A DNA stretch of 64,000 nucleotides from Fidelibacterota bacterium (GTDB lineage Bacteria; Fidelibacterota; Marinisomatia; Marinisomatales; TCS55). The stretch spans positions 1 to 64,000 of the forward strand of contig SCKN01000007.1 of the NCBI GenBank assembly GCA_004124385.1, in the 5' to 3' direction. Position numbers and translations under genes: made by a program. The notes beneath the pieces are model-generated. The model was not told where the DNA came from. It saw only the letters and a program-made list of their open reading frames with translations, and did no database searches. Below are positions 1 to 64,000 of the stretch, one piece after another. Position 1 is the stretch's first letter. Each line of letters opens with the position of its first letter.

Positions 1-2471
1 ATAAAGAGTCTCTTTAGTGTTGGTACAAATTGGTTATTTTTCAAAAAAGGAATTAATGTATTGAATATTGATCGACTAAACTTCAACTTGGAATTATTCA
101 ACATGTTTATAAGTATTTCAACACCAATCTTTTTTAATTCTAAATCAGTGTTTTGAAGGATCTGATTATAATATTCTAATCCAGTCTTTTTGGTTTGGAT
201 AAGAAACATTGTCCCCAAATGCAGATCTTCTATGGTTGCAGTTTCATGAAACGCTGGTTTAATAATATCAGTCAAGATGGGTTGGGATGTTTTCCGTAAT
301 TGTATCTCAATATTGCTAGATTGTTTATAACGAAGTAATTGAAAGACGATTTCTCCAAAAAAGATTGCAAGATCGCTATTACCTAACCAAATGTTGGGGT
401 CCATCAAAATACGCCCCATATCAATATTATCATTACGTACGGAATATTCAAATTCTCCCAATAAAAGTGTATCATTTTCCCATTGACATCTGCATTTTCG
501 ATCAAGTGTTTCAATTCTCAAATAACGGCCACTCCAGGAAATATCATGAGCAGCAATTTTCATTTCTTTCAAAAGCCAATTTGGGAATGATACGCTTTTC
601 CCTTTATGATGCATGTCTGCATGGTTTGGAGCATACATGGGTTTGATGACGGCATCCCAATTCGCAAGTATATTTTGTCGTTTGAATGTACCTTTTTGTG
701 TTAACTCGTCATATTCAGCATTGAAATCCCTAGAGATAATACCAAAATTGATAATGCGTTCATAAGGAGCTAGAAATCCATTAACGGATTGGATTAATGC
801 ACTAATTGCTGATTTGATTTTTGCAGGTTCTTTTTCGGGTATATGAAAATTCAAATAACCCTCATCAGGAAAAATTAATACAGTATTAAAGTCCATATTA
901 TCTCCCACTAGAAATGCAGATTGAATTGCATCAAATTCAGAGAGCATATTTTCTATCTTTTGCGGAGTAAGTGTTTGCCCTGCTGTATTTTTGTAAATTT
1001 CTTTTTTACGGTCTTTTATAAAATAATGTCCATCCTTTTCAATGAAAATATCCCCCGTATGAAACCAGCCATCATCTGTACTGGGAGTGAGGGGATCAGC
1101 ATAATAAAAAGCAGATATATACGGACCTTTTAGCAGTAATTCGCCTTCATCAGAAATACGTAATTCTATACCCGGAAGTTTCTGGCCGACTGAATCAACG
1201 ACATATTCGTCTGGGGAGGTCAGGGTGATTCCGCCTGTCGCTTCGGTCATTCCATACCCACTCAATAATTGTATATCATGGTTTTGAAAGAACTGGAAAA
1301 TATCTGGATCAAGATAACCAGCAGCAGACAAACCCCATTTTAAATTTCCACCTGTAACCTTTTTAATTGCTTTGCGAACGATGCGATCCTGCTCTAAATG
1401 ATCTGCAGCTAATGAATGGATAATTTCATACAATTGCGTCCAACGCTTGGGGACACTGATGAATACCGATGGTTTAATAACTAAAAAGTTTTTTCTTAAA
1501 GTTTTGAATGAAGTATTTTCAGCGAATGCATAAGATGCGCCCCAAAATATGCTGCCTTGTAATTCCAGGAATCGTCCAAAAGTATGGTACAACGGGAGAT
1601 AACATAGAAATGAATCACTTGGTCCTAGTTTTGTTAAAGCCAATGCTCGTGCAAAGCGCTTCACGACCATATTCTTTTGAGTGAAAGTAATCCCTTTGGG
1701 TTCACCCGTCGTGCCAGATGTGTACATGATAGTGGCAACATCGTCCATTTGTACTCGGCCGATACGCTTTAAAACATTGAGCGGATCAGTATTTTGTCCT
1801 TGGTCTATAAATGCATTCCATTCATTATTATTTAAATTAATAATATTTAGATCTTTGGAAGTAGAAAGGAGAATACTATTTAATTCAGCTTTTAGTTCAT
1901 TGTCAATGAATAGGTGTGTAATTCCACTATGTTTAATAATAAAATGGATATCATTGTTCGTAGCATTGGCGGGGATGGGAACAACAGGAAAATGAAACGA
2001 TAAACACGTTAAATCAACAATAGCACCGCGAAGACAATTGTGTGTTAGAATGCCAATTCGAATTTGTTTGGGGTTAGATTTTTCAATATGAGTTAATGCA
2101 CCGGCAGTTTTTAATAATTCGTCCCAAATATCTTCATACGTATGGTTGCCTACTTTTCCATTATGGATTTCCTGAAACAATGGCTGGTGTTTATATCTTC
2201 TTGAGCGGTTATAAAAAAGATGACCGAATGAATATTTCGATTTATCGATCAGTTTGATCAATAAATCCAACCAATCATCCACGAGATTATTTTCTGCAAT
2301 ATTGGTATTAACAGCAGGAAGATGCCCCAGGTCGAGGAAGGCATGAATTGATTTACGTTCAGCATCCTCCTGTAGGAGTTGATTGGCTATTTCAAATAAG
2401 ATGTCGACATCGACAACATTATTTTCTGCCTGATCAATATATTTTTGGATTGTTTCTCGATTTAAATCCAT
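1..2471 (-). CDS. AMP-dependent acyl-CoA synthetase-like protein with long C-terminal extension (3' end outside window)
   Basis: An adenylate-forming enzyme that would activate a carboxylic (probably fatty) acid with ATP and CoA. The frame is open from an ATG at 2471 to the left edge, about 823 codons, with no stop in the parts I translated. The AMP-binding signature TSGTTGEPKG lies around 1690-1730, GYGMTEATGG near 1235-1260, and the hinge-type motif DGWFHTGD...KDRKKEIYKNTAG near 1000-1080. The roughly 95 residues before the adenylation domain are helical and charged. After the adenylation domain (ending near residue 590) at least 220 further residues are predicted, rich in Leu/Ile/Asn and looking like helical repeats. 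That makes the protein clearly longer than the usual 550-650 residues. The substrate is not evident. It lies downstream of the PorV operon but is separated from it by a strong terminator, so it is probably transcribed on its own. Confidence 0.85.
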   Translation of the reverse strand, partial: MDLNRETIQKYIDQAENNVVDVDILFEIANQLLQEDAERKSIHAFLDLGHLPAVNTNIAENNLVDDWLDLLIKLIDKSKYSFGHLFYNRSRRYKHQPLFQEIHNGKVGNHTYEDIWDELLKTAGALTHIEKSNPKQIRIGILTHNCLRGAIVDLTCLSFHFPVVPIPANATNNDIHFIIKHSGITHLFIDNELKAELNSILLSTSKDLNIINLNNNEWNAFIDQGQNTDPLNVLKRIGRVQMDDVATIMYTSGTTGEPKGITFTQKNMVVKRFARALALTKLGPSDSFLCYLPLYHTFGRFLELQGSIFWGASYAFAENTSFKTLRKNFLVIKPSVFISVPKRWTQLYEIIHSLAADHLEQDRIVRKAIKKVTGGNLKWGLSAAGYLDPDIFQFFQNHDIQLLSGYGMTEATGGITLTSPDEYVVDSVGQKLPGIELRISDEGELLLKGPYISAFYYADPLTPSTDDGWFHTGDIFIEKDGHYFIKDRKKEIYKNTAGQTLTPQKIENMLSEFDAIQSAFLVGDNMDFNTVLIFPDEGYLNFHIPEKEPAKIKSAISALIQSVNGFLAPYERIINFGIISRDFNAEYDELTQKGTFKRQNILANWDAVIKPMYAPNHADMHHKGKSVSFPNWLLKEMKIAAHDISWSGRYLRIETLDRKCRCQWENDTLLLGEFEYSVRNDNIDMGRILMDPNIWLGNSDLAIFFGEIVFQLLRYKQSSNIEIQLRKTSQPILTDIIKPAFHETATIEDLHLGTMFLIQTKKTGLEYYNQILQNTDLELKKIGVEILINMLNNSKLKFSRSIFNTLIPFLKNNQFVPTLKRLF

Positions 2472-2520
2472 ACTGAAAATTACAGAGTTTATGTTGTTTC
2501 ATCAGGAAGGAATTGAAATA

Positions 2521-2548
2521 AAAAAGGCCTTCAACAGAAGGCCTTTTT
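2521..2548. terminator. Bidirectional intrinsic terminator
   Basis: A perfect 12-bp inverted repeat (AAAAAGGCCTTC / GAAGGCCTTTTT) with an AACA tetraloop. The flanking A and T runs give a U-tract on either strand. It lies just past the stop of the PorV-like gene (minus strand) and before the start of the acyl-CoA synthetase-like gene, so it should end the TonB/sorting-domain/PorV transcript. Confidence 0.85.
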
Positions 2549-2569
2549 AAGCACGAATTAAAATAAAAT

Positions 2570-3664
2570 TTAAAAAGAAATGGAGAGAGTGAGTCTTTCT
2601 ACAAGTCCCAGCAAACCTAAATCAGAGGATGAATAATCGATACGCATTTTCACAGGAACGAATGAAATTTTTTCTGTGTCTATGCCAATACCAAAAGACA
2701 TGTTCTGTACATATCCAAATCCATCATCGCTTTTAAGTGCATCTTGAAAATTACTATTATCAGTTTCATCTGATAAGTCATCACTGAATTGCATGAATTT
2801 GAATTGCATACCGGAACGAATATAGAAGGCGTCCAAAACCTTCACTTCAACACCCAAGATATAATAGGGATTATAATCACGTGGATCAAAATATTCCCAA
2901 TTAACGGTTACTTCTGCCAAATCTTGTTTTATAAATCCATTTTTCCCTATGGGTGTCATTGATAACCCGAAGCGAAAGGCCATGGGAATTGACCAATCGT
3001 CTGTATTTAAATGAGCAATGACATCCGGGTTAGCACCAAAATCCTCGTATGCATCCACATCCACTTTATTATCTGTTCCATAAAGGCGCATCTTTGAACC
3101 AAAATTTGTCACTGCCATGCCAATTCGCAAACCGTAAAAACGTGTAACATATTGCGTTCCGGCATCAACCGCAAAGGCCGAAGCGGAGGAGAAGGAAATT
3201 GTTTCCCTGATTAATTTGACCTGCACACCCACGGCAAAGCGGTCACTGATTTTTGTACCATAGCCAACGCCAATGGCAATATCGCTGGCGCTGAATGTTC
3301 CCTCATCCCCATAGGGTGATAGTTCCGTAGTCTTGGTCATATCGCCCATGTCAAAATAAATAAGACTCAATCCAAAAGTCCCACTTTTCGTTGGGATTGC
3401 TACAGCCAGAAAACTATGTTTCATATCTGCAATCCAGTTAAATGAACTGAATACGACTTGTGGGGAAGTTATATGGGCTATACCGGATGGATTCCAATAG
3501 AGTGCTGAAGCATCTGCTACTTGGGCTGAATATGCTCCGCCCATTCCTGTAGCTCGACTTCCTACGCCAATTTTAAGGAAGTTTGCAGCAGATGTTCCGA
3601 CATTATCAAATTGTGCACTGGCCATTCCGACCAGTAGGATGGATGTAAAGAGTATTTTCTTCAT
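2570..3664 (-). CDS. PorV/PorQ-family outer-membrane beta-barrel protein
   Basis: A 364-residue exported protein with a clear signal peptide (MKKILFTSILLVGMASAQ). The family hallmark follows directly: FLKIGVGSRATGMGGAYSA, then a short segment with ALYWNPSGI. This is the FadL-like barrel family that includes PorV and PorQ, which shuttle or anchor type IX secretion cargo at the cell surface. The rest alternates hydrophobic and polar residues as barrel strands do and ends in an aromatic-type C-terminus (LTLSISF). Its start overlaps the stop of the upstream sorting-domain gene by 4 bp (ATGA), so the two are translationally coupled. A role as dedicated partner of that cargo protein is inference. 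A hydrophobic-solute porin is the alternative. Confidence 0.85.
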   Translation of the reverse strand: MKKILFTSILLVGMASAQFDNVGTSAANFLKIGVGSRATGMGGAYSAQVADASALYWNPSGIAHITSPQVVFSSFNWIADMKHSFLAVAIPTKSGTFGLSLIYFDMGDMTKTTELSPYGDEGTFSASDIAIGVGYGTKISDRFAVGVQVKLIRETISFSSASAFAVDAGTQYVTRFYGLRIGMAVTNFGSKMRLYGTDNKVDVDAYEDFGANPDVIAHLNTDDWSIPMAFRFGLSMTPIGKNGFIKQDLAEVTVNWEYFDPRDYNPYYILGVEVKVLDAFYIRSGMQFKFMQFSDDLSDETDNSNFQDALKSDDGFGYVQNMSFGIGIDTEKISFVPVKMRIDYSSSDLGLLGLVERLTLSISF

Positions 3665-6600
3665 TTGATCACCGCGAATTTGCTTACGAATTCTTTGTCA
3701 TCTGAAATCACATGGAAGATGTAAACACCGAATGCGATTTCCTGAATATTGTAGGTTTGCAGATTCCAAGCTTCAATGCTTGGTCCTCGCCAACCATAAC
3801 TATTTTCATTATGTTCTAAAATCTGTACCATTTCTCCGGCAGTATTGTAGATTCGGATAACACATTTTTCTGGCAAGTTATGGAACTGTAGTTCTCTTTC
3901 GAATGCGACAGATTCATATGCAGAAGTTGCTTTGTATGGGTTCGGTACAACGAGAATTTTTTTCAAATCGTTCTTATCTATTGTATAATCATCCGCCACA
4001 CTTGTTATCGTATAGATGTCTGCTCCAGGAAGTAATGGGTTTTGAAATGTAATAGTAAATTCATTTCCATCTTCAAATTCTGTATCATTTTTATTAAACT
4101 GCAGCATCCAACCAAATAATTCAGCATCTTCTGCATAATCAAATGATGATAGATGAGAAATATCCGGATTATAATCTTCATAAATTGGCATGATATACAC
4201 ATTTTTGGTGAATCTGAATATTCCATCTATTTCTTCAATAATAGGTTTGCTTTGAGCGGCTTGATAAATAAGACAACCAATCTGTTTATTTTCCTCCACA
4301 GACCATAATGAAAAGGGAAGGCCGATTGAATCCACTATAGTTAGATTTGGATTAAAATAACTTCCAATGGAATTGTCACCAAATTTGAATACTAGGTCAC
4401 GTTGTAGGTCAGATAATCCTGGCCGACCTTGCGGCTGATTTACGGGTAATGCTTCTAAAAACCCCGCCCAAGTTCCATCATGAGATCCTGCACTTAATCC
4501 AGCAAACGCAATAGATGTTGATGTATCATCATCAACAGTTGTTTTTGCAGATGTAAAGGTATTCACATCCCAACTTGCTCCAGAAAATAAGGGTACAAAT
4601 CCATCAATCACATGAGTTAAAATACCAGCAGTTATATCAGAAGTATCCATGTCGACAACGACTTGGTTTGTTGTTTGATTTTTAACTGTCCAATAATGTG
4701 TAGCAATGGTATCATAAACGGAATAACTACTATCTCCAGAAACATCTGTAGTATCATACAATATTGTATCTCCAAAGCTGACAATATACGTATGACCTTT
4801 ACTAACGAAGTCATCTGGAGTTAGTTCAGCACCTAAAAAATCCAATGTAAATGGGTCAGCTGTGACGGCTGTTAACACAGCGTCGGATTCCCCAGCAGAA
4901 TGAGATTCGCTAAAACTACCCATATCATATCCGGCTGCTTTCTTTTGGGGTCTTGCAGCGACAGTATTATCAAAATTATTAGCATATGCATTTTTTGATC
5001 TGGAATTCTCAAGTGGATCGATAACGGATCCGGCCCAATCATCGGGCCCATCGTAAGCAGATACGGCATACCAATATTCATAACCATTCACAACATTTTT
5101 ATCAACGTAGGAATACTTCAGTCCTGCATCGGAACCAAGATTATAGTAAATCAAAGGATCCGTCATTGCAAATGCACCCGTAATACCATCTGATACATCG
5201 TAAATAGCCAGTGGTTGATATACATCTGTAGGATCGCCATTTAGATCAGTAACAACATTTCCCCAGGAACTTCCCCGGTCCAGACTCCGATAAACTCGAT
5301 AGCCTTGAAATGCGTTATTTAAAGTGACTGGATCTATGGAAGATTCACTGCGATCATCCCAGAATAATGTGACTTGGCCATCATCTTCTATGACTTGAAC
5401 CAGAGGTTGGTCCGGTGGTTTTGGTGTAGCGCAATTATTGTCATAAAGCGATTGAAAGAGTTTGGCATTTCTGATTAAATCTGTTTCATTGATTCCTACA
5501 AAATCAGCAAATGTAAAGATAACTTGTTCGCCCGGTGCTACATCAAAAGGCCCCGCGGCAATAACCCAAGTAACATCCGGTCCATAGGAATACGGTTTTT
5601 GATATATATCATATTCGTTGGGAGTAATATTTTGAGGAGTTTGAATTCCGTGCATCATTTGTTCGGTATAAGCCTGAGCATCACTTTGAGCATCCTCGCT
5701 GTATTGATACGTATAAAAAGTGGATACATCATAAGAGGAATCTGAACCATCATTATTGAATTTTGTACATTCCAAGAATTTTAAACCTACCCAACCGATT
5801 CCGGATGATTTAAATCCCAAAGAGGCATCATCTCTATCATATACCAACGCAAAGTTTGAAAGTAAGTGAGCATCAGTTGTATCCACAAGTTTTTCTGCAA
5901 TGAGAGGATCATTTTTAGGAATAAACAGTGCCAAATCATCTGTCCATTCTGCGCTGCCTTGCTCCGGAGCATCGGGATCACCTGCAATACCTACATACGC
6001 ATCTTTTATCGTGTCTTTGCCTACATTGGTCATTTGCTGAATAAAGATGAGTCCATCATTACCAAAAGATAGAGAATAATTTAATACCCACACATCAAAG
6101 CGAACATTCAAGGGTCCAACGCCATTATTGCTGGCAAAGGTGTTTCCTTCAGTCGGATCATTATCTGTTACGACAAAATAGGCTTCACGCTCGGCTTGAA
6201 CACCGATACCGCAAGGAGCATCGGGAAAACCATTTGGGCCGAGTTCCGGTTCGACCCCAGGAAAATAGAGCGTATCTTTATTTCCTTCAAGGTCATAGAT
6301 AACGGACATGAATGTATCACCTGTTGCTGACTCGATAGGCCATTGATCGGGCCAGGATTCAGGCATATCACTAAATGCTATTCCCAGGTTGGCTTCTGAA
6401 TCCACTGTACCGGCATCATAACCCGGCAATGGTTCAAATTCTTCCTCGTGGTCACGAACAGAACCACGCACACCCACCGCAACAGATGGTTCACCATTGA
6501 TGAGTCCACCCACCATGGGTGAAGCAGTCCAGTAGTACGTACAGCAGCCATCCTTGAGCATACTGCCTGCTGGGAATTCGTGGTTGAGTCCCCAACGGTC

Positions 6601-6831
6601 ATAACCATAAATTGCCGCATTGGAAAGTCGTAAGACCATATTGCCTTTATCCAGTACACTACGTTTCCGATCATCATACGATGATATTTTTGAAAGTCTA
6701 TTGGGTAATGGCTTTCTACCTAATTGTGGAGCAATAACACGGTTATAATAATCGAATTTTGAAAGCCCAGCTGGATCTCCGCCAAATAAATAGCAGATGC
6801 TGAAAAGGGTTATATAAAATGTCTTTTTCAT
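3661..6831 (-). CDS. Large secreted protein with type IX-like C-terminal sorting domain
   Basis: A 1056-residue exported protein with a signal peptide (MKKTFYITLFSICYLFGG). The body is rich in Asp, Gly and aromatics. A fibronectin type III-like segment appears around residues 470-600 (VTLFWDDRSE, GYRVYRSLDRG, YWYAVSAYDG). The last 100 residues carry VVPNPY, FHNLPEKCVIRIYNTAGE, GVYIFHVIS and a final KFAVIK. That is the layout of FlgD-like/T9SS type A sorting domains, where the C-terminal strand is read by the secretion machinery. The function of the body is unknown; no catalytic motif is evident. It sits 3 bp after the interrupted TonB receptor and overlaps the PorV-like gene. The three together look like an outer-membrane uptake and surface-display unit. 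Confidence 0.8.
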   Translation of the reverse strand: MKKTFYITLFSICYLFGGDPAGLSKFDYYNRVIAPQLGRKPLPNRLSKISSYDDRKRSVLDKGNMVLRLSNAAIYGYDRWGLNHEFPAGSMLKDGCCTYYWTASPMVGGLINGEPSVAVGVRGSVRDHEEEFEPLPGYDAGTVDSEANLGIAFSDMPESWPDQWPIESATGDTFMSVIYDLEGNKDTLYFPGVEPELGPNGFPDAPCGIGVQAEREAYFVVTDNDPTEGNTFASNNGVGPLNVRFDVWVLNYSLSFGNDGLIFIQQMTNVGKDTIKDAYVGIAGDPDAPEQGSAEWTDDLALFIPKNDPLIAEKLVDTTDAHLLSNFALVYDRDDASLGFKSSGIGWVGLKFLECTKFNNDGSDSSYDVSTFYTYQYSEDAQSDAQAYTEQMMHGIQTPQNITPNEYDIYQKPYSYGPDVTWVIAAGPFDVAPGEQVIFTFADFVGINETDLIRNAKLFQSLYDNNCATPKPPDQPLVQVIEDDGQVTLFWDDRSESSIDPVTLNNAFQGYRVYRSLDRGSSWGNVVTDLNGDPTDVYQPLAIYDVSDGITGAFAMTDPLIYYNLGSDAGLKYSYVDKNVVNGYEYWYAVSAYDGPDDWAGSVIDPLENSRSKNAYANNFDNTVAARPQKKAAGYDMGSFSESHSAGESDAVLTAVTADPFTLDFLGAELTPDDFVSKGHTYIVSFGDTILYDTTDVSGDSSYSVYDTIATHYWTVKNQTTNQVVVDMDTSDITAGILTHVIDGFVPLFSGASWDVNTFTSAKTTVDDDTSTSIAFAGLSAGSHDGTWAGFLEALPVNQPQGRPGLSDLQRDLVFKFGDNSIGSYFNPNLTIVDSIGLPFSLWSVEENKQIGCLIYQAAQSKPIIEEIDGIFRFTKNVYIMPIYEDYNPDISHLSSFDYAEDAELFGWMLQFNKNDTEFEDGNEFTITFQNPLLPGADIYTITSVADDYTIDKNDLKKILVVPNPYKATSAYESVAFERELQFHNLPEKCVIRIYNTAGEMVQILEHNENSYGWRGPSIEAWNLQTYNIQEIAFGVYIFHVISDDKEFVSKFAVIK

Positions 6832-6834
6832 CTT

Positions 6835-9800
6835 TTACCTCAATCCAACACTAATACCAAGTTCAATGTGCCGCGGGGCACCATAATAATATGGGCGATA
6901 AATCCACATGGGTGAATTATTGGGATTCAAACTTTCATCCGGCTGTCCGGTATTATTAAACACATTTAAAATATTATTTCTATCAAACAAATTGGTTATG
7001 TCTGCATAGATACGGACACGAGCCATATCCCTGACTTTAAGATCATAATATGCTTTAGCATCAAATGTGGATGTAAAGGGCATACGGCCGGAGTTCTCAT
7101 CATCAATATTTCTGCCCCGGGCATCTTGTGGTGTGTATGGTAAACCACTACCCATATTGCCCAAGATATTCACACCAAACCCTTTTGGATGCCGATAATC
7201 AAATCGCATATTTAAAGTATGGGGTTGATCCCAAGCCATTGTGATAGTCCGATGGACAGGGTGCGTACCATATACGGATGATAGATATGCAGCGTACCAA
7301 TTGGATGTTTCGTTGGATGTATTGCCTTCTGACCGGGAATAAGAATAAAAAACTTCCCAACTGAAATTCTGGGTAAACAGTTTTCTTAAACCTAACTCAA
7401 ACCCTTTAGAATTAGCATAATCCATATTTTCATAAATGGCGTATTCTGTCGGGTCTGCATCATAAATATTAGCTGAAATGTAATCGTGGCGGTCATTATA
7501 GAATAATGTCAATGTCATCAAGTATTCCGGCGTAAGCATGGTGCGCAGTCCAAATTCATACTGGATGGCGCGCTCTGGTTTAATATTGGGAGAACCCACA
7601 GGTGGGATATACCAATCACCCAGGTTAAATGGGAAAGGATACATTGAATTACCAAACATACTAAATAGATTTTGTGAACTAATATTTGATAATCCACCTG
7701 GTACACCTTCACCACCTATGCCATTGGAATTGGTATAGTCATACATATATGCATAATCAGGATACTTGAAGAAATGTCCATAAGAAAAATGGAAAGCTGT
7801 ATTTTCTGTTACAGGATATCCGATACCAATTCTGGGGCTCCATTGTGATTTCACGCTGGCTTTATCCGGCTCACTAAAAGTTCCATCATCTTCGATGTAA
7901 CCCCATTCAACGTCACCAGCAGCAAAAGCATCAAAATTTATAGATGTTAAATCACTGGTTTCATATACTTCGCCATTATAACGAAATCCTAGGTTTTTTG
8001 TTGGGTCAGCATACTCACTTTTAGGATCAAGAATATCATATCGTAAACCCATATTGATTACCAAATCACTAAATTCCATTTTATCCCGTATATAAAATGA
8101 TGATTCTATTGGCTCTTTTTCCCATAGAATAAATGATGCATCGGAACTTTTGCCATAATATCCACCGCCAACCCCTAAGGCTGAAAAATTGAATAATTTA
8201 TGTTTTTTTTGAGAATAACCTGTTTTAATCTGATGAACTTTATTTATTTGCCATGTGAGGGCACCTTCCAGCTGCGTTGTTTCGGAATAGTCATTAAAAT
8301 AACTGGAATAAGTTGAAAAGCCCATGCGGACTGTATCACCATTATTACTTACTATGGGATAATTGCCATAAAATTCATAGTTGGAAGTATTATCATATGC
8401 ATCACCTTCTCTTAAAGGTGTGAAAACGCCCCAGCTGTATTGTCCGTCACCATTTAAATCTTCAAAATCCTCACCATTAAAAGCACCATTACTATCAGCG
8501 TCATTATAAGGTTCAGCATAATAGCTCAACCAATTGAATTCTGAACCAGGTTTAAGAACTGAATTATTCCAGCTTTCAGGAATAGTGTATACTTTAGAGT
8601 ACAGTTCATGGCTATCATCCAAGAATTTTTCACCAGGAACTTTCGGGCCTGTCCAGTTATCCACCCTGTTTTTTGAGTAGGAGAATGTGGCAAACATATT
8701 TTCAGAAAATGTGTAATTCAACCTGCCGTACATGAGTTTGCTTTCCTGCCAACTGACTGCACTACGTTCCGGGAGTTGACGGTAACTCATACTAAAACCG
8801 CGGCTTTCGTTATTTTGAATATTTACTCCCAATGTAATTTTTACATTATTGATTGGACGTAGAACAAGTTTGCTCATAATCCGGTCTGTCCAATTATACG
8901 TAGCTGTTACTTCACGGGCACCTTTTTTGAGTGGTTCAGCAATGCCATCGCCATCAATATCTGCGAGGGCGTAGACGTCCCCATTACGTATACCATCGCC
9001 ATTCTCATCGGTGAAATCTTCTCCAACATCGTATACACCATTGGCAACATCTGTCCATGGTTCTGCTTCTGTAACTACTACAATCCCAAATGTATCATAT
9101 ACTGCATGATCCCAGTAACCATTATGATTGTTATCGTTAAATGCTTCACCGATATCATAGCGACCATTTGCAATATCTGTCCATGATTCACCCGCATCAT
9201 ATATACCGTCATTATTTTCATCCACCTTTAATACCGCCCAAGGGAGATAATTATATTTTAATCGTCCGTCAGTATGATTACGATCGGCAGAAATAAAAAA
9301 TGTGGCTAGATTGGGCATGGTTGGGATTATGGGACCGCTAACTGTTCCTTCTATTCGGCCTGTATTCCAGCTATTCGTGAGACCAGAAATTGACGGATCT
9401 GTGGATGCTCTAAAACTCAAATCATATTCAGCACCACCTTCCCGGGTAATAATATTAATAATACCACTCATGGCTTGGCCGTATTCAGCATCAAATGAAC
9501 CGGTAATTATTTACAATTCAGATATTCCGCCGCGAGCTACATCGTTGGTCATACCACCATTTATGACATCTTTTACATAAAAGCCATCAACGAGGTACGC
9601 AGTTTCGCCGGAACGGCCACCCTGAACGTGGATACCATCATCACCACCGCCATTATTGTTTTCAATAACACCAGCCACATTATCAAGAATGTCTGCATAG
9701 GAATTGATAGGCATATTTTCAAAATCTTCTTTTTCAATAATGGTAGTTGTTGCTGTTTGGTCTCGAACAATGACTGGTCGTTTAGCCTCTACGATAACTT

Positions 9801-10128
9801 CTTCTCCTTCAACTGCAGAGATTTGCATTTCGAAGTTTAGGGTTGTCGTACGATCGGCGTTTATGCGCACATCTGTGACGGAGGTGGTTTTAAATCCGAT
9901 GTACGATGCTGTTGCAGTAAAGGATCCTGCAGAAATATTTAAAATTTTATAATAACCGTTTTGATCGGTAGCGGCTCCCAGGACTATTCCTTTGAGAACT
10001 AAATTTATACCTATGAGGGGTTCACCAGTAGATGCATCGGTAATATTACCGACCAGTTTTCCAGTTATGCCCGCAAAAATCAAATTACAGGACAAGATGA
10101 AAAAGAGAAAAAGATTTTTCTTTTTCAT
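6835..10128 (-). pseudogene. TonB-dependent receptor interrupted by an in-frame TAA
   Basis: The N-terminal part (10128-9514) has a signal peptide, a carboxypeptidase-regulatory-like domain (GNITDASTGEPLIGINLVLKG) and the start of the plug (DILDNVAGVI, VQGGRSGETAYLVDGFYVKD). It ends at a TAA at 9511-9513 after RGGISEL. The next codons in the same frame read IITGSFDAEYGQAMSGIINIITREGG, the normal continuation of the plug, and the barrel runs on to 6835. In relatives the stop position normally holds a residue such as Gln in ISE-x-QIITGGF, so CAA to TAA is a likely change. Without the stop the protein would be about 1,097 residues. The extracellular part has several acidic calcium-loop-like repeats (DENNDGIYDAGE, DENGDGIRNGD, DLNGDGQYSWG). 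The ligand is unknown. A sequencing error or stop readthrough are alternatives to a true pseudogene. Confidence 0.8.
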
Positions 10129-10252
10129 GATTAGACTCCTTAGTAAGGTTTAAAATAGTTTGATTATTGCGATCATGCAAGTATAAGCTTACTATTGAGC
10201 ATCTAACAGCAATGATGTAAGTTCATCAAATTTTATTAGGAGAGATATTAGA
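10129..10252. promoter_or_regulatory. Divergent intergenic promoter region
   Basis: A 124-bp gap between the divergent TonB receptor (minus) and HD-GYP gene (plus), so promoters for both should lie here. A good ribosome binding site (TTAGGAGAGA) lies about 10 bases before the HD-GYP ATG. An ACTCCT on the plus strand at about 10134-10139 gives AGGAGT upstream of the TonB start. I cannot assign convincing -35/-10 boxes. Confidence 0.5.
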
Positions 10253-11956
10253 ATGAGCTCAAAAAATGGTAAACCAAAAGGTCAAAGTTTTGATCTCTCA
10301 CAAGCTGAATTAAAGCAGCTATTGAAGAAAGTCCCCAGTGGTATTCATTCGTATATAGATCATCTTGAGAGGCAAGTCAAGAATCTTGCAAATATTGGTT
10401 TGTCCCTTTCCAAGGAAAAGGATATGAATGTTCTTCTGGAGAATATCCTGCTGGAAGCCAAGCGCATCACCAATGCCGATGGCGGCACGCTTTACATGAA
10501 AACAGATGATGATCGTCTGCGATTCGAGATCATGATGACGGATTCTTTGAACTTTCATATGGGCGGCACATCTGGTCAGGACATTCCTTTTTATCCTGTT
10601 AAACTTTATGATGATGATGGTAAGCCAAATAAAAATATGATTTCTGCATATGTGGGATTGACCGGAGAAACAGTCAATATTCCTGACGCTTATAAAGCAG
10701 ATGGATTTGATTTTTCAGGTACCAAAGCATTTGATAAAAAAACCGGATATCGTTCCCAATCATTTTTAACAGTGCCATTAAAAAATCATGAAGATGAAAT
10801 AATTGGCGTTGTACAATTATTGAACGCAAAAGATAGAAAAACGGGTGAATCAATTCCCTTTTCAACGGAAGTTCAAGACATTGTTGAAGCATTGTCTAGT
10901 CAGGCGGCTGTGGCCATTACAAATAAGAACTTGATACGTGATCTGGAAATTCTTTTTGAGTCATTCATCAAATTGATCGCTTCAGCAATTGATGCCAAAT
11001 CTACCTATACTGGAGGGCATTGTTCCCGTGTTCCTGTTATAACAATGATGCTGGCTGATGCAGTGAATGAGTCAGATAATGAACATTACAAGGATATACA
11101 TTTTACTGAAAAGCAAATGTATGAGTTAAAAATTGCTGCTTGGCTACACGATTGTGGAAAAGTTGTAACTCCGGAATATGTTGTAGATAAAGCGACAAAA
11201 CTTGAAACCATATTTGATCGCGTTCATATGGTTGCTAACCGGTTTGAAGTGTTGAAAAGAGATCAGGAAATAAAATGTCTCAAGCAGCAATTGAAGGTTG
11301 AAAAAAATACATCACTTTCTGAACTTGAAGTAAAAAACGCTTTGAAGGAAATCCGAAAAAAGTATAAAGAAAAAATAAAACAACTGGATAATGATTTAGA
11401 TTTTGTCAAAACAACAAATGTGGGTGGTGAATTCATGTCCGGTGATAAAAAAGATCGTGTGTATAAAATTGCTCAATATCGTTGGAATGATAATGGTGAG
11501 ATTAAAAATTTCTTATCGGATGATGAAGTAAAAAACCTCTGTATAGCCAAAGGAACGCTAACACCTGAAGAACGGAAAATTATTAATGATCATATTGTCT
11601 ACACGATTGATATGCTAAATCAGCTTCCTTATCCGAACCATTTGAAAAATATCCCGGAATTTGCAGGCGGACATCATGAAAAATTAGATGGAACCGGATA
11701 TCCAATGGGTTTAACAATTGATGAAATGTCCATTCAGGCAAAAGCAATGGCTATTGCAGATGTGTTTGAAGCACTGACAGCAAGAGACAGACCTTATAAA
11801 GATGGTAAGGCATTATCCGTGGCAATGCGGATTATGGGATTCATGAAAAATGACGCCCATGTAGATCCTTTTTTGTTTGAGCTATTCGTCCAAGAGAAAA
11901 TCTATTTAAAATATGCTGAAGAATATTTAACTCCAGAACAACTGGACATGGACTAA
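10253..11956 (+). CDS. GAF and HD-GYP domain cyclic-di-GMP phosphodiesterase
   Basis: A 567-residue cytoplasmic signalling protein. A GAF sensory domain spans roughly residues 45-220 (LLENILLEAKRITNADGGTLY ... FLTVPLKNHEDEIIGVVQLLNAKD). The C-terminal HD-GYP domain has the metal-binding HD pair at H299-D300 (WLHDCGK) and the diagnostic HHEKLDGTGYP at residues 474-484, so all key residues for c-di-GMP hydrolysis are present. An insertion of about 130 residues, partly a charged coiled coil (about 315-375), separates the two halves. It is larger than in typical HD-GYP proteins. There are no membrane segments or signal peptide. The gene is 27 bp before the SLC13 permease and may be cotranscribed with it. 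Confidence 0.9.
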   Translation: MSSKNGKPKGQSFDLSQAELKQLLKKVPSGIHSYIDHLERQVKNLANIGLSLSKEKDMNVLLENILLEAKRITNADGGTLYMKTDDDRLRFEIMMTDSLNFHMGGTSGQDIPFYPVKLYDDDGKPNKNMISAYVGLTGETVNIPDAYKADGFDFSGTKAFDKKTGYRSQSFLTVPLKNHEDEIIGVVQLLNAKDRKTGESIPFSTEVQDIVEALSSQAAVAITNKNLIRDLEILFESFIKLIASAIDAKSTYTGGHCSRVPVITMMLADAVNESDNEHYKDIHFTEKQMYELKIAAWLHDCGKVVTPEYVVDKATKLETIFDRVHMVANRFEVLKRDQEIKCLKQQLKVEKNTSLSELEVKNALKEIRKKYKEKIKQLDNDLDFVKTTNVGGEFMSGDKKDRVYKIAQYRWNDNGEIKNFLSDDEVKNLCIAKGTLTPEERKIINDHIVYTIDMLNQLPYPNHLKNIPEFAGGHHEKLDGTGYPMGLTIDEMSIQAKAMAIADVFEALTARDRPYKDGKALSVAMRIMGFMKNDAHVDPFLFELFVQEKIYLKYAEEYLTPEQLDMD

Positions 11957-11983
11957 TTTACTTACTGCAAAAATTAAAGTATT

Positions 11984-13789
11984 ATGACACCTGATATCGC
12001 CATCGTTCTGGGCATCATTTCCTTGATGTTTATTCTCTTTGTTAAAGAGATATTTCCCCTTGATGTAACTGCACTTTTGGTTCTAGCAATTTTTCTGGTC
12101 TTTGGTCATTTAACAATTGAAGATGCCATCAGCGGATTTTCGAATCAAGCTGTGATTACTATTGCAGTATTATTTGTCTTGAGTCATGCTTTGCAGAAAA
12201 CCGGTATTTTGGAATATGGTGTAGTACGTTTGAATAAGTTAACCGAACGTTCAAAATTATTAGGTCTAACTGTATTCCTCTTATCTGTTGCTTTTGCATC
12301 CGCTTTTGTAAATAACACTGCGATTGTTGCTATTTTCATCCCTATCACTATCCGATTAGCTAAAAAATATAATTTAAGTCCATCAAAGCTGCTTATTCCC
12401 TTGAGTTATATAGCAATTATGGGAGGGACGCTTACACTGGTGGGGACATCTACAAACCTTTTGGTGAATTCAATTTATGTCAATACTACTATGGCCGAAC
12501 CGCTGGGCATGTTTGAATTTTCTCGATATGGTATCTTCATTCTATTAATTGGCCTGCTGTATATCATTTTTGCAGTCCCGTTAATTTTGCCGTCTAGAAC
12601 TGTCACTTCCAGCTTAACACAGAGCTATCACATGGGTGGTTACTTAACAGAATTATATGTCTCTGAAGAATCTCCATTGGTGGGGCGGACGTTCATGGAA
12701 AGGGATATCAATAAGAATTATGATATTACCGTGTTGGATATCATTCGAGAAGGACAGGTGATTAGTACAAATATCCGCAATACAATCATACATCCGGGAG
12801 ATGTTTTATTTGTACGTGGATCACTGGAAAATTTTCTGCGAATGAAAGAAGTTGAAAAAGTAACAATGCTTACAGATGAAAAATTAACCCAGGCTGAATT
12901 GATTCACGATGATAATACATTAGTGGAATGCTTATTAACTCAACAATCTGAATTGGTGGGGAAAAGCCTGATGGAAATTAATTTTCGTCGTCGTTTTGGC
13001 AGTTTTATTTTGGCGGTCCGTCGTGAAGGAGAAATTTTACGCAGAAAAATAGCCCATATTATACTTCGTTCATTCGATACATTGCTTGTGTATGGGCCAA
13101 GGGAAAAAATAAAAGAATTATCAGATTCTGGAAATTTTATTGTGCTGGGAGAAATTGATGCAACACTGCAAAAAAACCGTTTCTGGTGGGTAAGTTTAGC
13201 TGTTATCGTTAGCGCAGTAACTTTGGCAGCGTTGGGAATGGTACCCATATTAAAAGGTGCGTTGGTGGGTATGATTCTCCTTATGATTTTGCGTGTCATT
13301 TCGACAAACGAAGCGTATCAATCCATTAACTGGCAAGTGATTATTTTAATTGCCGCTTTAATCCCCATTGGTATTGTGATTCAAAATAGCGGAACAGCAT
13401 CTTGGTTAGCTTCTGCAATGAATAATGCAGTTAACATGTTCGAGCCGGCGCTGCAACCAGTCGTGTTAGTATCATTAATTTATTTGGTGACCATGATACT
13501 CACAGAAATGGCATCCAATGCGGCAACAGCAATTATCATGACACCTATCGCACTTTCTGCAGCAGCTCAAATGGGACTTGATCCAAAACCATTTATTTTT
13601 TCAGTATGTTTTGCCGCATCTGCGTCATTTATTACTCCTATCGGTTATCAAACAAACTTAATGGTATATGGCCCTGGTGGATATAAATTTTCAGATTATG
13701 TAAAAGTAGGTCTACCTTTGGCAATCACTTTATGGGTCATGGCTACTTACCTTATTCCCATCATGTGGCCATTTACTTCTGTGAATTAG
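11984..13789 (+). CDS. SLC13-family permease with two RCK_C (TrkA-C) domains
   Basis: A 601-residue inner-membrane transporter of the divalent anion:sodium symporter type. N-terminal membrane segments carry the family's SAFVNNTAIVAIFIP and GGTLTLVGTSTNLLV motifs. The matching second-half motifs are TEMASNAATAIIMTP and ASFITPIGYQTNLMVYGPGGY. Two cytoplasmic TrkA-C type domains sit between the halves, at about residues 215-290 (ESPLVGRTFMERD) and 305-385 (SELVGKSLMEINFRR); this layout is common in bacterial SLC13 permeases. Possible substrates are sulfate, dicarboxylates or another anion; the sequence does not decide. It lies 10 bp before the MATE gene, suggesting one operon. Confidence 0.88.
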   Translation: MTPDIAIVLGIISLMFILFVKEIFPLDVTALLVLAIFLVFGHLTIEDAISGFSNQAVITIAVLFVLSHALQKTGILEYGVVRLNKLTERSKLLGLTVFLLSVAFASAFVNNTAIVAIFIPITIRLAKKYNLSPSKLLIPLSYIAIMGGTLTLVGTSTNLLVNSIYVNTTMAEPLGMFEFSRYGIFILLIGLLYIIFAVPLILPSRTVTSSLTQSYHMGGYLTELYVSEESPLVGRTFMERDINKNYDITVLDIIREGQVISTNIRNTIIHPGDVLFVRGSLENFLRMKEVEKVTMLTDEKLTQAELIHDDNTLVECLLTQQSELVGKSLMEINFRRRFGSFILAVRREGEILRRKIAHIILRSFDTLLVYGPREKIKELSDSGNFIVLGEIDATLQKNRFWWVSLAVIVSAVTLAALGMVPILKGALVGMILLMILRVISTNEAYQSINWQVIILIAALIPIGIVIQNSGTASWLASAMNNAVNMFEPALQPVVLVSLIYLVTMILTEMASNAATAIIMTPIALSAAAQMGLDPKPFIFSVCFAASASFITPIGYQTNLMVYGPGGYKFSDYVKVGLPLAITLWVMATYLIPIMWPFTSVN

Positions 13790-13799
13790 AGATATTGGC

Positions 13800-15185
13800 A
13801 TGGCAACTATAGAACAAAAATTTTCTCGCCTGGATGATTTTCTAGAGAATCCAGAAAAAGGGCTTTGGAAACTGGCAATTCCCATCATGGCTGGGATGGG
13901 AATCCAGACATTATATACAATTGTTGATATGATATTTATCGGGCGTATCAGTGGCAATGCAATTGCTGCTGTAGCTTTTAATATGCCTCTGTTCTTTTTT
14001 GTTCTTGGGTTAACTATGGGTCTCGGATCAGGCGTTACCGCATCTATCGCACGATTTATCGGTGCAAGAGATAAAGTCAATGCGGATAACAGTGCGGAAC
14101 ACGCTGTCATTATGGGTTTGTTTATTTCAATTGCGTTAACGATTATTGGATTGGTCTGGGGGAAAGAAATACTCTTAACAATTGGAGCTACACCTGACAT
14201 AATTGATTTGAGTTGGTCCTATTTGCGCATCATTTGTTATGGATTACCTTTTATGGTATTCTCTGCATTTTTCAGATCTATTTTGGTTGGAGAAGGAGAT
14301 ACAAAATTCCCTATGGCAGTTGCTGCGCTAGGAACAGTCCTCAATATTATATTAGATCCTATTTTTATTTTTACTCTTAATATGGGAGTCGCCGGAGCTG
14401 CATGGGCTACCGTTATTAGCCAGTTAATCGTAATTCTCGTTTTTATTTATATGCTTTTTATAAAAGAGCATTCTTATATCACATTTCGAATGAAAGATTT
14501 TTCTCCTTCATCTTTTATTATTAAAGATATAATTAAAGTAGGACTACCTGCATCCATGTCGATGATTATTATGTCTTTTGGACAATTAGTGTTTAATCGG
14601 ATTCTTGTCCACTTTTCAACGGATGTAGTAGCTGCATATCAAATTGGCGGTCGAATCGATATGCTTATATTTCTTCCAATGTTTTCAATTTCTTATGGTT
14701 TATCAACGCTTGTTGGAATGTTTTTCGGTGCGAATAGGAAGGGCAAATTAAAGCAAATTATTATTTATGGGTTGAGCCGTTCGTTTATGATAGCTGTTAT
14801 TACATCAACGGTTGTTTACATTACCGCACCTTATTTTGCAGCTTTATTTACACCAAATATATTTATTCAGGATACTTCAGTACAGTATTTGAGATTAATG
14901 GCTTTTATATATCCATTTATTGCAGTTGCATTACCTTGCGGACGTATTTTACAGGGATTCGGGCTTGGGTTACCCATGTTAGTTATTACGCTATGTCGTG
15001 TACTCCTGGTGGCCACACCTCTTTCTTGGTTCTTTATTTTTGTTCAACATAAACCTGTTGAATGGGTGTGGTATTCAATGATGATTTCTGCTGGAGTTTC
15101 ATTTATTGTTGCAGTCAGTTGGGTTATTTGGGCCATTAAAAAATATACAATTCAATCAACAGGAGTTCAGTATGCAAAAACTTAA
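13800..15185 (+). CDS. MATE-family efflux transporter
   Basis: A 461-residue inner-membrane protein with about 12 hydrophobic segments. It has the MATE pattern: LWKLAIPIMAGMGIQTLYTIVDMIFIGRI at the N-terminus, then GLGSGVTASIARFIGARD and the repeat of this layout in the second half (VGLPASMSMIIMSFGQLVFNRIL). The family exports cationic or drug-like compounds in exchange for Na+ or H+. The substrate is not identifiable. The gene overlaps the following pterin dehydratase by 14 bp, indicating cotranscription. Confidence 0.92.
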   Translation: MATIEQKFSRLDDFLENPEKGLWKLAIPIMAGMGIQTLYTIVDMIFIGRISGNAIAAVAFNMPLFFFVLGLTMGLGSGVTASIARFIGARDKVNADNSAEHAVIMGLFISIALTIIGLVWGKEILLTIGATPDIIDLSWSYLRIICYGLPFMVFSAFFRSILVGEGDTKFPMAVAALGTVLNIILDPIFIFTLNMGVAGAAWATVISQLIVILVFIYMLFIKEHSYITFRMKDFSPSSFIIKDIIKVGLPASMSMIIMSFGQLVFNRILVHFSTDVVAAYQIGGRIDMLIFLPMFSISYGLSTLVGMFFGANRKGKLKQIIIYGLSRSFMIAVITSTVVYITAPYFAALFTPNIFIQDTSVQYLRLMAFIYPFIAVALPCGRILQGFGLGLPMLVITLCRVLLVATPLSWFFIFVQHKPVEWVWYSMMISAGVSFIVAVSWVIWAIKKYTIQSTGVQYAKT

Positions 15186-15456
15186 TTTGACCCAGATAAA
15201 AAAAGACCTTAATGATCTTCCCGGTTGGGATTTTACCAATGAATCTATCCATAAGGATTTATCCTTTGACTCATATTTGGATGGTATCGCTTTTGTGAGC
15301 CAATTAGCTATTAAAGCTGAAGAACATAATCACCATCCTGACTTAACCGTTGGTTGGTGCAAAGTGGGTGTTACATTTACAACACATGATGCCGGTGGTG
15401 TGACCGCTAACGATATCATTATGGCAAAGGAAGTTGAACAAATACTGAACGAGTAA
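15172..15456 (+). CDS. Pterin-4a-carbinolamine dehydratase (4a-hydroxytetrahydrobiopterin dehydratase)
   Basis: A 94-residue protein. I chose the ATG at 15172 because AGGAG lies 7 bases upstream and the product then has the usual family length; a longer frame from 15106 only reads through MATE coding sequence. The active-site signature fits: EEHNHHP at residues 50-56, Trp62, His72, Asp81 with the family spacing. The enzyme dehydrates 4a-hydroxytetrahydropterin to recycle the cofactor of aromatic amino-acid hydroxylases, and in some bacteria serves molybdopterin metabolism. No hydroxylase gene is nearby, so its role here is open. Confidence 0.93.
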   Translation: MQKLNLTQIKKDLNDLPGWDFTNESIHKDLSFDSYLDGIAFVSQLAIKAEEHNHHPDLTVGWCKVGVTFTTHDAGGVTANDIIMAKEVEQILNE

Positions 15457-15484
15457 ATTGAGTCACAATCATTTTAAAATCATC

Positions 15485-15718
15485 ATGATAAAACCAATCA
15501 TATTCACACTGATAATTACTATTTTATACGGTAATCAACCGAATTTCAATTTATTTCACTTATCATTTGATGATTTTCATATTCCCGGTTTTGTATTTGA
15601 TGTTGATATTGATGACGATACTGTAGACGTGGATATTTTTGCACCGGCGCTTATGTTTGATGGGGATATTTATGGCACGGTGGCTGATACAGGCGGCACA
15701 CCTCAATTAAATATTTAA
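15485..15718 (+). CDS. Small acidic exported protein, unknown function
   Basis: A 77-residue frame from an ATG at 15485 with a signal-peptide-like start (MIKPIIFTLIITILYG). It continues into an Asp/Phe-rich acidic segment (FDVDIDDDTVDVDIFAPA). A TTG at 15458 would add nine residues before this signal sequence and is less likely. It lies 28 bp after the pterin dehydratase, and its 3' end overlaps the end of the convergent fatty acid hydroxylase by 12 bp. No family is recognised. It could be a metal-binding secreted peptide or a chance frame. Confidence 0.45.
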   Translation: MIKPIIFTLIITILYGNQPNFNLFHLSFDDFHIPGFVFDVDIDDDTVDVDIFAPALMFDGDIYGTVADTGGTPQLNI

Positions 15719-16524
15719 TTTACTTTGGATTTTATTTGATTTTATAAAGGGATAATACATGTGAGCAGCCCATGAATCTTCCGGATCATTTTCAATCCCT
15801 TACACAGCAGAATATTTACGTGTAATTTTAGCTGAACCAAAAAGTATATCCCAGAAAAAATACATATTACTGAAGTTGTCATCATTGTTGCTGATCCCAT
15901 CAGCATTTGATTTTCCGTGATGCATGAAATGAGTGGATGGAGTTGAAATTGTTCGCTCAATTATCCATGCTAATGGGTTGAGAACTTTATATTTATAAAG
16001 GAAGCGGTCCCATTTGATTGCACTATGGACCCCAATAACAATTAATTGCTTAATGACGAGTTGTAAGAAAATGATTTCGTATGACATAAAAAAGTCATGG
16101 CTCCTAACCACCATATATTTGGCATAAAGATATAATAAAGAATTGCATTCCTATAGGAGGTTAAAACGCCCATTTCTTTTGCAGCATGGTGAGATCGATG
16201 CCATTTCCATAGCCAGGGCCATTCATGGGCTTTACGATGCCACCAATATTGAGAAAAATCATCTGGTATGGATGCTATTAAAAATAATGTCCAAAAGGGA
16301 AGGTGGTTAATTGACTGATAAAAGTGAGGTACAAGATAGTTTAGGGTCAGGACTGCTGTAAATAAAATAGCTGGTTTTATCAATAATGCAAGCTGCAAAA
16401 ATGATAAAATTTCATTAATCCAGTCGTCTTTTGTTCGAATAGATTTCCGACCGTAAAGACCCGTAATTGATTCAAGGATACCAAAGCTGACAATGATGCC
16501 TGCAATGAATAAGATTTCCAGCAT
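15707..16524 (-). pseudogene. Fatty acid hydroxylase/sterol desaturase with a frameshift and an in-frame stop
   Basis: A membrane di-iron hydroxylase-type protein. The first part (16524 to about 16094) has hydrophobic segments and the His clusters WWHRKAHEWPWLWKWHRSHH. Near 16088-16093 a run of six A on the plus strand (T on the coding strand) breaks the frame. One extra T would give GAMTFFMSYEIIFLQL and continue with HSAIKWDR and STHFMHHGK, completing the His motifs. A second lesion follows: TAA at 15800-15802 splits KITRKYSAV from GIENDPEDSWAAHMYYPF, which continues in frame to a TAA at 15707. Two independent lesions favour a pseudogene. I prefer the ATG at 16524 (MLEILFIAGII, GGAAA-like site upstream) over the TTG at 16611. 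Confidence 0.8.
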
Positions 16525-16604
16525 TTTTAAGTTTTCCACGACCAATATTAATTGAGTGTTACCCAAAAAAAACAAGCTGATTGCTTTTTGGTTATAGATA
16601 ATTA

Positions 16605-16633
16605 TTGTCAATTATTTTCTTACAGTGTATTAT
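16605..16633 (+). promoter_or_regulatory. Sigma70-like promoter of the aldehyde dehydrogenase gene
   Basis: TTGTCA at 16605-16610, a 17-bp spacer, then TATTAT at 16628-16633, close to the sigma70 consensus. This would give a leader of about 20 bases with a GAGG ribosome site before the ATG at 16659. It is predicted from sequence alone. Confidence 0.5.
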
Positions 16634-16658
16634 TGATTAACCAAACGAGGATAATTCT

Positions 16659-18356
16659 ATGGACTCCCAAAAATTGGAAAGTAGTCTTTTAACATTACAT
16701 GCAAATAAAGATCGCTGGGCAAGTTTACCCATATCGGATAAAATTGACTATTTAGATCAAGCGATCAAACGATCCGTAGAACTTGCTGAAGAATGGGCAC
16801 TAGCAGGTATTGAAGCCAAAGGTTTAAGCACCAATTCACCCCTTTCATCAGAAGAATGGATAGGCGGTCCATATGCATTTCTTAACTGGCTGCAATATAT
16901 GAAAAACACACTTAATAGAATTAATCGTGGTAAAAGTGCCATTGAAAAATTAAAGATCACAGAAAGACCAAATGGGCAGACTGTGGCGAGAGTCTACCCC
17001 AACAATCTTCTTGAAAAGCTAATTTTGGATAATTATTACATTGACGTTTGGATGAAAGAGGGTGTGACGCCAAATAATATTGAAGAAACTGTTGCATCAT
17101 TTTATAAGCTGGAAAACCCAAAAGGAAAAGTATCGCTGGTATTAGGTGCCGGAAATGTATCATCCATCGTTCCCTTGGATATATTTTATAAACTCTATGC
17201 TGAAGGTGAAGTTGTCTTAATTAAGATGAATCCCATAAATGAATACTTGGGACCTATTTTTGAAAAAATATTTGAACCATTTATTGAAAATGGTTTTATT
17301 CAATTTGCCTATGGCGACGGCGATGTGGGTGCTTTTTTAACAAACCATAATCTGGTTGATACCATCCATATTACAGGTAGTGCACGAACACATGATGCAA
17401 TTGTATTTGGTGTTGGGGAAGATGGTCAAAAACGTAAAAACGAAAACAGACCTGTATTAAATAAACCGATTTCTTCTGAATTAGGAGGGGTTTCACCTAC
17501 GATTGTTGTACCGGGGCCATGGACAAATGCAGACTTCAAATTCCAAGCAGAACATATTGCAACTCAAAAACTTCAAAATGCCGGTCATAACTGTATAGCA
17601 ACACAAGTTCTCATCATGCCTGAAGAGTGGGTGGGGACTGAAAAACTACTTCAGGAAGTGGAAAAAGCCATTACGAATACTGAAAATCGTCCTGCTTACT
17701 ATCCCGGTGCGGAAGATCGACAAAATGCCGCTAGAGAACATAGAAATGCGAAAATCCTGAATAGCGGTGTGGATCGTACAATCATTTATAATGTGGACAC
17801 TCATATTGATGAACCATGTTTCAGAGATGAATATTTCAGCCCAGTGCTTTCAACTGTTTCAATGGAAGGCAGTGACCCGGCTTCATTTCTAAAGGCGGCG
17901 GTCAAGTTCGCTAATGAAAAATTAGATGGCACATTAGGTGCAAATATCATTATCCATCCCAAAACAATGAAAACTAATAAAGAAGCATTGGATTTGGCAA
18001 TTGCTGATTTGAAATACGGTGGTATCGGAGTGAATACGTGGTGTGCTCTTGCATTTTTAGGTGGCGGCGGTGCCTGGGGCGCTTATCCGGGACATACCAT
18101 AGATGACATTCAATCGGGAAGAGGAGTGGTTCACAATGCTTTTCTTTTTGGTAAACCTCAAAAGACTGTAGCCACAGGACCTTTCAGGAATTTTCCACGT
18201 TCCTTACTTTCGGGTGACCTTCATATGGCCCCCAGGCCACCTTGGTTTGTAACCAATAAAACGGCCCATAAAACGGCCAAACGGTTAACGTATTTTATTG
18301 GTACAGGAAATCTTTTAAAGTTGCCGGGCATTTTTGCGACTGCTTTGAGAGGGTGA
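16659..18356 (+). CDS. Aldehyde dehydrogenase family protein
   Basis: A 565-residue NAD(P)-dependent aldehyde dehydrogenase-like enzyme, probably cytoplasmic (no signal peptide). Visible family features are the Rossmann region LVLGAGNVSSIVP, the ITGSARTHDAI segment, the glutamate motif ELGG at residues 274-277 and the nucleophile Cys312 in GHNCIA. These are spaced as in active enzymes. It is longer than the usual ~480-500 residues, with extra N-terminal residues and a Gly-rich stretch (FLGGGGAWGAYPGHT) near the C-terminus. The substrate aldehyde is not evident. It appears monocistronic, with a good promoter upstream and a weak hairpin downstream. Confidence 0.88.
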   Translation: MDSQKLESSLLTLHANKDRWASLPISDKIDYLDQAIKRSVELAEEWALAGIEAKGLSTNSPLSSEEWIGGPYAFLNWLQYMKNTLNRINRGKSAIEKLKITERPNGQTVARVYPNNLLEKLILDNYYIDVWMKEGVTPNNIEETVASFYKLENPKGKVSLVLGAGNVSSIVPLDIFYKLYAEGEVVLIKMNPINEYLGPIFEKIFEPFIENGFIQFAYGDGDVGAFLTNHNLVDTIHITGSARTHDAIVFGVGEDGQKRKNENRPVLNKPISSELGGVSPTIVVPGPWTNADFKFQAEHIATQKLQNAGHNCIATQVLIMPEEWVGTEKLLQEVEKAITNTENRPAYYPGAEDRQNAAREHRNAKILNSGVDRTIIYNVDTHIDEPCFRDEYFSPVLSTVSMEGSDPASFLKAAVKFANEKLDGTLGANIIIHPKTMKTNKEALDLAIADLKYGGIGVNTWCALAFLGGGGAWGAYPGHTIDDIQSGRGVVHNAFLFGKPQKTVATGPFRNFPRSLLSGDLHMAPRPPWFVTNKTAHKTAKRLTYFIGTGNLLKLPGIFATALRG

Positions 18357-18551
18357 TTTCCTCATTTTTGAGGGGTTTACTTTTTACAAAAGAATTAAAT
18401 ATATAATTGACTACGATTATTTAATATTTAAAGATTCAAAAAAAGTAAAATCAGTTTTTATGCAAACTGAAAAAACATAATATTATGTTTGTAACAGTCT
18501 TAAATAATATTTAAAGTATTAATTAACTTCATCAGAATTAAGATTACTTAA
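18357..18551 (+). promoter_or_regulatory. AT-rich leader of the Liv operon with inverted repeats
   Basis: A 195-bp non-coding stretch between the aldehyde dehydrogenase and livH genes. It starts with a short hairpin (CCTCA TTTT TGAGG, 18360-18373), perhaps a weak terminator. A TTGACT at 18407-18412 could be a -35 box, but I find no good -10 at the right spacing. Two inverted repeats follow: TCAGTTT/AAACTGA (18451-18457 with 18464-18470) and a perfect 18-bp palindrome at 18473-18490. Confidence 0.5.
18473..18490. promoter_or_regulatory. 18-bp perfect palindrome, candidate operator upstream of livH
   Basis: AAACATAATATTATGTTT is identical to its reverse complement and lies about 60 bp upstream of the livH ATG. 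Perfect palindromes of this size are typical binding sites of dimeric regulators. In such AT-rich DNA chance is possible but not very likely. The regulator is unknown. Confidence 0.45.
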
Positions 18552-19481
18552 ATGTCAGAATTATTAACCGGTTTACTTCAGGAATCCATAAGCGGAATTG
18601 CATTGGGCTGCATTTATGCACTCATTGCTTTGGGCTTTACGTTAATCTACAAAGCTACAGAAGTGGTGAACTTTGCCCAAGGCGAAATCATGATGGTAGG
18701 TGCCTATGTAAATTTCTTTTTTGTTACACAATTCTCCGGTATGGCAGGCGGATTAAATGGTTGGGTTTTTCTAGCAGCACTATTTTGTTCAATCATTTTT
18801 GCTGTGTTTTTTGGAATTATTCTTGATTATATCATTAACCGCCCATTGAAGGATGAACCGGTATTTTCAATTATTATGGCAACAATAAGTTTGGCTATTA
18901 TTCTTCGATCTTTGACCGCTATGATTGCCGGACCCATAAGTTTAGTTCCTATTTCACCTTTTGGAGACAGTACAATTCAAGCAGGGGGTATCGTTATTTC
19001 TGTGTTGGATTTGGCTATTATAATTAGTGCTATAATACTGATGGGATTGTTCTTTTTCTTTTTTAATAATACACGCTGGGGAATTGCCATGAAAGCCACA
19101 TCAGAAGATTCTGAGGCAGCCCAGCTAATGGGTATTCCGGTAAAACAGGTATATAGGATGGTATGGGTATTTGCAGCAATTGTCGGAATAATAAGCGGTG
19201 TTTTGCTTGCACCGCGTATGGCTCTCCTTGATACAACTATGAGTTATTTGGGATTAAAAGCATTTCCGGCTGCTATATTAGGTGGTTTTGGTTCAATCCC
19301 CGGAGCTGTAGTTGGCGGGGTTATTTTGGGAATTATTGAAACAGTTAGCATGGGCACACTTTCATTCCATTTCGCATGGATAAAAGAGATCAATGATATT
19401 ATTGTTTGGATTGTTTTAATTGCGGTACTCATGATTAGGCCTGACGGTTTATTTGGAATTGCAAAAGTGAAGAGAGTCTAA
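18552..19481 (+). CDS. livH: Branched-chain amino acid-type ABC transporter permease LivH
   Basis: A 309-residue inner-membrane permease. It has the LivH pattern: GIALGCIYALIALGFTLIYKATEVVNFAQGEIMMVGAY near the N-terminus, the cytoplasmic loop motif GIAMKATSEDSEAAQLMGI that contacts the ATPase, and AILGGFGSIPGAVVGGVILGIIE near the C-terminus. It overlaps livM by 1 bp and is the first gene of a livHMKGF operon. Liv-type (HAAT) importers take up amino acids, amides, urea or short acids. The acyl-CoA synthetase at the operon end suggests a carboxylate rather than leucine here. Confidence 0.93.
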   Translation: MSELLTGLLQESISGIALGCIYALIALGFTLIYKATEVVNFAQGEIMMVGAYVNFFFVTQFSGMAGGLNGWVFLAALFCSIIFAVFFGIILDYIINRPLKDEPVFSIIMATISLAIILRSLTAMIAGPISLVPISPFGDSTIQAGGIVISVLDLAIIISAIILMGLFFFFFNNTRWGIAMKATSEDSEAAQLMGIPVKQVYRMVWVFAAIVGIISGVLLAPRMALLDTTMSYLGLKAFPAAILGGFGSIPGAVVGGVILGIIETVSMGTLSFHFAWIKEINDIIVWIVLIAVLMIRPDGLFGIAKVKRV

Positions 19482-20512
19482 TGAAAGGTCGTTACCAAGA
19501 TGAAAACCTGAAGTGGATTCCTATATTAATAATAGCAATCTATCTTTTTCCATTTCTTATTAAAAATGCCACATTCAGTTATAAATATTACCTATATATT
19601 TTAAATATGGCCGGTATTTATATTATCTTGACAGTGGGTTTGGATCTTTTAAGTGGATTTACAGGATTGATGTCTTTAGGTCATGCTGCATTTCTAGCCA
19701 TCGGTGCCTATACATCTGCAATATTAGTTGATCAAGTTGGTCTCCCTTTTGAACTTTCGTTAATAATTACACCCCTCATTGTGGGAATATTTGGTTTTTT
19801 GATTGGCTTTCCTGCTTTGCGGATTAAAGGAATGTATTTGGGCTTAACAACTATGGGGTTTGGGTTTATTGTTAAGCGCCTCATTATCGCACTTCGAGAA
19901 TGGACAGGCGGATCAGCCGGATTGCAAGTCTCTAAAGCTTCATTCTTTGGTATATCAATAAAAAATGATTGGGATAATTATTTTTTGATTTATACGTTTG
20001 TTATTTTGGCTGTCATTATTGCCAGAAGAATTGTCCAGTCCAAGCTTGGTCGAGCATTTATGGCAATCCGAGATTCAGAGCAAGCAGCACAAGCATCTGG
20101 AATCCATTTAGCTAAATATAAAATGATAGCCTTTTTTATTTCAGGGATGTTTGCAGGATTTGCTGGTGTTTTATTTGCCCATACAAGTCACTTTATTTCT
20201 ACAGATCATTTCGATATTTCATTATCCATATTTTTTATAGTCATGGTGCTTGTGGGAGGCATCGGATCAATTTATGGTGCTGTACTCGGGACTCTTTTTA
20301 TTGTACTTATGGAAAATATGTTCATACCATTATTTAAAGATGGACTGTCGCAATACATGCATATTGAGGCCGGTGAATTTCAAGTGTTCATTTTCGGTTT
20401 GATAATGCTGTTATTTATTATATTCCAACCACAAGGATTGTACGGAATGTGGCTCAAAATGAGAATTTACTGGAAATTATTTCCATTCAATCCGCGCAAG
20501 CGGTTCACTTAA
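19481..20512 (+). CDS. livM: Branched-chain amino acid-type ABC transporter permease LivM
   Basis: A 343-residue inner-membrane permease paired with LivH. Recognisable features are GLDLLSGFTGLMSLGHAAFLAIGAYT, the ATPase-coupling loop GRAFMAIRDSEQAAQASGIHLAKYK, and GGIGSIYGAVLGTLF. About nine hydrophobic segments are present. It starts on the last base of livH and is followed 15 bp later by the binding-protein gene, with an AAGGAG site before that gene. Confidence 0.93.
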   Translation: MKGRYQDENLKWIPILIIAIYLFPFLIKNATFSYKYYLYILNMAGIYIILTVGLDLLSGFTGLMSLGHAAFLAIGAYTSAILVDQVGLPFELSLIITPLIVGIFGFLIGFPALRIKGMYLGLTTMGFGFIVKRLIIALREWTGGSAGLQVSKASFFGISIKNDWDNYFLIYTFVILAVIIARRIVQSKLGRAFMAIRDSEQAAQASGIHLAKYKMIAFFISGMFAGFAGVLFAHTSHFISTDHFDISLSIFFIVMVLVGGIGSIYGAVLGTLFIVLMENMFIPLFKDGLSQYMHIEAGEFQVFIFGLIMLLFIIFQPQGLYGMWLKMRIYWKLFPFNPRKRFT

Positions 20513-20527
20513 ACCAAGGAGTTAATT

Positions 20528-21694
20528 ATGAAGCGTATTGTTTCAATCATCATATTATCAACCCTCTTTTGGACGGGTTGTGAAAATAGGGAAGGATCAC
20601 CTGGAATAACTGATACTGAAATTCTAATCGGTAATATTCAAGACTTGAGTGGTCCCATTAAGGAACTAGGTCTACTTATTCCTGCCGGGTCAAACATGTA
20701 TTTAGATTACATAAATGAACAAGGTGGTGTCCATGGTCGACAAATTAAAATGTTAGTGGAAGATCATCAATACAATCCTCAAAAATCGGTTGTTGCAGCC
20801 AAGAAACTTATAGAAAAAGATCAAGTTTTTTGTCTTTACAATGTTGTTGGCACATCACCGGCTGAAGCATTACGTCCTATTTTAGAGGAAAGTGGAGTCC
20901 CTTTGATTGCTCCAGCAACTATGTCAAGTTCAATGGCAGATATGTCAAGACAGGCAGCTCAATATATTTTCCATACAGATGCAGGTTATGACCTACAAAC
21001 TCGTGTGCTAATCGATTATATATTGGAAAATAATCCTGATGCTGTGATTGGACTCTGTTATCAGGATGATGATTATGGTGCAAATGCGTTACAAGGGTGT
21101 GCTGAAGCAGAATCAAATCATAGTATTTCCGTGCAAAAAGAAGCCTTCCAACGAGGTGCTACAGATTTTGTTGGTCAAACGATGAATTTTATGAAAGGTG
21201 GCTGTACGGATGTAATAATTGGTGGCATTGTGCGTGAACCAGTAACCATTATGAAAACGGCACAGGCTATGAATTACAAACCAAACTTTTATGGACTTAT
21301 ACCAACCGTTGATCCAAGGGTTGGGCTTTTAGCAGGTGAAGTTGGCGAAGGCTTTATAGCACCTTATCATGCCTACTATCCAGACTCTGATGAATCTGGT
21401 CCTACATTGTATCGTGAACTCTGCGATAAAAACAATGTGCCCGCAAAAATGCGTGGTATTTACCATTATTATGGTTTTGCCACTGCTCATGTTTTGGTGG
21501 AAGGATTGCGTAGAGCAGGAAAATTTCCTACACGTGAAAGATTAATTAAGGGATTGGAAACTCTGAATAATTGGGAAAGTGGCGTATTTCCACCTATCAC
21601 TTATAGTCGTAATGACCATACAGGTGTAGAAAGTTTATACTTATTACAATTGCAGGGCGGTAAGCAAATCGCCATTACTGACTGGCGTGATTAA
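20528..21694 (+). CDS. livK: Liv-type ABC transporter substrate-binding lipoprotein
   Basis: A 388-residue lipoprotein (lipobox LFWTGC, Cys about residue 18) with the periplasmic-binding fold of the Leu/Ile/Val-binding family. Visible features are TEILIGNIQDLSGP, the INEQGGVHGRQIKMLVEDHQYNP segment, and the CYQDDDYGANALQG beta-alpha region. It presents ligand to LivHM. The conserved region alone does not give the ligand. A strong hairpin follows the stop, which may raise the level of this mRNA segment over the ATPase genes. Confidence 0.88.
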   Translation: MKRIVSIIILSTLFWTGCENREGSPGITDTEILIGNIQDLSGPIKELGLLIPAGSNMYLDYINEQGGVHGRQIKMLVEDHQYNPQKSVVAAKKLIEKDQVFCLYNVVGTSPAEALRPILEESGVPLIAPATMSSSMADMSRQAAQYIFHTDAGYDLQTRVLIDYILENNPDAVIGLCYQDDDYGANALQGCAEAESNHSISVQKEAFQRGATDFVGQTMNFMKGGCTDVIIGGIVREPVTIMKTAQAMNYKPNFYGLIPTVDPRVGLLAGEVGEGFIAPYHAYYPDSDESGPTLYRELCDKNNVPAKMRGIYHYYGFATAHVLVEGLRRAGKFPTRERLIKGLETLNNWESGVFPPITYSRNDHTGVESLYLLQLQGGKQIAITDWRD

Positions 21695-21705
21695 GAAATA
21701 CATTT

Positions 21706-21725
21706 GAGGCCCCGAGAGGGGCCTC
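21706..21725 (+). terminator. GC-rich intra-operon hairpin between livK and livG
   Basis: Perfect 8-bp stem GAGGCCCC/GGGGCCTC with a GAGA (GNRA) tetraloop. It lies in the 38-bp gap after the binding-protein gene and ends only 7 bases before the livG ATG. There is no long U-tract, so it is more likely a partial attenuator or 3' stabiliser of the binding-protein mRNA than a full terminator. It might also partly mask the livG ribosome site. Confidence 0.6.
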
Positions 21726-21732
21726 ATTCTTT

Positions 21733-22494
21733 ATGAGTAAACTCACTATACAAAACCTCCATATGCATTTCTCCGGAGTTCGAGCTCTGGATGGCATATC
21801 CTTTAACGTTAATGAAGGTGAAATATTTTCGTTAATCGGTCCGAATGGTTCGGGTAAATCAACCTTATTTAATTGCATAAATGGTTTTTGCATACCTCAA
21901 AAGGGAGATATTGTTTTTAATGAAATTGATTTATTAAATAAAAAACCACATCAAATTGTTAAACATGGTATTTCAAGAACGTTTCAAAATCTTCAAAATA
22001 TTCCATATATGACATTGCTGGGCAATGTTTTATTGGGAGCGCACAGTAGATTGACAACTAAGGATACTTTAAATCGCTGGTTTTCTCAACGCGAGCGTGA
22101 AAGGGAAGAATCACTTGCTTTAGAGGTGATGGATTTTCTGGGGATTGCCAATCTCGAACATAAATATTTGAGCGGGCAACCATATGGTATTCAAAAACTA
22201 GTAGAAATTGCCCGAGCTTTGGTTTGCAAACCCAAATTAATACTACTGGATGAACCGGCTGCAGGAATGAATGATCAGGAAACATTGGAAATTGCAAAAA
22301 TCATAACTGAAATCAGAGATATTCTGGAAATTACAGTTTTGGTTGTTGAGCATGATATGAATCTGGTCATGAGTATTTCAGATCAAATATGTGTACTGGA
22401 TTCCGGAAAAATTCTTGCAATGGGCAAACCGGATGAAGTGAAAAATCACCCTGATGTAATCAAAGTCTATTTGGGAGAAGAAGCAGATGCTTAA
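21733..22494 (+). CDS. livG: Liv-type ABC transporter ATPase LivG
   Basis: A 253-residue ABC ATPase with Walker A GPNGSGKST, the signature region LSGQPYGIQKLVEIARAL, Walker B LILLDEPAAGM and the switch His in VVEHDMNLVM. The LSGQPYGIQK signature and the extended C-terminus are typical of LivG. It energises the LivHM permease. It overlaps livF by 8 bp. Confidence 0.94.
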   Translation: MSKLTIQNLHMHFSGVRALDGISFNVNEGEIFSLIGPNGSGKSTLFNCINGFCIPQKGDIVFNEIDLLNKKPHQIVKHGISRTFQNLQNIPYMTLLGNVLLGAHSRLTTKDTLNRWFSQREREREESLALEVMDFLGIANLEHKYLSGQPYGIQKLVEIARALVCKPKLILLDEPAAGMNDQETLEIAKIITEIRDILEITVLVVEHDMNLVMSISDQICVLDSGKILAMGKPDEVKNHPDVIKVYLGEEADA

Positions 22495-23227
22495 AATGAT
22501 TGGCGTAGAAACCTTCTATGGCAAGATTAAAGCACTGCATGGTGTTTCCCTGGGTGTTGAAGATGGTCAGCTGGTGTGCATTCTGGGTGCTAATGGCGCA
22601 GGTAAAACAACGATTCTCAAAACAATATGCGGCATCACTGAATCAGAATATGGTACAATCCATTTCAATGGCATACAGATAGATCGTAAAGAACCGGAAG
22701 ACATTATTAAGCTGGGTATTTCACTCGTGCCAGAAAACAGACGCATTTTCCCAGAATTATCTGTATACGAAAATTTAATGATGGGCGGATTCCTCATTAA
22801 GAATAAAGATCTATTCGCAGAGCGAATTAAAAAAGTGACTGACTATTTTCCTATTTTGTCTAAAAGAGGCAGCCAGCGTGCCGGAACATTAAGTGGTGGA
22901 GAACAACAGATGTTGGCTATCGCTCGTGCATTAATGCTGGATCCAAAACTCTTACTTTTGGACGAACCGTCATTAGGGCTTTCTCCTAAATTGGTAAGGG
23001 AAATTTTCGCAATAATTAAAGACCTCCATAAATCGGGCGTAACTATTCTGTTGGTTGAGCAAAATGTAAATCAGGCATTAAAAATTGCAGACTATGGTTA
23101 TGTACTAACGTCAGGAAAAATATTCTTGAGTGGAACGTATGATGAACTATATGAAGAAGAAAAAGTGAGGGAACAATATTTAGGCGAAGGAAAATATACT
23201 CGTCGTGCGAAGTTGTGGGGTGGATGA
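22487..23227 (+). CDS. livF: Liv-type ABC transporter ATPase LivF
   Basis: A 246-residue ABC ATPase with Walker A GANGAGKTT, signature LSGGEQQMLAIARAL, Walker B LLLLDEPSLGL and LLVEQNVNQAL. The NRRIFPELSVYENL segment is the usual LivF Q-loop region. It partners with LivG. Its stop overlaps the start of the acyl-CoA synthetase gene (ATGA at 23224-23227), which ties that enzyme to the transporter operon. Confidence 0.94.
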   Translation: MLKMIGVETFYGKIKALHGVSLGVEDGQLVCILGANGAGKTTILKTICGITESEYGTIHFNGIQIDRKEPEDIIKLGISLVPENRRIFPELSVYENLMMGGFLIKNKDLFAERIKKVTDYFPILSKRGSQRAGTLSGGEQQMLAIARALMLDPKLLLLDEPSLGLSPKLVREIFAIIKDLHKSGVTILLVEQNVNQALKIADYGYVLTSGKIFLSGTYDELYEEEKVREQYLGEGKYTRRAKLWGG

Positions 23228-25050
23228 TGAATATTGATTTTAATAAATATAATACGATTCCCAAACTTTTTTGGCGACAAGTAAAGAAATTCCCTGACAA
23301 AACGACAATTTGGTATAAACAGAGTGGAGTGTGGAAATCCTTAAACTGGAGTGAATACGGTACATTTTCAAAAGAGATTGGCAATGCTCTTATGGCTTCC
23401 GGTATTTATAAGGGTGATAAAATTTCTATTTTGAGCGAAACACGTCCAGAATGGGTTATGTGTGATATGGGTATTATATCTTCTGGGTGTGTAACAGCTC
23501 CTATTTACCAATCCAATACAGAAGAGCAAGTATTTTATATTGCTAATCAAAGTGACAGTGTCCTCGCTTTTGTAGAAGATCAAGAACAATTAGACAAAAT
23601 GCTAGCCATATGGGACCGTTTACCCAATATTAAAAAAATAGTCGTTTTTGATCGTTACTATCCAACAAATCTTCCCAATGTATTATCTCTTGAATACTTT
23701 TTGGAATTAGGACGTGATTATGAAGAAAAATATCCTAATAAATTTGAAGAATTGATCTCCTCAAGCCAACCGGATGACTTAATCAGTTTTACATATACAT
23801 CCGGGACCACTGGAAATCCAAAGGCCGGTATGTACACTAGCAGAAATATCATTGCTAGCGCAAGATATTTGCCTGAAGCAATTAACGTAAAAGGTGATGA
23901 TTTCTATGTTTGTTTTTTACCCTTGGCCCATATTGCTGAACGATTGATTGGACATTTCATCCGATTCTTTTCCGGACATCCTGTAGCATTTGCTGAAAGC
24001 ATAGAAGATATGCCGCAAAATATTCGTCAAACGGGTCCAACAGTCGTTTTCGGAACTCCCAGAGTTTGGGAGAAATTTTATGCTAGAATTATGACCGGGG
24101 TTGGTGATGGGACATGGTTGCAGAAAAAGATTTTTCATTGGGCAGTGAATGTGGGCAAAACGAACTATGAAATTAAGGAAACTGGTAAAAAGCCCAGTGT
24201 GTGGTTGAAAGCCAGATTAAGTATTGCCAGATTCCTAATCCACGATAAGATAAAAGATATATTTGGTGGAAGAATTCGAACTATTCTTACCGGTGCAGCA
24301 CCTATTTCAAAAGAAATTATACGCTTTTTTAATTGGGTTGGTTTGGATGTATATGAAGCCTATGGTATGACTGAAACATCCGGGGTTATTACTGTTCAAT
24401 CTGAAGGTAAAACAAAAATTGGTTCTGTTGGAATCCCCATACCCGGAACGGAGATAAAGATTATGGAAGATGGTGAAATATGTTGTAGGGGTGAGCAGAA
24501 TATTCAGGGTTATTATAAAAACGAAGAAGCGACGAATGAATTATTGAAGCCCGATGGCAAGGGTGGTTTTTGGCTCCATACGGGAGATGTGGGCCATATT
24601 GATGAAGAAGGTTATTTGTTTATAACGGATCGAAAAAAGGATATAATCATTACAGCCGGGGGAAAAAATGTTGCACCACAAAATATTGAAAACCTGATGA
24701 AAACCAGCCCCTATATTTCACAGGCAATGGTTCATGGTGATAAAAAACCTTATTTAACCATGTTGGTCACTTTGGATGAAGATGAAATAACCAAGTTTGC
24801 CAGGGATCAGAAAATCTTGTATATGGATTTGGGAGATTTAACAAAAAAAGAAGAAGTAATAAAATTGATTAATCATGTGGTTAAAGAAAAGAATAAAGAA
24901 TTGGCATCCTACGAATCCATAAAAAAATTCCGCATTTTAGAAGAAGAGCTCAATCAGGATAAAGATGAGGTTACACCCACTTTAAAAGTTAAACGGAAAG
25001 TGGTGACTGCACACAATCAAGATTTGTTAGATGGAATGTATGGGTCATAA
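23224..25050 (+). CDS. Long-chain acyl-CoA synthetase (AMP-binding), Liv-operon linked
   Basis: A cytoplasmic or membrane-associated enzyme of about 608 residues that makes acyl-AMP and then acyl-CoA. It has the P-loop signature SFTYTSGTTGNPKAG, YGMTETSG, and LHTGDVGHIDEEGYLFITDRKKDIIITAGGKNVAP. It belongs to the FadD15/long-chain type with the LPLAHIAER motif. I prefer ATG 23224 (or the adjacent ATG 23227) because it overlaps the livF stop; a GTG at 23215 is also open. The coupling to a Liv-type importer suggests import and activation of an aromatic, branched or fatty acid. That link is inference from context. Confidence 0.9.
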   Translation: MMNIDFNKYNTIPKLFWRQVKKFPDKTTIWYKQSGVWKSLNWSEYGTFSKEIGNALMASGIYKGDKISILSETRPEWVMCDMGIISSGCVTAPIYQSNTEEQVFYIANQSDSVLAFVEDQEQLDKMLAIWDRLPNIKKIVVFDRYYPTNLPNVLSLEYFLELGRDYEEKYPNKFEELISSSQPDDLISFTYTSGTTGNPKAGMYTSRNIIASARYLPEAINVKGDDFYVCFLPLAHIAERLIGHFIRFFSGHPVAFAESIEDMPQNIRQTGPTVVFGTPRVWEKFYARIMTGVGDGTWLQKKIFHWAVNVGKTNYEIKETGKKPSVWLKARLSIARFLIHDKIKDIFGGRIRTILTGAAPISKEIIRFFNWVGLDVYEAYGMTETSGVITVQSEGKTKIGSVGIPIPGTEIKIMEDGEICCRGEQNIQGYYKNEEATNELLKPDGKGGFWLHTGDVGHIDEEGYLFITDRKKDIIITAGGKNVAPQNIENLMKTSPYISQAMVHGDKKPYLTMLVTLDEDEITKFARDQKILYMDLGDLTKKEEVIKLINHVVKEKNKELASYESIKKFRILEEELNQDKDEVTPTLKVKRKVVTAHNQDLLDGMYGS

Positions 25051-25059
25051 GCGACATCT

Positions 25060-25932
25060 ATGAAAAAAATCATTCTATTATTAGTTATTATATTATTCAT
25101 AAGTTGTGAAAAGGACGAAGGTGAATCTTATTCCAAGGATTTGATTGGTAATTGGGATGGATTTAAGACCAATTATGTATACACAATAATTTCAAGCATT
25201 TCTCAAACCGTGAATAACCCTTATGAAGCTGGGACAGGATCACTTATTTTGTCTTCTGCAGAAGAAGCAACATTACAGTACATGTATTTGTATTCAATAA
25301 ACGGTGTACAGCAAATATCAATTTCCGATAAACCATTTGGCATTACAACTGAAGAAACACATTATAGATTAAAAATATATGATTATGGTGACTTTGGAAC
25401 ATATAGCCAGTTAACAAAATATATTTCTGACGCAGGTGAAAATTATGAAGGGGAGTTGGAGTTCAGTTTAATTGGTTCAGAATTAACAGTTACTTCAGGT
25501 GCTTTGTACCACATATCTTTAAACGATAGTATTACAGTTATAGGTACGTTATCTCCAGCTCAAACGAGTGTGAATGCCGGAAGCGAAACAGAACTTGGAA
25601 ATGTTGATTGGACATTTGATACATTTGAATGGAATTTCAACATCAAAGATGATAATTCCTTTACCCAAACAATTATTACAATCGATTCAGGAACAATTGA
25701 ACGTTCCGGCACATGGGAAGCCACCAGCGATGAAATTACATTCCATTATTCTAATTCGTCAGATACATATGCTTACAGCGTAAGTGGATCGGGGTTGGTT
25801 TTAGAGTTTAATAAAGATTTGTGTGTATCAAACCCCGATGAATGCCTTCCTCTATATGAGTTAGAGTATGGCATGGAAAGCGGTTCGCTGGAACAAGTGG
25901 TTCAGATAAAAACGACTCATTTCAGTAAATAA
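25060..25932 (+). CDS. Lipoprotein of unknown function
   Basis: A 290-residue predicted lipoprotein (lipobox LFISCEKD, Cys about residue 16). The mature part starts DLIGNWDGFKTNY and later has FEWNFNIKDDNSFTQTI and SGTWEATSDEITFHYSNS. This GxW...G-x-W pattern resembles two lipocalin-like (lipid-binding beta-barrel) repeats, but I cannot assign a family. It lies 9 bp after the acyl-CoA synthetase, so it is probably the last gene of the Liv operon. It converges with the SDR gene across a 5-bp gap. Confidence 0.7.
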   Translation: MKKIILLLVIILFISCEKDEGESYSKDLIGNWDGFKTNYVYTIISSISQTVNNPYEAGTGSLILSSAEEATLQYMYLYSINGVQQISISDKPFGITTEETHYRLKIYDYGDFGTYSQLTKYISDAGENYEGELEFSLIGSELTVTSGALYHISLNDSITVIGTLSPAQTSVNAGSETELGNVDWTFDTFEWNFNIKDDNSFTQTIITIDSGTIERSGTWEATSDEITFHYSNSSDTYAYSVSGSGLVLEFNKDLCVSNPDECLPLYELEYGMESGSLEQVVQIKTTHFSK

Positions 25933-25937
25933 GGTCT

Positions 25938-26678
25938 CTATTTACTCCCAAACTTTTTTATAACTCCATCGGGTAGAATCTTTAAAAGATTAATCATTAT
26001 TTTCATTTGCCAAGGGAAAACAAATGTCTTCTTGCCTCTGTCAATAGCGTTTGCAATTTTTTCCACAGCCGTTTCCACGGGCATGAGAAAAGGCATGCCT
26101 TTTAATTCAGCAGTCATAGGCGTTTTAATAAACCCGGGGCAGATGGTTGTAACTTGAATATTATATTTTTTGAGAGTGATTCGCCAGCTGTCAGCAATGA
26201 AACGGATATTCACTTTTGCACCAGCATAACCGCCGTGGTACGGGATTCTCATAAATGAAGCAATTGAACTCACATTAACCAGTATACCGCTTTTTTGTTC
26301 TTTCATTTTTGGAATGAATGGCATAAGTGTATTGTTAACACCCATGACATTTGTTTCAATAATATTGTTTATGGCAGTCGCATCTCCACTCATTAAATCA
26401 TCATGACCGCCAATCCCCGCATTGGCGATAACCATATCAATTCCGTCCGTTTGTTGTATAAAATCGTCAGCAGATTCCTTGGCTGCGAGTCGATCTTTCG
26501 CATCCACTTGATATATATACGTTTTGCCGCCATATTCGCGACAAGCTGCAGCCACCGTTTCTAGCTTTTCTTTTCTTCGAGCAGACAGCCCAAGTGTTGC
26601 ACCTTGTTTGGCATAAACATATGCTAAATATTCACCAATACCGCTGCTGGCTCCCGATATAAAAATGCGTTTACTCAT
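25938..26678 (-). CDS. Short-chain dehydrogenase/reductase
   Basis: A 246-residue cytoplasmic NAD(P)-dependent oxidoreductase of the classical SDR type. It has the cofactor motif SGASSGIG near the N-terminus, ANAG at about residues 85-88, the catalytic Ser in NVSSIAS, and YAGAK (YxxxK). The C-terminal part (CPGFIKTPMTAEL, then hydrophobic and basic residues) resembles SDRs acting on lipid-like substrates. It overlaps the upstream PqqB-like gene by 4 bp and is the last gene of the seven-gene minus-strand operon. Confidence 0.9.
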   Translation of the reverse strand: MSKRIFISGASSGIGEYLAYVYAKQGATLGLSARRKEKLETVAAACREYGGKTYIYQVDAKDRLAAKESADDFIQQTDGIDMVIANAGIGGHDDLMSGDATAINNIIETNVMGVNNTLMPFIPKMKEQKSGILVNVSSIASFMRIPYHGGYAGAKVNIRFIADSWRITLKKYNIQVTTICPGFIKTPMTAELKGMPFLMPVETAVEKIANAIDRGKKTFVFPWQMKIMINLLKILPDGVIKKFGSK

Positions 26679-27586
26679 AATTTAAACGTTTGTCCTTCCT
26701 GTGCGATATTGAATCCACGATTAATAATAGTTATTGATGCGTCTGAATTTGAAGTTGATGCAGGATTAGTATGATTCAAATGAATAAAGTGAATCTTATG
26801 TTTTTCGACTGCTGTGCTTGATTTAAATATTTCCATAGTTTCAGTAATAAAGGGGTGGGGAATTTGACTCATATCCCGATTTGGTATTTCTCCATTTGCA
26901 TAAAATGTACCATCCAAAAGAGCAAAGTCAGCAGTCTTTATTTCTTGATGAATATTACGATCCCATTTAGACCACTTATCTATATCGGGGATGAAAATAA
27001 GTGATTTGTTAGGCCCCATTATTTTATACCCTACTGTTTCTGAATATTCATCCCGATGGGGAACTAAAAAAGGAGTAATCGAAATTTCAGATGTTAAATA
27101 TACATTTTCATTATTTTTCAATGTCTGGATTGCAATATTATTGAACTTTACCAACTGATCCCAAGGTCCATTGGTATTAAGAAAATCTTTCATTCTAGGC
27201 ATGGTATATACTGGCATATCCTTAAAACCCATAACCTCATGACCTAGATCCATCAAACCTGTATAATGACCTATATGTGCATGAGTCAGAAATATTCCCT
27301 TCAAGTCGGCATGGTGTTTAGTCGTAATTGTATTCAGTTGTTCCGAAAAGTCTGGCGTTGCATCAATGATCCATGCTTGTTCGGAAATTGGGTCTACGAT
27401 TGCTATGGCTGAAACTTTATGATGTTGATCCGGAGTATCCCACAGGTTTTCGCAGCAATCTTTTTCACATCCGGCATGGGGTTTGCCGCCATCTTGGGCG
27501 GTGCCTAAAACGAGTATGTAAGGATTATCTTTCGCGAAAGAAAAAGCAAAGACTGCCAAAAAGTAAATTATAAATTGCGTCTTCAA
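26675..27586 (-). CDS. PqqB-like metallo-beta-lactamase-fold hydrolase, exported
   Basis: A 303-residue protein with a signal peptide (MKTQFIIYFLAVFAFSFA). VLGTAQDGGKPHAGCEKDCC matches the start of PqqB-type MBL-fold proteins, including a Cys cluster. The metal motif reads THAHIGHYTGL, so the usual Asp of HxHxDH is Gly here. Further metal-ligand candidates are VPHRDEYSETVGY, PDIDKW and HLNHTNP. No other PQQ genes are present, so it is unlikely to serve PQQ synthesis. It probably hydrolyses a periplasmic small molecule. It overlaps the genes on both sides by 4 bp. Confidence 0.8.
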   Translation of the reverse strand: MKTQFIIYFLAVFAFSFAKDNPYILVLGTAQDGGKPHAGCEKDCCENLWDTPDQHHKVSAIAIVDPISEQAWIIDATPDFSEQLNTITTKHHADLKGIFLTHAHIGHYTGLMDLGHEVMGFKDMPVYTMPRMKDFLNTNGPWDQLVKFNNIAIQTLKNNENVYLTSEISITPFLVPHRDEYSETVGYKIMGPNKSLIFIPDIDKWSKWDRNIHQEIKTADFALLDGTFYANGEIPNRDMSQIPHPFITETMEIFKSSTAVEKHKIHFIHLNHTNPASTSNSDASITIINRGFNIAQEGQTFKL

Positions 27587-28680
27587 ATTTTGATGAAAAT
27601 ATTTTTACGGTACATAATATAAAGAATTAACCACCAGACAGCGACATGAGCCAATGCAAATAAAAGTGAACCGTTCATATATCCTGCTATAGGAAAAAAC
27701 CATTGAGAATACAAAAAAGAATATAAGGATTGACCGTCTATTTTAATCCAAAGCATAATGTTGACCCAAAATCCAGACGCAGCAAATACGAAGAGTGAGT
27801 TTGTACCAAAAATTTCAAATGCTTTAAATGGTTTTTTATTTCCCTTAATATCGATGATCCATATAAGTATTGCTAAAATAAGAAATGCGATACCGGCAGT
27901 AACCAATACGTACGAACTGGTCCACAGCTGTTTATTTATTGGCATAATGAAATTCCACAACCACCCAACAAACGTTAAACCAACGCCCATAATTAACATT
28001 TTTTTTACATTATCATTTTGGTCTGACGCAGTATGGATCATAACACCGGCAAAAAATCCCAGTAAAATAGTCATAATAGAAGGCAAAGTGCTTAACAATC
28101 CCTCCGGGTCAAATGGTAAACCATTTCCTTTCCATAAATGACTTTCACCTAAAACAGCTAAATCAAATGCGCGAACAAAATTTGTTTCAAGGGCATAACC
28201 ACCCATCCAAGAAAGTAATTGCCAATATCCCACAAGAGTTGCAATGACAATTATCCACAAATGTTGAATTTTGAATCGAAGAACAAGAACGGCAGCAATG
28301 CCATAGGCAAGAGCAATACGCTGAAGAACTCCCATTATACGTAAGCTTTCCAAATCAGCCCCACGTCGGATTGTTGAAAATAAGTGAATAGCTATACCAA
28401 TTAGAAAAATAATAACAGTTCGCTTTAGAATTTTTATATAAACCTCTTTGGTTCTGCAAAAATCAAATCTGCTGAAAGAAAATACCATGGCGGTACCGAT
28501 TATAAATAAGAAAAACGGAAATACAAGATCAGTGGGAGTGAGACCATGCCATTTTGCATGACGCAAAGGAGCATAAATATATGACCAATTTCCTGGCGTA
28601 TTGACCAAGATCATTAATGCAATAGTCAACCCGCGAAAAACATCTAATGCTATATATCTATTCTGTTCCAGCCTCATCAA
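27583..28680 (-). CDS. Heparan-alpha-glucosaminide N-acetyltransferase-like membrane protein
   Basis: A 365-residue inner-membrane protein with about ten hydrophobic segments. The N-terminal RYIALDVFRGLTIALMILVNTPG and HAKWHGLTPTDLVFPFFLFIIG are the hallmark of the HGSNAT/NagX (DUF5009/DUF1624) family. The human relative acetylates terminal glucosamine across a membrane using acetyl-CoA. The conserved His in the WHG segment is present. Placed between a sodium symporter and amino-sugar genes, it could acetylate or translocate glucosamine-type sugars. This role is inferred. Its start overlaps the symporter end by 23 bp. Confidence 0.85.
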   Translation of the reverse strand: MMRLEQNRYIALDVFRGLTIALMILVNTPGNWSYIYAPLRHAKWHGLTPTDLVFPFFLFIIGTAMVFSFSRFDFCRTKEVYIKILKRTVIIFLIGIAIHLFSTIRRGADLESLRIMGVLQRIALAYGIAAVLVLRFKIQHLWIIVIATLVGYWQLLSWMGGYALETNFVRAFDLAVLGESHLWKGNGLPFDPEGLLSTLPSIMTILLGFFAGVMIHTASDQNDNVKKMLIMGVGLTFVGWLWNFIMPINKQLWTSSYVLVTAGIAFLILAILIWIIDIKGNKKPFKAFEIFGTNSLFVFAASGFWVNIMLWIKIDGQSLYSFLYSQWFFPIAGYMNGSLLFALAHVAVWWLILYIMYRKNIFIKI

Positions 28681-30520
28681 TCAACGCAATATTTTTAAAC
28701 CAAATCCATCCAAATCCAGCTAGTGCCAAAATAGATAACCCCAACCCTGTTTTCCAGTTTCCAAAAATGAAATTTCCAATAGAAAATGTTGCTCCCCAAA
28801 CTAATGCAAGACCACTAATCCAATTGAGGAAAAAGCCTTTCGTAACCGGCTGCATGGTCGTTTCTAGCTGATGAGCAATTGGACCCCACCAGCCACCGGG
28901 TTGAACGCGCTTATAAAATGTTTTCAATGTTTTTTCTGATTCAGGTTTTGTTAAAAATGTTGCTGAAACCCACGCAATAACCGATATTGGAACAATGATA
29001 AGTAATTTATGATGAACTTGAAGTTCAAGCCCGAAGAGTATCGGTGCATTGCCAAACAATGTATATGATTCGCCACTTTGCGATGTTTGAATGGCAGCGA
29101 CTATTTCCAAACCAATTGTAATAACCATTGACGTAAGTAATGCTGTGATTTCTGACCAGGCATTGATACGCCACCAAAACCAGCGAAGAATTAGGACAAG
29201 TCCAATTCCGGCACCCATAGCAAAAATGAATTCCCATGCTTTTGATACACTTTGCATTTTAATGGCAAAAAATGCAGCACAAACCATCATAACAACCGTT
29301 ATAAAACGGCTAACAATTATATAATGTTTTTGCGCGTCTTTTTCTGAAGAGAAATGACTTACCGGTTTAAAAAACCGTTTATAAATATCATTAATTAGGT
29401 AGGAAGTCCCCCAGTTAAGATGAGTATCGATTGTTGACATAAATGCGGCTAAAAATGAGACAACCAATAGCCCTTTCATCCCGGGACCTAATAACATTTT
29501 CATCACAAGAGGATAACCCGCTTTTTCACCTAATGCTGCATATTGTTCAGGAATAATTGGAAATGCAACGATAGACACCATTGCAACAATAATCCAGGGC
29601 CAGACTCTTAAAGCATAATGAGCTAAGTTGAACCATAGCGTTGCCATGAGGGCATGTTTTTCATTTTTAGCTGAAGACATACGCTGAATAATATATCCAC
29701 CGCCATCCGTACTATGAGTTGACCACCACATAACCGTTAAGAAAATAAGAAAGCGTGAAAATGGAGACTCCCAAAATGCAAGCGTGAAAAAGCCAGCATC
29801 TGGAACGGGAGGTATAAATTTTAGAGTATTAGTTGATCCTATTCCATCTCCACTGATTTGTAGAGCATTAATTTTGCTTATAATGACTTCCATCCCGCCA
29901 AATGCTTGAACGGCTATGACAGCTAATGCAATTGATCCAAACATTGCTATAGCAAATTGAACCAGGTCCGTAATGACCACACCCCAAAAACCGGAAAGTA
30001 ATGCATAAATTAATGCCACCGCAACCAATATCCACACAGCAGTCCAACGATCAATATTTAACATGACTGCAACGACAGATGCCATAGCATTAATGACCCA
30101 ACCCATGACAATAAAATTATAAAGAATGCCAAAATATGCTGCTTTAAATCCTCTTAAGATTGCTGCAGGTTTTCCGCTGTAACGGATTTCTAATAATTCA
30201 TTATCGGTTAATACTTTTGCACGTCTCCAAAGTCGAGAAAATAAAAGGACACCAAGTAATCCAGCTAATAATTGATTCCACCAAAACCAATTTTGCCAAA
30301 TTCCGGGTCCGCGAACAAATTCAGTAATTGCCAAAGGAGTATCGGCGGCAAATGTTGTTGCAACCATGGACGTCCCAACAACCCACCATGGTAGTGTACG
30401 CCCAGCCAGAAAATATTCTTCGGTATTCTTTCCTGCACGGCGGGCAAAATAAATTCCAACACCAAGAGAAAATAATATATAGGTAATAATTATTACCCAA
30501 TCAATGGTTGACAAATCCAT
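28658..30520 (-). CDS. Sodium:solute symporter (SLC5/SSS family)
   Basis: A 620-residue inner-membrane protein with about 14-15 hydrophobic segments. It has the SSS signature regions GKNTEEYFLAGRTLPWWVVGTSMVATTFAADTPLAIT and SFLAAFMSTIDTHLNWGTSYLINDIYKRF. The latter holds the Ser/Thr residues of the sodium site in TM8. It is 1 bp from the SpoIID gene and overlaps the HGSNAT-like gene. The likely substrate is a sugar, amino sugar or muropeptide fragment, judged from neighbours only. Confidence 0.9.
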   Translation of the reverse strand: MDLSTIDWVIIITYILFSLGVGIYFARRAGKNTEEYFLAGRTLPWWVVGTSMVATTFAADTPLAITEFVRGPGIWQNWFWWNQLLAGLLGVLLFSRLWRRAKVLTDNELLEIRYSGKPAAILRGFKAAYFGILYNFIVMGWVINAMASVVAVMLNIDRWTAVWILVAVALIYALLSGFWGVVITDLVQFAIAMFGSIALAVIAVQAFGGMEVIISKINALQISGDGIGSTNTLKFIPPVPDAGFFTLAFWESPFSRFLIFLTVMWWSTHSTDGGGYIIQRMSSAKNEKHALMATLWFNLAHYALRVWPWIIVAMVSIVAFPIIPEQYAALGEKAGYPLVMKMLLGPGMKGLLVVSFLAAFMSTIDTHLNWGTSYLINDIYKRFFKPVSHFSSEKDAQKHYIIVSRFITVVMMVCAAFFAIKMQSVSKAWEFIFAMGAGIGLVLILRWFWWRINAWSEITALLTSMVITIGLEIVAAIQTSQSGESYTLFGNAPILFGLELQVHHKLLIIVPISVIAWVSATFLTKPESEKTLKTFYKRVQPGGWWGPIAHQLETTMQPVTKGFFLNWISGLALVWGATFSIGNFIFGNWKTGLGLSILALAGFGWIWFKNIALIDEAGTE

Positions 30521-30521
30521 T

Positions 30522-31766
30522 TTAATACAGCCTTTTTAATTTTGTATGTTTAAAGTAATGAAGCAAAATATCTTCAGTTTTATAATCATTTAATGCCATT
30601 CCCAATGCACCGATTTGACATAACCCAACGCCATGTCCCCAACCTGCCCCCATAAATTTTATATTATCATTTTCCATAATTATCTTGAAACATGAACTGT
30701 ATAAAAAAGATGGATGAAGCAAACGACGAATATCATATTCGTTGGTGATATTTAATGTTTTTAAAGTACCATCAAAAATTTGATAGTCTAAATATACATT
30801 ATTTATTCTTCCTGATTCCCCTCGACTTAAAGCTTCAATTTTTAAAATATTCGTTACATTTTCCTGAATTTTTTCAGAAAAAAATGTACGAAACTCTTTT
30901 TGTGAATATTTTACTGACCATCGAAAATAGTGACCCTCTTTATCCACATTCCCCAAATATGTATGAAGATGTTTTTCGTCAATGAAATGTGGTCCACAAA
31001 AGGCATTTGGTTTCTTATCAAACCATGTATCCCAATTAATGCTTAAATCTGTTTCAGATCCATCAACAATACTGGATAAGTATGGTGTATGAGGCATGTC
31101 CCAAATATTTTCAGCACTTTCTGATATTCCACCACATGATTTTGAATAACGAGCATCGCAAATTTGGTTATCGTATGTAAGAACAATTCCTTTTGTATCA
31201 ATGGACGTTTTTCGAGAAGCATTTGTCATTTGGCTAAATCCTTGATAACGCTGACAGCAATCATCATTGCAGGCATCAAGATTTAAATCTGAATGTTTAT
31301 TTTCTGCTGCAGCTAAAATCCACGATCGGGCAGTAATTGTTTGAGATTCCCGTAAGGCGGGAGGGCAAGCACCACTCATCTCCGATACAGCAACACAGGC
31401 GAGGTATTGTTCCAATGGAACTACATTTGTCAAAAGTAACCATCCGTTATGAGTGGAAATTTCTATATTCCCAGGCAATGTGACATCAATTGTTTTTTCC
31501 CAATGAAATCCACGTCCGGCTGGAACAGTATGGATAGTCATTCCTTGATTATCATCTTCAATAATTTTTGTGATTAACATTTCACTGTCATCAACAGAAA
31601 CATTGAGCATATCAGGCGTTTTGCATGATGGATTTTGACGATCCAAAGTTTCAATTTCATAAAGGGACGGATCTGAAAATGAAATAGTTACAATCTTTTG
31701 TTTGTCAATGGGGAGAATAATACCGATTCGCATTATAGGTTCAGATTGAGGGAGATTGCTTGCCAT
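30522..31766 (-). CDS. SpoIID/LytB-domain protein without a signal peptide
   Basis: A 414-residue protein with the SpoIID domain in its C-terminal two thirds. LEQYLACVAVSEM carries the catalytic Glu region. It also has ALRESQTITARSWIL, a Cys-rich LDACNDDCCQRYQG, YSKSCGGISESAENIW, and the terminal GAGWGHGVGLCQIGALGMA. SpoIID is a peptidoglycan lytic transglycosylase in endospore formers. Neither the ATG at 31766 nor the internal ATG at 31733 (MRIGIILPID) gives a signal peptide or N-terminal membrane anchor, so the protein appears cytoplasmic, unlike typical SpoIID or LytB. It lies between a sugar kinase and a symporter, which suits processing of imported glycan pieces. Confidence 0.85.
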   Translation of the reverse strand: MASNLPQSEPIMRIGIILPIDKQKIVTISFSDPSLYEIETLDRQNPSCKTPDMLNVSVDDSEMLITKIIEDDNQGMTIHTVPAGRGFHWEKTIDVTLPGNIEISTHNGWLLLTNVVPLEQYLACVAVSEMSGACPPALRESQTITARSWILAAAENKHSDLNLDACNDDCCQRYQGFSQMTNASRKTSIDTKGIVLTYDNQICDARYSKSCGGISESAENIWDMPHTPYLSSIVDGSETDLSINWDTWFDKKPNAFCGPHFIDEKHLHTYLGNVDKEGHYFRWSVKYSQKEFRTFFSEKIQENVTNILKIEALSRGESGRINNVYLDYQIFDGTLKTLNITNEYDIRRLLHPSFLYSSCFKIIMENDNIKFMGAGWGHGVGLCQIGALGMALNDYKTEDILLHYFKHTKLKRLY

Positions 31767-31774
31767 TGAATTCT

Positions 31775-32959
31775 TTATTTTAGTGAATATATTAGTAAGG
31801 CATCAATACCTGCACCCAATGCAGGTGCATCGCGAAGTGATGAAATATGAATTATTTCAGGATTTAATTCATCGCCTAACACGTATTTTGTTTTTGCTTT
31901 TGAATCAATTGAATTTGATTTATTAATAAGGTTACCAATGTGGTAAACCAACGGTTCCCAAAAAACACCGTATCCTTTTGAAGCTTCAAGCAGTGTTCCT
32001 AATCGTTGGCCTACTATAATGCGATCTAAAATTATATTGAAATATGGATGGTTTGAAGAAGGGGCCTCCCTATTTGGATTTATGAGTCCAAATCGTCCTT
32101 TCCATCCGGAATATATCGTTTCAATGCGTTCAAATAGTAATTCTGCCAAATTTAAACTGACATCTGAAAATGTTTTTAAAGCAGCCTCTTCTTTCTGGAT
32201 TGCTCTTTCTAAAATAATATCAGAGAAAATGGAATTTGTATTTAAAGATGCAACTGACAGTCCCGAATATTGACTGTAAATAGACTGAATTCCACCGGCT
32301 GAAGCAAAACGCTCCAATGCTACGCCATCCATATTTTTCATTTCCCATGATTTTAACAGCCATGTTTTCGTTTCATCAAATGGTAACAGCTTTCCATTCA
32401 GTTTTAAGGCATCAGCAGCACCAGTTCCACCGCCGAGATAATAAGCATTCTTTACAGATTTGAAGAGTCCTTCTTTAGAATATTCTTCTCCAAAACCACA
32501 ATAATCAGCATCGCTTCCTAATCGACGTATAAGAGAAAAAAGTTTAATCCCAATTTCAGAAAGAGCTTGTTCCAAATCGTCACAAAATGTTGGCATTCTG
32601 GGACCATTTGCCATTGCAGCAATTCCACGTTTGTCATCGGTTTTTAATCCAGGCATTCCTATACCAATTAATAATGGGCTTCCTGAATACAGATTGGAAA
32701 TTGTTTCTACAAATGCTTCGATAAAAGCCTGACCTTGTTGCTTTTCGGCATCTGTTAGTGAAATAAGAGACTTTATTTCATTTAATTGGGTTTGAATATC
32801 CACAGGAGTGAATTCAGAGTCATAAGTTTGGTAATCAGAATATGTTTTTATGGAGTTAGCTGAACCGAGGGAAAATCCATTTTTAGTTTCAATAATATGC
32901 CAACCGGACACTTTAGTTGCTCCGCCATCTAAACCAATAATGAATGGCGCATTGCTCAT
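31775..32959 (-). CDS. BadF/BadG-type sugar kinase (N-acetylglucosamine/MurNAc kinase-like)
   Basis: A 394-residue cytoplasmic protein of the ASKHA fold. It has the phosphate-1 motif IIGLDGGATKVSGW, a central GIGMPGLKTDDKRG and the GGGTGAADALKL glycine-rich segment, with adenosine-type GAGIDALLIYSL at the C-terminus. The BadF/BadG/BcrA group includes N-acetylglucosamine and N-acetylmuramic acid kinases. It overlaps the glycosyltransferase by 4 bp and is followed by SpoIID after 8 bp. An amino-sugar substrate is likely from context but not proven. Confidence 0.82.
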   Translation of the reverse strand: MSNAPFIIGLDGGATKVSGWHIIETKNGFSLGSANSIKTYSDYQTYDSEFTPVDIQTQLNEIKSLISLTDAEKQQGQAFIEAFVETISNLYSGSPLLIGIGMPGLKTDDKRGIAAMANGPRMPTFCDDLEQALSEIGIKLFSLIRRLGSDADYCGFGEEYSKEGLFKSVKNAYYLGGGTGAADALKLNGKLLPFDETKTWLLKSWEMKNMDGVALERFASAGGIQSIYSQYSGLSVASLNTNSIFSDIILERAIQKEEAALKTFSDVSLNLAELLFERIETIYSGWKGRFGLINPNREAPSSNHPYFNIILDRIIVGQRLGTLLEASKGYGVFWEPLVYHIGNLINKSNSIDSKAKTKYVLGDELNPEIIHISSLRDAPALGAGIDALLIYSLK

Positions 32960-34482
32960 GAAGATTTATTTAATGCTTTTCGTCTTTGGATAGCAACAAG
33001 ACGCATATGATCTTTTGCTTCATCATTGCGGTCAATGGTTGATTGATCAATTGAATGATCGGTTCCGCCAGGGTGACGTATAACATCATAAATGGCTGTA
33101 TAAATTCTTCCAATTTTATACTTTTCACTAATGCGCATAACCAACTCATAATCTTCAGCATAGTTTCGACTATAAGGATCATCATTCATTCCAAAATAAC
33201 CGATATTTTTAATCACTTGAATTGCCATGCATCGAGGAGCGCCACCTCCGCCAATACGGAGTAAATTATTTCGTCCATTTTCCTCGGTCCATTCATCGTG
33301 AGTTACAGTCGGAACTTCTTCACTGCGCACGAGCCTGCCATCTTCCTGTTTTTCCCACACGTCATAACTACCGATAACCATCCCAACAGCCGAATCTGAA
33401 TCAAAAACGTTCATGAGTTCTTTTACGGCATTGGGTTTTAGACGATCATCCGAATCTAATTGAACATAAAATTCACTTTGAGCTGCTTTTACACCCGTGT
33501 TCAGACAAAACCCGATATTGTTTATATCCACAACAATTAATCGAACGTCAGGTAAATCTTTATCATATTTATTACCGCCGGCCATATAACGTTTCACTTC
33601 AGGAATTGTTGAATCCATTTCCCCGCCGTTAACTACGACGATAATCTCAATATTCTGTTCTGATTGCTGAAAACAGCTTTCCAAAGCAGTGCCGATGAAC
33701 TCCGGTCGTTCATTGACAGGAATAATAACAGTGGCTTTTAAATGTGGATTATGTTTTGGAGAGGGTCTTTTCTGGTAAAATTTACCAGGAGCAAGATAAG
33801 CGCCAATACGTTTTAAATGATTTGTGCAAATGAGTTCTGCTTCTAATTGACTGTCTTTACTCTTTAATAGATAATCAAATACATTTGCAGATTCTTTTTG
33901 CGCTGTTACTGTATACAGACTACCGCGGTATCTATTGGCAATCCGAATTAATTCGCCCTGTTCAGACAATCGTAATCGTAAATCATATAAAGAATTCAAT
34001 TGAATGGTTTCATCAAATCCACCACATTGTTGGAATGCTGATTTTCTAATGCAAAATACTCGACCATAATCTTGAGTGTCAAGAAGACGCCCTTTATGGT
34101 GATGGAGTAAATGAATTTCCTGTAATTCGCCATCACTTTCCAGATTATAATCTGAATAAATCATGGCAGCATTTGGATTCCGATCCATCGTTAATGTAAA
34201 CAGATCTATGGCAGACGTTGACAAACGGACTTGAGATGTTTGGTTATCAATAAGCAAAATAAACGGATCCTCTGTCTGGCCAATTACTTGATTCATAGCA
34301 TTGGCGCTATGTGTATTTTCAATTGACTGAAATTGAATAGTTGATTCTGCACCGTTAAAGAAATTGCCAAACGCAACAATCTTGCTGGGCTGTAGTGATT
34401 GGGCTAAAATAGAATCAACTGTAGCTTGAATATCAGCATTAGACTGATTCTGTTGGTCAGGTAAGGAGAATAAAACAATCAT
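32956..34482 (-). CDS. Family 2 glycosyltransferase with two GT-A-like domains
   Basis: A 508-residue protein with no membrane segments. The N-terminal 220 residues resemble a degenerate GT-A domain (ATVDSILAQSLQP, then SAMIYSDYNLE-like acidic region). The C-terminal half is a canonical GT2 domain: KATVIIPVNERPEFIGTALESCF, IIVVVNGG, the DxD-type motif QLDSDDRLKPNAV, and an EDYELVMRISEKY segment. It transfers a nucleotide-activated sugar; donor and acceptor are unknown. It is the first gene of the seven-gene minus-strand operon and has an 89-bp divergent gap before the esterase. Confidence 0.85.
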   Translation of the reverse strand: MIVLFSLPDQQNQSNADIQATVDSILAQSLQPSKIVAFGNFFNGAESTIQFQSIENTHSANAMNQVIGQTEDPFILLIDNQTSQVRLSTSAIDLFTLTMDRNPNAAMIYSDYNLESDGELQEIHLLHHHKGRLLDTQDYGRVFCIRKSAFQQCGGFDETIQLNSLYDLRLRLSEQGELIRIANRYRGSLYTVTAQKESANVFDYLLKSKDSQLEAELICTNHLKRIGAYLAPGKFYQKRPSPKHNPHLKATVIIPVNERPEFIGTALESCFQQSEQNIEIIVVVNGGEMDSTIPEVKRYMAGGNKYDKDLPDVRLIVVDINNIGFCLNTGVKAAQSEFYVQLDSDDRLKPNAVKELMNVFDSDSAVGMVIGSYDVWEKQEDGRLVRSEEVPTVTHDEWTEENGRNNLLRIGGGGAPRCMAIQVIKNIGYFGMNDDPYSRNYAEDYELVMRISEKYKIGRIYTAIYDVIRHPGGTDHSIDQSTIDRNDEAKDHMRLVAIQRRKALNKSS

Positions 34483-34571
34483 AATATATGGGTTTGAAAA
34501 GTATAAATGCTTATTTTGATTGTTGAAACTAACGCAAATTAAACCATAGTTCAGGTAACTTTCCCCCCATT

Positions 34572-35387
34572 ATGAAAATAAAAATAATCACTTTTATCAT
34601 TTATCTCACGTTTTTAAGCGGACTATTCGGAGCGGTTCAAAAAACGATAATATTCCATAGTGAATCAATGGATAGAGATATTTCATGTATAATTGTATTG
34701 CCGGATAAATACGATAAAACGGATAATCAGTATGCTGTGATTTATTTGCTGCATGGATATAGCGGTAATTATAGAAACTGGTCTGACAAATCTGATTTAG
34801 GAAATTATGCTGATACGTATAACATCATTATTGTGTGTCCAGATGGCGGTTATAATAGTTGGTATTTGGATAGTCCCATGGATTTAAATAGCCAGTACAG
34901 AACGCATGTTGGAAAAGAGGTTGTCCACTATATTGATCAGAATTACAGTACGATTGCACAACGAAATAGCCGTGCGATTACGGGCTTAAGTATGGGCGGA
35001 CATGGCGCATTATACTTGGCATTGGAATTCCCCTCTGTTTTTGGAGCAGCCGGCAGTATGAGTGGTGTTGTAGATTTGAAATTCACAACAACAAAATATG
35101 AATTGGGCGAAAAAATTGGTTCTTTTGAACAGTTCCCAGAGCGGTGGAACCAGTTATCTGTAATTTGCAACGCACATAAATTTAAGGATTCAAACACCAG
35201 TCTTATCATTGATTGCGGTGTAGATGATGTGTTTTTTGAAAGCAATCGAGCCTTACATAAAATATTGTTGGAATTAAATATTCCCCATGATTATTCAGAA
35301 AAACCCGGAGGCCATTATTGGAGATATTGGATAAAAGCTCTCGATTATCAAATAATGTTTTTCATTCAAAGTTTTAAACAAAATTAG
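34572..35387 (+). CDS. Exported esterase of the alpha/beta-hydrolase (esterase D/antigen 85-like) family
   Basis: A 271-residue protein with a signal peptide (MKIKIITFIIYLTFLSGLFG). It has the family pattern YAVIYLLHGYSGNYRNW, the PDGGYNSWYLDSP loop, the nucleophile elbow GLSMGGHGAL, an acid residue in IDCGVDD and a His in PGGHYWRYW. Relatives deacylate sugar acetates, feruloyl or formylglutathione esters. Removing O-acetyl groups from glycans before breakdown by the following GH3 enzyme is a possible role. It opens the plus-strand run 34.5-41.2 kb. Confidence 0.88.
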   Translation: MKIKIITFIIYLTFLSGLFGAVQKTIIFHSESMDRDISCIIVLPDKYDKTDNQYAVIYLLHGYSGNYRNWSDKSDLGNYADTYNIIIVCPDGGYNSWYLDSPMDLNSQYRTHVGKEVVHYIDQNYSTIAQRNSRAITGLSMGGHGALYLALEFPSVFGAAGSMSGVVDLKFTTTKYELGEKIGSFEQFPERWNQLSVICNAHKFKDSNTSLIIDCGVDDVFFESNRALHKILLELNIPHDYSEKPGGHYWRYWIKALDYQIMFFIQSFKQN

Positions 35388-35439
35388 TTGTTAATTTTTT
35401 AATAAAATCATCAGACACATTGTATTATTATTAGATTTC

Positions 35440-38382
35440 ATGCTTCAAAATATGGCATACATAAAAAATTCCGTCAAAATTCTTTTTAATGTTTATTTCG
35501 TTTTAGCATTAATTGGCTGTACAGGCCCAAGTCGGTTGGAGTTAGAGCAATCTTGGGCTGAAAAAACAATAAATAATCTCACCCTAAGGGAAAAGATTGC
35601 CCAAATGATGGTCTTACATATGAATATGCGCTTTTTGAATGAAGAAAACCCCAAGTGGAAGGAAATAACGTCATTGCTGGAATCAGATGGAATCGGAGGC
35701 ATTCATATCTGGTTTGGCGATGTGGGTACATCTCTTACATTGCTCAATGAAATACAACGGCGTTCAAAAATACCGATCATCGTAGATGCAGATATAGAGT
35801 ACGGTGTACAAAGGAGATTTCCCGCCGGAACTGACTTGCCGCCACTCATGGCTATTGCAGCCACAGGAAGCACTCATTTTGCTTACGAAGCCGGTAGAAT
35901 ATCCGCCCTGGAAAGTAGAGCATTGGGAATTCATTGGAATTTTTCACCGGTTACGGATGTGAATAATAATCCTAATAATCCCATTATAAATACGCGCTCT
36001 TTTGGCGAAGATCCGGATGAGGTTGGGAAATTTGCTGTAGAATATATTCGGGGATTACAGGATAATGGTATGCTGGCAACAGCCAAGCATTTTCCAGGCC
36101 ACGGCGATACAGAAACCGATTCACATACGAGTTTAGCAACCATACCAAGTGATTCAGCCAGATTATGGTCTCTGGAGTTAAAACCTTTTCAAATAGCCAT
36201 AAATGCCGGTGTGGATGCAATCATGGTTGCCCATGTCCATTCACCGGATTTCCAACCCAATGCTAATTTGCCAGCCACCTTATCTCCATTTTGGGTAACG
36301 GGAGTTTTGCGTGAAAAAATGGGATTTGATGGTGTCATTGTTACAGATGCCATGGCTATGGGCGGCGTTACGCGAAATTATTCTGATGCGTATGCACTTA
36401 TTCATGCCATAAATGCCGGGTGTGACTTTATTCTGCAGAATTATAATGTGAAAAAATCGATTGATATCGTTGAAGATGCAATTGAAAAAGGAATCATTTC
36501 TGAAGAGCGCATTAATGATGCTGCGTTGAAAATACTGAAGATGAAAGAAAAAGTTGGACTTGATAAACAACCATTTATTTCAATGTCAAATTCGAGAAAA
36601 ATTCTTGGTAAAAATGAATTTAATAAGATTGCAATGGATATTGCGGCTAAATCAATCACATTGGTTAAAAATGAAAATGCCATTCTCCCACTAACATTGG
36701 AAGAAAATGAAGAATTAATCGTTATCGATATTTATGATCATCCTAATAATCATGATGAATCATTAACAACAAAAGGCTTAAAACGTTTTGGGTTAAATAT
36801 CCGATCACTGCAAGTGGATGAATCTGATAGTACGTTATATTATGAATCGATTTTGAAAACAATTCCTGAAAACGCACCTATAATATTGAATTCGTTCGCC
36901 AGTCCATCCGCATGGAAGAATAGAATTTTTCTTCCGGACCATCAAATGGATTTTATTCATGCATTGAATAAAAAATCAAACAATGTATTGCTTATCAGCT
37001 TTGGAAATCCATATTTGATTCAGGGATTACCTGAAACGCCCGGTTATATCTGTGCCTGGAAAGGGAATCAAGTCATGCAAAAAGCAATGGTACAAACACT
37101 TCTTGGAAAAAATCATTTTTCAGGTACGTTGCCCATTACCATTCCAGATATTGCCGAAAGAGGAGACGGGCTGCAATTAGAGCAAGAATTTATCCAATTC
37201 GAACCATCATCATTATCCCCCGGAAAAACAATTAAGCATATTATGCCTTATGAAATAGACGTGGATGTTTCACATGTAAAGTTGTTATTGCAAGAAGCTG
37301 TTTCAGATTCAGCGTGGCCTGGCGGAGTATTAATTGCCGGTAAGGGTGGAAGCATATTTTTGCATGAATCTGCTGGACATCATACCTACGGTTCAAAAAG
37401 GCTTACACGTAAATCTGATATATTTGATTTGGCATCTATCACAAAAGTCATTGCAACGACTTCAGCTGTTATGAAATTGGTTGAAAAAGGACTATTGAAT
37501 TTGGATGAAAAGGTGGTGACGTATCTTCCGGAGTTTAAAGGGAAGCAAGCAACGTATTTTCAGCAGAAAAGTGAAATAACTATAAAGAATTTATTAACGC
37601 ATACTGCAGGTTTACCAAAGCACAGAAATTATTATTTAATAGATGGTTCTGTAAGTACTCGAATAGATAGTGTCTTTAATACAGAGCCTGAATTTGGACT
37701 TGCAGACACAACTGTTTATTCCGATGTTGGACTGATTACTTTAGGAAAAGTGATCGAAAATGTGAGTGGCTTACCTTTAAATAAATTTGCTGATTCACTT
37801 ATATTTAAACCATTGGGAATGAATACAACATTTTACAATCCACCTTCGGAAAAACTTCATAGAATTGTACCAACAGAAATTGCTGAAGGATATAGAACCG
37901 GTTTAATTCATGGAGAAGTCCATGATGAAAATGCCCATAGTTTGGGTGGTTTTGCCGGTCATGCCGGTCTTTTTTCCACAGCAGAAGATTTGGCAGTATT
38001 CTCCCAAATGATGCTGAATAATGGTATCTATGGTTGGAAAAGGATTTTTAGGGAGGAAACGATTGATTTATTTACAACTAGAGCCAATGTAGTGGAGGGA
38101 AGTTCTCGTTGCTTGGGTTGGGACAGCCCATCGGGCAAAGCATCAGGAGGTGTTTATTTGTCAGACAATAGTTTTGGACATACCGGGTATACAGGTACTT
38201 CTTTATGGATTGATTCTGAAAATGATATGTTTGTTATTTTGTTAACAAATGCAGTTCACCCGAATCGTTCATGGAAATCGCCCACGTATTTTGATTGGCG
38301 TCAGCGAATACATTCTGCAGTGTATGAAGCTGTTGGGATAACTGACCAAAATCCCAATTTGGAATGGAGACGTGAGTGGTAA
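35440..38382 (+). CDS. GH3 beta-N-acetylglucosaminidase fused to a serine beta-lactamase-like domain
   Basis: A 980-residue lipoprotein (LALIGC lipobox; an ATG at 35452 is an alternative start). Residues about 40-380 form a NagZ-like GH3 domain with LATAKHFPGHGDTETDSHTSLATI, which holds the His-Asp dyad of N-acetylglucosaminidases, and VIVTDAMAMGGV with the nucleophile Asp. A GH3 C-terminal alpha/beta domain follows. From about residue 610 there is a beta-lactamase/penicillin-binding domain: SITK (SxxK), YSDVG and HTGYTG (KTG equivalent). This fusion is known in Bacteroidetes and relatives and is thought to act on muropeptides. It overlaps the DUF1460 gene by 7 bp. Confidence 0.92.
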   Translation: MLQNMAYIKNSVKILFNVYFVLALIGCTGPSRLELEQSWAEKTINNLTLREKIAQMMVLHMNMRFLNEENPKWKEITSLLESDGIGGIHIWFGDVGTSLTLLNEIQRRSKIPIIVDADIEYGVQRRFPAGTDLPPLMAIAATGSTHFAYEAGRISALESRALGIHWNFSPVTDVNNNPNNPIINTRSFGEDPDEVGKFAVEYIRGLQDNGMLATAKHFPGHGDTETDSHTSLATIPSDSARLWSLELKPFQIAINAGVDAIMVAHVHSPDFQPNANLPATLSPFWVTGVLREKMGFDGVIVTDAMAMGGVTRNYSDAYALIHAINAGCDFILQNYNVKKSIDIVEDAIEKGIISEERINDAALKILKMKEKVGLDKQPFISMSNSRKILGKNEFNKIAMDIAAKSITLVKNENAILPLTLEENEELIVIDIYDHPNNHDESLTTKGLKRFGLNIRSLQVDESDSTLYYESILKTIPENAPIILNSFASPSAWKNRIFLPDHQMDFIHALNKKSNNVLLISFGNPYLIQGLPETPGYICAWKGNQVMQKAMVQTLLGKNHFSGTLPITIPDIAERGDGLQLEQEFIQFEPSSLSPGKTIKHIMPYEIDVDVSHVKLLLQEAVSDSAWPGGVLIAGKGGSIFLHESAGHHTYGSKRLTRKSDIFDLASITKVIATTSAVMKLVEKGLLNLDEKVVTYLPEFKGKQATYFQQKSEITIKNLLTHTAGLPKHRNYYLIDGSVSTRIDSVFNTEPEFGLADTTVYSDVGLITLGKVIENVSGLPLNKFADSLIFKPLGMNTTFYNPPSEKLHRIVPTEIAEGYRTGLIHGEVHDENAHSLGGFAGHAGLFSTAEDLAVFSQMMLNNGIYGWKRIFREETIDLFTTRANVVEGSSRCLGWDSPSGKASGGVYLSDNSFGHTGYTGTSLWIDSENDMFVILLTNAVHPNRSWKSPTYFDWRQRIHSAVYEAVGITDQNPNLEWRREW

Positions 38383-39197
38383 AAATATTTAGACCATTTA
38401 TACTTTATATTTTTCTGATAGTCTCTGGTTATTCAAATTCAAATTCCTGGGTTGAAACTTTACCAAAGCCATGGACCTTAAATGAAGAACAGATATCAGA
38501 GATCCTTCCGCAATTTTATCAGCATTATCCAAATTTTCATGACCGCTTGAAAGCATTTGCCCTTTGGCAGGTGGGCAAACCCTATGAAATTTTTAAACTA
38601 GGCGAAGAAATAGAACCGGATCCTGATCCAATTATCCGTTTGGATGTGTCAGACTGTACAGTCCATGTGCTGACAAGCCTTGCGTTTATACAAGGTAAAT
38701 CCTGGAATGAAGCACGTGAAAATATGATAATGATTCATTACAAAGATCATAAGCCCTCGTATAAAACTCGCTGGCATTATACTTCTGATCGTATTCAGGA
38801 AAACCCTTATACAGCAAATATAACAAATCAACTAGTAGAAGCAGATCAGCTGGAAACTGTTGAAATAACATTAAACCATCAGGCAGACGGAAGTGAATTC
38901 CTAAACTTGGGTTGGGAGAAAAAAACAACGGTAAACTATATCCCAAATGAACATATTAACTATAAATTACTTAAAACATTGTCTGAAGTTTGTGGAGTAG
39001 CATTTGTGAAAAAAGCATGGTTTAAAATGGGATTGATTATCGCCCATGAAGGTATGCTCATTGATCAGAAAAATATCATACATGCATCAGCGGAATATGG
39101 TAAAACGGTGAATGTAAATTTTATGGAATACTATTTCAGGCAGGATGGACCACTGTTTGATGGTATCATGATTTATTCATTTAATCCAATTTATTAA
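38376..39197 (+). CDS. DUF1460 N-acetylmuramoyl-L-alanine amidase-like protein
   Basis: A 273-residue exported protein, start GTG at 38376 overlapping the previous stop. It has an N-terminal hydrophobic signal (FILYIFLIVSGYSNS). The family features are FALWQVGKPYE, the nucleophile region RLDVSDCTVHVLTSLAF, and the late His in DQKNIIHASAEYGKTVNVNF. DUF1460 proteins are NlpC/P60-type cysteine hydrolases that cut the MurNAc to L-Ala link or stem peptides. The coupling to the GH3/beta-lactamase gene supports a role in muropeptide breakdown in the periplasm. Confidence 0.85.
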   Translation: MVKIFRPFILYIFLIVSGYSNSNSWVETLPKPWTLNEEQISEILPQFYQHYPNFHDRLKAFALWQVGKPYEIFKLGEEIEPDPDPIIRLDVSDCTVHVLTSLAFIQGKSWNEARENMIMIHYKDHKPSYKTRWHYTSDRIQENPYTANITNQLVEADQLETVEITLNHQADGSEFLNLGWEKKTTVNYIPNEHINYKLLKTLSEVCGVAFVKKAWFKMGLIIAHEGMLIDQKNIIHASAEYGKTVNVNFMEYYFRQDGPLFDGIMIYSFNPIY

Positions 39198-39220
39198 TAA
39201 CCAAATACCCTTTTAAAAAT

Positions 39221-39823
39221 ATGACTTTTCTAATAAACCCTTACACTCAAGAGAATCATGATATTGTTTATGATATATGCGTTAAGACTGCTGATAATGG
39301 GGATGATGCATCACATCTTCATGAGGATCCGAAACTAATCGGACATTGTTTTGCTGGACCTTATATAAACCTTGAACCTGATTCTGCTTTTATATTGAAT
39401 GATGATAACGGTCCTTGCGGCTATATCATTGGCGCATTGGATTCAGCATCATTTTATAAAAAAATGAGAGGTGTGTGGTTGCCAGATATCCGGAAAAATT
39501 ATGAAGATCCAACTTCAGATCCAGATACATGGAATAAAGATGAAGAAATGATCCATTTAATTTTTCATCCGGAAGAGCCTGTTCTATTTCCTGCATACCC
39601 ATCCCATTTGCATATTGATCTATTACCCAAGGCGCAGGGTCAAGGCCAAGGTAAACAAATGATGGATCATTTCTTAAAATATTTAAAGAAAAAAGCATCG
39701 AAAGGTGTTCATCTGGGATTAAGTGTACATAATGATCGAGCTTTTCGTTTTTATAAAAAATACGGCATGGTTGAATTGAAACGAAATTTTGATTCAATTA
39801 TAATGGGTTTGTCATTTGAATAA
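39221..39823 (+). CDS. GNAT N-acetyltransferase, similar to the C-terminal domain of O-GlcNAcase
   Basis: A 200-residue cytoplasmic protein with the acetyl-CoA-binding motif HLHIDLLPKAQGQGQGKQMMDHFL and the C-terminal GLSVHNDRAFRFYKKYGMVE. The YPSHLHIDLLP stretch and the long acidic central loop resemble bacterial relatives of the histone-acetyltransferase-like domain found at the C-terminus of animal O-GlcNAcase. The acceptor is unknown; amino sugars are a reasonable guess given the neighbours. It is 23 bp after DUF1460, and the following gene begins within it. Confidence 0.82.
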   Translation: MTFLINPYTQENHDIVYDICVKTADNGDDASHLHEDPKLIGHCFAGPYINLEPDSAFILNDDNGPCGYIIGALDSASFYKKMRGVWLPDIRKNYEDPTSDPDTWNKDEEMIHLIFHPEEPVLFPAYPSHLHIDLLPKAQGQGQGKQMMDHFLKYLKKKASKGVHLGLSVHNDRAFRFYKKYGMVELKRNFDSIIMGLSFE

Positions 39824-41225
39824 AAATATTCAAAAAATACTTTCTTTTTTTAAATCCAATAAGGTTTTTTCTGTTTTTTCTTTTTCTATTGTAGCATTTC
39901 ATTTAATTGCACAAAAATCTATTCAGATTATCAATGCAATTACCTTTGAATCGGAAGATTTATTTTCTGTCAATATTCAGTGGCTAAAAGTCCTACTAGA
40001 ACCAATAGTAGGTTTTCCATTATTTTATTTACGAGCAAGTCAGCCCATTGAAGAATATATTACTTTATGGGTATGGATATTTATGGTACTGGGTATAGTT
40101 TTTATAATTAAACAGCGTTTTCATTTTATAAAATTATGGCTTTTTTCAATCCCAACTGTTGTTGGGTTAGCATATTTTATTTTAGTATGGATGATCTTTT
40201 GGCCTTTACCTTCTAATACGATTGTTAATGAGACTGATAATGCTATTTTATTTAATACACATGCCCATTCGCATTTCAGTCATGATGGGCTTATTACTCC
40301 CGCGGAACAAATGGCATGGCATGACCGAAATGGTTTTGATGCATTATTCTTAACGGAACACAATCATAATTCAAAAACACTGGAATTAGTTCAACTCCAA
40401 CAGCGAGGGGAAATTCCTCATCACCCCCATATTATGTCAGCTATTGAATTTTCCGGGAGCAACCACATGGTTTTGCTGGGTTTGACCGATTCACTTATTA
40501 CGTTTGGAAAAAAGGATGCACCTATTATTAAGGAAACCCACCGGCAGGGCGGTTTGATTGGGTTAGCTCATTGGTTTGACGGCAGACATAATTCTTTAGA
40601 ACATTATGTTAATTTGGGTGTAGACGGGTTTGAAATCGCCAATCAAAATCAGATCGCGTATCCTATGGAAACTCACGAAAAGATTGTCAAAATGTGTGCT
40701 GATAATCAATTGTTTATTATAGGTGGTGCAGATTATCACGGCTACGGGCCTGCATGCAACACATGGAATGCGATGTCTATAACTGGGTGGAATGAGTTAG
40801 ACCATTCTTCAAGAACTGCAAAAATAATGACTGGGTTAAGTGCTGGGAAAAATCAAGTGTTGTACTATTCTGATAGGAGAATATATGGAACTGGAAATCT
40901 TTGGTTGAGTCCACTCAATAATATTGTGGATTATTTTAGAAGTTTGAATGGATTCCAGGTTTTGTCATGGGTTGTCTGGTGTCTGTTGTTTGTTGTATTT
41001 AAAGTTAAATACAGTTCAAAATGTTTTTATCTAATTCCGTTTGTTTCAGGAATTGCGATTTTAGTGCAGGGGCGCGTTCTGCTTGAGAAATCTATAAATG
41101 TTATTCAGTACAATGATATTTTGCTTGAATTTGGAAATCTGTTTACACTACACGGAATGGGTTTAATTGGCAGCGGAATAGTGATTTATTTGATTTTGAA
41201 ACGGTTTCCTAAATTAATAAACTGA
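39816..41225 (+). CDS. Membrane-anchored PHP-domain phosphoesterase-like protein
   Basis: A 469-residue protein read from a TTG at 39816 that overlaps the GNAT stop; the next Met is about 90 residues in. Hydrophobic segments lie near residues 15-35, 50-65, 85-100 and 110-130, and again in the last 110 residues. The soluble middle part has PHP metal motifs: FNTHAHSHFSHDG, FLTEHNH, HWFDGRH and GGADYHGYGP. PHP domains are metal-dependent phosphoesterases. Substrate and side of the membrane are unknown. It may be cotranscribed with the amino-sugar genes upstream. Confidence 0.78.
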   Translation: MNKNIQKILSFFKSNKVFSVFSFSIVAFHLIAQKSIQIINAITFESEDLFSVNIQWLKVLLEPIVGFPLFYLRASQPIEEYITLWVWIFMVLGIVFIIKQRFHFIKLWLFSIPTVVGLAYFILVWMIFWPLPSNTIVNETDNAILFNTHAHSHFSHDGLITPAEQMAWHDRNGFDALFLTEHNHNSKTLELVQLQQRGEIPHHPHIMSAIEFSGSNHMVLLGLTDSLITFGKKDAPIIKETHRQGGLIGLAHWFDGRHNSLEHYVNLGVDGFEIANQNQIAYPMETHEKIVKMCADNQLFIIGGADYHGYGPACNTWNAMSITGWNELDHSSRTAKIMTGLSAGKNQVLYYSDRRIYGTGNLWLSPLNNIVDYFRSLNGFQVLSWVVWCLLFVVFKVKYSSKCFYLIPFVSGIAILVQGRVLLEKSINVIQYNDILLEFGNLFTLHGMGLIGSGIVIYLILKRFPKLIN

Positions 41226-41515
41226 TTTAATCTCCCTGAAATAGCAACGACCTTATTTACAAATGTAGAGACAAAATAAGTTGGTGAATCAATCCCCGGT
41301 ATTTGTTTCCATTCTTGGCTTTCATTGGGTTTGAAAAATAATCCGGAATCTGTTCCCGCAAAAATATTACCATTACTTGCTATTGCAACCGAGTAAACTT
41401 TTTGTCCTTCCAACACAAACGTTCGTTGTTCCTGAAGGAATGATGGTATAATTATTGTTTCACTAGCAGAAAGGTTAATTGTATATATTGTAAGTAATAT
41501 TATCAGTTTAGTCAT
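41186..41515 (-). CDS. Small exported protein, probably truncated beta-propeller fragment
   Basis: A 109-residue frame with a signal peptide (MTKLIILLTIYTINLSAS). Next comes one propeller-like blade (SVAIASNGNIFAGTDSGLFFKP, then a Trp motif EWKQIPGI). Full-length relatives of this blade type usually have many repeats, so only the start of such a gene may remain here. The 3' end overlaps the convergent PHP gene by 40 bp, meaning the last 13 codons are antisense to it. It could instead be a genuine short protein. Confidence 0.4.
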   Translation of the reverse strand: MTKLIILLTIYTINLSASETIIIPSFLQEQRTFVLEGQKVYSVAIASNGNIFAGTDSGLFFKPNESQEWKQIPGIDSPTYFVSTFVNKVVAISGRLNQFINLGNRFKIK

Positions 41516-41642
41516 TTATTAGACCTTTATTTCTATTAAATCCGCTTTGGATTATATTAAAAATGTAATTGTTCGTGTATAAGAAATCTATCTATTTTAT
41601 TTAGATAGGAGTTAGTTAAAAAAACAACAACAGGACATAAAA

Positions 41643-44231
41643 ATGGTAATAATACAGAAATCATCATTTAATAAAGTAATTTTTCTTCTTATTTTTATTA
41701 CTACACAGATTTTCAGTCAAGAAATTTCAGGTACTGTAAATGATAGTCAGGGAAACCCTCTAATTGGTGCAAATGTAATAATTGAAGGAACCAATAATGG
41801 AGCGGCAGCAGATTTGAATGGATTTTTTACTATTGAATTTATACCGTTAGACGATTTTACAATTAGTGTAAGCTATATTGGATTTAAAACAATTAAAGTT
41901 ACATATTCAAAAAATGATCCAATTACTAATCTCCAATTCACATTAATTCAGGGAAAACTTTTTGGAATGGAAGTAATCGTTTTAGCAAGGAAAAGAGAAG
42001 AAACTATTAAAGAAGTCCCCATTTCAATGGTCTCCATTGGGAAAGAAACAATTGAAGATATGGGTGCTACATCCATAGAAGATTTAACAGCTATTGTTCC
42101 TAATGTATTCGCTTATGATGATCAAACCGCGACGGGATTTAATATCAGAGGCATTACAGGAGGAGCACGGAATCCCGGAATGGCAACAGCCGAAGGTGTT
42201 TATTTAGACGGTGTAATAATGGGTCGTCCAAATTTTATTTCTTCAGATATTGTAGACCTTCAAAGTGTAGAATTTCTTCGTGGCCCCCAAGGAACATTGT
42301 TTGGTCGAAATACAGTATCCGGAGCTATCAATATGATTACAGTAAAACCATCCCCGGTTAATAGTAGTGCTTTTTTAATTGAAAAAGGTGATTTCGGTTA
42401 TTTAAAAATGAAAGGATCAGTAAACTATCGTATAACAGATAAAATTTACGGAAGATTTTCAGGTTACTCATTCGATCATGATGGCTATTTAACTAATACA
42501 TTTGATAATAGTCGTGAAAAATATAAAAATAACTTAGGAGGGAGATTTGCAATTCGTTCTGTTTCAACTCCGAAATTAACATTAGATATTAGTTATGATT
42601 TTCTTCAAGAAGATCTTAAAGATGTTGGAGGACATGTTTCAGATTGGAGGATTTCCAGTAATTCTAGTACATATGATGGTAAACAGCTGGATTCAATCAT
42701 GATAGCCATGGATTCTATAATCATAAATGATGATGGAATTTATTCATTCAATTTTGATTCAACAGGCTACACTAAAAGAGATTTATGGGGGGTGACTCTC
42801 AATGCAAATTATAAATTAAATGAAAATCTAAATTTAATTTCCGTTTTTTCTTATCGGTCATCATTAGTTGTATGGTCAAATGATGAAGATCATACTGCAT
42901 TGGATATAATGACTGGTAAGTGGGATAATCTTGGCGAACAATCCACATTTGAAATGCGATTGGTATCTGATCCCAATTCTCAACTTTCATGGTTAACAGG
43001 AGTATTCTATTATAATTTATATGAAAGACTGTTAGCGCCGGTTTATCCGAAACCATTATTTTTTCACTTAGTGACTGGTTATCCAATAATATTTTTTGAG
43101 AATTTTTATGGGGATGCAACAGTTATTCCCGAAGGAAAAGGGAATACTGTTAGTGTTGGAGCGTTTGTTTCAGTTGATTATACTGTTTCAGAAAAATTAA
43201 CGTTGACAGCTGGCGCCCGATATTCTTTAGATAGAAAACACTTCAAATATAGACAAGATGGACTTTCGCTTTTTAATGAAATTCTATATGCAAATGTACC
43301 TTCAGATTCAAATGGAAATCTTATCGATGGCTACTTTGACAGCACAAAAACATGGAGCGCTTTTACACCTTCTTTCAATATAAAATATTCCATCACACCT
43401 TCAATTAATCTTTTTGGAACGATTTCCAAAGGATACAAAAGTGGTGGTTTTAATACAGACTATGTTTCCAGTTATGAATCAGTTGCAACGCCCTTTAAAC
43501 CGGAATATATAACGAATTATGAATTGGGAATCAAAGGGGGTAATCAATCAAATACTCTTTTTATAAATGGTGCTTTATTCCGCATGGAATACATAGATAT
43601 GCAAGTGAGTCAGTTCCAGGATTTATTTGAAGGTTATTCAATTAGTAATGCTGGTAAAGCAACTATTACTGGATTAGAATTGGACTTTTCGTTACGGTTA
43701 TTCAATAATTCATTAACATTAATTGGCGGTTTTGGTAGGAATGAAGCCATTTTTAATGAATTTCATGATGGTTACTTTAATGGTTATTGGAATGAAGGCG
43801 AAGAATATACTGATGCAAATGGGAATGGAGAATACGATGATGATGAAGAATTTATCGATATGGACAACGATTATTCAGGTGAGCATATAAGTACGTTTCC
43901 AAAGCAATCCTGGAGTTTAATGGCGGATTTTCGGATGCCTATTAATAGTAAAATGATGTTTGTCACACAACTTCGCAGTGATTATATAGATGAAAAATTA
44001 TCACAACTTTCTACAGATAAAGATGCAAATTTATTAAGAGATGATGCCCGCACATTGGTTAATGGACATTTCGGTATTGAAACAGAATCATGGGGTGTTT
44101 TTGCGTGGGGTGAAAATCTTATGGATACAGAATATATTATTAAACAGGGTGTGAATGGATATCTTGGTTTTATTGAACAATTATGGGGACAACCTCGATT
44201 ATTAGGTATTCGAACAACATTTAAATTTTAA
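41643..44231 (+). CDS. TonB-dependent receptor with carboxypeptidase-regulatory N-terminal domain
   Basis: An 862-residue outer-membrane receptor. The order is signal peptide (residues 1-27), CarboxypepD_reg-like domain (ISGTVNDSQGNPLIGANVIIEGT), plug with TonB-box-like REETIKEVPISMVSIG, NIRGITGG and FLRGPQGTLFGRNTVSGAINMI, and then a barrel ending in RLLGIRTTFKF. An acidic loop at about 720-745 (DANGNGEYDDDEEFIDMDND) resembles calcium loops. It imports an unknown ligand by TonB energy. The damaged symporter and GH84 genes follow, so an amino-sugar or glycan fragment is plausible. Confidence 0.9.
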   Translation: MVIIQKSSFNKVIFLLIFITTQIFSQEISGTVNDSQGNPLIGANVIIEGTNNGAAADLNGFFTIEFIPLDDFTISVSYIGFKTIKVTYSKNDPITNLQFTLIQGKLFGMEVIVLARKREETIKEVPISMVSIGKETIEDMGATSIEDLTAIVPNVFAYDDQTATGFNIRGITGGARNPGMATAEGVYLDGVIMGRPNFISSDIVDLQSVEFLRGPQGTLFGRNTVSGAINMITVKPSPVNSSAFLIEKGDFGYLKMKGSVNYRITDKIYGRFSGYSFDHDGYLTNTFDNSREKYKNNLGGRFAIRSVSTPKLTLDISYDFLQEDLKDVGGHVSDWRISSNSSTYDGKQLDSIMIAMDSIIINDDGIYSFNFDSTGYTKRDLWGVTLNANYKLNENLNLISVFSYRSSLVVWSNDEDHTALDIMTGKWDNLGEQSTFEMRLVSDPNSQLSWLTGVFYYNLYERLLAPVYPKPLFFHLVTGYPIIFFENFYGDATVIPEGKGNTVSVGAFVSVDYTVSEKLTLTAGARYSLDRKHFKYRQDGLSLFNEILYANVPSDSNGNLIDGYFDSTKTWSAFTPSFNIKYSITPSINLFGTISKGYKSGGFNTDYVSSYESVATPFKPEYITNYELGIKGGNQSNTLFINGALFRMEYIDMQVSQFQDLFEGYSISNAGKATITGLELDFSLRLFNNSLTLIGGFGRNEAIFNEFHDGYFNGYWNEGEEYTDANGNGEYDDDEEFIDMDNDYSGEHISTFPKQSWSLMADFRMPINSKMMFVTQLRSDYIDEKLSQLSTDKDANLLRDDARTLVNGHFGIETESWGVFAWGENLMDTEYIIKQGVNGYLGFIEQLWGQPRLLGIRTTFKF

Positions 44232-44273
44232 TTATTAATTTAATAAATAAATAGAAGAATAGAAGGAAACGTC

Positions 44274-46049
44274 ATGTGGTTTTAGGGGGGAGTAGATTAT
44301 TTTATCATTATTTTTTATCTTATAGGCACAGTCCTATTTGGGATATATATCGGTCCTAAAATGTAATCCGGGGATGATTATTTTTTAGCAGGCCGATCAT
44401 TGCCATGGTGGGCAATTGGCATGTCGTTGGTTGTTACAGATATTAGAGCCGTGGATATGGTGGGTATCGCCGGCGCAGCTTATTTATACGGCATTGTTCT
44501 TGGGAATTATGATTGGCTGGGAAGTGTCCCTGTCATGATTATCGGTGCATTTTTATTTATTCCCATGTTTTGGAGATCGAAAGTCAGTACAATACCTGAA
44601 TGGCTGGGAGCGCGTTATAATCAAAGCGTTAGAACCATTTCTGCCGTGATTTGGGGAGTTGTAACAGCTTTTGGATTAGGTGTCACATTGTATGCTACAG
44701 CTCTCATGTTTAATCTATTATTGGACTTAAATCCAAAAGTGGTCGTTGTTTCTGAATCTCAAATTGTTCGAGAAAAAGTGGTTGCAGCAACAGATGCAGG
44801 TAAAACGCACGATTTCATTTTTCTAAAAGATTATGATCTGATTCAACAGGTGGTTGAAGATAAAGATCCAAATTTAGTATTAATCCATACAGAAAAAGTT
44901 GGAAACACTGAGATGGAAAATTTAATGTATTCTTTTAGTGAAAATGAAATTAATGCTGAATGGGGAAAATCTATGATGGACCGAGCTCGAGCACCCACAT
45001 GGTCACTCATGTATTCCATAATTATTATGAGTGTATTGATTGGTGTTTATACACTTTTCGGTGGATTGAAGGCTGTAGTTTACACGGATGTTCTTCAATG
45101 TATTGTTATGTTGAGCGGGTCGTTGTTTGTCTTATTTTTTGGAATTTATAAAATGGGAGGAGTTAGTGAATTTATATCAATTATTCAATCATTAGGTCCC
45201 AGAGCTCAAGACCATTTTGAACTCATTTTATCTGTAGATACAGCCACGCCTCATCCGTGGTCAGGTATTTTTCTTGGTCTTGGTTTGGTTCTTGCGAATG
45301 CATATTGGTTTGGAAATCAGAATATGGTCCAACGAACTTTGGGTGCAAAATCAGAAGCAGATGCAAAAGCATCATATATATTTGTTTCTTTTTTGAAAAT
45401 TCTCATTCCTTTTGCCATGGTTATTCCCGGAATAATAGCTTTAGCGCATAATCCTAACATTACCGATGCGGATAAAGCTATGGCGACATTGGTAAAAGAT
45501 ATTTTACCCACTGGGTTATTAAGTATCTTCTTTGCCGCATTTTTGGCGGGGCTTATGTCATCTGTCGATTCAGCTCTTAATTCCGGTGCAACCATTTGGA
45601 CAAAAGATGTTTACCGGAAATTTGTAAAGCCAGATGCATCTCCGGAACATTTATTGGTTGTTGGAAGATGGATTACTGGAGCCATGTTGGCGATTGCCAT
45701 TTTCTTTGCTCAATATGCAACTCGCTTTGAAAGTATTTACGATTTAAGCCAAACCATTTTATCTTTATTTCAAAGTCCCAGTTTAGCCATCATTGTTTTA
45801 GGTATGCTTTGGAAACGGGCGACGGGAAAAGCTGCACTAATTTCATTAATTTCAGGTGTTATTTTTGCTGGAACGCTTATGTGGGTGAACAGTAATGCTT
45901 CTGTTCCCTTATTTCAAGTATCGGAACCCTTCTTGTATGTAGCGTGGTGGTCATTTGTTCTATCAGTTGTTATTGTTGTAGTGATAAGCTTAATGACTCC
46001 TCCCGAACCGGAATCAAAACTGAAAGGATTGGTCTACCGTTATGAATAA
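44274..46049 (+). pseudogene. Sodium:solute symporter with two in-frame stops near the N-terminus
   Basis: A ribosome site (GAAGGAAA) precedes an ATG at 44274. The frame reads MWF, TAG (44283-44285), then GGVDYFIIIFYLIGTVLFGIYIGPKM, TAA (44364-44366), then SGDDYFLAGRSLPWWAIGMSLVV and an otherwise intact symporter to 46049. Family members read K-x-M-K-S-G-D-D-Y-F, so the TAA probably replaced a Lys codon. The usual DIGAVD of this group is DIRAVD here. An internal ATG at 44403 would drop the first membrane helix. There is also a hydrophilic insertion of about 90 residues (about 44735-44990) between membrane segments. It is probably not functional. Confidence 0.78.
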
Positions 46050-46317
46050 TATTTTATTATCTGCTACAGCAATAGCAGACACAATAGCGAATCTGTTTCG
46101 TGGTATGGGTGATGTAATGCGCGGCTGGATGCTTGCCATTCCCATGAGTGTTGCAAAAGGTGTTTTTATCGTTTATTTTTTATTATTGAAATATTGGATA
46201 ATAAAACTACCGGAAAATGAAGTCACCTTATCATTAGAAGGTGGAAAAACGATTCATTTAAGACCATATGCTCTTACCTCCTTGGCAATAATTATTGTGA
46301 TTTATCTCGTTTTTTAG
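46042..46317 (+). CDS. Small membrane protein linked to the symporter
   Basis: A 91-residue protein with two hydrophobic segments (about residues 28-52 and 76-91). Between them is a short basic/polar stretch (LPENEVTLSLEGGKTIHLRPY). It overlaps the symporter by 8 bp, so it was probably translated with it. I recognise no family. A role as accessory subunit of the symporter is a guess from position. Confidence 0.6.
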   Translation: MNNILLSATAIADTIANLFRGMGDVMRGWMLAIPMSVAKGVFIVYFLLLKYWIIKLPENEVTLSLEGGKTIHLRPYALTSLAIIIVIYLVF

Positions 46318-46337
46318 ACACTCACTTTTATAATATT

Positions 46338-47626
46338 ATGAAATCAAACTTCATTTGCGGAACATTAGAGGGGTTTTATGGTCGACCATGGCGATTGGAC
46401 CAACGATTGCAGCTTTTCGAATGGATGCACGAATGGGATGGTATGAATACATACATGTATGCCCCGAAAGATGATTTATACCATCGAAGTAAGTGGAGAG
46501 AATTATATCCAGATAAAGAATTATCAGTTCTGAAAAATTTAATCCAATCGTGTCATAAGAAAGAATTGGATTTTATTTATGCCATTGCACCGGGTTTGGA
46601 TATTATGTATTACGATGAAAATGATTGGAATTTCCTTGTTAATAAAGTAAACCAACTTCGTGAAATAGGGTGTAAGCAATTTGATATTTTGTTTGATGAT
46701 ATTCCTTCAAAGTTCTCCGATAACGATCAAAATTCATTTTCATCTTTCGCACGTGCACATGCGCATATAACGAATCGACTTTTTAAACACCTATCAGGTT
46801 TATCACTATTATTTTGTCCCACAGTGTATTGCGGCCAAATGGCAGACTATGATGTTAAAGGAAACGCGTACCTCAATGAATTAGGAGAATTACTTCATGA
46901 AGAAATTGGGATATTTTGGACGGGCCCAAAAATTGTTTCTGAAGAAATCACAGTGGAATCCATTAAAGAATTACAGCAGGTAATTAAACGAAAACCCATT
47001 ATTTGGGATAATCTTCATGCTAATGATTATGATATTCGACAAATTTTTCTTGGCCCATACAGTGGTAGATCATTAGAATTAAAAATAAAGTAGCCGGTAT
47101 TTTAAGCAATCCTAATTGCCAGTTTTGGGCGAATTACAACCCATTGCGAACCTTATCCATGTACATTATTGAATCAGAATCATGGAATCCACGACAAGCT
47201 TATTTTGATTCATCTGAAGAATGGATGCAATATTTTGGGAATGATGAATTAACAGTCGATGAAATTCAATTATTGGGTGATTGTTTTTATACGCAGGGTC
47301 AAAAGGGAGAATTAGGGATAAAACTTGTGGAAAGTGTTGAGTGTTTTATGAAAAATAATCCATCCGAATGGGGTTCACATTTACAAAATTTTATAAAACT
47401 TGAGGCAAATTTGAATTCATTATGTAAGAAACTTCTGGCTGTCACAAATAGAGATTTATTGTATGACTTTTATCTGACTATATGGGAGTTAAAAGAAGAA
47501 ACGGAATATGTTTCTAAATGGGTAGAATGGAAGCAATCTGGAAAGGGAGAATTTCAATCACCGGAAATTGTTCCAAGACGGAAGGGAATACTATATGAGT
47601 TTCAAGATATAATACATTCTGATTAG
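46338..47626 (+). pseudogene. GH84 beta-N-acetylglucosaminidase with a frameshift
   Basis: A cytoplasmic (no signal peptide) GH84/O-GlcNAcase-type enzyme that releases terminal GlcNAc. It starts with the hallmark GTLEGFYGRPW (residues 8-18), and the catalytic Asp pair is D120-D121 in FDDIP. The frame breaks at a run of five A (47081-47085). With one extra A it reads LKNKVAGILSNPNCQFWANYNPLRTLSMY and continues to 47626, giving about 430 residues. The conserved SNPN segment is thus on the far side of the break. A lone homopolymer error would restore a normal gene, so this one may be intact in the organism. It follows the symporter pair by 20 bp. Confidence 0.8.
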
Positions 47627-47652
47627 ATTTAATATTTAAAGTGTAAATTGTA

Positions 47653-47671
47653 TTATAACATTTCGTTATAA
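47653..47671. promoter_or_regulatory. Inverted repeat upstream of the DEAD-box helicase
   Basis: TTATAAC-ATTTC-GTTATAA, a perfect 7-bp inverted repeat in the 114-bp gap before the helicase gene. It may be an operator or an mRNA leader hairpin. Leaders of DEAD-box helicase genes are often structured and cold-regulated in other bacteria. Nothing else in this gap is recognisable. Confidence 0.35.
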
Positions 47672-47740
47672 AATCAAATTTTAAAGGATCTCTGACTATT
47701 TTTAGAATAACAGTTGATCACAATTGGATAAAGAATTTTA

Positions 47741-49348
47741 ATGCCCTCTAAAACCAAAAAAACGTTTAAGGATCTTGGACTTTCTGTAAAAGTACTTGAT
47801 GCAATAAATAGAAAAGGGTTCGAAGAACCAACTGAAATACAAGAACTGACTATACCGGTTATGTTACGAGATGATTCAAATATCATCGCTCAAGCCCAAA
47901 CCGGCACAGGAAAAACGGCTGCATTTGGACTTCCGCTTGTCGATATGATTGATGGGAATCTCAAAACGGTTCAAGCGTTGATTCTGGTCCCTACTCGTGA
48001 ATTAGCCATTCAAGTCTCTGAAGAAATCAATTCACTTAAAGGAAGTAGCAATATTAAAATAACTCCTATTTATGGAGGACAATCCATTGATCAACAGCTT
48101 CGTAGGTTGAAAAAAGGTGTTCATATAGTAGTGGGGACACCTGGACGAATTATAGATCATCTAAAAAGAAAAACCTTAATATTGAGTAATATTGAACATT
48201 TAATACTGGATGAAGCAGATGAAATGTTGAACATGGGATTTATAGATGATATGGAAGAAATTTTCAGGTTCACAAACCCACATAAAAAAACCTTATTGTT
48301 TTCAGCAACAATGCCGCAAAGAATAAAGGTACTTGCTAACAAATATATGGAAGGATACGAACTTTTAGCTTCAACGAAAAAACAACTAACAACGAATCTA
48401 ACTGAACAGATTTATTTCGAAGTTAAAGCGTCCGATAAGTTTGAAGCATTATGCAGAATTATTGATATTGAAAATAATTTTTATGGATTGATATTTTGTC
48501 GAACCAAAAAAGATGTTGATTCAGTGGTTTCACATCTTAAAAATAGAGGATATGGGGCAGATGCAATTCATGGCGATATTACGCAATCACAACGTGAGCG
48601 CACCTTAAACAGTTTTAAAAGAAAAAATATAAATACATTAGTCGCAACAGATGTTGCTGCCCGAGGGATTGATGTCAATAATTTGTCCCATGTTATCAAT
48701 TATTCTCTTCCGGGTGATTCAGAAGCGTATGTTCATCGCATCGGGCGGACAGGACGTGCGGGAAATGAAGGAACAGCCATTACATTTATAACACCCAGTG
48801 AATATAAAAAGTTAATGTTTATCCAGCGGAAAGCAAAAACGGACATAAAAAGATCAACTGTACCAAAAGTAGAAGATATAATTAATGCAAAGATTTCTAA
48901 AATTGATGAAGATATTCTTTCCATGGCAGGCAAAGAAATAGATTCCAATTATTTTAACTGGGCAAAGAAGCTACAAGAGAATAAGCACCCTACTGAAATT
49001 ATAGCTACTATCTTGCATTATTGTTTTAAAGATGATTTAAATCCCAAGAATTACGGTGAGATGGATGAATCGTTCAAAAAAAGAAAGTCTGTTGATCTGA
49101 AGGGAAAAACCAGATTATTTGTTGCTCTGGGAAAGAAAGATCAACTTAACCCAAAAAAGTTAGTCAGTCTTATTACTAAAAAAGTATCGATTCATGAAAA
49201 TAAAATTAGCGATGTTCAAGTATTAGATAATTTCTCATTTATAACTGTTCCATTTGAAAAAGCGGAAGAAATGATAGCAAGTTTTAAGAAACGAGGTCGG
49301 AAGCAGTTGATTTCTCATGTAAAGAAAGGAAAGAAATTTAAACGTTAA
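47741..49348 (+). CDS. DEAD-box ATP-dependent RNA helicase with DbpA-type RNA-binding domain
   Basis: A 535-residue cytoplasmic protein. The motifs are all present: Q-motif GFEEPTEIQ, I AQTGTGKT, Ia PTRELA, II DEAD (ILDEADEM), III SAT, V ATDVAARGID and VI HRIGRTGRAG. The C-terminal 80 residues (KTRLFVALGKKDQLNPKKLVSLI ... VPFEKAEEMIASF) are a DbpA-like RNA-binding domain, followed by a basic tail. It is likely to act in ribosome assembly or RNA unwinding, especially in the cold. It converges with the oxidoreductase, the two stops sharing bases at 49345-49348. Confidence 0.94.
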   Translation: MPSKTKKTFKDLGLSVKVLDAINRKGFEEPTEIQELTIPVMLRDDSNIIAQAQTGTGKTAAFGLPLVDMIDGNLKTVQALILVPTRELAIQVSEEINSLKGSSNIKITPIYGGQSIDQQLRRLKKGVHIVVGTPGRIIDHLKRKTLILSNIEHLILDEADEMLNMGFIDDMEEIFRFTNPHKKTLLFSATMPQRIKVLANKYMEGYELLASTKKQLTTNLTEQIYFEVKASDKFEALCRIIDIENNFYGLIFCRTKKDVDSVVSHLKNRGYGADAIHGDITQSQRERTLNSFKRKNINTLVATDVAARGIDVNNLSHVINYSLPGDSEAYVHRIGRTGRAGNEGTAITFITPSEYKKLMFIQRKAKTDIKRSTVPKVEDIINAKISKIDEDILSMAGKEIDSNYFNWAKKLQENKHPTEIIATILHYCFKDDLNPKNYGEMDESFKKRKSVDLKGKTRLFVALGKKDQLNPKKLVSLITKKVSIHENKISDVQVLDNFSFITVPFEKAEEMIASFKKRGRKQLISHVKKGKKFKR

Positions 49349-50574
49349 ATTTCAATTATTTTTTTAGTTAATCGGCTTTTTTCAGCTACAAAGGCCATTA
49401 AATGACTCTCTAAAGATGTTTCAATGGATGATCCAAATATAGTAGGGTCATTTGTTTTAACTGCAAGAATGAATTGCTTCATTAATCCGAAATCTCCTCC
49501 ACCGTGCCCCATCACATCTTCTGTTTTGTTTACCCATACAATTTCATTTATCTGATCTTTAAAATTACTTAAAGAAATTGTTTCAAAATTTCCAACCATT
49601 TCGACCATCGTCCCCATGATTCTCGTTCTTCGGTTACCATCTGTGAATGCAGACATGGTAAAAGAGGCGGTCACTTTATTTTCAAATTCGATATTGACCA
49701 CTTGATGATCCACAACATTATTATCGCTTCGATGTACGCACCGACCATAGGGACTTTCGCATAATGCTTTTTCTCGACCTATTTTAGTAAAATCATTTGT
49801 AATAACTGATATTGGTTTTTCAGTTAGATCCATATTTAAATATAATTTCAAAGCTGAATAGGGACACTCCTTTTCAACTTCACAGCCATCAATGCATCTT
49901 TCAGTTCTGCCTCCAGGTGCATTTTCGTTTTTAAAGTGTTTTAAAGATCCGAATGAAGATATATGTTTACACGGTGAATCAGCAAACCATCGCAGTAAAT
50001 CCAAATCATGACATGATTTAGCTAATATCATTGGAGATGATTCCTCAAGTTTTCGTCAGTTACCTCTAACATACGAATGGGCCATATGCCAATAATTAAC
50101 AGGTTCTAAATGCTCTATTGATACAATATCCCCGATAAATTCTGTATCGATGATTTCTTTCATTTTTGCATAATGAGATGTAAATCGTAAAACATGACAT
50201 AATCCAAAGATTTTATTAGTATTAAATCCAGCTTCAGCTAACTTTCTGCAATCATCTTCTGATGTAGGCATTGGTTTTTCGAAGAGGACATGATAATCCA
50301 AATTTAATGCTGTTAATGCAGGTTCAACATGCATCTGATCTTGTGTGCTAATGATAACTGCATCAGCTAGCCGTTCATTATTTAATGCTTCTTCCCATGA
50401 TTTAAAGCAATTGGAAGAGTCAAGTTTATATTCATCAGCGAAGAGATTTCTTGTTAGGTCATTGGGTTCGGCGACTGCAACAATTTCCATTTCATTAGGA
50501 AAGGATTTACTGTAAGAGGCATACGTGTTTCCACGGTTACCTGCGCCAATAATTAAAATTCGAACGGGTTTCGT
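49345..50574 (-). pseudogene. Gfo/Idh/MocA-family oxidoreductase with lost start codon and in-frame TGA
   Basis: An NAD(P)-dependent sugar dehydrogenase-type protein. The Rossmann start (K)PVRILIIGAGNRGNTYASYS is intact, but the codon where Met is expected is ACG (50572-50574); no ATG, GTG or TTG lies between it and the upstream in-frame stop. A TGA at 50056-50058 then interrupts HSYVRGN-x-RKLEESSPMILAKSCHDLD, where relatives have Trp (TGG). The rest, including FEKPMPT and LAKSCHDLDLLRW, continues in the same frame to 49345, about 409 residues in all. Two substitution lesions without frameshifts suggest a recent pseudogene. The largest intact frame (49345-50031) lacks the cofactor domain. Confidence 0.8.
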
Positions 50575-50630
50575 AAATAGGGCTTTTAATCGAGCGTAGA
50601 ATTTGTAAACTTTCTATTCAATTTTCCACT

Positions 50631-51356
50631 ATGAGAATGAAATTTATTAAATATCAATTTTGTTTGATTATCATTATTTCAGGAATGATATCTGCTGAAG
50701 AACTGCCGAACAATTGGGAGGCATATTGGGTAAAATCATGCCAAACAGTCGTAATGAATCAAACGAATCAAAGAATTTTAGGAATAGCTGCTTTGGCAGC
50801 ATTAGGCGCTACACAAATAGATTTGAAAGTGAAAGGCTATGCTCAATCAGAAGGATTGCTTTCCAAACCTGTATCTCATCTTGGCGATAAAATCGGAGGA
50901 GCTTGGGGTCATTGGATTTTGTGGTCATCAATTTTAACAACATCATTGATAAATGGTGAAAACAAGGATGATTTTATTTCCAAAATGCAATTTTCCACAT
51001 TGGCCATGCTAACAAACGGAATCATAACTGTTGGGATGAAGCGATCTTTTGGTAGAGAACGTCCGAATGGAAGCTGTTGTCAGTCCTTTCCCTCAGGTCA
51101 TACATCTCATAGTTTTACAATTGCTGCTATCGCACATGAATTATATGGTGAAAGTGTAGGAATACTAGCGTATGGACTTGCTGCTTTGGTTGCTGTCAGT
51201 CGCATTAATGATAATAAACATTATTTAAGTGATGTACTATTTGGTGCAGCAATGGGGTCTACAGTTGGTCGAGCATTTGCGTTGAATTATAATGAGATTG
51301 AAGATAATATCGGTATAACACCTTACATGCAGTTAAAATTTACGTTTCCATTATAA
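50631..51356 (+). CDS. PAP2-family membrane phosphatase
   Basis: A 241-residue protein with a signal peptide or anchor (KYQFCLIIIISGMISAEE). The three acid-phosphatase motifs are clear: MKRSFGRERP, SFPSGHTSHSF, and SRINDNKHYLSDVLFGA. It probably dephosphorylates lipid phosphates such as phosphatidic acid or undecaprenyl pyrophosphate at the periplasmic face. It begins a plus-strand run of five genes at 50.6-55.5 kb and is 11 bp before the esterase gene. Confidence 0.9.
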   Translation: MRMKFIKYQFCLIIIISGMISAEELPNNWEAYWVKSCQTVVMNQTNQRILGIAALAALGATQIDLKVKGYAQSEGLLSKPVSHLGDKIGGAWGHWILWSSILTTSLINGENKDDFISKMQFSTLAMLTNGIITVGMKRSFGRERPNGSCCQSFPSGHTSHSFTIAAIAHELYGESVGILAYGLAALVAVSRINDNKHYLSDVLFGAAMGSTVGRAFALNYNEIEDNIGITPYMQLKFTFPL

Positions 51357-51367
51357 GGGTTTATTGA

Positions 51368-52333
51368 ATGAAAAACCGTATTTTCATATTTAGTATATTA
51401 TTATCGTTAGGGTGTTCTCAAAATAATCAATTTAATCTAAAGCCACCACGGGGATATCCTAATTTTACACTTTTAAAATGGGCAGCGTACCTTGGCTTTT
51501 TGGACTTTGTTGATCTAGAACCGGAAATTCCTGATTCGATTCAAGTTTCACGAGATATTGTTTATAAGGAAACGGACCAACGCTCATTAAAATTAGATAT
51601 TTACAAAGATAAATTCCTCGTTGAACCTGCACCTGTCATCATCTTTATTCACGGCGGAAGTTGGACGACAGGAGGAAAAGAAGATTATTTGATTTATTGT
51701 TTAGCTTATGCCCAAAAGGGATATGTTACGGCATCATTGTCTTATCGATTTTCCCAAGAAGCTATTTTCCCTGCTGCTGTTGAAGATATCATTTGCGGAA
51801 TTAGGTGGATAAAGGCTCATGCAAGCGAATATGGAATTGATTCAAGCAAAGTGGCTCTTGTGGGTGGATCCGCCGGTGGTCATTTGGCCATGTTGGCTGC
51901 ATACACGGCAGATGAATCTTATTTCGCTTCTGGTTGTGATGAAAATGCAGTGAGTACTGCTGTCCAAGCGATAGTAAATATTTATGGTCCATCAGATTTA
52001 ACGACAGATTTTGCAGTAGCACAGGGTGCAACACCAAAATTCATGGGATCTACTTATGATGTAAATCCGGATATTTATAAAGTAGCCTCACCTATAACAT
52101 ATATAACACCCGATGACCCACCTACGTTAACATTGCACGGCACTATTGATAAAATTGTACCCATTACTCAAAGTGATTTTCTTGATAAAGCACTAATTAA
52201 AAATGATGTAATTCATGAATATCATAGATTAAAAGGATGGTCTCATACAATGGATGCTTCTGTTCCTGTGAACGAATATGCTCAAAAGGTCATGACTCGG
52301 TTTTTTAATAAATGGTTGAATGGAGATGATTAA
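51368..52333 (+). CDS. Alpha/beta-hydrolase lipoprotein (carboxylesterase, BD-FAE-like)
   Basis: A 321-residue lipoprotein (lipobox SLGCSQN). It has the oxyanion-hole motif IFIHGGSW, the nucleophile elbow VGGSAGGHLA, LTLHGTIDKIVP with the acid residue, and the His in GWSHTMD. It belongs to the group of acetyl/feruloyl esterases active on decorated carbohydrates or small esters. It shares one base with the following YdjC-like gene start (TAATG), showing tight coupling. Confidence 0.9.
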   Translation: MKNRIFIFSILLSLGCSQNNQFNLKPPRGYPNFTLLKWAAYLGFLDFVDLEPEIPDSIQVSRDIVYKETDQRSLKLDIYKDKFLVEPAPVIIFIHGGSWTTGGKEDYLIYCLAYAQKGYVTASLSYRFSQEAIFPAAVEDIICGIRWIKAHASEYGIDSSKVALVGGSAGGHLAMLAAYTADESYFASGCDENAVSTAVQAIVNIYGPSDLTTDFAVAQGATPKFMGSTYDVNPDIYKVASPITYITPDDPPTLTLHGTIDKIVPITQSDFLDKALIKNDVIHEYHRLKGWSHTMDASVPVNEYAQKVMTRFFNKWLNGDD

Positions 52334-53307
52334 TGAAAAAATTAATAATATTCTTATTGAGTACATTAATTGTTTTTGAAAGTAATGCAAAAGATATACG
52401 GATGTTAACCGGTAATAATTGGGCTGAAAAATTAGGTTATCCGAAAGGAAGCCGAGTTGTGATACTTCATGCAGATGATATTGGAATGTGCTATGAAGCG
52501 AATCATGCAGCAAAAAAATATCTGCTAAATAATGAAATTCAATCCGCAGCTGCTATGGTACCCTGTCCTTGGTTTGATGAATTTGCAAAGTGGGCTGTAG
52601 CCAATCCAGATGAAGATATTGGTTTACATTTAACACTAACAAGTGAATGGCAGACTTATCGCTGGGGTCCTATTTCAAATCCAAGAGATGTCCCAGGATT
52701 AATCGATAATGATGGTTACTTATGGCATACAGTGTCAGGCGTTGTAACTCATGCATCATCTGAAGAAATTGAAGTAGAAATTAGAGCCCAAATAGATCGA
52801 GCAATCCAAGTTGGAATGAAACCTGATCATATAGATACACATATGGGGACACTTTTTGCGAGAACGGATTATGCATATGTATTTTTCAAAGCAGCTATGG
52901 ATTATAATATTCCGGCAAATGTTATTGAATTTACTCCTCTTGTGGTGGATAAATTTAGAAAGCAAGGTTATCCCATTACCGATGAGATGATTAAATATTC
53001 GCATGAATATACTCTTCCTAAACTCGATGATTTTTATTCAGTCCCAAATGGCAGTACATATGAAAACAAAAAAGCTAATTTTTTCAAATTAATTCAAACT
53101 TTGAAACCGGGGATATCAGAAATAATTTTTCACTCATCAATTGAATCGGAAGGGTTAAAGAAAATTACAAACTCCTGGCAGCAGCGCGTATGGGAAGCAG
53201 AAATGTTTTCAGATCCGAATGTGATTCAATTTATGAAAGATGAAGGGCTCATTTTTACTAATTGGAAAGAAATGATGGAACGGTTTAATGAAAGATTGAA
53301 GAATTGA
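52333..53307 (+). CDS. YdjC/ChbG-family deacetylase, exported
   Basis: A 324-residue protein with a signal peptide (MKKLIIFLLSTLIVFESNA). The family's metal-binding HADDIGMCYEAN is at residues 50-61, with further GLHLTLTSEW and DHIDTHMGT, which hold the other His ligands. ChbG removes an acetyl group from chitooligosaccharides; HpnK-type relatives act on hopanoid lipids. The surrounding genes allow either an amino-sugar or a lipid substrate. It overlaps the ceramidase-like gene by 4 bp (TTGA). Confidence 0.88.
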   Translation: MKKLIIFLLSTLIVFESNAKDIRMLTGNNWAEKLGYPKGSRVVILHADDIGMCYEANHAAKKYLLNNEIQSAAAMVPCPWFDEFAKWAVANPDEDIGLHLTLTSEWQTYRWGPISNPRDVPGLIDNDGYLWHTVSGVVTHASSEEIEVEIRAQIDRAIQVGMKPDHIDTHMGTLFARTDYAYVFFKAAMDYNIPANVIEFTPLVVDKFRKQGYPITDEMIKYSHEYTLPKLDDFYSVPNGSTYENKKANFFKLIQTLKPGISEIIFHSSIESEGLKKITNSWQQRVWEAEMFSDPNVIQFMKDEGLIFTNWKEMMERFNERLKN

Positions 53308-54866
53308 AAATTATTAAACGAATTTTAATTGGAATTGCTATTTTTCTTATCATCGGATTTGGATATTTATACAATAATATTTCGGATAGACATCCAGATT
53401 ACACAATTGATTTAGTTATAAACACAACAGATGCTCCAAGAGAGATTAAAGTTGGTTTCGCAAAAATATCAATATCGCCCGAAATAATTGATACATGGAA
53501 TGATGTTGACGGTAATGCAAAGTATGATCCTGAAAAAGGGGACTCGTATAATGATCTAAATGGAAACGGGGAATTTGATGCTGTTTGGATAGCTGGATTT
53601 CATAATCGACGCCCGGCCCAAGGAATTCATGATGATATTTGGGCAAGAGTCATGATTGTAGATGATGGACGAACACGAATTGCTATCGTCGGATTGGATG
53701 CAGTGGGTTTTTTGCATGATGAAGTTGTAGATATCCGTAAAGCATTGCCTGAAGATTTAGATATTGATTATACAATTGTTTGCAGTACGCATAATCATGA
53801 AGGACCGGATTTGGTCGGTATTTGGGGTGAAAGCCCATTTAAAAGCGGCGTTGATGCTGAATATATGGAGTATGTAAAAGATAATACTGTTACGGCGATT
53901 CAACGTGCAGTAGAAAACCTTCGTCCAGCGAAACTTCGATTTGCTCAAGATCTTGAAAATGGCGCAAATTTTGTAATGGATACGCGGTTACCCGAAGAAA
54001 TGGACCCGGGAATTCGAATAATACAAGCCATTGATCTTGAAGCAGACACAACACTCGGTTCACTTATTTCTTGGGGGAACCACCCAGAAACATTGTGGAG
54101 CGATAATCTACTTATCAGTTCAGATTTTCCCCATTATATCAGAGAATCAGTGGAAAAGGGGATTAATAGAAATGGAAAAGTATTGGCAGAAGGTCTGGGA
54201 GGCATAGCCGTGTATATCAGCAGTTCGGTGGGGGGACTCATGACCACTCGGCCCAGTTTTTCTATTCCAGATCCATTTACAGGAGAGAATTTATCGGGTG
54301 CTACCTTTGAAAAGACCGAGGCGCAAGGACAACAAATAGGATTATTGGTTTTGAATGCGTTAAAGAGTGATAAGGTAGTCGAAATTGAAAAAGCAAATAT
54401 CAATTTGATTGCAAAAACAATTTCTATTCCCTTGGAAAATAATAATTTTAAGCTTGGGTTTGCGTTGGGCGTTATTAATCACGGCACGATGGGTTGGATG
54501 AATGTTCGAACTGAAGTGTCCGCATTTAAAATTGGTCCGGCAAGCTTTATAACAGTCCCCGGAGAAATTTATCCAGAAATTGTGAATGGTGGTGTTGTGT
54601 CACCACCCGGGCAAGATTATAGAATATCGCCATTAGAAGTGCCGCCGTTACGCTCATTTATGAGTGGAAAATTCAAATTTGTATTTGGATTAGCAAATGA
54701 TGAGATTGGATACATTATTCCAAAAAGTGAATGGGATGAAGAACCGCCTTACTTGTATAATGATAATGATTCACCCTATGGTGAAGAAAATTCGCTGGGG
54801 CCTGAAACAGGTCCAATTGTATATAATCGTATTGTGGAATTATTGAGGATTCTAAACAATGAATAG
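53304..54866 (+). CDS. Neutral/alkaline ceramidase-like hydrolase, membrane-anchored
   Basis: A 520-residue protein starting at TTG 53304 with an N-terminal hydrophobic anchor (ILIGIAIFLIIGFGYLY). It has the neutral ceramidase N-terminal domain pattern: VGFAKISISPE, DDIWARVMIVDDG, IAIVGLDAVGF, and the zinc motif CSTHNHEGPD. An acidic calcium-loop-like insertion sits early in the domain (DVDGNAKYDPEKGDSYNDLNGNGEFD, about residues 65-92). The second half has LISWGNHPETL and ends in a PETGP motif. Ceramidases split N-acyl bonds of sphingolipids, but many bacterial relatives have unknown substrates. Confidence 0.85.
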   Translation: MKIIKRILIGIAIFLIIGFGYLYNNISDRHPDYTIDLVINTTDAPREIKVGFAKISISPEIIDTWNDVDGNAKYDPEKGDSYNDLNGNGEFDAVWIAGFHNRRPAQGIHDDIWARVMIVDDGRTRIAIVGLDAVGFLHDEVVDIRKALPEDLDIDYTIVCSTHNHEGPDLVGIWGESPFKSGVDAEYMEYVKDNTVTAIQRAVENLRPAKLRFAQDLENGANFVMDTRLPEEMDPGIRIIQAIDLEADTTLGSLISWGNHPETLWSDNLLISSDFPHYIRESVEKGINRNGKVLAEGLGGIAVYISSSVGGLMTTRPSFSIPDPFTGENLSGATFEKTEAQGQQIGLLVLNALKSDKVVEIEKANINLIAKTISIPLENNNFKLGFALGVINHGTMGWMNVRTEVSAFKIGPASFITVPGEIYPEIVNGGVVSPPGQDYRISPLEVPPLRSFMSGKFKFVFGLANDEIGYIIPKSEWDEEPPYLYNDNDSPYGEENSLGPETGPIVYNRIVELLRILNNE

Positions 54867-55512
54867 TAATAACCATATGAAGATTTCGGGATATAGTGGA
54901 ATGATTGGATCAATTCAATTTATTATAATCCCAATAATTGCTATGTTTTTTTATGGCGGTGGAACAATTTGGAATCATGATGCAATCGGTTACACATTTT
55001 GGGAAAATTTCTTAAGTGATTTGGGCAGAACATTTGCCCATAACGGTGTTGAAAATAATATATCAAGCCCACTATTCAATACATCTCTTGGGTTGTTTGG
55101 TACCTCTATTGTTTTACTGCATTCTTCTACATTTCGTTTATTTAAATCTGTTTGGGGTTATTTAATAACACTTACAGGAATAATTTCCGGAATTGGAATG
55201 ATTATTATCGCTTTAGCACCAGACAATGTGCTCCACGATCTTCATATGTTAGGCGTGTGGGTTTGGTTGGTAGCCTTATTAATTATAGCTGTACTTATTT
55301 TTATCTATGATTTTCGTTCAAAAGAAAGAAACCAGCATTTTGTAATTATAAGCTTAATGATGGCCATTCTTGTTGGATATCATATTTCACAAGGGTTTAT
55401 GGATGTGCGAGGACCTTTAATTGTGGCAACTCAAAAGGTAGTTATATATTTAAATTGTGCTTGGTATTTATGTTTAAGCAGTCGATTTCTGGATCAAGGG
55501 AAAATGATTTAA
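54859..55512 (+). CDS. DUF998-like integral membrane protein
   Basis: A 217-residue protein with about six hydrophobic segments. It has a conserved-looking NFLSDLGRTFAHNG stretch after the first segment, as in DUF998-type membrane proteins, and GIGMIIIALAPDNVLHDLHML in the middle. The function is unknown. It overlaps the ceramidase-like gene by 8 bp, so it is probably cotranscribed and may be related to it in membrane-lipid metabolism. It converges with the sorting-domain gene 17 bp away. Confidence 0.75.
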   Translation: MNSNNHMKISGYSGMIGSIQFIIIPIIAMFFYGGGTIWNHDAIGYTFWENFLSDLGRTFAHNGVENNISSPLFNTSLGLFGTSIVLLHSSTFRLFKSVWGYLITLTGIISGIGMIIIALAPDNVLHDLHMLGVWVWLVALLIIAVLIFIYDFRSKERNQHFVIISLMMAILVGYHISQGFMDVRGPLIVATQKVVIYLNCAWYLCLSSRFLDQGKMI

Positions 55513-55528
55513 TTCTTTATGAATAAAA

Positions 55529-57823
55529 TTATTTAACAATCGCTAAAGTTCCTTTTTGTACTTTTCCAAAGCTCGCCAGATCGAGAGATTCAACAACCCA
55601 AAAGTAAATACCACTCACAATTCGTCCGGAAAATGAGATGGTTTCCTGTCGCCATGATTCTTCTGCAGATAAAGCATTCAAATGTTTTTTCTCAAAAATG
55701 AGATCACCTGATGCTGAATAAATCCGAATGATACAATTTTTTGGTAAGTTTATAAAACGAAGTTTATACGGATCTGATGCATCGGGATACATATGAGCAG
55801 GATCGTTGTAGTCTAAACGATATGGATTTGGTACCACTTTTATTGGAACCGACATGCTATCATATTGGGCGTTTGATGATTGAAACGGTGTAACTGCAAT
55901 AACATTTTTTTGTTCTGGAGATGAACTTCCGCTTTCTAACGGTAGAATAGGTCCTATATCAATTCCATTTATATCATACCAATGATCGTGTCCGGAATCA
56001 TACGTATGAACGCTATAGTAGTAGTTATATCCAGAAAATGAATTTGAATCAGTATAGGAATAAATACCTGTATTTTTATTATAGTATGTAGAATCTCCAA
56101 TGGGAATTTCTATTGCAAACTCCCATGGACCATAGTGCCAGTAATGAGATGCTGGCCATGATTTGTAAATTCGATAACCGCGAACATCTTTTGCTTCATC
56201 GCCTTCATAGTCCGGATCCATAGCATCTTCAGCTTTATTTGTCCAATTGACGACAACTTGTCCTAATCGGGTATTGCTAAACCAAATATCCACATCCGGT
56301 GGAGGATCGGGAATATCATAATTATTTTTATAAGCAAATTTGGCTTGTTCAAAATTTCTAAATAATGATCGTTCTCCCAGTTTTATTTCAAGCTTAGCTT
56401 CTGGTTTTAATGACCAAGTTATTTCATCTTCCCCCAACCAGTCGGGAGCAGATCCGCCTACAAATGCTATAACAAGTTTCGCTTTTTGACCAGGCTCTAA
56501 TCTGTACGGACCAAAAACAAGTGCATGCATTTTTAAATCGGGATTATCCGGAGGTGTTCGTGTAATATCATTTTCATCGTGTCCTATAACCATATTAAAC
56601 ATTTCAGTATCTGTATGTTCTAATGAGTTAGGGTCTTCATAATCGAATTGATTAATATTTCCATTATGCCACCATTTCGCATATACAGGCTGTGCGTTAG
56701 AGGAAGGATGGACAAAATCCCCATCAGGTGTATAATCTAATATCCCCATGCCAATATATTGATATGCTAATAATTGATTATGTACTTGACCATGATAACC
56801 ACCACTTGATGCAGATGTTCGTCGATTTGCAACTTCAAGATTGTATGGTTGACCCGTATCATTCCAGTTGGTCCCCACCCAAACATCATCCCGCTGATAA
56901 AACATAATCTTATCAGTATAATTATCCGTGAATTCTGATTCATCAGCTGTGAATGTATCTGCTTTTGTATAGAAAAACATGTCGTCATGAGTTTGTTCTC
57001 TGTTGTGCCTCCAGTCACTCCAGTTCATACCATGTCCTTCAGCCCATTGATGACCCATTGAATTAAGGCTGAAGGCATTCATGAGTGAAAAATATGCAGG
57101 GTCTAAAATTTTAGTGCCGGTATTTTCAAAGATAAGTTCTTGAATAATAAAATCATCAAAATCAGGATAACCCCAGGCGTATGCTTTGCGGGTGACTTGA
57201 ATCCCGGTTTTAGTTGTCCATTGACTAATGATTATTTCTTCAGGTGTGTCGTCATTTGCAGAATATTTATTATATCGATAATTGTGAATTTCGACAGGTT
57301 CGCTGCTTTGGATACTATAATGATATGGTGAATAATTACTTCGTTCAATATTTGGGTATGACGAATCCCCTAAAACGGATTCAGGCGCATTACGAATATC
57401 ATATGGTTCAGGGTCCACATCAATTGTCACATTTCTTGGTCCGGAATATGAAACCAGTGTATCGCCCATATCGTCAACAGCGAGTATCCAAACACCTTGC
57501 CCTCTGGAACTTTGGGGAATTGTTGCTCGAGGCATTTCTAGAACATTCGGATCATTATTAATATAGGCTTCAATATCAAGAAAATATTCTACAAAGTCCG
57601 GACCAACTCTCGACATATTACCCGGATAGGTTAAACTCTCTTGGCTATGACTATTTGATTCTCCTCTGTTCCCACCGCCGTCCATACCATTATTGCGGTA
57701 TGTAGACCACATTTTCCCTCGAGTCAGATTCCGGGGAGCGTACCCATCTATCATATCTGCTTGAGCGAAAAGAGTTGTAAATAACAGCCATAATAAAATG
57801 AATATAATTGATAGAATTTTCAT
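55529..57823 (-). CDS. Secreted protein with type IX-like C-terminal sorting domain
   Basis: A 764-residue exported protein (signal peptide MKILSIIFILLWLLFTTLFAQA). The body has no catalytic motif I can name. A fibronectin type III-like region lies near residues 500-610 (VVVNWTNKAEDAMDPDYEGDEAKDVRGYRIYKSW, YNYYYSVHTYDSG). The sorting-type end has VVPNPY, RFINLPKNCIIRIYSASGDL, GIYFWVVES and a final GTLAIVK. It is closely related over its second half to the partial gene at 62835. It is the last gene of the operon with the ceramidase-like and GDPD genes, overlapping the former by 4 bp. Confidence 0.82.
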   Translation of the reverse strand: MKILSIIFILLWLLFTTLFAQADMIDGYAPRNLTRGKMWSTYRNNGMDGGGNRGESNSHSQESLTYPGNMSRVGPDFVEYFLDIEAYINNDPNVLEMPRATIPQSSRGQGVWILAVDDMGDTLVSYSGPRNVTIDVDPEPYDIRNAPESVLGDSSYPNIERSNYSPYHYSIQSSEPVEIHNYRYNKYSANDDTPEEIIISQWTTKTGIQVTRKAYAWGYPDFDDFIIQELIFENTGTKILDPAYFSLMNAFSLNSMGHQWAEGHGMNWSDWRHNREQTHDDMFFYTKADTFTADESEFTDNYTDKIMFYQRDDVWVGTNWNDTGQPYNLEVANRRTSASSGGYHGQVHNQLLAYQYIGMGILDYTPDGDFVHPSSNAQPVYAKWWHNGNINQFDYEDPNSLEHTDTEMFNMVIGHDENDITRTPPDNPDLKMHALVFGPYRLEPGQKAKLVIAFVGGSAPDWLGEDEITWSLKPEAKLEIKLGERSLFRNFEQAKFAYKNNYDIPDPPPDVDIWFSNTRLGQVVVNWTNKAEDAMDPDYEGDEAKDVRGYRIYKSWPASHYWHYGPWEFAIEIPIGDSTYYNKNTGIYSYTDSNSFSGYNYYYSVHTYDSGHDHWYDINGIDIGPILPLESGSSSPEQKNVIAVTPFQSSNAQYDSMSVPIKVVPNPYRLDYNDPAHMYPDASDPYKLRFINLPKNCIIRIYSASGDLIFEKKHLNALSAEESWRQETISFSGRIVSGIYFWVVESLDLASFGKVQKGTLAIVK

Positions 57824-59160
57824 GAAATTGTCAGTATTAATCTCTGAATAAGTTCGACAAAGTAAGCACCATTATAAGGACCAAACCAATTCATGATAAA
57901 TGTTTCGTATTCATGTAAATCATACCATATATCTTTAGTAATGTATCCTATATAACCGCCATTGAAGCTGGTAGCGATAAAATGAATTCCAAGGGGATCC
58001 GTAACGGACTCGATTTCGGGAATTAACTCACCCGAAAAATCACAGGGTGTACCGGCGAAAACAATATTTCCAATTTTTAAAATAGAAATATATTGAGGCG
58101 ATTGTTCAGATAAGAGATTAAATACCCATGGTCGGAATCTCCAATTCGTACCTATTCTCCAATGAGGATCACGAAGAGAGAAATTGAATTGAATTGTTTT
58201 GATATTTGATTCAGTTTTTACGGTAATATCTAAATAATCTTCCTTAATCATATTTTTTAAATTACTCGCAAGCCAAGCAATACGATCATATTGGCCATTT
58301 CCGCCACTTTCAGGGCGATGACTGCCTACACCACCGGCACAAAAAGCCGCAAAGTCTACATTAGGTAACGATTCAAGCGAATCCACTAAAGCACCGGGGT
58401 AATCTCTTGAAAATCGCATTTCATCTCCAGATAAACAAGTGGCATGAGCTGCAAAAGTTGTAATAAATGCAATTTCACCAGATTCTTTTTGAAGTTTGAC
58501 TACTCGCAACCAGGGATCAATAATCCCTTTTTCCCCTACAAGTCTGTTCGTGACAAATTCATTTGCATCATATTTATTAAATCCAATCTGTGCTTTCTCT
58601 ATATTCAATTCAGCCATTTGAATTGTCTTAATTATAGTGTCTGTTAAATAATCAATAACGTTTGGGTCGAAATCTCCAGCGAATTTATTTCCAATCCAAC
58701 TATCTGCCCATGAACCCACGGAGCAATGCGTATGCGTAGCTGATAAAAAAATGTTATTTATGCTATATCCAATTTTCTCTACTCTATCTTTTAGTTCAAT
58801 TGTAACAGCTGGTGGTACAAGCAGAGCATCCAGGGTAATAAGAGCAGATTTTGTTATTCCATTATCAAATACAAATCCTCGAACCCAAAGAGAATCGTGA
58901 ACACCAGTGGAAAGAGCTCCTTTTCTACTGCCGTATCCAGATAAGGGAACAGGGTAGGAGGGAGTCATATTTGTTTTTGCCCATCCGGTTTTGAAATAAA
59001 GCCCATTACCACCAGTTTTTATAGAACGAATGTTCTCGAGATCAGAGATAGCTTTTTGGTAATATGCTGTTTCGTGAACATGAGTTCGATCTACAGTTGT
59101 GATTGTTGAAATGCCGAGAATAATTAGTATGCCGAAAAAGTTTATCAACATTTTTTTCAT
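57820..59160 (-). CDS. Neutral/alkaline ceramidase-like hydrolase, exported
   Basis: A 446-residue protein with an N-terminal signal sequence (MLINFFGILIILGISTITTV). The ceramidase N-terminal domain is seen in FKTGWAKTNMTPSYPVPLSGYGSRKG, DSLWVRGFVFDNG, SALITLDALLVP and the zinc motif SATHTHCSVGSW, with FAAHATCLS later. It lacks the long C-terminal part of animal ceramidases. It may hydrolyse amide-linked lipids or another ester or amide. It overlaps both neighbours by 4 bp and follows GDPD in the operon. Confidence 0.85.
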   Translation of the reverse strand: MKKMLINFFGILIILGISTITTVDRTHVHETAYYQKAISDLENIRSIKTGGNGLYFKTGWAKTNMTPSYPVPLSGYGSRKGALSTGVHDSLWVRGFVFDNGITKSALITLDALLVPPAVTIELKDRVEKIGYSINNIFLSATHTHCSVGSWADSWIGNKFAGDFDPNVIDYLTDTIIKTIQMAELNIEKAQIGFNKYDANEFVTNRLVGEKGIIDPWLRVVKLQKESGEIAFITTFAAHATCLSGDEMRFSRDYPGALVDSLESLPNVDFAAFCAGGVGSHRPESGGNGQYDRIAWLASNLKNMIKEDYLDITVKTESNIKTIQFNFSLRDPHWRIGTNWRFRPWVFNLLSEQSPQYISILKIGNIVFAGTPCDFSGELIPEIESVTDPLGIHFIATSFNGGYIGYITKDIWYDLHEYETFIMNWFGPYNGAYFVELIQRLILTIS

Positions 59161-60173
59161 TTTACAGAAATGTTCTGTTTATTCAAAATGAATATGAGAC
59201 TGTCAGGATAATCAGTAATTATACCATCAACGCCCTCATTTATTAATTTTCTCATCGTTTGTGTTTTATTAATTGTCCATGGTATTACTTTAAACCCGGC
59301 AGATTGTATTTCGTATACAGTGCTCCCTAAAAATCTTGAATCAGATGGCATAATTAATCTCCAAGAAGGGGAAAAAATATCTATATATTGCTTTGCCTCT
59401 TCTAGGACAGCTAAAGATGTGCCACCAACGTGTTCAAAATGAATTCCATTTAACCAAGGGGATGGCGTTGATTCATTTACAGATTTATATGAAGACAATC
59501 CCATGAGACCGGCTAAAAGGATGCTGGGATTCTGTTTCCGAACATAATCTAAAATATCCCATTGGAATGATTGAATATTTACGTGAGATGATCGGTTATT
59601 AATGTCTATAACTTTCAAAACAGCATCTGCAAATTCAGTAATTGAGTGTGTAGAAAGGTTATTAGGATTTGTTTTTAATTCTATATTACACCAAATATCT
59701 TTTTCTGGATATTCAATCAATAAATCGAAGAGTTCCTGTAAAGTAGGAATTTTCTCACCAGGAATGTTCACCCTTGGAGGTTCAGGAAATCTAGATAAAT
59801 CTGGATTTAATGTCCCGCAATCAAATGATTTTATTTCAGCTAATGTAAGATCCTTAATGAATGGGCCATGACCTAATGAGTCAAGAAAAATAGGTTGCCC
59901 ATCTAGTTGTAAACATAACTGTGGATTTATTGCCGTGTCATGAAATATAATGGGGATACCATCTTTTGTAACGCCAATATCTAATTCTATAGTTGTAACA
60001 CCTAAACTTATAGCAGTACGGAAACCAGCCAGTGTGTTTTCTGGAGCAAGACCACGTGCTCCGCGGTGTCCTTGTATATCAATTGAGGTTTTCGGATTCA
60101 AAAGGTTCAAAGAATAATTTGATCCGTACAGTATTAAAATAAAAAAGAGTAAGTATTTATAATAGTTTTTCAA
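59157..60173 (-). CDS. Glycerophosphodiester phosphodiesterase
   Basis: A 338-residue exported protein (N-terminal hydrophobic segment YLLFFILILYGSNYSLNLL). The GDPD hallmark is DIQGHRGARGLAPENTLAGFRTAISLGVTTIELDIGVTKDG followed by IFHDT. It holds the catalytic His pair and the metal-binding Glu and Asp. Later NIELKT and VDGIITDYPDSL fit the TIM barrel. It releases glycerol-3-phosphate from deacylated phospholipids in the periplasm. It is 40 bp after the frameshifted symporter and overlaps the ceramidase-like gene by 4 bp. Confidence 0.92.
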   Translation of the reverse strand: MKNYYKYLLFFILILYGSNYSLNLLNPKTSIDIQGHRGARGLAPENTLAGFRTAISLGVTTIELDIGVTKDGIPIIFHDTAINPQLCLQLDGQPIFLDSLGHGPFIKDLTLAEIKSFDCGTLNPDLSRFPEPPRVNIPGEKIPTLQELFDLLIEYPEKDIWCNIELKTNPNNLSTHSITEFADAVLKVIDINNRSSHVNIQSFQWDILDYVRKQNPSILLAGLMGLSSYKSVNESTPSPWLNGIHFEHVGGTSLAVLEEAKQYIDIFSPSWRLIMPSDSRFLGSTVYEIQSAGFKVIPWTINKTQTMRKLINEGVDGIITDYPDSLIFILNKQNISVK

Positions 60174-60213
60174 TCGTATCTCTTTTACAATATGAGAACT
60201 AAAAAATATTTAA

Positions 60214-61759
60214 TCAAATCATATTATCAAAATTTTCAGTTTTTTTCTCCATGAGAAGAATGGCCGCTATAATGGCTATAGCAAACATAATAATATTCCC
60301 AATGAGACCTGTATAATACAAATCAAACGGAATATGCAACCAATCGGGTACTAAACCGCGACTTGAAAGGATTGTCCATGTTGTAAATAATGATGTTGCA
60401 ATGAGACCTATCCAAACAGACTTTGCGTTTCCATACTTTGTAAAAAACCCTAATAAATATAAGCCAAGCAATCCGCCGCCTGTAATGGATGCGAGAATTG
60501 TAGCAGTATCTTGTAATGTTTTTGATTCCGTAGCATTTAGTATTAAAGCACCTACCATCATAAATACAGCTGTCCCACCGGCAATCATCCAAGCCACTCT
60601 TAAATAATGTTTATCTGATTGATCTTTATTTAAATGTCGTCTATATATATCTACTACACCTACAGTAGATATAGCATTTATACTTGAATCTAAAGAAGAC
60701 ATGGCAGCAGCCAATGCAGCTGCAATTACTAAACCAGTAAATCCTGGTGGTAGAAAATTAAGAATAAAGTATGGGAAAATTTGTTCAGCTTTCTGAACAC
60801 CATTTAGCATTTCGGTTGCTTCGGTTGTTGGAAAAGCTTGAAAGAATACATACAAAGATGTGCCAATGAACATATAGAATGCCCAAATGGGTAAACTAGA
60901 TACCAACCACACATACAAGCATAGCTTTACGGGCTTCAAAAGTACTTTTTGCCGCAGCATATCGTTGTATTATATTTTGGTTTGCACTGTACTCAGTCAA
61001 CCAACTTGTAAGCCCAACTAAAAAAAGCATTGTTCCTGTTTTTTGGGTTAAGGATAATCTCCATCCGATGGATCTAAATCCTGAACTTGTCATTTCAGAT
61101 AAGGACAATTTTCCATCCTCGATAGCCACTGAAAATATTTGACCTAATCCTCCGGGCAAATGATTGATGATAACACCAAGGGTTAATAAACCGCCTAATA
61201 CGAGAACAACTGTTTGAATTACATCTGTCCAAATCACAGCATTGATCCCACCAATCACAGTATAAAAAGCCACGAAAATACCGCTAATTAAAACACAAGT
61301 GACGAAGGAGAATCCTGTTATTTGATGGAGGAGTAAAGAAACGAGATAGAGAATAATACTAATTCGGACCAATTGTGCAAATATAAAGGTAACACCTCCA
61401 TAAACACGTACGGATGGCCCGAATCTATGTTCTAAGAATTCATAAGCTGATGTAACATTGTTACGCCTGAAAAAAGGGAGAAACATATATGCTGCAATTA
61501 AAACACCTAGAGGCATAGACCATGTTGTAATAAATCGAATCCAAGTTGTTTTATAAGCGTCGGCAGGGAAAGATAGAAAAGTAACAGAACTAATGGATGT
61601 TCCAACAAGACTTAATCCAATAACCCAACCAGAAAATGACCTCCCACCTACGAAATACTCTTCAGTCGTAACATTTTTCTTCGAAAAATAATAGCCCATA
61701 CCTGCGACTAGAGCTAAATATCCAATTAAAACAGTTAAATCAAGCCAGTGTAATGTCAA
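60214..61759 (-). pseudogene. Sodium:solute symporter with a frameshift
   Basis: The first part (61759 to about 60914) has the SSS pattern VTTEEYFVGGRSFSGWVIGLSLVGTSISS and GGINAVIWTDVIQTVVL, and ends NIIQRYAAAKSTFEARKAMLVC. The frame then shifts within a short CA/TG repeat (about 60908-60913). The second part continues WLVSSLPIWAFYMFIGTSLYVFF, then LAAAMSSLDSSINAISTVGVVDIY, to 60214. Loss of one TG unit (or gain of one base) explains the break. Together about 510 residues, a normal symporter length. Relatives move sugars, sialic acid or other solutes. It may be intact if the break is a sequence error. Shine-Dalgarno and promoter signals are not clear in the 108-bp gap upstream. Confidence 0.82.
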
Positions 61760-61867
61760 ATAATATTTCCAGATTTATTAAATTTAGTAAGATACTTCCA
61801 ATATTATATCAATTGGGAGACCAAAAATGTACACCATATCAGAATTTTTATAAATGCGTATACTAAA

Positions 61868-62812
61868 TTAAAATGAACCACCGATTGAAATACGTAATGG
61901 GGGATCAAAGAATTCTTCGAAATTAGAATATGCAATATCAATTAAAATACGTCTTGCACCTATTTTAAGTTTTAAACCTGCCCCAATTGTCCAATCTTCA
62001 GTATCATAGAAAAATTTGTATCCGCATCTTAATGCAAGCATATCAGCAATCCAAAGTTCAGATCCCACGTGATATCGATCACGATAATCAGTTGCAAATG
62101 CACTCTCTACTGATAATAGGAGTTGGATAGGACCACCTTGCTTACCCAGTAAACTCATTGCTGTATTAACATTGAAATAAAGAGGAAGTTTGAATTTTTT
62201 TGTTAAAAACTTGGCGTCTGGACCAAAATTTTTCATTACCATGGCAATGGTTAAATCCCTAAAACCAGACATATAAAATGTAGAAAAGTCAAATGCAAAT
62301 CCCTTTGCTTTATCATCATCAATAAACTCTTCAAGATATTGTCCCTTTAAACCAAACGATAACCGGTCAGTTAATTTTAATGCATAAGCAAGGGCGATTG
62401 CAATATCTCCGGCTTTTATCATCCTCCCTGTTCCTTCAGGCTCAAATATTGTTGTTTCTTCGAATTCTTCGGTAGCAAAACTGATTACACTTATACCCAA
62501 AGCACCTCTTTGGCCAAACGGAAATCCAATCACTCCAGATATCAAACTTGAGTTCACAATCCAATTTGTATGATTAAAACTGAAATCAAAATTGTTGATA
62601 TTTGTAAGTCCTGCCGGGTTGAAGAAAATAGTTGTAACATCATTTGCAACGGCTGTAAATGCATCTCCCATTCCAGCTGCTCGGGCAGATGGGCTAATCT
62701 TTAAAAATGAAAAACCGGATTTACCTAAGCGTTTAAATTCATTTTCTGCAAATAAAGAAGTACATACGTACAAAACAAAAATAATTAATTTGGTGTAAGA
62801 TTTATTTTTCAT
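61868..62812 (-). CDS. PorV/PorQ-family outer-membrane protein (second copy)
   Basis: A 314-residue exported protein (signal KLIIFVLYVCTSLFA). The family start is SGFSFLKISPSARAAGMGDAFTAVANDVTTIFFNPAGL. The remainder is barrel-like and ends LRISIGGSF. It lies 22 bp after the sorting-domain gene at 62835, mirroring the pair at 3661/2570. It is probably the surface partner for that cargo. It is more compact than the first copy (314 against 364 residues), mainly in the central loops. Confidence 0.85.
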   Translation of the reverse strand: MKNKSYTKLIIFVLYVCTSLFAENEFKRLGKSGFSFLKISPSARAAGMGDAFTAVANDVTTIFFNPAGLTNINNFDFSFNHTNWIVNSSLISGVIGFPFGQRGALGISVISFATEEFEETTIFEPEGTGRMIKAGDIAIALAYALKLTDRLSFGLKGQYLEEFIDDDKAKGFAFDFSTFYMSGFRDLTIAMVMKNFGPDAKFLTKKFKLPLYFNVNTAMSLLGKQGGPIQLLLSVESAFATDYRDRYHVGSELWIADMLALRCGYKFFYDTEDWTIGAGLKLKIGARRILIDIAYSNFEEFFDPPLRISIGGSF

Positions 62813-62834
62813 TTTAAACTATCATTCAGTTAAT

Positions 62835-64000
62835 TTATTTAACAATTGCTAACGTACCTTTTTGAACTTTACCCATACTGGCTGGATCTAGAGATTCAAC
62901 TACCCAGAAATATATTCCGCTGACCACTCTCCCAGAAAAAGAAATAGTATTTTGTCTCCAAGAGGTTTCTGCCGCCGTATGTTTAATATGTTCTTTTTCA
63001 TATACAAGGTCGCCGGAAGCGGAGTAAATCATTACTCTGCAATGTTTGGGTAAATTGATGAATCGAATTTTATATGGATCAGCCACATCGGGATACATAT
63101 GGGCAGGATCTTTAAAATCCAATCTATACGGATTAGGGACAACTCTTATTTGTTCTGTCATTTGATCGTAAAGAGGTGATGATGGCTGGAAAGGCGTTTC
63201 AGCAACCATATTCTTCTGTTCGGGAGAAGTATAACCACTTTCCAAGGATAACACAGATCCATGGTCATTACCATATTTATCCACCCAGGAATCGTGGCCT
63301 GTATCATAGGTTCGGATACTATAATAATAATTATACCCGGCAAATGATTCTTCATCAACAAATGTGTATTTCCCCGTGGAATAATCAAAATAGTTTTCAT
63401 CTTTTAAAGGAATGTCTTGAACTAATTCCCATGGTCCATAATGCCAATCAAAAGAGGGGGGCCATGAACGATAAACGCGATATCCTTCAACATCATATGC
63501 TTCCTCTCCAGTATAGTCAGGATCTCGCGCCGTATCTGCTTGAGCATCCCAGGAAATGATCACATGCCCAGCTTCACTGTTTTTAAAATTAACGGCAACA
63601 TCCGGAGGCGGATCGGGTACATCAAAACCCATATCGTACATAAATTGTGCTTTTCTAAAATTTCTGAAGATAGAAAACTCACCTTGTTTCAATTCAAACT
63701 TTGCAGTGGGTTCTTTAGACCAGGTAATCTCGTCTTTATCTTGCCAGTCAGCGGCTGAACCTGCTACAAATGCTATGACAATCTTTGCCTTTTCGCCGGG
63801 GGCTAGAGAGTAAGGGCCAAAAACAAGCGCATGAGTAACCAACGATGGTGAATTAGGATTATCAGCGATTGCACCATTAGATATATCAATCACCATTTTA
63901 TACATTTCTGTATCGAGATGTCTATTTTGATTGGGTTCTTCATAATCACCTTGACCGCTGTTACCACTTTTCCACCATTTATAGGCATAGGGCTGGTTTG
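62835..64000 (-). CDS. Secreted protein with type IX-like sorting domain (5' part outside window)
   Basis: The frame is open to the right edge, so the N-terminus is missing; 388 codons are visible. An internal Met at 63905 is not the start, because the preceding residues (PYAYKWWKSGNSGQGDYEEPNQN) align with PVYAKWWHNGNINQFDYEDPN of the paralogue at 55529. The visible part holds ALVFGPYSLAPGEKAKIVIAFVAGSAADW, a fibronectin-like region (VIISWDAQADTARDPDY, GYRVYRSW) and the C-terminal VVPNPY, FINLPKHCRVMIYSASGDL, GIYFWVVES and GTLAIVK. It is followed by the PorV-like gene. The body function is unknown. Confidence 0.82.
   Translation of the reverse strand, partial: NQPYAYKWWKSGNSGQGDYEEPNQNRHLDTEMYKMVIDISNGAIADNPNSPSLVTHALVFGPYSLAPGEKAKIVIAFVAGSAADWQDKDEITWSKEPTAKFELKQGEFSIFRNFRKAQFMYDMGFDVPDPPPDVAVNFKNSEAGHVIISWDAQADTARDPDYTGEEAYDVEGYRVYRSWPPSFDWHYGPWELVQDIPLKDENYFDYSTGKYTFVDEESFAGYNYYYSIRTYDTGHDSWVDKYGNDHGSVLSLESGYTSPEQKNMVAETPFQPSSPLYDQMTEQIRVVPNPYRLDFKDPAHMYPDVADPYKIRFINLPKHCRVMIYSASGDLVYEKEHIKHTAAETSWRQNTISFSGRVVSGIYFWVVESLDPASMGKVQKGTLAIVK

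Follow-up and report, generated by a model that had tools for sequence, protein, structure and literature searches.

The window analysed here, a stretch of 64,000 nucleotides, encodes a SpoIID/LytB-domain protein without a signal peptide (414 aa; 30522..31766, minus strand) that is probably a cytoplasmic member of the SpoIID family acting in peptidoglycan recycling, at C1 of a muramyl sugar before a kinase, with MurQ completing the route. The domain, the catalytic residue and the fold of this protein, the signal-less clade to which it belongs, the conservation of its operon, the fusion of kinase and SpoIID in a relative and the MurQ gene in the genome are established. We found no published account of a cytoplasmic SpoIID in the open-licence literature.

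A SpoIID protein with intact catalytic and zinc-site motifs

The open reading frame starts with ATG, and its product scores above the cut-offs of both domain profiles, TIGR02669 (E 2.5e-46; 158.8 bits against 83.3) and PF08486 (E 6.3e-16; 59.2 bits against 23), and below that of the equivalog for stage II sporulation protein D, TIGR02870 (113.7 against 234.75 bits). The AlphaFold model (pLDDT 88, pTM 0.88) matches Clostridioides difficile SpoIID, 5i1t (E 6.1e-19, TM 0.77 by target length), and a search of the PDB with this model returned just three chains below E 0.001, all of them SpoIID (5i1t and chains A and B of 4rwr). Membership in the SpoIID/LytB domain family thus holds despite the missing export signal, which is not part of the profile definition, and lytic transglycosylase activity is predicted from the domain family.

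The catalytic glutamate, E129 (codon at 31380..31382, minus strand), corresponds in alignment to E101 of the C. difficile protein and is invariant across 28 aligned sequences, in which the GWGHG motif is nearly invariant as well. The protein carries the motifs of the family, namely, the catalytic Glu in xxxEM and GHGxGxxQ, and the C-terminal motif GWGHGVGLCQIGA (30606..30644, minus strand) is complete in sequence and alignment, so that the catalytic region and the end of the protein are intact, as described previously. The catalytic residue and the zinc ligands of C. difficile SpoIID have been examined by mutation (PMC6221140), and its zinc site is already known (PMC6221140, PMC6934232). In the alignment with the full-length C. 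difficile chain, which pairs E129 with E101, the cysteines of the motif DACNDDCCQR (31248..31277, minus strand) fall on this site, with C166, C170 and C171 corresponding to C140, H145 and C146, respectively, and H158 lies near an alignment gap at H134 of C. difficile. Members of the Bacteroidota branch have His in place of C170 (CADDHCQRY), as C. difficile SpoIID itself does, and a swap of this kind fits a metal ligand. Zinc-site ligands of the C. difficile type appear to be present in the window protein, and zinc binding is predicted. The Cys cluster singled out in the preliminary description is therefore real, but it is not a new metal site and not independently notable because it coincides with a zinc site already known from some SpoIID proteins.

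A clade of SpoIID proteins that lack export signals

The export signal of characterised SpoIID members is absent from the window protein. The reading frame is closed by a stop 12 codons before the ATG, and the interval offers no start codon, which eliminates an overlooked upstream start with a signal peptide, and the conserved first strand (SEPIMRIGIILP) starts at residue 8; thus, the original observation that neither a signal peptide nor an anchor precedes the domain stands. A check for signal-bearing homologues gave the same picture: none of the 37 relatives from one search of a genome collection has a signal peptide or hydrophobic leader before the first strand (EPxxxIGxxLPxD), as judged by hydropathy and position relative to this strand, and in some of these, the upstream stop is within a few residues.

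Four genomes (G057, G038, G063 and G041) encode a second, more distant SpoIID match in which the homologous strand is preceded by a clear leader, and leaders are also present in a Bacteroidota paralogue (L077) and in seven further SpoIID proteins. Of the 58 proteins placed in a tree, 46 are unsignalled, and these form one clade (SH-aLRT 99) apart from the 12 signalled ones, all of which carry export signals and some of which share genomes with the unsignalled type. Most members of a set collected later (L088-L097), which was left out of this tree, show leaders by eye. The unsignalled clade spans Neomarinimicrobiota, KSB1, Planctomycetota and Bacteroidota and is marked by the motifs FHW, CxDD[CH]CQRYxG (with undetermined bases in one member, L013) and [RA][YF]SKxCGG, which are absent from the 12 signalled proteins in the tree. 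Compared with the SpoIID lytic transglycosylases of C. difficile (5i1t) and Bacillus anthracis (4rwr), the window protein shares the fold, the catalytic Glu and the GHGVG..Q motif and, with the C. difficile protein, the zinc-site cysteines, but it has no signal peptide or membrane anchor, belongs to its own clade with the FHWxK and RYSKxCGG motifs and is encoded in a recycling operon instead of a sporulation context.

Fusions to cytoplasmic enzymes

We identified two gene fusions that bear on the location of these proteins. In one genome (G090, locus L116), homologues of the neighbouring kinase and of SpoIID are fused in a protein of 851 aa, with 54% and 46% identity to the respective window proteins. 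In another (G598, L117:2335-6132, on a 3.29-Mb contig), GT2, DUF4922 and SpoIID domains are joined in a protein of 1266 aa from the Bacteroidota-type branch, and the gene directly after the fusion encodes AmpG. Neither fusion has a signal peptide or a membrane segment (maximum 19-residue Kyte-Doolittle hydropathy of 1.25 and 1.32, respectively). Each is known from one genome, so a sequencing error retains some probability, the least for L117. The DUF4922 domain between GT2 and SpoIID in the latter is Ap4A-phosphorylase-like and may stand in for the kinase.

The presence of an ATP-using kinase on one chain with SpoIID is the strongest argument from sequence for the cytoplasm. Together, the 37 relatives, the secreted paralogues and the two fusions back the cytoplasmic location suggested at the outset, which for the unsignalled SpoIID proteins appears well supported by these comparisons.

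A conserved operon with a probable role in peptidoglycan recycling

In the window, the operon runs in the order GT2, kinase, SpoIID, sodium symporter, NagX-like, MBL and SDR, all on the minus strand, and the loci of Neomarinimicrobiota keep most of this order. The gaps on either side of SpoIID are as short as initially reported: the kinase gene lies 8 bp away and the symporter gene 1 bp. The kinase (394 aa; 31775..32959), whose homologue is the fusion partner in L116, yields a model that matches 3r8e (E 3.6e-15) and retains the ROK-type GxGTG motif, and its relatives score near the cut-off of the Pfam ROK profile; it is a ROK-like kinase by fold and motif, with a putative sugar substrate. A BadF-type kinase was considered and rejected, there being no PF01869 match in the window genome. 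The GT2-family glycosyltransferase (508 aa; 32956..34482), assigned by profile, has a homologue in the GT2-DUF4922-SpoIID fusion. In many relatives, the gene at its place instead encodes a cytosolic GH3 of the NagZ type, which has the dyad motif HFPG..DTH of NagZ, lacks a signal peptide and shares the operon with a smaller kinase. Across loci L002-L036, GT2 with a large kinase and NagZ-type GH3 with a small kinase alternate upstream of SpoIID, with one mixed case, L003.

The gene after SpoIID encodes a sodium:solute symporter in the window (28658..30520; profile match). Across the loci, it encodes a sodium symporter in 25 and AmpG (TIGR00901) in 6, with an overlap of 4 bp in 4 of the latter. 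In the window, the symporter is followed by a NagX-like transmembrane glucosamine N-acetyltransferase (27583..28680; below the model cut-off, 186 of 480 bits), and NagX also adjoins SpoIID in L118. By profiles and locus comparison, the last two genes, for a PqqB-like MBL-fold hydrolase (26675..27586) and a short-chain dehydrogenase (25938..26678), are kept in the operon; they have no obvious role in recycling. Divergent from the operon, on the plus strand, are the genes for a putative secreted esterase (34572..35387; ORF and profile), for a secreted fusion of a NagZ-like GH3 with a serine beta-lactamase fold (35440..38382; profiles), which is kept beside the operon and which may be a pair of the NagZ-AmiE type, and for an AmiA-like protein of the N-acetylmuramoyl-L-alanine amidase family (38376..39197; PF07313). 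Elsewhere in the window (46338-47626), a GH84-like ORF of 251 aa is followed by an ORF of 160 aa with no family match; these could be parts of a broken gene.

The assignment of the operon to peptidoglycan recycling is well supported by the kinase, the sodium symporter or AmpG, NagX and the NagZ fusion. In early-branching members of the clade, alanine racemase and NamZ are encoded close to SpoIID. The genes that flank SpoIID in most Bacteroidota members, in KSB1 and in Planctomycetota are other than recycling genes, and in several Bacteroidota, the next gene encodes a GT4 glycosyltransferase.

Recycling genes in the genome and the phylum

The window genome (2.09 Mb, 96.8% complete) holds MurQ, two NamZ with leaders and one SLT transglycosylase. 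We found no second SpoIID in this genome, and no match to AnmK (PF03702). Across the phylum, we examined 199 genomes, including incomplete MAGs, with SpoIID scored by profile match (G082, with only a partial, more distant match, was removed) and with counts that ignore phylogeny. Nearly all MurQ-bearing genomes, 152 of 157, have an AnmK or SpoIID match, and 48 of the 157 have SpoIID only, without AnmK. All three, SpoIID, AnmK and MurQ, co-occur in 55 genomes. In the family of the window genome, SpoIID and AnmK are mutually exclusive (24 genomes with SpoIID only, 4 with AnmK only and none with both), but over the 199 genomes of the phylum, there is no anticorrelation between the two (Fisher p 0.15, kinship ignored), so a general replacement of AnmK by SpoIID is rejected. 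Many of the genomes with none of these genes fall in one reduced genus of Neomarinimicrobiota (f2 g8). The listed genomes of this genus, about 0.7-1.0 Mb in size, lack MurQ and, where listed, also a SpoIID match and AnmK, absences that are consistent with the loss of recycling.

Proposed role and reaction

In the proposed route, secreted enzymes (the NagZ-like fusion, the amidase and NamZ) would degrade wall fragments, and the symporter, or AmpG in relatives, would import the resulting sugars. The next step, at C1 of the muramyl sugar, would be that of the SpoIID domain, whose product would go to the adjoining ROK-like kinase, and MurQ, the MurNAc-6-phosphate etherase, would complete the route. 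We infer the direction of this pathway, the substrates of transport and the reaction. A role on imported wall fragments, as put forward in the preliminary description, is well supported by the homologues, the operon context and the fusions; the exact reaction suggested there, in which glycan or anhydro-sugar fragments would be cut after import, is a plausible prediction.

The leading specific idea, which we put forward tentatively, is that SpoIID opens 1,6-anhydroMurNAc ahead of the kinase. It is favoured because it fits both the fusion with the kinase and the lack of AnmK in the window genome; it is weakened by the joint occurrence of SpoIID, AnmK and MurQ in 55 genomes. In a more explicit form, which we regard as possible but distinctly uncertain, SpoIID would run lytic-transglycosylase chemistry hydrolytically on 1,6-anhydroMurNAc and, paired with the ROK kinase to which it is fused or adjacent, constitute a two-domain substitute for AnmK. 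AnmK joins ring opening and phosphorylation, and the kinase-SpoIID fusion could do both; unlike AnmK, the window kinase is ROK-like, the second domain is SpoIID, the AnmK domain is absent and the reaction is predicted. The muramidase activity of the SpoIID protein of Waddlia chondrophila indicates that hydrolysis at C1 of MurNAc is within the chemistry of the family. Like the window protein, this protein, which has both transglycosylase and muramidase activity, is found outside sporulation, but it is predicted to be periplasmic and septal and has a signal peptide (PMC6635528).

The main alternative, which we consider rather doubtful, is that the substrates of SpoIID are MurNAc-GlcNAc disaccharides or short oligosaccharides, which it would cut after their import into the cytoplasm, by lytic transglycosylase or muramidase action and in alternation with NagZ. 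Characterised SpoIID proteins indeed cut between MurNAc and GlcNAc, that of W. chondrophila is a muramidase on denuded glycan (PMC6635528), a cytosolic NagZ-type GH3 is encoded in the operons of many relatives and AmpG in those of others, and AnmK is present alongside SpoIID and MurQ in the same 55 genomes. However, import of oligosaccharides is putative: the NamZ and NagZ-like enzymes of the window genome are secreted, and the adjoining transporter is a sodium symporter, a class to which MurT, a transporter of MurNAc, also belongs.

We consider it improbable that the substrate of the clade is a glycan of the cytoplasm other than peptidoglycan and that its place in the recycling operon of Neomarinimicrobiota is secondary. 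The gene neighbourhoods of KSB1, Planctomycetota and most Bacteroidota members, the GT4 glycosyltransferase next to SpoIID in several Bacteroidota and the GT2 and DUF4922 fusion partners, for which we have no explanation, would be compatible with such a role, but genes for AmpG, ROK-like kinases, NamZ, alanine racemase, NagZ and NagX are repeatedly found next to SpoIID, and L117, from the Bacteroidota-type branch, also adjoins AmpG. Export of the window protein without a recognisable signal, to a site of action at the wall shared with the secreted SpoIID proteins that it resembles in catalytic residue, zinc site and fold, is highly improbable considering that related secreted SpoIID proteins retain signal peptides, that the fused kinase requires ATP and that the window genome has no further SpoIID.

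A parallel to the proposed recycling route is seen in Tannerella forsythia, where gtf, gtf, lytB, ampG and ybbC are co-transcribed with murT, murK and murQ (PMC5388701). Its locus Tanf_08345-08385 likewise combines glycosyltransferase genes, lytB beside ampG, ybbC (of the NamZ type), a sodium symporter and a sugar kinase (PMC5388701, PMC5790795, PMC7670621), with MurQ within the operon rather than elsewhere in the genome as in the window bacterium. AnmK is absent from both genomes; for T. forsythia, this absence is a prediction, and the organism grows on anhMurNAc to a restricted extent, by a metabolic route called unexplored (PMC7670621). The lytB product is annotated as an amidase enhancer precursor, and we found no dedicated study of it in the open-licence literature. 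The parallel is one of gene order, and lytB is a candidate homologue of the window SpoIID. An extended search of the sampled Bacteroidota genomes turned up no member of the Tannerella type.

The proposed cytoplasmic role would place a family of wall-cutting enzymes in the cytoplasm and in peptidoglycan recycling, across several phyla. If the two-domain substitution for AnmK is true, it would explain the use of anhydroMurNAc by bacteria that lack AnmK, in the family of the window genome and possibly in T. forsythia. It provides a testable candidate for how a bacterium with MurQ and without AnmK handles anhydroMurNAc, a question raised previously (PMC7670621).
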